Below are positions 1 to 36,871 of a stretch of DNA of 36,871 nucleotides, one piece after another. Origin of the DNA: Flavobacteriia bacterium (GTDB lineage Bacteria > Bacteroidota > Bacteroidia > Flavobacteriales > Flavobacteriaceae). The stretch is from contig DAOUQH010000005.1 of assembly GCA_030625645.1 (NCBI GenBank), forward strand, positions 1-36,871, given 5' to 3'. Every line of letters starts with the position of its first letter. Position 1 is the first letter of the stretch. The position numbers and the translations under genes were made by a program. The notes below the pieces were generated by a model. It was given only the letters and a program-made list of their open reading frames with translations. It made no database searches and was not told the origin of the DNA.

Positions 1-1
1 C

Positions 2-442
2 CCACTTATGATCTTAACGCAAATGTCTATTAGTTTAATCTATCAATATTGGATCCATACAGAGCTTATTGATAAAATGCCAAAATGGTTTGAAACAATT
101 TTCAACACACCTGCACATCATAGAGTGCACCATGCTACAAACCCACAGTATTTAGATAGAAATCATGCAGGTATTTTAATTGTTTGGGATAGGCTTTTCG
201 GCACTTTTGAACCTGAGATTGAAAAACCAGTTTACGGACTGGTAACTAATATCAATACATTTAATCCAATTAAAATTGCATTTCATGAATGGATAAATCT
301 TTTTAATGATGCATTCAAAAGTCAAACAACTTTTAAAAATAAATTGTATTACTTTATCAAACCTCCTGGGTGGAAACACGATGGTACTGGAATATTGTCT
401 AGTGATTTAAGACATGAATGGGAGAAAGAAATATCTAGTTGA
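2..442 (+). CDS. Sterol desaturase / fatty acid hydroxylase family protein, C-terminal part (5' end outside window)
   Basis: Frame open to the window edge; HHRVHHATNPQYLDRNHAGILIVWDRLFGTFEPE matches the His-box region of the fatty acid hydroxylase superfamily. Confidence 0.85.
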   Translation, partial: PLMILTQMSISLIYQYWIHTELIDKMPKWFETIFNTPAHHRVHHATNPQYLDRNHAGILIVWDRLFGTFEPEIEKPVYGLVTNINTFNPIKIAFHEWINLFNDAFKSQTTFKNKLYYFIKPPGWKHDGTGILSSDLRHEWEKEISS

Positions 443-474
443 TTTTACTCAGTATAGAAAAAAGCAATTAAGCA

Positions 475-792
475 CTACTCTTTTACAGTATCAAACTCAA
501 TTAAAAAGATCTCTTCTCCTTTCTTTTTCATTTTATATTCTTCTCTAGCAAATTTTTCTAGTGAATCAGGGTTTTTAAGATTATTGATAATTTTAGCATC
601 TGCTGTAATTTCTTTTTCATAATAATCATTCGAACTTTCTAGTTTATCAATTTCTTTATCTAATTCTGCATGATTCAAATAAGAGTTCTCATCAAAAAAA
701 GTCATCCAAATCACAAAAAAAACCAAGAATATAAAATATTTGTTGCTAATTATCTTTACAACCTTATTCTCTTTAATCTGTTTAAATGTCAT
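475..792 (-). CDS. Septum formation initiator family protein (DivIC/FtsB-like)
   Basis: 105 aa, one N-terminal TM followed by a coiled coil (LDKEIDKLESSNDYYEKEI) and ..NPDSLEKFAREEYKMKKKGEEIFLIEF; overlaps the end of udk. Confidence 0.8.
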   Translation of the reverse strand: MTFKQIKENKVVKIISNKYFIFLVFFVIWMTFFDENSYLNHAELDKEIDKLESSNDYYEKEITADAKIINNLKNPDSLEKFAREEYKMKKKGEEIFLIEFDTVKE

Positions 793-1399
793 TTTTCAGA
801 TTTTCATTAATTACAGTTCTAACAATATCTATAGCAACAGTATTGTATTTATCGTGAGGAATAATAATATCCGCATAATTTTTTGTAGGTTCAATAAATT
901 GCTGGTGCATTGGCTTTAACATATTTTGATATCTATTTAAAACCTCATCCATATCTCTACCCCTCTCTTTAATATCACGACGAAGTCTTCTTATCAATCT
1001 TTCATCTGAATCTGCATGAACAAAAAGCTTAATATCCATCAAATCACGAAGTTCTTTATTAGTAAAGATTAGGATTCCTTCTACAATAATCACTTTTCTA
1101 GGATGCGTTATTAATGTATCTTTTAATCGTTGATGCGTAACAAATGAATAAACAGGTTGCTCTATCGCATTTCCATTTTTAAGATCCTCTAATTGCTTTA
1201 TCATTAATTCAAAATCAACAGCACGTGGATGATCAAAATTAATATTACATCGCTCTTCAAACGAAAGTCCTTCATGTTTTTGATAATATGAATCTTGCGA
1301 AATCACGGTAACTTCCTCTGTAGGTAATTCATTAATTATTTGATTTACTACTGTAGTTTTTCCACTTCCGGTTCCACCGGCAATTCCAATAATGAGCAT
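782..1399 (-). CDS. udk: Uridine kinase
   Basis: Walker A GGTGSGKTTV; SQDSYYQ; NFDHPRAVDFELM; PVYSFVTHQR; RRDIKERGRD. Confidence 0.93.
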   Translation of the reverse strand: MLIIGIAGGTGSGKTTVVNQIINELPTEEVTVISQDSYYQKHEGLSFEERCNINFDHPRAVDFELMIKQLEDLKNGNAIEQPVYSFVTHQRLKDTLITHPRKVIIVEGILIFTNKELRDLMDIKLFVHADSDERLIRRLRRDIKERGRDMDEVLNRYQNMLKPMHQQFIEPTKNYADIIIPHDKYNTVAIDIVRTVINENLKNDI

Positions 1400-1488
1400 A
1401 ATTTATTTTAAATTTAATACTATTAGCAATGTAATTTTATTTTTCTGAATTGTTTTCAAAGTTATAAAAATCGTTTGAATTTTAAATT

Positions 1489-1496
1489 TAATTTTG
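1489..1496 (+). promoter_or_regulatory. Putative Bacteroidota -7 box TAATTTTG upstream of SulP
   Basis: Matches TAnnTTTG, 33 nt before the ATG at 1530; no well-spaced -33 TTTG seen. Confidence 0.35.
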
Positions 1497-1529
1497 TTAA
1501 ATTCACAAATCCATAAATCAAACTCATAA

Positions 1530-3353
1530 ATGAAAAATATGTTCTCGAATATAAAAGGTGATCTTTTTGGAGGTCTAACCGCAGGAATTGTTGCATTACC
1601 ACTAGCTTTAGCCTTTGGTGTCTCATCAGGTTTGGGCCCAGGAGCTGGTCTATTTGGCGCAATCTTTTTAGGTTTTTTTGCTGCACTTTTTGGTGGTACA
1701 AATACACAAATATCTGGACCAACTGCACCACAAACTGCTGTAAGTATGGTGATGATTGCTGGTGTTATTCAAACTAGTAATGGCGATTTAAGCAAGGCTC
1801 TTCCTATAATTTTAGCTGTTTTTTTATTGGCAGGTATCTTTCAAATTCTCTTAGGCTTAACCGGTGTAGGAAAATACATCAAGTACATACCATATCCTGT
1901 AGTTTCAGGGTTTATGACTGCAATTGGCTTGATAATAATTATCACCAACATACTTCCAATTTTAGGGTTTTATCCAGCAGAAAATCAACAATTAATCGAT
2001 AAAATGAAACCTAAAGCAGAAGCAGTATTGATGCAAAAAATTCTAGAAGAAGAAACTTCTGAAGGTATTTTGGTTTTAGAAAATTTTGAAGAAACCATTG
2101 ATAGAGCAGAGAAAATAAGCCCAGAAGATATTAACAAAGAAGCTGAAATTTTAGCATCTGCTAACGCATCTGGAGTAATCGGTTCAGTAAAAAGTTTACC
2201 TAATGCATTAAAAAATATTAATTATCTAGAATTAATTCTAGCTCTAATCACAATCATAATTATCTATGGTTTTAAAAGGATTACTTCCCTAATTCCAAGT
2301 ACTCTAGTAGCACTACTACTGGTCTCTGGTGTCGCCATTTTTATGAATTTAGATTATCATCCTATTGAAGAAATACCTAGTGGTTTTCCATTACCACATT
2401 TTGAAATTTTTACTAACTTTAGTTTAGAAATGATTTCTCCCTTTATTTTTACTGCCATAACACTTGCCTTTTTAGGCTCTATTGATTCTCTATTAACTTC
2501 TGTTGTTGCAGATAATATGACCAAAACCAATCACGACCCGAATAAAGAGTTAATAGGGCAAGGAATTGGAAATAGCATTGCTGCAATTTTTGGAGGTTTA
2601 CCAGGTGCAGGCGCTACAATTAGAACTGTTGTAAATATAAATGCTGGTGGTAAAACAAAACTTTCTGGTGTTATTGCAGCTATCTTATTGCTTATTATTT
2701 TATTGGCATTAGGTCCTGTAGCATCTAAAATTCCAGCCGCAGTACTTGCAGGAATCTTAATTACTGTAGGAATTGGAGTAATGGATTATAAAGGCTTAAA
2801 ATCAATACCAAACATACAAAAGGCCGAAGTTGTAATTATGATTGTTGTATTGTTGCTTTCAACTTTTTGGAATCTAGTTTATGCAGTTGGTATTGGGTTA
2901 ATTATTGCTTCTTTGGTATTTATGAAAAAAATGGGAGATGTTATTGCTGAAAAATCCGATGTAAAAAGTCTTCTAGAAGAAAAAGCATGGGACGATGAAG
3001 CTAATTTCCCTTCCGAATTAAAACAAAAGGTTTTTATCAAACATATCAAGGGACCCTTATTTTTCGGTTCAACCAGTCATTTTCAACAATTGGCTACCCA
3101 AGTTCCTGATACTGCAAACTACGTAATCATCCGAATGGAAAAAGTACCCTATATTGATCAATCTGGCTTATATGCCATGGAAGATGTATTATTAGGTTTA
3201 GAAAAAAGAGATATACATCCATTATTGGTAAATGTACAAAGTCAACCTGTATATTTATTAGAATCAATTGATATTGTTCCAGATTTGATACCTAATGAAC
3301 ATCTTTTTGATAATTTTAATGAATGTATAAGTTGGATAAAAAAGAATATGTAA
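1530..3353 (+). CDS. SulP (SLC26) family anion transporter with C-terminal STAS domain
   Basis: GLTAGIVALPLALAFGVSSGLGPGAGLFGAI, ISGPTAPQTAVSMVMIAGV, TAITLAFLGSIDSLLTSVVADNMT; STAS-like C-terminus VPYIDQSGLYAMEDVL. Confidence 0.93.
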   Translation: MKNMFSNIKGDLFGGLTAGIVALPLALAFGVSSGLGPGAGLFGAIFLGFFAALFGGTNTQISGPTAPQTAVSMVMIAGVIQTSNGDLSKALPIILAVFLLAGIFQILLGLTGVGKYIKYIPYPVVSGFMTAIGLIIIITNILPILGFYPAENQQLIDKMKPKAEAVLMQKILEEETSEGILVLENFEETIDRAEKISPEDINKEAEILASANASGVIGSVKSLPNALKNINYLELILALITIIIIYGFKRITSLIPSTLVALLLVSGVAIFMNLDYHPIEEIPSGFPLPHFEIFTNFSLEMISPFIFTAITLAFLGSIDSLLTSVVADNMTKTNHDPNKELIGQGIGNSIAAIFGGLPGAGATIRTVVNINAGGKTKLSGVIAAILLLIILLALGPVASKIPAAVLAGILITVGIGVMDYKGLKSIPNIQKAEVVIMIVVLLLSTFWNLVYAVGIGLIIASLVFMKKMGDVIAEKSDVKSLLEEKAWDDEANFPSELKQKVFIKHIKGPLFFGSTSHFQQLATQVPDTANYVIIRMEKVPYIDQSGLYAMEDVLLGLEKRDIHPLLVNVQSQPVYLLESIDIVPDLIPNEHLFDNFNECISWIKKNM

Positions 3354-3454
3354 TAATAAATTCATACTTTTATAGTACGCAGTGTTATTTAAAAACTATT
3401 TAGCTTTGGTATGACATCAGTAAATAAGAATAAAAATTAAAAAAAATACAGATT

Positions 3455-4093
3455 ATGGACAAACCTTTTTATGAATCATTATTAGATAATAATAAAAAAT
3501 GGGTAGTAGAAAAGCTATCGGAAAATAATAATTTTTTTAAAAAATTAGCTGACGGACAAAACCCACATGTATTATGGATAGGTTGTGCAGATTCTAGAGT
3601 TCCGGCTAATGAAATAACTAATACAAATCCGGGAGAAGTATTTGTACATAGAAACATTGCTAATATGGTAGTACATACAGACATGAATATGCTCTCTGTT
3701 TTAGATTATGCAGTTAACGTACTTAAAGTAAGACATGTAATTGTATGTGGCCATTATGGATGTGGTGGTGTTAAAGCAGCAATGACTAATAATTCTTATG
3801 GTATAATTGATAATTGGATTAGACATATTAAAGATGTTTATAGATTTCATAAAGATGAATTAGATTCTATTGATGACGAAAAGAATAGATTCGATCGCTT
3901 TGTTGAATTAAATGTTAAAGAACAAGTTTTTGACTTAGCAAAAACTAGCATTGTTCAAAATGCATGGGAAAATGACCAGGACTTGCAAATTCATGGTTGG
4001 GTTTATCAATTAAGTTCTGGAATTATTAAAGATCTAGATATAAACTTTAAAAGTAACAACGAATTAAATGATGTATATCAATTAGATTTTTAA
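3455..4093 (+). CDS. Beta-class carbonic anhydrase
   Basis: Zn ligands in IGCADSRVPANE and VIVCGHYGCGGVKAAM; VFVHRNIANMV. Confidence 0.93.
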   Translation: MDKPFYESLLDNNKKWVVEKLSENNNFFKKLADGQNPHVLWIGCADSRVPANEITNTNPGEVFVHRNIANMVVHTDMNMLSVLDYAVNVLKVRHVIVCGHYGCGGVKAAMTNNSYGIIDNWIRHIKDVYRFHKDELDSIDDEKNRFDRFVELNVKEQVFDLAKTSIVQNAWENDQDLQIHGWVYQLSSGIIKDLDINFKSNNELNDVYQLDF

Positions 4094-4144
4094 AAAAGTT
4101 TAGGGTAGAAATATAGTTAACAACATTATTCATTTATAATCAAT

Positions 4145-4738
4145 ATGTTAACATTTAAGAATTATAATATAGCTGATTGGTTTTCATTCTATCGTATTGC
4201 TGCCGCCCCATTTTTACTTATCCTATTGTGGCTTCAAGATCGCGAACTTTTTTCTTGGTTTTTGTTAATTAGTTATTCAACCGATATGATTGATGGCTAT
4301 TTAGCTAGAAAATTAAAAATTACTAGTCCAAGAGGATCACAATTAGATTCTATTGGAGACCAAATAACTTTAGTGGTTGGTGTAATTGGATTATGTGTAT
4401 TTGAAGGTAGTTTTATGAAAGATAATCTACTTATTATTGTTATTGCATTTTCTCCATATATTTTACAAATGCTACTCGCGTATAAAAAGTATGGTAAAGC
4501 AACTTCATTTCATACTTATCTTGCAAAATCATCAGCAATAATACAGGGCCTTTTTATCTTATCTGCATTGTTTTTTAGTCCAAATTATAGTCTGTTTTAT
4601 TTTATGATTATACTTGGCTTACTAGAAACAACCGAAGAAATTATACTAATTTTTATGTATGATGATTGGGTTTCTGATATTAAAGGAATCTATTGGGCAC
4701 TTAAAGATAAAAGAAGACAAAAAGAAAATACTGAATGA
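4145..4738 (+). CDS. CDP-alcohol phosphatidyltransferase family protein
   Basis: DMIDGYLARKLKITSPRGSQLDSIGD matches DxxDGxxARx8GxxxDxxxD. Confidence 0.9.
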   Translation: MLTFKNYNIADWFSFYRIAAAPFLLILLWLQDRELFSWFLLISYSTDMIDGYLARKLKITSPRGSQLDSIGDQITLVVGVIGLCVFEGSFMKDNLLIIVIAFSPYILQMLLAYKKYGKATSFHTYLAKSSAIIQGLFILSALFFSPNYSLFYFMIILGLLETTEEIILIFMYDDWVSDIKGIYWALKDKRRQKENTE

Positions 4739-4761
4739 AATAAGGAAAGAAAACTCGTGTT

Positions 4762-5976
4762 ATGCGTTCATATTCATTCTTTACAATAATACTATTATGC
4801 TTGGCAATATTAGTTATTGATCTGCTAGCTTTTTATTGGCTAGAATCAATTACTCAGCAGATATCTTTACCTTATATAAAAAAAATAATTTATTTTACTT
4901 TTTGGTTTTTTTCAATTGGTCTTATAACCTCTATAATAATTTTTAAAATTAGATTAGACAAAATACATCCACAAAGAAAACTATTGATAATCTCTTCATT
5001 ATACGGCTTAACTGTTTTATCCTTCGCTCCAAAATTTATTTTTATAATTGTTATTTCTATTCTTTATTTTACCAATTTTGCTTTTTCTAACAAAGAATCA
5101 TTAATAATAATCCCTATTATTGGAGCCTTTTCAGGGTTTCTACCATTTTTTGTTATTCTTTACGGAATTTTTAGATCACTTTACCGATTCAAAGTCCATC
5201 ACATAAAAGTACATTGTAAAGTTTTACCAGAAAGTTTTGTAGGACTACGTATAGTTCAAATATCTGACCTTCACCTAGGAAGTTTTAATTTTCGCTATCA
5301 TATTTTAGATCGTGCAATCAAATTAATAAATCATTTAGAACCAGATTTTATTTTTTTTACAGGTGATTTGGTCAATAATTATGCATGGGAATTAAAAGGC
5401 TGGTCTTCAGTATTAAAACAATTATCAGCCAAAAAAGGAAAATATGCTGTATTAGGAAATCATGATTATGGTGATTATAGTGAATGGAAGACAACAAAAC
5501 TTAAAAAATCAAATTTCGAATCTATTAAATATTTTTATAAGAAAGTAGATTTTAAATTACTTTTAAACGAATCTGATGTTATAGAAATTAAAGATGAAAA
5601 AATAGCTATTTTAGGAGTTGAAAATTGGGGTAACCCACCTTTTAAGCAATATGGTGATTTACAAAAATCATTAGAAAATGTAATCGATTTACCATTTAAA
5701 ATTTTATTATCTCACGACCCTTCTCATTGGACTGAAGAGGTTATAAAAGATACAAATATATCGCTTACACTTTCTGGTCATACACATGGCATGCAGGCAG
5801 GAATTAATTTTAAGAATAAAAAATGGAGCCCCATTAAATATAAATATAAATATTGGGGTGGTTTACATAAAATTAAAAATCAATATCTATACGTAAACCG
5901 GGGTTTAGGGTGGCTCGGATTTCCTGGAAGATTAGGTATGCGCCCAGAAATTACCTTTATAAAATTAGAAAAATAA
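4762..5976 (+). CDS. Membrane-anchored metallophosphoesterase (YkuE-like)
   Basis: N-terminal TM segments; RIVQISDLHLG, FFTGDLVNN, VLGNHDYGD, LLSHDPSHW, LSGHTHGMQ. Confidence 0.9.
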   Translation: MRSYSFFTIILLCLAILVIDLLAFYWLESITQQISLPYIKKIIYFTFWFFSIGLITSIIIFKIRLDKIHPQRKLLIISSLYGLTVLSFAPKFIFIIVISILYFTNFAFSNKESLIIIPIIGAFSGFLPFFVILYGIFRSLYRFKVHHIKVHCKVLPESFVGLRIVQISDLHLGSFNFRYHILDRAIKLINHLEPDFIFFTGDLVNNYAWELKGWSSVLKQLSAKKGKYAVLGNHDYGDYSEWKTTKLKKSNFESIKYFYKKVDFKLLLNESDVIEIKDEKIAILGVENWGNPPFKQYGDLQKSLENVIDLPFKILLSHDPSHWTEEVIKDTNISLTLSGHTHGMQAGINFKNKKWSPIKYKYKYWGGLHKIKNQYLYVNRGLGWLGFPGRLGMRPEITFIKLEK

Positions 5977-6024
5977 AATGCTATTGCTTGTGTTTTATAG
6001 ATAGATTTGAATACTAATACCTTA

Positions 6025-6792
6025 TCAAACTCCAAAAACTTCCTTAGAATTTTGTGTAGTGATTTTGGCTATTTCTTCAGGTGATAAACCGTAAATTTCA
6101 ACCAATTTATCTAGAATATTAATCAAATAACTACTATCATTTCGTTTTCCTCTGTATGGTGTTGGTGCCAAATATGGTGAATCGGTTTCTAAAACAATAT
6201 GCTCAATTGGAATTTCATTTAAAAATTTATCAATTTTTCCATTTTTAAAAGTTACAACTCCGCCAATACCGAGTTTCATATTATAAGAAATCGCCTGCTT
6301 TGCCTGTTGTAAATTTCCAGTAAAGCAATGAAAAATTCCATAAAGTTTATCATCTTTTTCTTCTTCTAATACTTCGAAAATTTCATCAAAAGAATCACGA
6401 CAATGAATAATTATTGGCAAATTTCTTTCTTTCGCCCAAGAGATTTGTGTTTTAAAAACCTGTTGTTGTTCCTTTATAAAAGTTTTATCCCAATAGAGAT
6501 CAATTCCTATTTCACCTACAGCATAAAATTTTTTGTTCTCTAACATTTTTCTAACTACCTTTAATTCTTCTTTATAGTTTTCTTTTACATGAGTGGGATG
6601 CAATCCTGCCATCAAAAAAATATTGTCAGGAAATTGTTTCTCTAAAGAAAACATTGATTGATAATAAGTTGAATCTATCGCAGGAACAAAAAATCGAGAA
6701 ACTCCAGCATTAATCGCTTTTTCAATAATTTCAACTCGATCATTATCGAATTGTTCGGAGTATAAATGTGTATGTGTATCTGTTAAAATCAT
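6025..6792 (-). CDS. TatD family hydrolase / DNase
   Basis: DTHTHLYSEQFD, GLHPTHV, AVGEIGIDLYW, PIIIHCRDSFDE, HCFTGN, LETDSPYLAP. Confidence 0.92.
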   Translation of the reverse strand: MILTDTHTHLYSEQFDNDRVEIIEKAINAGVSRFFVPAIDSTYYQSMFSLEKQFPDNIFLMAGLHPTHVKENYKEELKVVRKMLENKKFYAVGEIGIDLYWDKTFIKEQQQVFKTQISWAKERNLPIIIHCRDSFDEIFEVLEEEKDDKLYGIFHCFTGNLQQAKQAISYNMKLGIGGVVTFKNGKIDKFLNEIPIEHIVLETDSPYLAPTPYRGKRNDSSYLINILDKLVEIYGLSPEEIAKITTQNSKEVFGV

Positions 6793-6808
6793 AAAAGATA
6801 AATATGTG

Positions 6809-6816
6809 CAAATATA
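6809..6816 (-). promoter_or_regulatory. Putative -7 box TATATTTG upstream of tatD-family gene
   Basis: Minus-strand TATATTTG (TAnnTTTG), 16 nt before the start codon; -33 not clear. Confidence 0.35.
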
Positions 6817-6874
6817 ATTTTAAAATATCATAAAAAAATATATATTTATCGTAGCTAACAAAAACCAGTATTAT

Positions 6875-7213
6875 ATGAAAATATTCCACAACCCCCGTTG
6901 TAGTAAAAGTCGCCAAGGCCTTGCAATTTTGGAAGATTCCAATCAAGATTTTGAGATTATTCAGTATTTAAAAACTCCACCTAGTAAAGATGAGTTAGAA
7001 AAAATATTACAGATGCTACAAATGGAGCCTATTGATTTAGTAAGAAAAAATGAAGCAATCTGGAAAGAAAATTTTAAAGGCAAAGAACTAAGTAACAATG
7101 AGATAATTGATGCAATGGTAAACAATCCTAAATTGATTGAACGTCCAATCGTTATTAACGGAGAAAAAGCTGCTTTAGGAAGACCTCCTGAAAGTATTAA
7201 CGAAATTCTATAA
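6875..7213 (+). CDS. ArsC family protein (arsenate reductase-like)
   Basis: FHNPRCSKSRQGLAIL with the catalytic-type Cys; NPKLIERPIVINGEKAALGRPPE. Confidence 0.88.
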   Translation: MKIFHNPRCSKSRQGLAILEDSNQDFEIIQYLKTPPSKDELEKILQMLQMEPIDLVRKNEAIWKENFKGKELSNNEIIDAMVNNPKLIERPIVINGEKAALGRPPESINEIL

Positions 7214-7262
7214 CTTTTAATATTGTAAATTATTACTAACCAGCCCACTACATGCAATATGA

Positions 7263-7298
7263 TAGTTTATAGGGATATTACAATCTCCCTATAAACTA
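7263..7298. terminator. Perfect 13-bp inverted repeat (hairpin) in the gap between the ArsC-like and TonB-type receptor genes
   Basis: TAGTTTATAGGGA (7263-7275) / TCCCTATAAACTA (7286-7298), 10-nt loop, followed by a T-rich stretch. Confidence 0.55.
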
Positions 7299-7349
7299 CT
7301 ATTTTTATATTGTCAGTATTTTTATAATTTGCAAGTTATATTGCACCTA

Positions 7350-9782
7350 ATGAAAAAGATTATTTCGATTTTATTTTTATTGCTATCATTTTCGTTTTAC
7401 GCACAACAATCGTCTCTTCAACAAAATATTATAGGAACAATTATTGATGCAGAAACAAAACTGCCGCTACCTTATGCAACAATTACTTTTTATTGCGAAA
7501 AAGAAAATGTTTTTAGTGGAGGTATAAGTGATGATAATGGAAAGTTTAATATCAATATTTCTCCAGGTACTTATAAGGTTTCTTTTGAATTTCTTTCATT
7601 TCAACCAAAAATTATCAACTCTTTAGTAGTTAATAAAGATTTAAATCTCGGTCAAATAGTTTTAGATTCAGGTATCGAAAATCTAAATGAAGTTGAAGTA
7701 ACAGTTAGCCAAAAATTGGTTGAATATAAATTCAATAAAAAAATATACAATTCTTCAAAAGACATTGCAAATATTGGTGGAAATGCAATAACTGTTCTTG
7801 AAAATACTCCTTCTGTAAGGGTGGACGATGAAGGAGGAATTTATATAAGAGGATCATCTGTATTGGTTTTAGTAAACGGAAAACCTTTTGGGGGTCAAGA
7901 AAACAATATAGATATTTTGAGTATGATTCCGGCAAACTCTATTTCAAACGTTGAAATTATCACTCAATCTGTAAAATACGATGCAAAAAGTGGAGGTATT
8001 ATAAATATTGTATTAAAAAAAGGAAAAATGCAAGGTTATAGTGGCACCATAGAAGTTCATGGCGGAATTCCTGATAATGACGGAGTATCTTCTTTTATCA
8101 ATTATAAATCTGATAAAATAAATGTCTTTTCTACTGCTAGTTTTAATCATCACGATAGAATAAGAAATTTTGATATCAGGCAGACATATTTCAAAAATGA
8201 AAATAATCCAACAGGATTTTTAGAACAAAGCCAAGAAGATAACCGCCAAAAAAACAGCTTTTTATTTAGTTTTGGAAGTGATTTTTATCTAGATAAAAAG
8301 AACACCATTACAACTTCAATTTTATATACTCTGAGTAATAAAAATTTTGATTCTAATCTCAATTATAATGATTTTAATGCATCTCATGATCCTATTCAAA
8401 TAACGAATAGAGATGTTTGGGACAATACAGATGAATCTATATTCGAGGCTCTTATAAATTATACTAAATCTTTTGATTCTGAAAATCACAAACTCTCTTT
8501 TGATATTCAATATGACAAAAAGAATTCTGATAATATTACAGATATACTAAATATATCTTCCTTAAATTCATTCGATATAACACAACAACAATCAACTAAA
8601 TATCAAAATCTTGATAACTATTTAACACAAGTAGATTACCAGTTTCCTATAAAAGAAACAGGTTTAGTAGAAACAGGAATTAAGGCAAATTTTAGAAAAT
8701 ATTATAATGATTTTTCAGCAAATACTATAGATGATATTGAAAAACATCTTATTCCAATTGAAGGCTATCAAAATGAAATAACCTATGATGAAAATATTTA
8801 TTCTGCCTATGTAAATTTCAGCAAGGAACTAGAAAAGTTTAATTTTACTTTAGGATTACGCACTGAATTAACCAAAACTCAAATCAAAGAAGAAAGTACA
8901 GAAATTGATAATAGAGATACTTATACCGATTTTCTTCCTTCTGTTAGTATAGGATATTATTTTGAAGAGTTATCATCTCTTTCATTTTATTATAGTAGAT
9001 ATATTGAACGGCCTCCGGTACACCTATTAAATCCGTTTGTTTCATTCTCTAATAATAGATTGATTTCAACAGGAAATCCTTATTTAAAACCTGTATATTC
9101 AAATAATTTTATTTTAGAATACTATAAGGATTTTGGGAAAATTAATATAACATCTGCTTTATTTTATACCGGTGAAAAAGATCAAATTTCTAGAGTTTTA
9201 AGTAATTCTGGAAAACAAACAGCAGATGGTCATGATATCTTTGTTAGAAAACCAATAAATAATGGCAACCGTGATCAATATGGTTTTGATTTGAATATTA
9301 TATATATGCCTACAAAATTTATCAGGTTAAACGCATACATTAATCCTTATTATTTCAACCTGCACAACACCAATGATAATGCGTATGATTATAATGATTT
9401 TATGGTTTATGGTTATATACAAACTAACTTAAAGTTACCTAAATCATTTAATTTTAAAATCACTTACCTCTACCAAACCCCTAAGAAAACTGCTTTAACA
9501 AAAATCGGAAGTATTCAATATATAAATGCGACTTTAAGCAAAAACTTATGGGATAATAAAGCTACACTAACACTTAAGGCAAATGATCTTTTCAATTTAA
9601 AAGAAATTACCTACACATCAAATGAAGATAACACTTTTACTGAAGGTAATTGGGTTTATGATTCGCAATATTTACTTTCCTTTACGTATAGATTTAACAA
9701 GGCAAAAAGAAGAGATTCACATAACCGCACTAAAGATATAGATAACGATATATTTGAAAAAGAAGAAACTTTTACAAAATAA
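7350..9782 (+). CDS. TonB-dependent receptor / outer membrane beta-barrel protein with N-terminal carboxypeptidase-regulatory-like domain
   Basis: Signal peptide MKKIISILFLLLSFSFYAQ; GTIIDAETKLPLPYATITF; plug-like NGKPFGGQ..NIDILSMIPANSISNVEIITQ; barrel-like C-terminal half. Track start at 7329 is TTG; ATG at 7350 is preferred. Confidence 0.88.
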   Translation: MKKIISILFLLLSFSFYAQQSSLQQNIIGTIIDAETKLPLPYATITFYCEKENVFSGGISDDNGKFNINISPGTYKVSFEFLSFQPKIINSLVVNKDLNLGQIVLDSGIENLNEVEVTVSQKLVEYKFNKKIYNSSKDIANIGGNAITVLENTPSVRVDDEGGIYIRGSSVLVLVNGKPFGGQENNIDILSMIPANSISNVEIITQSVKYDAKSGGIINIVLKKGKMQGYSGTIEVHGGIPDNDGVSSFINYKSDKINVFSTASFNHHDRIRNFDIRQTYFKNENNPTGFLEQSQEDNRQKNSFLFSFGSDFYLDKKNTITTSILYTLSNKNFDSNLNYNDFNASHDPIQITNRDVWDNTDESIFEALINYTKSFDSENHKLSFDIQYDKKNSDNITDILNISSLNSFDITQQQSTKYQNLDNYLTQVDYQFPIKETGLVETGIKANFRKYYNDFSANTIDDIEKHLIPIEGYQNEITYDENIYSAYVNFSKELEKFNFTLGLRTELTKTQIKEESTEIDNRDTYTDFLPSVSIGYYFEELSSLSFYYSRYIERPPVHLLNPFVSFSNNRLISTGNPYLKPVYSNNFILEYYKDFGKINITSALFYTGEKDQISRVLSNSGKQTADGHDIFVRKPINNGNRDQYGFDLNIIYMPTKFIRLNAYINPYYFNLHNTNDNAYDYNDFMVYGYIQTNLKLPKSFNFKITYLYQTPKKTALTKIGSIQYINATLSKNLWDNKATLTLKANDLFNLKEITYTSNEDNTFTEGNWVYDSQYLLSFTYRFNKAKRRDSHNRTKDIDNDIFEKEETFTK

Positions 9783-9784
9783 AA

Positions 9785-9806
9785 AAGACCTATAAAAATA
9801 GGTCTT
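9785..9806. terminator. Bidirectional-type intrinsic terminator between convergent genes
   Basis: AAGACCTAT-AAAA-ATAGGTCTT, 9-bp perfect stem; run of A on the left gives a T tract on the minus strand. Confidence 0.7.
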
Positions 9807-9833
9807 AATATAAAATTTATGATATTCGTTTAG

Positions 9834-9998
9834 TTACGATTTAACTTTTTTAGCTTCTCTTTTTAATTTCCAGATTTCAATCAAATTTCCAAATAACCAA
9901 TAAGGAACCACGAATGTTAATAAAAATAACATTAGCCAAAATCCCATTGTGAAAATTGTCATAAATACTAAGAAACCAGAAAATTGAGAAAAATCCAT
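9834..9998 (-). CDS. Small membrane protein, 54 aa, uncharacterised
   Basis: Own translation: MDFSQFSGFLVFMTIFTMGFWLMLFLLTFVVPYWLFGNLIEIWKLKREAKKVKS*; hydrophobic segment plus basic tail; flanked by a terminator and a TATTTTTG box; not in the supplied ORF track. Confidence 0.6.
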   Translation of the reverse strand: MDFSQFSGFLVFMTIFTMGFWLMLFLLTFVVPYWLFGNLIEIWKLKREAKKVKS

Positions 9999-10027
9999 AT
10001 TTGTGTTATAAATTTATTATACCGTTA

Positions 10028-10035
10028 CAAAAATA
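10028..10035 (-). promoter_or_regulatory. Putative -7 box TATTTTTG upstream of the 54-aa ORF
   Basis: Minus-strand TATTTTTG, about 30 nt before the start at 9998. Confidence 0.35.
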
Positions 10036-10128
10036 AAAAAAAAATAAAAACTTATGCTGCTTTTTTAAAAAAATATGATAAATATCTCAGCTATTCATTC
10101 CTTAAGACGAATAAATCTTTTTTTTAGC

Positions 10129-10136
10129 TAAATTTG
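10129..10136 (+). promoter_or_regulatory. Putative -7 box TAAATTTG upstream of acyl-CoA reductase
   Basis: TAnnTTTG match, 24 nt before ATG 10161; overlaps the track's TTG start (10134). Confidence 0.4.
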
Positions 10137-10160
10137 CAGCACATATATAATATTAGATTC

Positions 10161-11219
10161 ATGTTACTAGAAAATCGGATTACAGCTTTTAAAACTTTAG
10201 GTGATTTCTTAAGTCAGTTTAGCTTGATGAAAATTGAGAAAAAAGAAGGTATTCCTTTCAATGATCTATTTTTTGATGTTTTTGAAAAGCAAATCAGAAA
10301 AGCAAAAGAATTTAATGGTTGGTTTACTGAAGAGAATGTTTTATTTGCACTAGAAAATTGGTCTATTTTATTAAATTCAAAAGATCTTAATGCATGGACA
10401 GATAATTATAACTTATCAAATTCTAAACCAAAAATCATTGCTGTTATTATGGCTGGAAATATACCAATGGTAGGTTTTCATGATTTTCTCACCGTTTTAA
10501 TTTCTGGAAATAATATTATAGCCAAACAATCTTCTAGCGATAAGAATTTTATGCAATTAATTGCAAAATATCTGGAACATGTTGAAACTGAATTTAAAGG
10601 TAAAATAAACTTTACGGATGGAGAACTTGGTAAATTTGACGCAGTTATTGCTACCGGAAGTAATAATACTGCTCGCTATTTTGATTATTATTTTGGAAAA
10701 TATCCAAATATTATCCGTCAAAATAGAAATGCTGTTGCTGTTTTAACCGGAAATGAATCAAATGATGAATTAAAGAATCTTGGAGAAGATATTTTCCGCT
10801 ATTTCGGATTGGGTTGTAGAAGTATTGCCAAAATTTTTGTTCCGAAAGGATATGATTTTGATCAAATCTTTAAAAATATATATCATTACAATAATTTAAT
10901 CAACTACAAAAAATACGAAAACAATTATACTTATAATAAAACGGTTTATTTAATGAGTGAATTTCAACTTCTGGAAAATGGCTTTTTTATGCTAAAAGAA
11001 GATCATAATTACTCCTCTCCAATCGCCACATTATTTTACGAATACTACAGTGATATAGATACTCTTAATCAAAAATTAGAACTTGAAAAGGATCAAATTC
11101 AATGTGTTGTTAGTAATTTAGGAATTGAAAGTGAAATTGACTTTGGCGAAACTCAAAAACCAAAATTAGATGATTATGCTGACGGTGTAGATACTTTAAG
11201 GTTTTTAGAAAATCTTTAA
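10161..11219 (+). CDS. Acyl-CoA reductase, LuxC-like family
   Basis: VIMAGNIPMVGFHDFLTVLISGNNIIAKQSSSD, AVIATGSNNTARYFDYYF, FGLGCRSIAKIFVPKGYDF (catalytic Cys region); start adjusted to ATG 10161. Confidence 0.85.
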   Translation: MLLENRITAFKTLGDFLSQFSLMKIEKKEGIPFNDLFFDVFEKQIRKAKEFNGWFTEENVLFALENWSILLNSKDLNAWTDNYNLSNSKPKIIAVIMAGNIPMVGFHDFLTVLISGNNIIAKQSSSDKNFMQLIAKYLEHVETEFKGKINFTDGELGKFDAVIATGSNNTARYFDYYFGKYPNIIRQNRNAVAVLTGNESNDELKNLGEDIFRYFGLGCRSIAKIFVPKGYDFDQIFKNIYHYNNLINYKKYENNYTYNKTVYLMSEFQLLENGFFMLKEDHNYSSPIATLFYEYYSDIDTLNQKLELEKDQIQCVVSNLGIESEIDFGETQKPKLDDYADGVDTLRFLENL

Positions 11220-11232
11220 ACTTTTTCTTATG

Positions 11233-11988
11233 CTATTCCAACCAGTTTTTAAAAGCTTTTACTTTTTCTCTACTTACGATGAGATCATCAGCAGTACAAT
11301 TTTGTAATTTAATTTTTAACCTACTATTTGAGTAAGAAATAATATCTTCAATCGTTTCAATATTAATAAAATACTTACGATTTATTCTAAAAAACTTATC
11401 CAGATCAATTTTTGTTTCCAATTGCTCTAATGAATCATCAATTAAAAATTTCCTTCCTTCAATTGTATGAATATAAGAACCCTTATTCTCACTAAAAAAA
11501 CAAATTATTTCATCAATAGAAATCATTTTTAAATGTTGTCCAACTTTAACAGTAAATCTTTTTTTATAATTTTTTTCAATAGGATTAATCAATATTTTTT
11601 TTAATTGATTTATATCTAAACCCTGTAAAGATTTTGTTTGAAAATTAGCTTTATACTTATCTACTGCCACTTTTAATTCATCTTCATCTATAGGCTTTAA
11701 TAAATAATCAATACTGTTTAATTTAAAAGCTTTTAAAGCGTACTCATCGTAAGCTGTTGTAAAAATTACTGCACTATTAATATCAATATTTTCAAATAAT
11801 TCAAAAGATAAACCATCAGACAATTGAATATCTAACAAAATCAAATCTGGGTGAGGGTTGTTTAAAAACCAGTTACTTGCCTCTTTTACCGAATGTAACA
11901 TTTGGTGGGTTTTGATTCCTAAACTATTCAACATTCTCGACAACCTTCGTGCTGCCGGCTTTTCATCTTCAACAATAATTACTTTCAC
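11233..11988 (-). CDS. LytTR family response regulator (REC-LytTR)
   Basis: VIIVEDEKPAARRL, DLILLDIQLSDG, FTTAYDEYALKAFKLNSIDYLLKPID, then LytTR IICFFSENKGSYIHT..KFFRINRKYFIN. GTG 11988 chosen over the upstream GTG at 12045 because it precedes the REC core directly. Confidence 0.9.
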   Translation of the reverse strand: MKVIIVEDEKPAARRLSRMLNSLGIKTHQMLHSVKEASNWFLNNPHPDLILLDIQLSDGLSFELFENIDINSAVIFTTAYDEYALKAFKLNSIDYLLKPIDEDELKVAVDKYKANFQTKSLQGLDINQLKKILINPIEKNYKKRFTVKVGQHLKMISIDEIICFFSENKGSYIHTIEGRKFLIDDSLEQLETKIDLDKFFRINRKYFINIETIEDIISYSNSRLKIKLQNCTADDLIVSREKVKAFKNWLE

Positions 11989-12071
11989 ATCTTCATATTT
12001 AAGGGTTAAAAATAATAAAACTATTTTATTTGTATCATTAATCACTAAGATTTAATGTTTTCTGAAAAATA

Positions 12072-12103
12072 TTTGACTTACTTATTTAAAAAAATTAAAT
12101 TTG
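12072..12103 (+). promoter_or_regulatory. Putative Bacteroidota sigma-A type promoter
   Basis: TTTG (12072-12075) - N20 - TAAATTTG (12096-12103), 18 nt before ATG 12122. Confidence 0.5.
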
Positions 12104-12121
12104 GAAAAATTTACATTATTT

Positions 12122-13153
12122 ATGCGAAGAATTATCCTTTTTATTTCATTTGTATTTATCTTATTAACTAATATATATTCGCAAAGTAATAGTAAATTAA
12201 CTTTCAAGGATTTTCCAATAAAAAATGTGAGCATAAGAGCTATTGAAGTAATAAATGACAGTACGCTTTGGTTTGCTGGATCTAACAGTAAATTTGGAAA
12301 AATAATTAATAATAAAATTGAAATAGATTCTATAAAAAATAAAGGTCTTCATTTTAGATCAATTGCCTTTAATGGTAAGAATATTTTTATTTTGAGTATT
12401 GAAAACCCTGCTGTTTTATATAAAATTGATCCTTATTCTAATAGTATTGATGCAACTGAAGTTTATAAAGAGACAAATAAAAAAGTGTTTTATGATTCTA
12501 TGCAATTCTTTGATGAAAAACATGGAATCGCAATGGGAGATCCAACCGAAGATTGTTTATCTGTAATTATAACAAAAAATAGCGGTAAGACTTGGAAAAA
12601 AATTAACTGTAATAATCTGCCAAGAATTTTTGAAGGAGAAGCTGCATTTGCTGCAAGTAACACAAATATTGCAATAATTAAAAATAATGTTTGGCTTGTT
12701 AGCGGAGGCAAAAAATCAAGATTATTTTACAGTTCAAATAAAGGGGAAAACTGGAAAGTATTTAACACTCCAGTTGTTCAAGGAAAAACAATGACTGGTA
12801 TTTTTACTGTTGATTTTTATGATAAAGATAATGGCATTATTATGGGAGGAAACTGGGAAGAAAAAAATAATTTTAATAATACAAAAGCTATTACAAAAGA
12901 CGGTGGAAAAACCTGGAATTTGATTTCAAACGGTAAAGCTCCTGGCTATATTAGTTGTGTTCAATATGTACCAAATTCACATGGAAAAGATATCTTTGCT
13001 GTTTCAACAGAAGGAATTTTTCTTTCAAATAACAGTGGAGTTACCTGGAAAAAAATAAGTGACAAAAAATACTATACTATTCGATTTGTAAATAAAAGTA
13101 CTGCTTGGTTAGCAGGAAATAATATCATAACTAAATTAAAAATAAAAGAATAA
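12122..13153 (+). CDS. Secreted YCF48/BNR-repeat (sialidase-like beta-propeller) protein
   Basis: Signal peptide MRRIILFISFVFILLTNIYSQ; repeated SGKTWKKI, KGENWKVF, GGKTWNLI, SGVTWKKI Asp-box-like motifs. Confidence 0.8.
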   Translation: MRRIILFISFVFILLTNIYSQSNSKLTFKDFPIKNVSIRAIEVINDSTLWFAGSNSKFGKIINNKIEIDSIKNKGLHFRSIAFNGKNIFILSIENPAVLYKIDPYSNSIDATEVYKETNKKVFYDSMQFFDEKHGIAMGDPTEDCLSVIITKNSGKTWKKINCNNLPRIFEGEAAFAASNTNIAIIKNNVWLVSGGKKSRLFYSSNKGENWKVFNTPVVQGKTMTGIFTVDFYDKDNGIIMGGNWEEKNNFNNTKAITKDGGKTWNLISNGKAPGYISCVQYVPNSHGKDIFAVSTEGIFLSNNSGVTWKKISDKKYYTIRFVNKSTAWLAGNNIITKLKIKE

Positions 13154-13160
13154 ACACCAA

Positions 13161-13727
13161 ATGAAAAAAATAACATTTATTCTACTAGTGCTTATAATAA
13201 GTCTAAATTTTAGTTGTAAAAAAAATGATGTAAAAGATGCTTTTGAATGTTCTTCATCTTGTATAGATTTTACCAATAAAAAGACTTACCAGGATGTACT
13301 AAAGCATTTCAAAATCGACATTCCAAAAGGATGGAAAACAGAACTTTATTACGATGAATTTCAATCAGAAATTTATAGTGCAGATACCACAAAACAACTA
13401 ACAGAATCTTATATTATTGATATCACCTGGCATCAAGGCGAATTAAAATTCAATAGAACTTTTAAAGAAAAACTACAAGAAAGTTTAGATAAAGAAAAAT
13501 TAGAAACTATAAGGTCTGGTAAAGGAAAGTTTAATGATCTTCCTGTTTACTATAATTTTGCAAAGGGCAAATACCTAAATTATGATTACCATTTACTACA
13601 ACTTTATGTAAAAAATAATGTTGACGAATATTATACTTTCACTTCAAAGATCTATGGTTCTGATGCAACTAATGAAAGAATTTGTGCTTCAATAAATTTA
13701 TTTGAAGACATTGAATTTTTGAAATAA
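13161..13727 (+). CDS. Hypothetical lipoprotein
   Basis: MKKITFILLVLIISLNFSC signal peptide with lipobox-like Cys; 7 nt downstream of the BNR gene. Confidence 0.7.
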   Translation: MKKITFILLVLIISLNFSCKKNDVKDAFECSSSCIDFTNKKTYQDVLKHFKIDIPKGWKTELYYDEFQSEIYSADTTKQLTESYIIDITWHQGELKFNRTFKEKLQESLDKEKLETIRSGKGKFNDLPVYYNFAKGKYLNYDYHLLQLYVKNNVDEYYTFTSKIYGSDATNERICASINLFEDIEFLK

Positions 13728-13762
13728 TTTTTTGATAAATAGCTTATTTACAAAACCCTAAA

Positions 13763-14125
13763 TTAAATTCCTTTAACCAATAGCTCTGCAGTTGCAGGAT
13801 TTGTTGCCAATGGCACATTATAAACATCACATAAACGCATTAACATAAAAATATCTGGTTCGTGTGGATGTTTTTCTAATGGATCTCTAAAAAATAATAC
13901 TAAATCTGTTTTTCCTTCTGCTACTCTTGCTGCAATTTGGGCATCACCACCATAAGGACCAGACAATAGCTTTTTTACTTTTAAACCAGCTTTCTCTGCT
14001 TTAGATCCGGTTGTTCCAGTAGAAATTAAAGAAATACTTTTTGACTGTAAAATTTCTTTATGCTCCATTAAAAACTGAACCATCTCAGCTTTTTTACCAT
14101 CATGTGCAATAATTGCTATTTCCAT
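13763..14125 (-). CDS. mgsA: Methylglyoxal synthase
   Basis: [74 protein letters not shown]. Confidence 0.95.
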
Positions 14126-14126
14126 T

Positions 14127-14975
14127 TTACATTGATTTTGCGTGATGTTCGGCTAAAGTAATTATTGGATGACGAACAATCTTACCTAATTTTAAATCGT
14201 ATTCTTCAAGTACCTCTACAACTTCATCATGTAAGAAATGAGCAATCGATCCTACAAAATAAATTGGTGTGGTTTTGCTTTCCTCAAATTGAAGTATTTG
14301 ATGCTCAACAAATGATCGTAAACCATCTTTAATTACTTTCTGTGCGTAACCACTCTTTTTATTTACAATAATAAATTTTCCCAATTCTGCGAGGTAAGTG
14401 TTTGGATTATCATTTTTATATAACCTCTCTTTTATTGTATCAGGAGATAAATCGTATTCTTTTTCAAACTTTTCGGCAAGATCTTTAGGCATATTATTGA
14501 AGTAGTAATCTCGCAAAATTTGCTTACCATAGTAATTTCCACTTGCGTCATCCATAATTATGTAACCTAATGAAATCACTTTTTGATGTGTTTTTTTTCC
14601 ATCAAAATAACTGCAATTTGAACCTGTTCCTAAAATACAAACCACTCCGGGTTCAGTTGTTTGAAGAGATTTTACTGCAGCAATTGTATCTTCAAAAATT
14701 TCAATATTGGCATTTACAAAAACATCATCAAAAACTTCATATAAATAATTTCTAGCTGTCTGCGTACCACAACCTGCACCATAAAAAAATATTCTTTCAA
14801 CTTTATCCTTTATATCGTTTAATTCTTTTTTAGAAACTACTCTATCAAATAAGGTTTCTTTTGAAAAAACAGCCGGATTTAATCCTTTTGTATCAATTTT
14901 AAAATGCACTTCTCCTTTTCGGTCTATTGCTATCCAATTTGTCTTTGTTGAACCACTATCTGCTACTAAAATCAT
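14127..14975 (-). CDS. N-acetylglucosamine kinase-like protein (BadF/BadG ATPase family)
   Basis: [61 protein letters not shown]. Confidence 0.85.
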
Positions 14976-15058
14976 ATATCAAAATTTAAGGGCGTAAAAA
15001 TAAAAAACGAATTATAAATAAATATGAATAATGTCAGATTATTAAAAAATAATCAATA

Positions 15059-15478
15059 TTAATTCTTTAAAAATGAAACTAATGCCAATTCATAACTTTT
15101 CATTCCAAAACCGGCAATTACTCCCTTTGCATTAGGAGCTATAAATGAAGTATGGCGAACTTCTTCTCTTTTATAAACATTTGAAATATGCACTTCAACA
15201 ACTGGTGTTTGTATTGCTTTTATTACATCGCCAATACCTACAGAAGTATGCGTATATGCTGCCGCATTTAAAATTATTCCATCATAATCAAATCCAGTTT
15301 TCTGAATTATATCAATTATTTCACCCTCTATATTCGATTGAAAATATTGTAACTCAACTTCGGAGTATTTATTTTTTAATTCCTGATAGTATTCTTCAAA
15401 TGTTTGATTACCATAAATACTAGGTTCTCTTTTCCCTAAAAGATTCAAATTTGGACCATTGATAATTATAATCTTCAT
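15059..15478 (-). CDS. aroQ: Type II 3-dehydroquinate dehydratase
   Basis: IIINGPNLNLLGKREPSIYG, GIILNAAAYTHTSVGIGDVI, PVVEVHISNVYKREEVRHTSFI; start trimmed to 15478. Confidence 0.95.
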   Translation of the reverse strand: MKIIIINGPNLNLLGKREPSIYGNQTFEEYYQELKNKYSEVELQYFQSNIEGEIIDIIQKTGFDYDGIILNAAAYTHTSVGIGDVIKAIQTPVVEVHISNVYKREEVRHTSFIAPNAKGVIAGFGMKSYELALVSFLKN

Positions 15479-15495
15479 GAATTTTATTTTGACTT

Positions 15496-15524
15496 CAAAA
15501 ATACAAATAATAAGTGTCAACAAA
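15496..15524 (-). promoter_or_regulatory. Putative promoter for aroQ
   Basis: Minus-strand TTTG - N17 - TATTTTTG, 17 nt before ATG 15478. Confidence 0.5.
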
Positions 15525-15546
15525 AATATTTTAATACATTTACCTT

Positions 15547-16443
15547 ATGAAATGGAAAAATGCCATACACGATTATCAATTATTTTTAAAGATTGAACGA
15601 GGGTTATCTCAAAACACGGTAGATAGTTATGCTCGCGATGTAAAAAAATTATATTCATTCCTGGAAAAAAAAGAATTAAACTACTCTCCTATCTCCATTT
15701 CTGAAGAGCTAATTCAACAATTTATTTATGAAATTTCAAAAGAGCTTAGCCCCAAATCACAAACCAGAATAATTTCGGGTTTGCGTAATTTTTTTGATTA
15801 TCTGATTTTTGAAGATTATCGAAAAGATAATCCAACATCGTTATTAGAAGCACCAAAAACAGGAAGAAAACTACCTGATACACTTTCAACAAAAGAAATT
15901 GATACAATTATTGCCCAAATCGATTTGAGTACTCCAGAAGGCGAACGAAATAAAGCTATGCTCGAAACACTTTACAGCTGCGGATTAAGAGTTACCGAAT
16001 TAATTACTTTACAACTTTCTGATCTCTTTTTTAACGAAGGATTTATTCGAGTAATCGGCAAAGGAAATAAGCAACGTTTTGTTCCTATCAATGAGATTAC
16101 TGTCAAAATAATCAATAATTATACTGCTCTTATCCGACTTCATATTAAAACACAAAAAGGATTTGAAGATACTCTGTTTTTAAATAGAAGAGGAAAACAA
16201 ATCACACGAAATATGGTATTTATGATTATTAAAGATCTCGCTTTAAAATCGGGGATAAACAAAAAAGTGAGTCCGCATACTTTTAGACATTCTTTTGCTA
16301 CACACTTACTAGAAAACGGTGCAGATCTACGTGCAATTCAGCAAATGTTAGGTCATGAAAGTATTACAACCACCGAGATCTATATGCATGTAGACAAAAG
16401 CTTTTTAAAAGAAGTAGTTGAAAAATTTCATCCAAGGAGTTAG
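15547..16443 (+). CDS. xerD: Tyrosine recombinase XerC/XerD
   Basis: LYSCGLRVTELITL, VIGKGNKQRFVPI, SPHTFRHSFATHLLENGADLRAIQQMLGHESITTTEIYMHV (R-H-R-H-Y). Confidence 0.88.
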   Translation: MKWKNAIHDYQLFLKIERGLSQNTVDSYARDVKKLYSFLEKKELNYSPISISEELIQQFIYEISKELSPKSQTRIISGLRNFFDYLIFEDYRKDNPTSLLEAPKTGRKLPDTLSTKEIDTIIAQIDLSTPEGERNKAMLETLYSCGLRVTELITLQLSDLFFNEGFIRVIGKGNKQRFVPINEITVKIINNYTALIRLHIKTQKGFEDTLFLNRRGKQITRNMVFMIIKDLALKSGINKKVSPHTFRHSFATHLLENGADLRAIQQMLGHESITTTEIYMHVDKSFLKEVVEKFHPRS

Positions 16444-16465
16444 TTATTTAATAGGCAAACAGCTA

Positions 16466-18154
16466 CTATAAACTATTAAATTCTACCAAATTAGCCTCAT
16501 AATATTGATCTCCTAATTTTTGCAATAAATTATTTATAACATTTACATCTCCATCAATAGCGAGTGCAGAATACCCTATCTTATTTCTTTTCCCTAGTCG
16601 TAAATCAATAATATTGATATTTTTTGAAGCTAAAGCTGAAAGCAATATTAGCAATACTCCTGGCGAATTATTATGCTTTGTTAGAATAACTTTTTTACTT
16701 AATGCCAATTTTAACTCTACTCCATCCATTTCATAAAGATAAACGTCATCTCTATTATAATTAGGTAAATCTGCATTTTCATTAAAGGATAATTCTAAGA
16801 ATACATCTTGATCAGAACCTTTAATAAATTCAATTGCATCATTGATTTTTCCATTATCTTCTGTAACCTGTAAAAAAGCAACTGCTGTACCATCATTATT
16901 CGATTTTAATCTTGCTGTATTTACATTAATTCCTTCAGAAGCCATTGTATTAAATATAGAAGAAATTACTCCTGGTTTATCAATATGCTTTGAAAATAAT
17001 CCTTTAACCTTATTCGTTTCATGCTCAGGAGTTTCATTGCTTATGGTTATTGATTTCTCTCCATTTCGAATTCTTATCGCATTATAATCGCCCATTCCTG
17101 TAGCATTTTTATAAATATCTAAAAATTTAGAAAAACTTCCACCAAATGAAAACTCGGGAATAATCCTACGATTTTTATAATTAAATCGCTGATTTAACAA
17201 TTCAATTCCTTTATTTAATATGGTATATTTTACTTTTAATTCGTGATTATCAAAAATGGTTCGCTTTTCAGGAATCAATTTCGAATAACTAACATAATGC
17301 AAATAACCAGAGTCATGAATATATTTTAAACTCTCCTTAAAATTAAGTCCGTAATTCTTTATATGATGCGTATCAGTTCCCAAAGCGACCGGTATTCTAA
17401 GCTCATGCGCCCGTCTTAAAACATTTTGTGTTGGGTAAACTCCGCAACCTTTAACCTTACCTGCCATATTAACATCTAAAGCTAAATTTCTATCGGCAAT
17501 TGTTTCTAAAAGAGTTCGGAATTTATTTGCCAAAGGGTGTGAACTATTTTCAAAATTCTGTAGAGATTCTGGAACTTCAACATTTAGTTTTGGAAGATCT
17601 AAATGACCAATAATCTGAATCATATCTCCAAAACTCTCGATCATTTCTAACATTTCATCAAAATAACCACTCCAAAAATTCTCTAAACTTCCTCTTAATT
17701 TTAACAACTCATTTGCTTCTTTAACAGATCCATCATAAGGCAATCCCTCAGGAGCAAAATGTACAGAACCAATCACAAAATCGGCATCTTCTGCCTGAAA
17801 GATCTTCGACCTACTCCACTGCAAACCAATATCAGATCCCATCCATTCTAATTCTACTCCATACTTAATATTAATTTTCCCGGCATATTGCTTACGTAAT
17901 TTGGCAATTCTTTTTGGGTAATCGATATACGAACGGTTTCCTCGAATAAATTTCACATTAGTTTCCTTCTCAGCTGAATATCTAAAATTTGTTAATCTAG
18001 GTGAATGAATAATAAAAGTAACACTAGGGTGTCTTGCGTCGATGGCTTTTTCAACAATATCCTCTAATTTATCAATTCCGTGTTTTACATGATCTTGTTC
18101 TGTACCAGCATGAATTCCATGTGTTTCCCAAATAAAATCGTTGTATTTTTCCAT
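16466..18154 (-). CDS. PHP-domain phosphoesterase (histidinol-phosphatase-like) fused to two C-terminal ACT domains
   Basis: PHP: THGIHAG, FIIHSPR, YGVELEWMG, VIGSVHFAPEGLPYDGS, QIIGHLDLPK, PVALGTDTHH. ACT1: GLFSKHIDKPGVISSIFNTMASEGINVNTARL. ACT2: VILTKHNNSPGVLLILLSALASKNINIIDLRLGKRNKIGYSALAID. Confidence 0.8.
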   Translation of the reverse strand: MEKYNDFIWETHGIHAGTEQDHVKHGIDKLEDIVEKAIDARHPSVTFIIHSPRLTNFRYSAEKETNVKFIRGNRSYIDYPKRIAKLRKQYAGKINIKYGVELEWMGSDIGLQWSRSKIFQAEDADFVIGSVHFAPEGLPYDGSVKEANELLKLRGSLENFWSGYFDEMLEMIESFGDMIQIIGHLDLPKLNVEVPESLQNFENSSHPLANKFRTLLETIADRNLALDVNMAGKVKGCGVYPTQNVLRRAHELRIPVALGTDTHHIKNYGLNFKESLKYIHDSGYLHYVSYSKLIPEKRTIFDNHELKVKYTILNKGIELLNQRFNYKNRRIIPEFSFGGSFSKFLDIYKNATGMGDYNAIRIRNGEKSITISNETPEHETNKVKGLFSKHIDKPGVISSIFNTMASEGINVNTARLKSNNDGTAVAFLQVTEDNGKINDAIEFIKGSDQDVFLELSFNENADLPNYNRDDVYLYEMDGVELKLALSKKVILTKHNNSPGVLLILLSALASKNINIIDLRLGKRNKIGYSALAIDGDVNVINNLLQKLGDQYYEANLVEFNSL

Positions 18155-18189
18155 TTTAATATTATAAAATCAATATAAGTAGCAGCCTA

Positions 18190-18197
18190 CAAACTTA
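18190..18197 (-). promoter_or_regulatory. Putative -7 box TAAGTTTG upstream of PHP-ACT gene
   Basis: Minus-strand TAnnTTTG match, about 35 nt before the start. Confidence 0.3.
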
Positions 18198-18421
18198 CGC
18201 ATTGCATTCGAAAATTAATTATTATTATACAGTAATTTTAATGCATTCTAAATAAAAATTATAATTCTTTGCACAAAATTAATAAACATTCCAAATAGCT
18301 TGATTTTTTCTTAATATTATAAACTATTCATATTGAATTCTATTTAGCTCATTACTGCGTTTATTTAATATAAAATTTCAATCTTATTTGTACTTTAGCA
18401 ACTTATCTAGAAATCCTTTAT

Positions 18422-20050
18422 ATGGACATACAATTCAATAAAAACGAAGATCACAATAAATTACTTTTATCCAAATTAAGAAGAGAATTTGCTAAGGTTT
18501 CTCTTGGCGGTGGTAAAGATCGTATAGAAAAACATCATGAAAAGGGAAAAATGACTGCTCGTGAGCGTATAGATTTTATATTAGATAAAAAATCAGATCA
18601 AATTGAAATTGCTACTTTTGCAGGTCGTGAAATGTATGAAGAGCATGGTGGTTGTCCGTCTGGCGGAGTTGTTGTAAAAATTGGATATATAAAAAACAAA
18701 CTCTGTATCGTCGTTGCCAATGATGCTACTGTAAAAGCTGGTGCCTGGTTTCCGATAACTGGAAAGAAAAATTTAAGAGCACAAGAAATTGCCCTTGAAA
18801 ACAACTTACCAATTATTTATCTAGTCGATAGTGCAGGTGTCTTTTTACCTATGCAAGATGAAATTTTTCCTGATAAAGAACATTTTGGTAGAATTTTTAG
18901 AAATAACGCCGTAATGAGTAGCAAAGGAATTACGCAAATTGCTGCAATTATGGGGAGCTGTGTTGCTGGTGGTGCTTATTTACCAATTATGAGTGACGAA
19001 TCAATTATAGTGGATAAAACCGGAAGTATTTTCCTTGCGGGGAGCTATTTGGTTAAAGCGGCAATTGGTGAGATAATTGACAATGAAACTCTTGGAGGAG
19101 CGACAACTCAAACGGAAATCTCAGGAGTTTGCGATTATAAAGCTTTGGATGATAAAGATGCATTAAACCAGATAAAATTTATTATCGATAAAATTGGTGA
19201 TTATGAAAAGGCTGGTTTTAATCGTGAAAAACCAAAGAAACCAAAAGAAGATACAGAAGATATTTTTGGGATTTTACCTGAGTCTCGTTCCGACCAATAT
19301 GATATGAAGGAGATTATTAAACGTTTAGTAGATGAGTCTGATTTTCAAGAATATAAAGCTGGGTATGGGAAAACTCTAATTTGTGCTTATGCACGAATTG
19401 ATGGTTGGGCTGTTGGAATCGTGGCGAACCAAAGAAAAATAGTGAAAAATTCCAAAAAAGAAATGCAATTTGGCGGTGTAATTTATTCAGATTCAGCTGA
19501 TAAAGCAACAAGATTTATTGCCAATTGTAATCAAAAGAAAATTCCCCTGGTATTTTTACAAGATGTTACCGGATTTATGGTTGGAAGTAAATCAGAACAT
19601 GGAGGCATTATAAAAGATGGTGCTAAAATGGTAAATGCAGTAAGTAATTCGGTAGTGCCAAAGTTTACAATAATTATAGGTAATTCCTATGGTGCTGGAA
19701 ATTATGCCATGTGTGGAAAAGCCTATGATCCAAGATTAATTGTAGCATGGCCTTCGGCAGAGTTGGCTGTAATGGGCGGTAAACAAGCTGCAAAAGTTTT
19801 ATTGCAAATTGAAACTGCTGCACTTAAAAAGAAAGGTGAAAGAATTACAAAAGCAAAAGAACAAGAAATTTTAGATAGTATTACCAATCGATATAATAAA
19901 CAAATATCTCCTTATTATGCTGCTGCCAGAATTTGGACAGACGGAATCATCAATCCGCTAGATACCAGAAAATGGATAAGCATAGGAATTGAAGCTGCAA
20001 ATCATGCTCCAATTGAAAAAGATTTTAACATGGGAGTGGTACAAGTTTAG
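18422..20050 (+). CDS. Acyl-CoA carboxylase, carboxyltransferase (beta) subunit
   Basis: GGGKDRIEKHHEKGKMTARERIDFILD, IMGSCVAGGAYLPIMSDESIIV, GNSYGAGNYAMCGKAYDPRLIVAWPSAELAVMGGKQAAKVL. Confidence 0.92.
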   Translation: MDIQFNKNEDHNKLLLSKLRREFAKVSLGGGKDRIEKHHEKGKMTARERIDFILDKKSDQIEIATFAGREMYEEHGGCPSGGVVVKIGYIKNKLCIVVANDATVKAGAWFPITGKKNLRAQEIALENNLPIIYLVDSAGVFLPMQDEIFPDKEHFGRIFRNNAVMSSKGITQIAAIMGSCVAGGAYLPIMSDESIIVDKTGSIFLAGSYLVKAAIGEIIDNETLGGATTQTEISGVCDYKALDDKDALNQIKFIIDKIGDYEKAGFNREKPKKPKEDTEDIFGILPESRSDQYDMKEIIKRLVDESDFQEYKAGYGKTLICAYARIDGWAVGIVANQRKIVKNSKKEMQFGGVIYSDSADKATRFIANCNQKKIPLVFLQDVTGFMVGSKSEHGGIIKDGAKMVNAVSNSVVPKFTIIIGNSYGAGNYAMCGKAYDPRLIVAWPSAELAVMGGKQAAKVLLQIETAALKKKGERITKAKEQEILDSITNRYNKQISPYYAAARIWTDGIINPLDTRKWISIGIEAANHAPIEKDFNMGVVQV

Positions 20051-20095
20051 TTTATCTTAATCTTTAACCTTTCTATTGAGATCAATTGAAAACCA

Positions 20096-21055
20096 ATGAA
20101 TGCTTCCGAATTTGCTGCATCTATAAAAAAAGCTACAAGTCCACTAAAAGGAAGTTTTCCTACAGTAAAAACATACCGATTAGCCGTAAAAAAACGCTAT
20201 GAAGGAATGTCCATTCTCGATTTTTATACGGAAGTAATGCCAAGTATTTCTAGAAAAATATGGAGTGATAAAATCCTATCCGGAAATTTAAAAATTGAAG
20301 GATTAACTGTAAGTACAGATAGAATAGTGAGAGCAGGAGAAATAACAATACACACTTCTAAGCCTTTAACTGAACCCGATGTAAATACAAATATTGAGTT
20401 AATCGAGTGGAATGATGATTTTATTATATTGAACAAACCTGCTCCATTACCAATGCATCCAGGTGGTAGATTTGAGAAAAATACATTGATAGAATTTCTA
20501 AAAAATGCATTCCCAAAAGAAGACTTTAAATTAGTACATCGTATTGATGCAAATACAACGGGTATTATTGTTATTGCAAAGAATAAAAAAACTGCAAATG
20601 CTTTGATAACACAATTTCAAGATCAAAAAGTGCAAAAAGAATACCTCACTTTAGCTGAAGGTATTATACCTCAACAAACTTTTGTTTTAGAAGAAAGTAT
20701 AAGTAAAGAAATAACAGCAAGTGGTGGCAGAAAGGTAAGTGATAAAGGCAAAATATCCAAAACAGAATTTAAGGTAATCAATACATCTAAAGATAAAACC
20801 CTTTTATCCGTAATTCCTCATAGTGGAAGAACCAACCAAATTCGTATTCATTTAGCAAATATCAATCATCCTATAGTTGGGGATAAAGGCTATAAAAACA
20901 AAACTTATTTTGAAAACAATCCTTTAACTTATACAGATGATTGTCTTTTTTTACATGCCTGGAAAATCACTTTTATACTTAAAAATAAACAATACACCTA
21001 TAAAGCAGATATTCCTGATAAATTTATAAACTATCCAATAATAAAAACATATTAA
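20096..21055 (+). CDS. RluA family pseudouridine synthase
   Basis: IILNKPAPLPMHPGGRF, LVHRIDANTTGIIVIAKN (catalytic Asp), SVIPHSGRTNQIRIHLANINHPIVGDKGY. Confidence 0.9.
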   Translation: MNASEFAASIKKATSPLKGSFPTVKTYRLAVKKRYEGMSILDFYTEVMPSISRKIWSDKILSGNLKIEGLTVSTDRIVRAGEITIHTSKPLTEPDVNTNIELIEWNDDFIILNKPAPLPMHPGGRFEKNTLIEFLKNAFPKEDFKLVHRIDANTTGIIVIAKNKKTANALITQFQDQKVQKEYLTLAEGIIPQQTFVLEESISKEITASGGRKVSDKGKISKTEFKVINTSKDKTLLSVIPHSGRTNQIRIHLANINHPIVGDKGYKNKTYFENNPLTYTDDCLFLHAWKITFILKNKQYTYKADIPDKFINYPIIKTY

Positions 21056-21096
21056 ATATTTTATGGATGAAATTTTAATAAATCCTTTGTAATATT

Positions 21097-21104
21097 TACT
21101 TTTG
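21097..21104 (+). promoter_or_regulatory. Putative -7 box TACTTTTG upstream of yebC
   Basis: TAnnTTTG match 51 nt before the ATG. Confidence 0.3.
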
Positions 21105-21155
21105 CTTTTATCAATTAAAAATACAAAAAATCACTTTTGATAATAAAATCTTAAT

Positions 21156-21869
21156 ATGGGAAGAGCATTCGAATTTAGAAAAGCAAGAAAAATGAAGCGT
21201 TGGGGAGCCATGTCAAAAACCTTTACCAAAATAGGTAAAGAGATTTCGATGGCAGTTAAAGAAGGAGGCCCTAGCCCTGATTCCAATGCAAGATTACGAG
21301 CAGTAATTCAAAATGCTAAGGCTGCTAATATGCCTAAAGATAATGTAGAACGTGCAATTAAAAAAGCATCTGAAAAAGATACTGCTGCCTATAAAGAAGT
21401 TTTATTTGAAGGTTATGCTCCACATGGTATTGCAATTGTAGTCGAAACAGCTACAGATAACAATAACCGTACTGTTGCCAATGTTAGAGCCGCTTTTAAT
21501 AAATGTGATGGGACTTTTGGGACATCAGGTTCGGTAATCTTTATGTTTGATCATACTTGTAATTTTAGAGTTAAAACCGAAGATCTAAAAATAGATTTGG
21601 AAGAATTTGAATTAGAACTAATCGACTTTGAAGTAGAAGAGGTTTTTGAAGATGAAGACGGAATAATTATCTATGCTCCTTTTGAACAATTTGGTGCAAT
21701 TCAAAGTTATTTAGAAGAAAATAATATCGAAATTCTCTCTTCTGGTTTTGAAAGAATTCCTACAAGTACCAAGAATTTAAATGAAGAAGAACAAGCAGAT
21801 GTTGACAAATTATTAGAAAAATTAGAAGATGACGAAGATGTACTAAATGTATATCATTCAATGGTATAA
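21156..21869 (+). CDS. yebC: YebC/PmpR family DNA-binding / translation-associated protein
   Basis: MGRAFEFRKARKMKRWGAMSKTFTKIGKEI, NARLRAVIQNAKAANMPKDNVERAIKKAS, YEGYAPHG-like FEGYAPHGIAI. Confidence 0.93.
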   Translation: MGRAFEFRKARKMKRWGAMSKTFTKIGKEISMAVKEGGPSPDSNARLRAVIQNAKAANMPKDNVERAIKKASEKDTAAYKEVLFEGYAPHGIAIVVETATDNNNRTVANVRAAFNKCDGTFGTSGSVIFMFDHTCNFRVKTEDLKIDLEEFELELIDFEVEEVFEDEDGIIIYAPFEQFGAIQSYLEENNIEILSSGFERIPTSTKNLNEEEQADVDKLLEKLEDDEDVLNVYHSMV

Positions 21870-21879
21870 TTAATCCGAT

Positions 21880-21924
21880 TAAAGTTTAAAAAATCTCATA
21901 ACTAATTTTATAATTTAAACTTTA
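21880..21924. repeat. 11-bp perfect inverted repeat between yebC and tsaE
   Basis: TAAAGTTTAAA (21880-21890) / TTTAAACTTTA (21914-21924), 23-nt loop. Confidence 0.5.
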
Positions 21925-21934
21925 TCTTTAAAAT

Positions 21935-22342
21935 ATGGACAAAACCTATACTCTTCAAGAAATACCATCTATTGCAAAAGAGATTCTTTCTTCTATAAAA
22001 GGTAAAGTATTGCTTTTCCACGGAGAAATGGGAGCTGGAAAAACTACATTAATTAAAGAGATTGTAAAACATTTGGAAGTTGATGATGTGGTTAGCTCTC
22101 CAACTTTTTCATTAGTAAACGAATATCATTCCCGAAAGGGAGAAATAATTTACCATTTTGATTTTTATAGAATTGATGATGAAGAGGAAGCTTTTGATAT
22201 GGGAATTGAAGAATATCTTTACAGCGGAAACCTGTGTTTAATTGAATGGCCTGAAAAAGTAGAAAATTTATTACCTTTAGAGTCGGTTGTAATTAATTTA
22301 ACTATTAACAATGACGATACTCGAACTATCCAAATACGATAA
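21935..22342 (+). CDS. tsaE: tRNA t6A synthesis ATPase TsaE
   Basis: FHGEMGAGKTTLIKEIV, VSSPTFSLVNEY, HFDFYRIDDEEE, CLIEWPEKV. Confidence 0.93.
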   Translation: MDKTYTLQEIPSIAKEILSSIKGKVLLFHGEMGAGKTTLIKEIVKHLEVDDVVSSPTFSLVNEYHSRKGEIIYHFDFYRIDDEEEAFDMGIEEYLYSGNLCLIEWPEKVENLLPLESVVINLTINNDDTRTIQIR

Positions 22343-22344
22343 AA

Positions 22345-23544
22345 ATGAACGAACCTATTTCCCCTTTTAGCAAAGAACAGCTTTTACCTAAACCCGAAAT
22401 GTTGGAAATACAAAAGCAGAAAGGCGAGCTATTTATAGGCGTTCCTAAAGAAACTCACTTTGAAGAAAAACGTATTTGTCTAAGTCCGAATGCTGTTGCA
22501 GAATTAACTGCAAACGGACATAGAGTAGTAATAGAATCAGGTGCAGGAGAAGGGGTAAATTTTACAGATAATGAATATTCTGAAGCTGGAGCAAAAATTT
22601 CTTATAATACTAAAGATGTTTTTTCCTGTAATATCATCTTAAAAATTGAGCCACCATCACTTAATGAGATAAAATTGATCAACCCTAAAAGTATTTTATT
22701 TTCAGCAATGCAAATAAAAACACAGAAAAAAAAGTATTTTGAAGTTTTAGCTAAAAAAAGAATTACTGCCATTGCTTTCGATTATATTCAAGATAACCAC
22801 GGAATTTATCCAATTGTTAAATCTCTAAGTGAAATTGCCGGAATTGCTTCTATTTTAATCGCATCAGAATTAATGAATAATTGCAGTAAAGGAAATGGTT
22901 TACTTCTAGGAAATATTAGCGGAGTTCCAGCGAGTAAAGTAGTAATTATTGGTGCAGGAACTGTTGGAGAATTTGCAGCAAGGTCTGCTATGGGATTGGG
23001 TGCAAACATCGAAGTTTTTGATAATTCACTTACCAAATTACGTAGTTTACAACATAAATTAGGCTATCCAATTTCGACCTCAACCATTCAACCTAAAACT
23101 TTAGCAGAATCTCTATCTAAATGTGATGTTGCCATTGGTGCAATTAGAGGAGAATCTCGAACACCAATTGTTGCTACAGAAGATATGGTAAAAAATATGA
23201 AAGATGGTGCTGTGATTGTCGATGTAAGCATTGATAAAGGTGGATGTTTTGAAACTTCCGAAGTCACCACACATAGTAGTCCAACTACGATGAAACATGG
23301 CGTGATTCATTATTGTGTACCAAATATTCCTTCGAGATATGCTAGAACTGCATCGGTCTCAATTTCAAACATCTTTACACCATATCTCTTAAATATTGGC
23401 GAAAAAGGAGGATTAGAAAATTCAGCTCGTTTTGACAAAAGCCTACAAAAAGGCATGTATTTTTACCACGGAATTTTAACCAACAAATCGGTTGCCGATT
23501 GGTTTAACTTACCATACACAGATATTAATTTATTAGTTTTTTAG
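22345..23544 (+). CDS. ald: Alanine dehydrogenase
   Basis: GVPKETHFEEKRICLSPNAVAELTANGHRVVIESGAGEG, VVIIGAGTVGEFAARSAMGLGANIEVFDNS, VPNIPSRYARTAS. Confidence 0.9.
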   Translation: MNEPISPFSKEQLLPKPEMLEIQKQKGELFIGVPKETHFEEKRICLSPNAVAELTANGHRVVIESGAGEGVNFTDNEYSEAGAKISYNTKDVFSCNIILKIEPPSLNEIKLINPKSILFSAMQIKTQKKKYFEVLAKKRITAIAFDYIQDNHGIYPIVKSLSEIAGIASILIASELMNNCSKGNGLLLGNISGVPASKVVIIGAGTVGEFAARSAMGLGANIEVFDNSLTKLRSLQHKLGYPISTSTIQPKTLAESLSKCDVAIGAIRGESRTPIVATEDMVKNMKDGAVIVDVSIDKGGCFETSEVTTHSSPTTMKHGVIHYCVPNIPSRYARTASVSISNIFTPYLLNIGEKGGLENSARFDKSLQKGMYFYHGILTNKSVADWFNLPYTDINLLVF

Positions 23545-23547
23545 ACA

Positions 23548-23937
23548 ATGGATACGAATAACATGAAACACCGTTTTGCCTTATACGGTTTTGGCTTTGC
23601 TATTGGTATTTTATTGGTGATATTTTTTCTTGGCGGAAAAAAAGCTGCTTGTAACTGGATGCCAAATGATAGAATGCTAAAAATTATTAGAAGTAAAGAT
23701 CTTCAATACTCATCAAGTGCTTTTGATATTTATAATACTTCTAAGGTAGACAGTACAGATATTTCTCAAATATTGATAAATGGAGAAATTAATTTTTCAA
23801 AAAGTAATGTCAAAAATAATCCTTGTCGGAGATACTTAATCAATGGAGCAAATCAACAAAAAGATATCTCTTTGCAAATACAATTATGCGATTCAATTGC
23901 TACAGTACAAGAAATATTATTTAAAGAAATTAATTAA
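23548..23937 (+). CDS. Small membrane-anchored hypothetical protein (DUF4258-like)
   Basis: N-terminal TM FALYGFGFAIGILLVIFFLGG; 3 nt after ald; family assignment from memory only. Confidence 0.6.
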   Translation: MDTNNMKHRFALYGFGFAIGILLVIFFLGGKKAACNWMPNDRMLKIIRSKDLQYSSSAFDIYNTSKVDSTDISQILINGEINFSKSNVKNNPCRRYLINGANQQKDISLQIQLCDSIATVQEILFKEIN

Positions 23938-23940
23938 GAT

Positions 23941-24300
23941 ATGAAAAAAATACTTGTTTTAGGAGCTTCTTTAAAGCCTCATAGATATTCTAACATAGCA
24001 ATTAGGAGCTTAGAAAGTTCTGACTATGATGTTGTGGCCATTGGGTTAAGAGAAGGAGAAATTGCTAACATCCCAGTACAAACCGGATTTCCAAAGCTAG
24101 AAGATATTCATACCGTTACTTTATATCTTAATGCCGAAAGACAAAAATTATATTATGATTATATTATTGCTCTAAAACCTAAAAGAGTAATTTTTAACCC
24201 TGGTGCAGAAAACTTTGAGTTTAAAGAAATTTTAGAGAAGAATGATGTTAATTTTGAATTTGATTGTACTTTAGTAATGCTTTCAGGTAAACGATTTTGA
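23941..24300 (+). CDS. CoA-binding (Rossmann) domain protein
   Basis: VLGASLKPHRYSNIAIRSL, VVAIGLREGEI, LYLNAERQKLYYDYIIALKPKRVIFNPGAEN. Confidence 0.82.
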   Translation: MKKILVLGASLKPHRYSNIAIRSLESSDYDVVAIGLREGEIANIPVQTGFPKLEDIHTVTLYLNAERQKLYYDYIIALKPKRVIFNPGAENFEFKEILEKNDVNFEFDCTLVMLSGKRF

Positions 24301-24318
24301 TAAAAATTCCTGTTTATT

Positions 24319-25233
24319 CTATATTTCAATCACCTTCCCTGCAAAACTAAGTTCAGTATTTTTAAAAATTGGTTTTGCTTCATCCAAAAATAGATTTTCG
24401 TTTTTATATCTACTGGAATAATGACCGAGAAGTAATTTTTTAACTTCAGCTTGTTTTGCTATTTCTGCAGCTTGTTTAGCGGTACTATGCTTAGTAGTTT
24501 CGGCAAGCTCAACTCTATCTTCTAAAAAAGTTGATTCGTGATAAAGAAGATCAATATCTTTTATTCTTGGAATTATTTCAGGAAAATAAGCAGTATCACT
24601 ACAATATGCATATTGAATTGGTAAGGGAGGGTCTTTAGTAAGTATTGTATTTTTAATAATTTTCCCTGTTGAACTAACAAAATCTTTTCCTTTTTTTAAA
24701 TTGTGATAATCACATATTTCTATTTCGGGATATTTTTTTATATTTTCTATATTCAAATTGCGCTCTTTCAATTTCTCCTTAAACAAAAAACCATTTGCGT
24801 AATTTCTATGGTCTAACGGAATGGTATATACCTCAACTTTCTTATCCTCAAAAATAAGTTCACTTTTATCTGAAGTTATTTCATGAAATTCAAGAGGATA
24901 CTTTATCCATGTATTAGTGAGTTTAAGCTGCAATATGATAATTTCTTTTAATCCTTTTGGAGCAAAAATATGTAGTTCGGTTTGCCTATTCAACAAACCA
25001 AAAGTAGAAATTAAACCAATCAAACCAAAAAAATGATCACCATGCAGATGCGAGATAAAAATATGTTTGATCTTTGAAAATTTAATTTTATATTTTCTTA
25101 ATTGGGTTTGCGTTCCCTCCCCACAATCAATTAAAAAATGTCGACTATTTATCTCTAAAAATTGCGCAGATGGATGTGCAAAACTCCTGGGAGTTGCAGA
25201 ATGGCAACCTAATATTGTGAGTTTTAAACTCAT
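24319..25233 (-). CDS. rnz: Ribonuclease Z
   Basis: LGCHSATPRSFAHPSAQFLEI, HFLIDCGEGTQTQLRKYKIKFSKIKHIFISHLHGDHFFGL, CSDTAYF, LLYHESTF, LLGHYSSRY. Confidence 0.95.
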   Translation of the reverse strand: MSLKLTILGCHSATPRSFAHPSAQFLEINSRHFLIDCGEGTQTQLRKYKIKFSKIKHIFISHLHGDHFFGLIGLISTFGLLNRQTELHIFAPKGLKEIIILQLKLTNTWIKYPLEFHEITSDKSELIFEDKKVEVYTIPLDHRNYANGFLFKEKLKERNLNIENIKKYPEIEICDYHNLKKGKDFVSSTGKIIKNTILTKDPPLPIQYAYCSDTAYFPEIIPRIKDIDLLYHESTFLEDRVELAETTKHSTAKQAAEIAKQAEVKKLLLGHYSSRYKNENLFLDEAKPIFKNTELSFAGKVIEI

Positions 25234-25598
25234 TTAATCACAATCCTTTTCGAAATGATTTTTGTTTTTGACTTTAAAGAATAAATGTAAATACCAGAAG
25301 CTAATTCATCTCGATAGAAAGCAATAGAATTTGCACCTTTTTTTGTTTTTAGTTTTTTAGAAAAAACTGTATTTCCTAATAAATCTTTTACAAAAAATTC
25401 TAATTCAATTTCAGTATCTGCAAAAAAACGAATACGCGTAGTTACGCTAAAAGGATTTGGCGATGCAACCACGTCATGCACCTCATTTGCAGCCTGTTCT
25501 AGAATTTGACGATCTCTTACATCATCGTCATTCTGACAAAATACTGAGGTTGAAAAGGTTAATAAAAAGATAAAAAATAAAAGTAGTTTTCTCGCCAT
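25230..25598 (-). CDS. Short secreted protein made almost entirely of a T9SS type A C-terminal sorting domain
   Basis: Signal peptide MARKLLLFFIFLLTFSTSVFCQ; ASPNPFSVTTRIRFF..VKDLLGNTVFSKKLKTKKGANSIAFYRDELASGIYIYSLKSKTKIISKRIVIK. Confidence 0.78.
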   Translation of the reverse strand: MARKLLLFFIFLLTFSTSVFCQNDDDVRDRQILEQAANEVHDVVASPNPFSVTTRIRFFADTEIELEFFVKDLLGNTVFSKKLKTKKGANSIAFYRDELASGIYIYSLKSKTKIISKRIVIK

Positions 25599-25607
25599 AT
25601 ATTGTAT

Positions 25608-25958
25608 TTAAATTCCTAAATCTCTTTCAATTTCTTCTAACTCAATTACATCTTCAGCTTCTTGTTGTGTTCGAACAGCAATTATATTATTCGGAAAATC
25701 ATCAATTTGTTCTACCTTACTTAAAAAAACAAACGATTTTCCATTTTTTTTATGCTTATCACATATTTGCGAAAATAATAATATTTCTTTTAAACCAATA
25801 TTTGGATTATCAGAAAAATCTAAAATTAGATTCTCATCTTTAAAATTAGTGTAATTATCAATAAATTCTTTAAAAAATAAAAAACTTATCCCCTCTTTAT
25901 TAACATTTTTAGTGTCAGGTTTAAGTATAGTGTATGGCTTGTATTTGCTAACTTTCAT
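25608..25958 (-). CDS. STAS-like small protein
   Basis: NLILDFSDNPNIGLKEILLFSQICDKHKKNGKSFVFLSK resembles the STAS core. Confidence 0.6.
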   Translation of the reverse strand: MKVSKYKPYTILKPDTKNVNKEGISFLFFKEFIDNYTNFKDENLILDFSDNPNIGLKEILLFSQICDKHKKNGKSFVFLSKVEQIDDFPNNIIAVRTQQEAEDVIELEEIERDLGI

Positions 25959-25971
25959 GTAAAATATATTA

Positions 25972-26901
25972 CTACCTTTTAATTTGCTGGGCTAAAAGAT
26001 AGATGACTGCCATTCTAACAGCAACACCATTTTCAACCTGATTTAATATGATTGCCTGCTTAGAATCGGCTACATCACTAGTTAATTCAACACCTCGATT
26101 AATAGGTCCTGGGTGCATAATTACAATATCTTTATCAATAGAGTTTAAAATTTCTTTATTAATTCCATAAAGTTGTGTGTACTCTCTTACTGATGGAAAA
26201 TATTTAATATCCATCCTTTCGTGTTGAACGCGTAAAACATTGGCAACATCACACCATTCTAATGCTTTAATAAGATTTTTTTCATAGCCAACACCAAGTT
26301 CAGTAATATACTTAGGAATTAATGTAGTTGGTCCACATAATTTTACCTCAGCTCCTTGCAATTGTAATGCATAAATATTTGAAAGTGCTACTCGCGAATG
26401 TAAAATATCTCCAATAATTACAACTTTTTTACCTTTTACTGAACCTAATTTTTCGCGTATTGAATACGAATCTAATAAGGCTTGTGTGGGATGTTCATGA
26501 GCACCATCACCTGCATTAATAATTTTTGCATCAACATGTTTTGATAAAAAATAAGCAGCTCCTTCATTTGGATGACGCATTACCACAATATCTACTTTCA
26601 TAGATAATATATTGTTGGTAGTATCTATTAAAGTCTCTCCTTTTTTTACCGATGATTGCGCAGCAGAAAAGTTAATAATATCTGCAGATAATCTTTTTTC
26701 GGCAAGCTCAAATGATAACTTTGTTCGGGTACTATTCTCAAAAAATAAATTTGCAATTGTAATATCTCGTAATGAAGGAACTTTTTTAATTGGTCTATTA
26801 ATAACTTCTTTAAAATGGTCGGCAGTTTTAAAAATAAGATCAATATCTTGTTTTTGTAAATGCTTTATGCCTATCAAGTTATTAACGCTAAGCTCGCTCA
26901 T
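25972..26901 (-). CDS. pyrB: Aspartate carbamoyltransferase catalytic subunit
   Basis: FFENSTRTKLSFELAEKRL, VVMRHPNEGA, NAGDGAHEHPTQALLDSYSI, HPGPINRGVE. Confidence 0.95.
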   Translation of the reverse strand: MSELSVNNLIGIKHLQKQDIDLIFKTADHFKEVINRPIKKVPSLRDITIANLFFENSTRTKLSFELAEKRLSADIINFSAAQSSVKKGETLIDTTNNILSMKVDIVVMRHPNEGAAYFLSKHVDAKIINAGDGAHEHPTQALLDSYSIREKLGSVKGKKVVIIGDILHSRVALSNIYALQLQGAEVKLCGPTTLIPKYITELGVGYEKNLIKALEWCDVANVLRVQHERMDIKYFPSVREYTQLYGINKEILNSIDKDIVIMHPGPINRGVELTSDVADSKQAIILNQVENGVAVRMAVIYLLAQQIKR

Positions 26902-26962
26902 TGTAATGTTTTACTTTGTATTTATAAATGATATTTCTTAAAAAATATTTCAACTCTAAATA

Positions 26963-27505
26963 TTATGGATTATTTATTAAATAAATACAATCCTCATCAT
27001 TATTTTCTTTCCAATTCACCTTTACTTGCTCGTGGTTAATTGCATCTACTTTTCTACCTTTATAATCGGGTTGAATTGGTAAATGGCGACTAAATCGCCT
27101 ATCGATCAATACCAGTAATTCAATTTTATTTGGTCGTCCAAATGCCTGAATTGCTGTTAATGCAGCTCTCGTACTCCTACCGGAATACAATACATCATCA
27201 ATAAAAACTATATTTTTATTATCAACTACAAAGTCTATTTCAGTTTTATTGGCTTCTAAAGGTTCGTCTCTTCTTCTAAAGTCATCTCTATAAAAAGTAA
27301 TATCTAATTTACCGTGTTTGATATCTTTAATATTATATTCTTTTTCAAGAATTTCAACCAATCGGTTACAAAGAAAAATTCCACGAGGTTGTAATCCAAT
27401 TAAAATGGTATTTGTAAAATCTTTGTGACTTTCTATGAGTTGACATGACAATCGATGAAGAATTATCTCGATTTCTTTTTGGTTAAGTAAAACTTTTTTA
27501 GCCAT
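26963..27505 (-). CDS. pyrR: PyrR: pyrimidine operon regulator / uracil phosphoribosyltransferase family
   Basis: ILIGLQPRGIFLCNRL, DITFYRDDFRRRDEP, IVFIDDVLYSGRSTRAAL (PRPP motif), LLVLIDRRFSRHLPIQPDYKGRKV. Confidence 0.93.
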   Translation of the reverse strand: MAKKVLLNQKEIEIILHRLSCQLIESHKDFTNTILIGLQPRGIFLCNRLVEILEKEYNIKDIKHGKLDITFYRDDFRRRDEPLEANKTEIDFVVDNKNIVFIDDVLYSGRSTRAALTAIQAFGRPNKIELLVLIDRRFSRHLPIQPDYKGRKVDAINHEQVKVNWKENNDEDCIYLINNP

Positions 27506-27531
27506 AAGAGAAAATAGCGTATTTAATAAAG

Positions 27532-27539
27532 CAAAGTTA
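27532..27539 (-). promoter_or_regulatory. Putative -7 box TAACTTTG upstream of pyrR
   Basis: Minus-strand TAnnTTTG, 26 nt before the ATG. Confidence 0.4.
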
Positions 27540-27661
27540 CACTTTTTTTTTGCAGAGATAAATAATTTTTGATGTTAATTAAATTGTTAAGAAAAAAACT
27601 TCCCCTATCAATATTCCAATTGATGTTACATTAATTTAGCTAAAGCTGAAATAATATTTCT

Positions 27662-29059
27662 ATGCATCTATTTTCACATGATAATGATAATATTCCGTTG
27701 TCAAAATTTGAGTTAATGCTTAAAACAAATAGCATTTACTTTTTTGACGCTGAGGAATTTGAAGAAATTATCCTCTATTATATTGATAGTGGCAAACTCT
27801 CTTTGGCTAAAAAAGCAATTTTTTTAGGTTTAAACCAACACCCATCTTCTGTTGCTTTACAACTGATGAAAGTTGAGATTTATATTGTAGAAGAAAATTA
27901 CGAGGAAGCTGAAATTATTTTAAATAAGCTACGTAAAATTGAGCCTTCAAACGATGAGATCTATATTCAAAAAGCATCCATCTATTCCAAAAAAGGACAA
28001 CATAAAAAAGCAATTGAGGTTTTACATTTAGCAATTGAATTTTCAAAAGATGAAGTCGAAATATATTCAATGATTGGTATGGAATACCTTTTTATTGATG
28101 ATTTTGATACAGCAAAATTAAATTTTACCAAATGTCTGGAAGTTGATTTTGATGATTATTCTGCATTGTACAATATTATATATTGTTTTGATATGTTGAA
28201 ACAACACGAGGAAGCAATAAATTATTTAGATAATCATATTGATAAAGATCCTTATAGTGAAGTTGCCTGGCATCAACTTGGTCGCCAGTATTTTATTGTA
28301 GAAAATTATAAGAAAGCACTTATTGCATTTGACTATGCAATTTTAATTGATGAGCAATTTATTGGTGCACATTTAGAAAAGGCCAAAACACTCGAGAAAC
28401 TAGAACGATATAAGGAAGCTATTGATTTTTTTAATATGACAATGGAATTGGACACTCCTACTTCGTTTGCTTATTTGCAGATTGGAAGGTGTTATGAAAA
28501 ATTAAACAAACCTGAACTAGCTTTAGATTATTACGACAAAACGGTTAACGAAGACCCTCTCCTTGACAAAGGCTGGTTAGCTTTAACCGATATTTACATC
28601 AAACAATCTGATTATCAAAAAGCATTATTTTATATCAAGAAAGCATTGAGTATTGATGAAGAAAATAATGATTACTGGATTAAACTTGCCGAAATAAATT
28701 TAAAATTAAATCTATTTGAAGAAGCTGCAATAGCATATCAAAAGACAATCGAATTACATGATGACAGAATTGAAATACATATTGCTTTTGTAGATGTATT
28801 ATATTTTTTAGGAGACTATAAAGATGCTTTAAACTTTTTATATGTAACTTATAAAAATGAACCTAATAATCCTGAAATTCTATATCGTCTTTTTGCTTTA
28901 AATTATTTAGTTAACGAAAAAAATGAAGCCATCTTAAACCTTGAAAAAGCTTTAAAAGCAGATTTTAGCCTTCACCTTTTAGTAAAAGATATTTATAAAA
29001 CTATTTTTGAAATGGAGGAAATAAAGAATTTTATTAAAAAATTTAACGAAAACAACTAG
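27662..29059 (+). CDS. Tetratricopeptide repeat protein
   Basis: Serial ~34-aa repeats, e.g. AWHQLGRQYFIVENYKKALIAFDYAILIDEQ, AYLQIGRCYEKLNKPELALDYYDKTVNEDP. Confidence 0.9.
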   Translation: MHLFSHDNDNIPLSKFELMLKTNSIYFFDAEEFEEIILYYIDSGKLSLAKKAIFLGLNQHPSSVALQLMKVEIYIVEENYEEAEIILNKLRKIEPSNDEIYIQKASIYSKKGQHKKAIEVLHLAIEFSKDEVEIYSMIGMEYLFIDDFDTAKLNFTKCLEVDFDDYSALYNIIYCFDMLKQHEEAINYLDNHIDKDPYSEVAWHQLGRQYFIVENYKKALIAFDYAILIDEQFIGAHLEKAKTLEKLERYKEAIDFFNMTMELDTPTSFAYLQIGRCYEKLNKPELALDYYDKTVNEDPLLDKGWLALTDIYIKQSDYQKALFYIKKALSIDEENNDYWIKLAEINLKLNLFEEAAIAYQKTIELHDDRIEIHIAFVDVLYFLGDYKDALNFLYVTYKNEPNNPEILYRLFALNYLVNEKNEAILNLEKALKADFSLHLLVKDIYKTIFEMEEIKNFIKKFNENN

Positions 29060-29151
29060 CTTTTTATTAAATATCACTATCTAAAAAGTAGTCAATAATT
29101 CTCTTAGCTTAAAAATTAGAATTCTTAAATTCTAAATCCATAAATCTTTTT

Positions 29152-29159
29152 TACTTTTG
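29152..29159 (+). promoter_or_regulatory. Putative -7 box TACTTTTG immediately before first DUF368 gene
   Basis: TAnnTTTG match ending 5 nt before ATG 29165. Confidence 0.4.
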
Positions 29160-29164
29160 CATAA

Positions 29165-30097
29165 ATGGAAAGGACACTTAAAGACTATTTAATAATTTCA
29201 CTTAAAGGAGTTGCTATGGGAGCCGCTGATGTGGTTCCGGGAGTATCTGGTGGAACAATTGCATTTATTTCTGGAATTTACGAAGAGTTAATCAATTCGA
29301 TAAATCAGATAAATCTTAAAACAATCAAAATTCTAAAAGATGAAGGTTTTGCAGCAATGTGGAAATCTATTAATGGTAGTTTCTTACTTTCATTATTTTT
29401 AGGAATAGCCATTAGTGTAATCTCTTTGGCAAAAATAATCAGGTATTTGTTAGAAACTCAACCAATTTTAGTTTGGTCATTTTTCTTCGGATTAGTTTTA
29501 GCAAGTGTAATTTATGTTGGAAAACAAATTACCCAATGGCGAATAATTACATTTGTGTTAATGATTCTAGGTGCAGTCACTGCATTTTTCATCACACAAA
29601 TTCCGCCTCAACACCTACAAATAAGTAATAGTTTTTTATTTTTAGCAGGAGCATTAGCAATTTGCGCAATGATTTTACCTGGTATTTCAGGGAGTTTTAT
29701 CTTGCTTTTATTAGGAGTGTACAAACCTGTTTTAGACGCAATTCACGACAAAGATTTTAAAACTCTTGGAATACTAGCTTTAGGAGCCATCGTTGGCTTA
29801 TTAACTTTTTCTAGGTTATTAAAATGGCTTTTCGATCATTATCAAAATCTAACCTTGGCAACTTTAACTGGTTTTATCATTGGTTCGCTTAACAAAATCT
29901 GGCCTTGGAAAAAAGTATTGCAATCTGAAATGATTGAAGGAAAATTAAAAATATTACAAGAAAAAAGTGTTTTACCCTTTGCTTTCGAAGGAGATAATCA
30001 AGTTTTATATGCCTTATTTTTTGCTGCAATCGGATTTGCTTTTATAATACTTTTAGAAAAATTAGCCCTTAAAAAAAAAATAAATTGTTACAGTTGA
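29165..30097 (+). CDS. DUF368 membrane protein (PopT-type undecaprenyl phosphate transporter family), copy 1
   Basis: GAADVVPGVSGGTIAFISGIYEELI and AMILPGISGSFILLLLGVY; multiple TM segments. Confidence 0.9.
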   Translation: MERTLKDYLIISLKGVAMGAADVVPGVSGGTIAFISGIYEELINSINQINLKTIKILKDEGFAAMWKSINGSFLLSLFLGIAISVISLAKIIRYLLETQPILVWSFFFGLVLASVIYVGKQITQWRIITFVLMILGAVTAFFITQIPPQHLQISNSFLFLAGALAICAMILPGISGSFILLLLGVYKPVLDAIHDKDFKTLGILALGAIVGLLTFSRLLKWLFDHYQNLTLATLTGFIIGSLNKIWPWKKVLQSEMIEGKLKILQEKSVLPFAFEGDNQVLYALFFAAIGFAFIILLEKLALKKKINCYS

Positions 30098-30165
30098 TAG
30101 TATCTGTTAAATAGTTTTTAAGTTAGCAAGTCAAACTAGACAACAACTAAGCGCAACCTAATACC

Positions 30166-31197
30166 ATGGAAAATACCAGAACTTTAAGCGACAAAGTCCT
30201 CCTTTTTATTAAAGGATTAGGGATGGGTGCGGCAAATAAAGTTCCGGGTGTTTCAGGTGGAATGGTTGCTTTTGTATCAGGGTTTTATGAAGAACTTATC
30301 TATTCTCTTCAAAAAATCAACCGAAAAGCATTTAAACTCTTGTTTAATAGAGGTTTTAAAAGTTTTTATCGGTATATAAATGGTAAATTTTTGTTGTTAA
30401 TCTTTGCTGGTAGCACTTTTAGTTATTTTAGCGTTTCAAGGATCTTAGATTATTTCATTACCAATTATGAACTTTATGTATGGAGTGCTTTTTTTGGGAT
30501 GATTATTGGTTCTATCTATTATATTTTAAAAGATTTTAGCGATTGGAGAATTCAAAATATTATTGCCATATTTATTGGAGTTTCTATAGGAGTTGCCATT
30601 AGTTTTATGACTCCCGCAAAAGAAAATGATAATTTATGGTTTGTTTTTTTATGCGGAATAATCGGTGTTTCAGGAATGACATTACCCGGACTTTCGGGAT
30701 CATTTATTTTAATTTTATTAGGAAATTATGTTCTTTTATTGGTTGATTCTGTAAATGAATTATCCAAAATAATTACTGATATTTTTAGATGGAACTTTGA
30801 TTTTATTAATGACCCTGAACGAATGCGGTACATGAAGATTATAGGTAGTTTTACCTTAGGTTCAATTACCGGATTAGTAGTTTTATCACATATTTTAGGC
30901 TTCTTACTTAAAAGATGGCATCAAATTGTAACCGCCATCATTATTGGGTTTATTTCGGGATCCTTAGGTATCGTTTGGCCATGGAAAAAAGAAATATATA
31001 AAACCAATGAATTAGGAGAAGTTTTACTAGACAGTCAAGGAAATGAAGTACTACAAAATTACCAACGATATATTCCTGACATAAACAATTCGGAAACCTG
31101 GGTAGCAATAGGTTTTATTCTTTTTGGAATTCTTTCCTTATTATTATTAGAATGGCTCGGAAATCAAAGAAAATTCAAAAAACGAAAGAGAAGGTGA
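30166..31197 (+). CDS. DUF368 membrane protein, divergent copy 2
   Basis: GAANKVPGVSGGMVAFVSGFYEELI and GMTLPGLSGSFILILLGNY; colinear with copy 1. Confidence 0.9.
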   Translation: MENTRTLSDKVLLFIKGLGMGAANKVPGVSGGMVAFVSGFYEELIYSLQKINRKAFKLLFNRGFKSFYRYINGKFLLLIFAGSTFSYFSVSRILDYFITNYELYVWSAFFGMIIGSIYYILKDFSDWRIQNIIAIFIGVSIGVAISFMTPAKENDNLWFVFLCGIIGVSGMTLPGLSGSFILILLGNYVLLLVDSVNELSKIITDIFRWNFDFINDPERMRYMKIIGSFTLGSITGLVVLSHILGFLLKRWHQIVTAIIIGFISGSLGIVWPWKKEIYKTNELGEVLLDSQGNEVLQNYQRYIPDINNSETWVAIGFILFGILSLLLLEWLGNQRKFKKRKRR

Positions 31198-31949
31198 GTA
31201 AATTAAAAACTTCAAAATATGGCTTACTGGGAAGAAATATCTCCTACTCATTTTCGGAAGGATATTTTTCAAAGAAATTTAAAGACTTAAATTTAGATGA
31301 ATATTCTTACCAAAATTTTGACATCAATTCAATTGAAGATTTTAAAAGTATTATCAACAAAAACTCAGAGACTTTAAAAGGTCTAAATGTCACTATTCCA
31401 TATAAAGAAGATATTATTTCCTATTTAGATGAATTAGACGATGATACAACTAAAATTGGAGCAGTTAATACTATAAAAATACTAGATAATAAAAGACTAA
31501 AAGGTTATAACACCGATGTTTATGGTTTTGAGGAGTCATTAAAGCCATTCTTAAAAAAACATCATAAAAAAGCATTAATTCTGGGTACCGGAGGAGCATC
31601 AAAAGCTATTGCCTTTGTGTTTGATAAATTAAAAATTAAATATATGTTTGTTTCGAGAGATACAAAAAATAAAATTACAATTAATTATAGTGACCTTTCC
31701 AAAAACTTTATAGAAACGCATCAAATAATAGTTAACTGCACTCCTCTAGGAACATTCCCAAATATTGAAAATCACGCTGAAATTCCATATCAATACCTCA
31801 ATAAAAACCATTTATTATTTGATTTAATATACAATCCGCAAGAAACTACATTCTTAAAAAAAGGAAAAGAAAAAGGAGCAACTGTAAAAAATGGTTTACA
31901 AATGCTAGAATTACAGGCTGAAAAAGCCTGGGAAATATGGAACTCCTGA
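31194..31949 (+). CDS. aroE: Shikimate dehydrogenase
   Basis: YGLLGRNISYSFSEGYFSKKF, GLNVTIPYKEDII, GAVNTIKI, GYNTDVYGFEESL, ILGTGGASKAIAF, VNCTPLGTFP, NGLQMLELQAEKAWEIW; GTG 31194 preferred (GTGA overlap), track ATG at 31152 also possible. Confidence 0.9.
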   Translation: MSKLKTSKYGLLGRNISYSFSEGYFSKKFKDLNLDEYSYQNFDINSIEDFKSIINKNSETLKGLNVTIPYKEDIISYLDELDDDTTKIGAVNTIKILDNKRLKGYNTDVYGFEESLKPFLKKHHKKALILGTGGASKAIAFVFDKLKIKYMFVSRDTKNKITINYSDLSKNFIETHQIIVNCTPLGTFPNIENHAEIPYQYLNKNHLLFDLIYNPQETTFLKKGKEKGATVKNGLQMLELQAEKAWEIWNS

Positions 31950-32088
31950 TTTTATTCTAAACTAAAGCTTTTTAACGCAACTTTTTTAAATAATAATCAT
32001 CTATTTTTATGCAAAGTTTTGTAAAATAACAAGCTATTTGTATATTTCGAGACTTTTAAAACGAATACTAGAACTTAAACATTTAAAA

Positions 32089-34140
32089 ATGTCAGACGGA
32101 AATATTGATAATTTACCAAAAGATCACGAAGAAGAGAAAAACGCTAATCAAGTAGCTGAAAATGTAGAAAAAAATGAATCTTTGGAAGACGAAAAAGTAG
32201 AAACTGTAAAAGAAAAAGCTGAAGAAGCTATTTCTTTAAAGGAAGAAAAGCCTCAGGAAACTGAAGAAACAAAAGAGGTAGCCGAAAAAGAGGCTAAACC
32301 TGAAGAAGTTGTTTCTTTAGATGAAGAAAAACCAACAGAAGAAAAATCTGAAGAAAAAGAGACAGTCAACGAAACGGATTCAGAAAAATCTATAGCCAAA
32401 AAGGAAGAGCCTAAATTAGAGGTTCCTTTTATAGATTTTTCAAAATTAGATATGGATGAAATTGTATCTAAATTTGAACATTTAATATATAAATTTCCTG
32501 TACAAGATTATAAAAATCAATTTCAAGATATTAAAAAGAGCTTTCAAAATCAATATAAACCTATAGTAATCGAAGCAAAACGCAAATTTATTGAAGAAGA
32601 AGGTGGCAATGAAATTGACTTTAACTTTACTTCGTCTGTAAAAAATTCTTATGATAAATTAGTAAGAGATTTTAAAAAGAAACGCTTACAGTACTACAAA
32701 CAAATTGAGAAAGAGCAAAACGATAATCTCGAAAAGAGATTAGAATTAATTGATAGATTAAAAAATCTAATTGATAATGGTGATCCATCAACCATGTACA
32801 ATGAGTTTAGAACTTTGCAAAATGAGTGGCGTGAGACTGGTCAGATTCCTCGTTCTCAATACAACCATGTTTGGCGTACATATCATTTTAATGTAGAACG
32901 TTTCTACGATTTATTACACCTAAATAAAGAACTTAGAGACCTTGATTTTAAACATAATTTTGATGTGAAATCCAAATTAGTTGAAAAAGCAGAAGAGTTA
33001 GCTGCAAGTGATGATATGGATACAGCTTTTAGAGAGTTGCAAATATTACATAGAATGTGGAAAGAAGAAGTAGGACCTGTTGCGAAAGAAGTAAGAGAAG
33101 ATGTTTGGAACCGCTTTAGTGAGGCCACCAAAACTATTCACCACAAACGTCATGAACTTCAAAAAGAATTTGAAGCAAAATTTGAAGAAAATTACGAAAA
33201 AAAGAAAGCTATTATCGAAAAAATCAAAGCTTTTGATTTAGAAAGTGTTACTTCACATGGTGCCTGGCAGGAAGCAATTAAAAAAATTGAAGTATTAAGA
33301 GAAGAGTTTTTTAATGCTGGTAAAGTATCCAGAACAAATAATCAAAATATTTGGAAATCATTTAAAGATACTACAAGAGATTTCAATAAATCAAAAAATG
33401 CATTTTACAAGAATATCAAGAAAGATCAAAATGAAAATCTAACAAAGAAAATGCAGTTGGTTGATCAGGCTGAATCTTTAAAAGATAGTGAAGATTGGGA
33501 TACTGTAACAGATGTTTTTAAGAAAATCCAATCCGATTGGAAAAAAATTGGCCATGTACCTAAAAAAGATTCCGATAAAATTTGGAAACGTTTTAAAGAT
33601 GCTTGTAATCATTTCTTTGATAGAATACATGAAAAACAGGATGGGAATGATAAAGAACAAATTGGCGTTTTTAATACAAAAAAGGATCTTTTGTCTCAGT
33701 TTAAAGATTTTATAGATAATGATAAGCATTTCAATCTCGATGCTGTTAATACTTATATTAAAGATTGGAGAAGTTTAGGTTCATTACCTGTTAAAATGCG
33801 TCATATAGAATCAAAATTCAATAAAGCTTTAGATACTGCTTATATAAAACTCAATATTGATAAAGATGAGGCAGCCTACTTAAAGTTTAAAAATATTGTA
33901 GATTCTTATGTTGAACAAAAAGATGACTATAAATTAAATAGCGAGCAACAATTTGTTCGTAAAAAAATTGATGATTTAACACGTGAAGTAAAGCAGTTAG
34001 AGAATAATATGAGTTTTTTCTCAAATGCTTCTGATGACAATCCATTAGTTCAGAATGTATTAAAAAATATTGAAGATCAAAATAAAGAATTGGATGTATG
34101 GAAAAGGAAATTGGATTATCTAAGGTTATTAGACTATTAA
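32089..34140 (+). CDS. DUF349 tandem-repeat protein with acidic low-complexity N-terminus
   Basis: Repeated W..xG.xP(K)...xxW.xF motifs: EWRETGQIPRSQYNHVWRTY, DWKKIGHVPKKDSDKIWKRFKDACNHFF, DWRSLGSLPVKMRHIESKF; start trimmed from TTG 32038 to ATG 32089. Confidence 0.88.
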   Translation: MSDGNIDNLPKDHEEEKNANQVAENVEKNESLEDEKVETVKEKAEEAISLKEEKPQETEETKEVAEKEAKPEEVVSLDEEKPTEEKSEEKETVNETDSEKSIAKKEEPKLEVPFIDFSKLDMDEIVSKFEHLIYKFPVQDYKNQFQDIKKSFQNQYKPIVIEAKRKFIEEEGGNEIDFNFTSSVKNSYDKLVRDFKKKRLQYYKQIEKEQNDNLEKRLELIDRLKNLIDNGDPSTMYNEFRTLQNEWRETGQIPRSQYNHVWRTYHFNVERFYDLLHLNKELRDLDFKHNFDVKSKLVEKAEELAASDDMDTAFRELQILHRMWKEEVGPVAKEVREDVWNRFSEATKTIHHKRHELQKEFEAKFEENYEKKKAIIEKIKAFDLESVTSHGAWQEAIKKIEVLREEFFNAGKVSRTNNQNIWKSFKDTTRDFNKSKNAFYKNIKKDQNENLTKKMQLVDQAESLKDSEDWDTVTDVFKKIQSDWKKIGHVPKKDSDKIWKRFKDACNHFFDRIHEKQDGNDKEQIGVFNTKKDLLSQFKDFIDNDKHFNLDAVNTYIKDWRSLGSLPVKMRHIESKFNKALDTAYIKLNIDKDEAAYLKFKNIVDSYVEQKDDYKLNSEQQFVRKKIDDLTREVKQLENNMSFFSNASDDNPLVQNVLKNIEDQNKELDVWKRKLDYLRLLDY

Positions 34141-34147
34141 AAAAATT

Positions 34148-34176
34148 AAAACTGCCTTTTCTGGCAGTTTTTTTTT
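34148..34176 (+). terminator. Rho-independent terminator after DUF349 gene
   Basis: AAAACTGCC-TTTTCT-GGCAGTTTTTTTTT: GC-containing stem plus T tract. Confidence 0.88.
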
Positions 34177-34288
34177 GCCAAAATTATTTTTCTAAAATTT
34201 ATAGACAGCAAAGAATAATTATATTAACTCCATAAAAACTACATTATTTTTTCATCCTCCTTTCATATTAGCAATGAAAAAATATGTG

Positions 34289-34296
34289 TAATTTTG
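34289..34296 (+). promoter_or_regulatory. Putative -7 box TAATTTTG upstream of ABC-F gene
   Basis: TAnnTTTG match, 19 nt before ATG 34316. Confidence 0.4.
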
Positions 34297-34315
34297 TGCC
34301 TCAAAAATAAAGATT

Positions 34316-36007
34316 ATGTCAGACGATAAAAAGGTAATATTTTCAATGAACAGGGTAAGTAAAACTTACCAGGGAGCAAACAAACCAGTTTTAAAAGATA
34401 TTTATTTAAGTTTTTTTTACGGAGCAAAAATTGGAATTTTAGGACTTAATGGCTCTGGAAAATCTACCCTTTTAAAGATAATTGCCGGAATTGAAAAGAA
34501 TTATCAAGGAGATGTTGTTTTTTCACAAGGTTATTCTGTTGGATATTTAGAGCAAGAACCAAAACTTGATGATGATAAAACCGTAATTGATATTGTAAAG
34601 GAAGGTGTTGCAGATACTGTTGCCATACTAGATGAATACAACAAAATAAACGATATGTTTGGTTTGGAGGAAGTCTATTCTGATGCTGATAAAATGGATA
34701 AATTAATGGCGCAACAGGCTGTTTTACAAGATAAAATTGAGGCTTTGGGTGCTTGGGAATTAGATACCAAACTAGAAATTGCCATGGATGCATTACGTAC
34801 TCCTGAAGGAGATACGCCAATTAGAAACCTATCGGGTGGTGAACGCCGACGTGTTGCTCTTTGCCGTTTATTATTACAACAACCAGATGTTTTATTGCTA
34901 GATGAACCTACAAACCATTTGGATGCAGAATCTGTACTATGGTTAGAACATCATCTAGCTCAATATAAAGGAACTGTTATTGCGGTAACGCACGATAGAT
35001 ATTTCTTAGATAATGTTGCTGGATGGATCTTGGAATTAGACAGAGGAGAAGGAATTCCTTGGAAAGGAAATTATTCATCATGGTTAGAGCAAAAATCAAA
35101 TCGTTTAAAACAAGAAGAAAAACAAGCTTCTAAACGACAAAAAACATTAGAACACGAACTGGAATGGGTTAGAATGTCACCAAAAGGAAGACATGCCAAA
35201 TCTAAAGCTCGTTTGTCTAATTATGATAAACTTCTACATGAAGATCAAAAACAAAAAGACGAAAAATTAGAGATTTATATTCCAAACGGACCTCGTTTAG
35301 GGAATAATGTAATTGATGCTGAGGGAGTTTCAAAGGCTTTTGGCGATAAATTATTATATGAAGATCTTAACTTCAAACTACCTCCAAACGGTATTGTTGG
35401 TATTATTGGTCCGAATGGAGCTGGTAAAACCACGATTTTCAAAATGATTATGGGTGAAGAAACTTCTGATAAAGGTAAATTTACCGTTGGTGAAACTGCA
35501 AAGGTTGCTTATGTAGATCAAGCACATTCTAATATTGACCCTGAAAAATCAATTTGGGAAAACTTCTCAGGCGGACAAGAATTAGTTATGATGGGCGGAA
35601 AACAAGTAAATTCAAGAGCTTATTTGAGTCGATTTAATTTTGCAGGCTCCGAGCAGAACAAAACTGTAAGCAAACTCTCTGGAGGGGAAAGAAACCGATT
35701 GCATTTGGCAATGACCTTAAAAGAAGAAGGAAATGTTTTATTGCTTGATGAGCCAACCAATGATTTGGATATTAATACTTTAAGAGCACTTGAAGAAGGC
35801 TTAGAAAATTTTGCAGGTTGTGCAGTTGTAATCTCACACGATAGATGGTTTTTGGATAGAATTTGTACACATATTTTGGCATTTGAAGGAAATTCTCAAG
35901 TGTATTATTTTGAAGGTTCTTTTTCTGAATACGAAGAAAATAAAAAGAAACGCCTTGGTGCAGATGTAACTCCTAAGCGAATTAAATATAAAAAATTAAT
36001 CAGATAG
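34316..36007 (+). CDS. ettA: ABC-F protein, EttA-like (energy-dependent translational throttle)
   Basis: Two ABC cassettes: GLNGSGKSTLLK / LSGGERRRVALCRLL and GPNGAGKTTIFK / LSGGERNRLHLAM; linker WVRMSPKGRHAKSKARLSNYDKLL. Confidence 0.93.
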   Translation: MSDDKKVIFSMNRVSKTYQGANKPVLKDIYLSFFYGAKIGILGLNGSGKSTLLKIIAGIEKNYQGDVVFSQGYSVGYLEQEPKLDDDKTVIDIVKEGVADTVAILDEYNKINDMFGLEEVYSDADKMDKLMAQQAVLQDKIEALGAWELDTKLEIAMDALRTPEGDTPIRNLSGGERRRVALCRLLLQQPDVLLLDEPTNHLDAESVLWLEHHLAQYKGTVIAVTHDRYFLDNVAGWILELDRGEGIPWKGNYSSWLEQKSNRLKQEEKQASKRQKTLEHELEWVRMSPKGRHAKSKARLSNYDKLLHEDQKQKDEKLEIYIPNGPRLGNNVIDAEGVSKAFGDKLLYEDLNFKLPPNGIVGIIGPNGAGKTTIFKMIMGEETSDKGKFTVGETAKVAYVDQAHSNIDPEKSIWENFSGGQELVMMGGKQVNSRAYLSRFNFAGSEQNKTVSKLSGGERNRLHLAMTLKEEGNVLLLDEPTNDLDINTLRALEEGLENFAGCAVVISHDRWFLDRICTHILAFEGNSQVYYFEGSFSEYEENKKKRLGADVTPKRIKYKKLIR

Positions 36008-36013
36008 TTTTTT

Positions 36014-36595
36014 ATGAATCCTAAAATTAAAAATATAAAAATCGAAGTTTTATCTGATAATTGGTACACTTTAAATAAAATCACCTTTGATTATCAATTA
36101 AAAAATGGTGAATGGGTAAATCAGTCTCGTGAATCTTATGATAGAGGAAATGGAGCTACTATTTTGTTGTACAATACCAATAAAAATACTGTTATTCTAA
36201 TTAAACAGTTTCGTATGCCTTCTTATGTAAATGGTAATGAGTCAGGAATTATAATTGAAACCTGTGCAGGACTATTAGATGGTGATGATCCTGAAACTTG
36301 TGTTATTAAAGAAACTGAAGAAGAGACTGGATATAAAATTAATAAAGCACAAAAAGTATTTGAAGCTTATATGTCACCAGGTGCTGTGACAGAGATAATT
36401 CATTTTTTTGTAGCAGAATATGATGAGTTTATGAAAGTGAGTGATGGAGGCGGACTAATAACTGAACATGAAGATATTGAGGTTCTAGAAATTAATTTTC
36501 AGAAAGCTTTAAGGATGATTAAATCAAGAGAAATCATAGATGCTAAAACTATTATGCTTTTACAGTATGCTCAAATTAATAAATTGTTGGAATAG
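36014..36595 (+). CDS. NUDIX hydrolase, NudK-like (GDP-mannose pyrophosphatase type)
   Basis: [28 protein letters not shown] Nudix box; [21 protein letters not shown]. Confidence 0.88.
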
Positions 36596-36646
36596 ATAAA
36601 TTGTTAACTTCTATTAATTAAGATCACAAATAAAATAAAACCAATT

Positions 36647-36871
36647 GTGATTCGAGAAGATTTTCTACACTATTTATGGAAATATAAATATTTTGCGGTT
36701 AATAAATTGCGAACTACGGCAAAAGAAACGATACAAATAATTAATGCAGGTGAGCATAATTTAAACTCTGGGCCAGATTTTTTTAACTCTAAAATTATTA
36801 TTGATAAACAAACTTGGGCAGGAAATGTAGAGATTCATGTAAAATCATCTGATTGGTATTTACATCATCAT
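36647..36871 (+). CDS. DUF2851 family protein, N-terminal part (runs off window)
   Basis: Own translation from GTG: MIREDFLHYLWKYKYFAVNKLRTTAKETIQIINAGEHNLNSGPDFFNSKIIIDKQTWAGNVEIHVKSSDWYLHHH; not in the supplied ORF track. Confidence 0.8.
   Translation, partial: MIREDFLHYLWKYKYFAVNKLRTTAKETIQIINAGEHNLNSGPDFFNSKIIIDKQTWAGNVEIHVKSSDWYLHHH

Follow-up and report, generated by a model that had tools for sequence, protein, structure and literature searches.

A PHP-ACT-ACT protein of Flavobacteriales as a candidate serine-regulated phosphoserine phosphatase

A gene in a 36,871-nucleotide stretch of a Flavobacteriia bacterium genome (contig DAOUQH010000005.1; the whole stretch is referred to as the window) encodes a HisJ-type PHP phosphatase domain followed by two ACT domains, the second of which resembles that of phosphoglycerate dehydrogenase (SerA). 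With moderate confidence, we propose that this protein, PHP-ACT-ACT, is a PHP-superfamily phosphoserine phosphatase under serine feedback and a non-orthologous replacement of SerB. We also lean, if slightly, toward a class of phosphoserine phosphatase not described before, in which a PHP enzyme would act at the last serine step and the serine sensor would sit on the phosphatase and not on SerA. A known catalytic family and a known sensor occur here in a combination that suggests a yet unascribed function.

The open reading frame runs from an ATG at 18154 to 16466 on the minus strand (window ORF list), and its features are collected in Table 1. Pfam scans of the protein matched PHP (PF02811; 44.8 bits, cutoff 26.4), ACT (PF01842; 35.9 bits, cutoff 27) and, over ACT2, ACT_AHAS_ss (PF22629; 30.2 bits, cutoff 27), and an NCBIfam scan matched the HisJ family (TIGR01856 hisJ_fam; 117.6 bits, cutoff 90.2). 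Cutoffs of the HisJ equivalog models were missed (PRK08123, 95.3 of 133 bits; PRK05588, 42.9 of 321 bits), and neither scan matched a HAD domain in the protein. ACT models matched all 12 members of an alignment of the C terminus. In a structure model of residues 373–562 built from two sequences (pLDDT 77.4, pTM 0.68), both ACT units form a complete beta-alpha-beta-beta-alpha-beta fold and are joined via a beta-hairpin. The PHP-like N terminus and the two C-terminal ACT units that the first-pass annotation had read from the sequence are thus borne out by the PF02811 and TIGR01856 scores and by the PF01842 and PF22629 matches with the two-unit model, respectively; checking the C terminus for an ACT fold by profile search and structure model yielded two. 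A Foldseek search with the modeled ACT pair returned assorted tandem ferredoxin-like proteins as best matches, at low TM, among them Mycobacterium avium SerB2 and the IlvA regulatory domain, a result that supports the modeled fold class only. A full-length AlphaFold model from two sequences was unusable (pLDDT 42.7).

Table 1. Features of the PHP-ACT-ACT gene (window coordinates)
Feature	Coordinates	Strand	Basis
Whole gene, PHP-ACT-ACT, 562 aa	16466..18154	-	ORF and full-length homologues
HisJ-type PHP phosphatase domain, aa 1-296	17267..18154	-	PF02811, TIGR01856, HisJ alignment
Linker, aa 297-372, conserved, without family match	17039..17266	-	
ACT1, ~aa 383-461	16772..17008	-	Pfam PF01842 and structure model
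Beta-hairpin, aa 471-484, around EMDGVELKLAL, seen also in a long phosphoglycerate dehydrogenase	16703..16744	-	Profile alignment to Bacteroidota SerA, and model
ACT2, SerA-like, ~aa 488-558	16481..16693	-	Profile/PDB matches, model

The sole PDB matches of the PHP-domain profile were the solved HisJ-type histidinol phosphatases 3dcp, 2yxo and 4gc3. Using the HisJ alignment and general knowledge of PHP enzymes, we assigned putative metal ligands H12, H15, H25, H50, E101 (or E103), H132, H184, D261 and H263. Every one of them is invariant in 12 full-length sequences, including one of only 55% identity. The NTAG motif of HisJ (3dcp, 2yxo) is replaced by NMAG in 12/12 homologues, the first metal motif is fixed as H-x-x-H where HisJ has H-x-H, and a family-specific basic block (PRLT..RY.AE.....KFIRG) is fixed in the homologues.

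The evidence for a serine sensor comes from the C terminus. When this region was scanned by itself, its best NCBIfam match was phosphoglycerate dehydrogenase, to which 12/12 homologues matched (best E-values 5e-16 for TIGR01327 and 8e-14 for PRK11790). The third match was the beta subunit of iron-sulfur serine dehydratase, and non-serine families matched more weakly and in few of the 12 members. The main PDB match over ACT2 was E. coli SerA (~1e-6), and one Bacteroidota SerA aligned over ACT2 and the preceding hairpin at 35% identity. The suggestion that the second ACT unit is SerA-like therefore stands, with SerA models giving the best fit and the IGY...D stretch falling at residues 526–534. 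Three ACT2 residues invariant in 12/12 sequences (H494, N496 and N514) align with H344, N346 and N364 of E. coli SerA, its serine-site residues. The H344A/N346A mutant, serA(fr), was used for serine production (PMC9612172). This His/Asn/Asn triad is suggestive of serine as the effector but falls short of proof, because its histidine is not kept in the long SerA that we compared. We infer on good grounds that the ACT pair would gate the phosphatase in response to an amino acid.

Full-length homologues occur in related genomes at 73%–79% identity: in the genus of the window, in several other genera of its family and, at 73%, in another family of the same order. A single genome from a different class of the phylum (G723) has one at 55%. 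A scan of named genomes returned one true relative, a Flavobacteriaceae metagenome bin (79% identity), and one ordinary HisJ; a plasmid search for relatives gave ordinary HisJ only. The gene is rare and patchy, with carriers making up seven of 394 Flavobacteriales genomes and one of 114 in the distant order of G723. Within the window's genus, genome G005 (contig 242; L028:1000-1250) holds a decayed copy at the same locus beside xerD, with both ends left, stop codons and a large internal deletion. That genome is also without SerB and without the HisB phosphatase domain, possibly as an auxotroph or through an assembly effect.

In the window, the gene is flanked by xerD/aroQ and, at its opposite end, by a CoA carboxyltransferase, confirming the earlier remark that no serine or histidine biosynthesis gene is adjacent; serC-serA is found on another contig of the same genome (G000). 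Gene order provided no operon evidence, as there is no conserved partner and the neighbors are xerD, CoA carboxyltransferase, recG/M1 aminopeptidase or cysS, depending on the genus. In G052 a D-2-hydroxyacid dehydrogenase lies close to the gene, which we rejected as a link: serC of G052 is on another contig with a dehydrogenase of its own, and the arrangement was seen in no other genome compared. Straight after serC-serA in the window's genome comes a DUF1015 protein (L104:7791-9035), and DUF1015-like ORFs hold the same position in several other flavobacteria. As a candidate for the missing phosphatase it is not discriminating, since a similar ORF occupies the same place in the SerB-bearing genome G255. 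Elsewhere in the window, an 817-aa ORF (7329-9782) had no NCBIfam match at E 1e-8, and, at 1530-4093, a SulP-type transporter whose score against the BicA bicarbonate transporter model falls short of the cutoff adjoins a carbonic anhydrase; the two are possibly a bicarbonate uptake pair.

We then asked which serine and histidine pathway genes accompany PHP-ACT-ACT. All carriers within the order sample have SerC, and in the four carriers checked (G000, G105, G038 and G052) serC adjoins a SerA of ~320 aa that has no ACT domain. The SerB model (TIGR00338) gave background matches only in 12/12 flavobacterial carriers and the profile of the fused HAD (SerB-SerA type) gave none, in a search that covered these two types of phosphoserine phosphatase. 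SerB is absent from G723 too. Among the compared non-carriers, some of them hand-picked, 10 had a true SerB (>260 bits) and six a HAD-SerA fusion. The N-terminal histidinol-phosphatase domain of HisB was found in 11/12 carriers, the exception being the window's own genome, which is 69% complete; with that domain in place, the 11 would not need a HisJ. Judged by gene content, carriers appear able to make phosphoserine and to have a histidinol phosphatase of their own, and to do without the standard phosphoserine enzyme.

This pattern has to be read against its background. SerC is present in 376/394 Flavobacteriales genomes and SerB or the fusion in 98/394, which means that SerB/fusion is missing from ~75% of the order. 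About 270 other genomes of the order have SerC and neither a recognizable SerB or fusion nor PHP-ACT-ACT, which keeps the SerB gap from being diagnostic. Flavobacteriales probably have a further, so far unrecognized phosphoserine phosphatase, and the carriers may have such an enzyme too. Within the family, carriers occurred in six of 21 SerB-less genera and in none of 32 genera with SerB or the fusion (P = 0.0024, phylogeny ignored and some non-carriers hand-picked), suggestive of an avoidance of SerB genera at the genus level only; at the order level, 0/7 carriers with SerB was not significant (P = 0.13). The order of G723 was uninformative as an independent test, the relatives there having no SerB above cutoff either. 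The comparison with serB and hisB put forward in the first-pass annotation is consistent with the idea: carriers lack SerB and nearly all have HisB, but the test is weaker than hoped because SerB absence is common in the order. We also noted, in ~34/394 Flavobacteriales, a fusion of ~635 aa that joins a HAD phosphoserine-phosphatase-like domain to phosphoglycerate dehydrogenase and carries an ACT-like region at its C terminus (L039-L044; e.g., L042:1483-3387), uniting the initial and final steps of serine synthesis in a single protein.

Phosphoserine and histidinol phosphate, the two substrates first guessed at, had been left equal. Phosphoserine is now favored by the SerA-type sensor with its aligned serine-site residues and by the presence of SerA and SerC together with the absence of SerB, and histidinol phosphate is disfavored by HisB in nearly all carriers. 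The two compounds have a common R-C(NH3+)-CH2OPO3 end. SerB-like enzymes have been proposed as histidinol-phosphate phosphatases in four bacteria (Price et al. 2018; PMC5764234); by analogy, the reverse switch, in which a HisJ takes on phosphoserine, would seem no harder chemically. In the proposed mechanism, SerA and SerC supply O-phospho-L-serine, which the HisJ-like metal center would hydrolyze to L-serine and phosphate. L-Serine would lower the activity by binding at the interfaces of ACT2, in the manner of E. coli SerA, the tandem ACT being expected to dimerize and bind serine at its interfaces by analogy with SerA and mycobacterial SerB2. Pathway control would then sit on the last enzyme, which fits with the ACT-less SerA of the carriers checked. 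A precedent for such feedback is mycobacterial SerB2, which has a HAD catalytic domain and two ACT domains and is inactive as a serine-bound oligomer (PMC4270767, PMC10564941).

The score above the HisJ-family cutoff and the histidinol phosphatases among which the nearest solved structures lie would suit a true HisJ, a histidinol-phosphate phosphatase with an added regulatory ACT pair. We regard this as unlikely, given a HisB with its own histidinol-phosphatase domain in 11/12 carriers, the bifunctional hisNB reported in all Bacteroidetes surveyed (PMC8305728), a sensor that is SerA-like, NMAG for NTAG in 12/12 sequences and the H-x-x-H first metal motif. Still less probable, to the point of being remote, is a non-catalytic or moonlighting sensor on a kept PHP fold: it could account for H-x-x-H in place of the usual N-terminal H-x-H, and is opposed by putative metal-ligand positions that are all invariant down to 55% identity.

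A more serious competitor, albeit one to which we give clearly minor weight, is a phosphatase that answers to an amino acid but acts on some other small phosphoester (a nucleotide, a sugar phosphate or another phospho-amino acid). Its effector would be serine, glycine or a branched-chain amino acid, and serine would be made via a different phosphatase. A different phosphatase for serine synthesis is probable in view of the ~270 SerC genomes described above, PHP enzymes are diverse (tyrosine phosphatases and diesterases appear in the literature consulted) and ACT2 fits the AHAS small-subunit ACT model as well. What speaks against it is that the SerA-type effector residues are invariant, that SerA models fit the C terminus best and that, within the family, carriers keep to genera lacking SerB. 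These same observations lead us to prefer a phosphoserine phosphatase under serine feedback.

In the literature searched (mostly non-subscription papers), we found neither a PHP-ACT combination nor a PHP-type phosphoserine phosphatase. When pathways are reconstructed from genomes, phosphoserine phosphatase is repeatedly the step that is missing: SerA and SerC occur with no known SerB in 450 gut genomes (PMC9026213), and GapMind lists several unresolved SerB gaps (PMC7311316). PHP-ACT-ACT provides a concrete and testable candidate. If the proposal is true, phosphoserine phosphatase activity would stem from PHP as well as from the HAD and histidine-phosphatase superfamilies, and the same feedback logic would be found on unrelated catalytic domains. 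From its family match the protein would probably be annotated as a histidinol-phosphatase, which would mislead pathway prediction. Across the order, the ACT domains would be placed in different ways: in tandem on SerB, on the SerB-SerA fusion, or on the PHP enzyme while the SerA checked has none.

PHP-ACT-ACT shares features with several known systems. It has the catalytic fold of HisJ (TIGR01856; 3dcp, 2yxo, 4gc3) along with every putative metal-ligand position, and from this likeness a similar amino-phosphoester substrate chemistry would be expected; it differs in NMAG, the H-x-x-H first motif and the basic block, and in its two ACT domains, whereas the solved HisJ chains (~270–285 aa) have none. 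Its C-terminal ACT is like that of SerA (TIGR01327, PRK11790), as are the hairpin in front of it and the aligned residues of the serine site, but the catalytic domain of SerA is a dehydrogenase and here the sensor sits on a phosphatase. SerB and SerB2 (flavobacterial SerB; M. tuberculosis SerB2) are alike in the predicted reaction and in serine feedback via tandem ACT domains; their HAD domain, however, belongs to an unrelated catalytic superfamily, and their ACT pair is N-terminal. Finally, the phosphoserine phosphatases listed in PMC9026213 include enzymes of the HAD and histidine-phosphatase types. Those that replace SerB non-orthologously, as proposed here for PHP-ACT-ACT, are SerB2 (histidine-phosphatase superfamily), SerB3 and SerB4, and no enzyme listed there is described as PHP.
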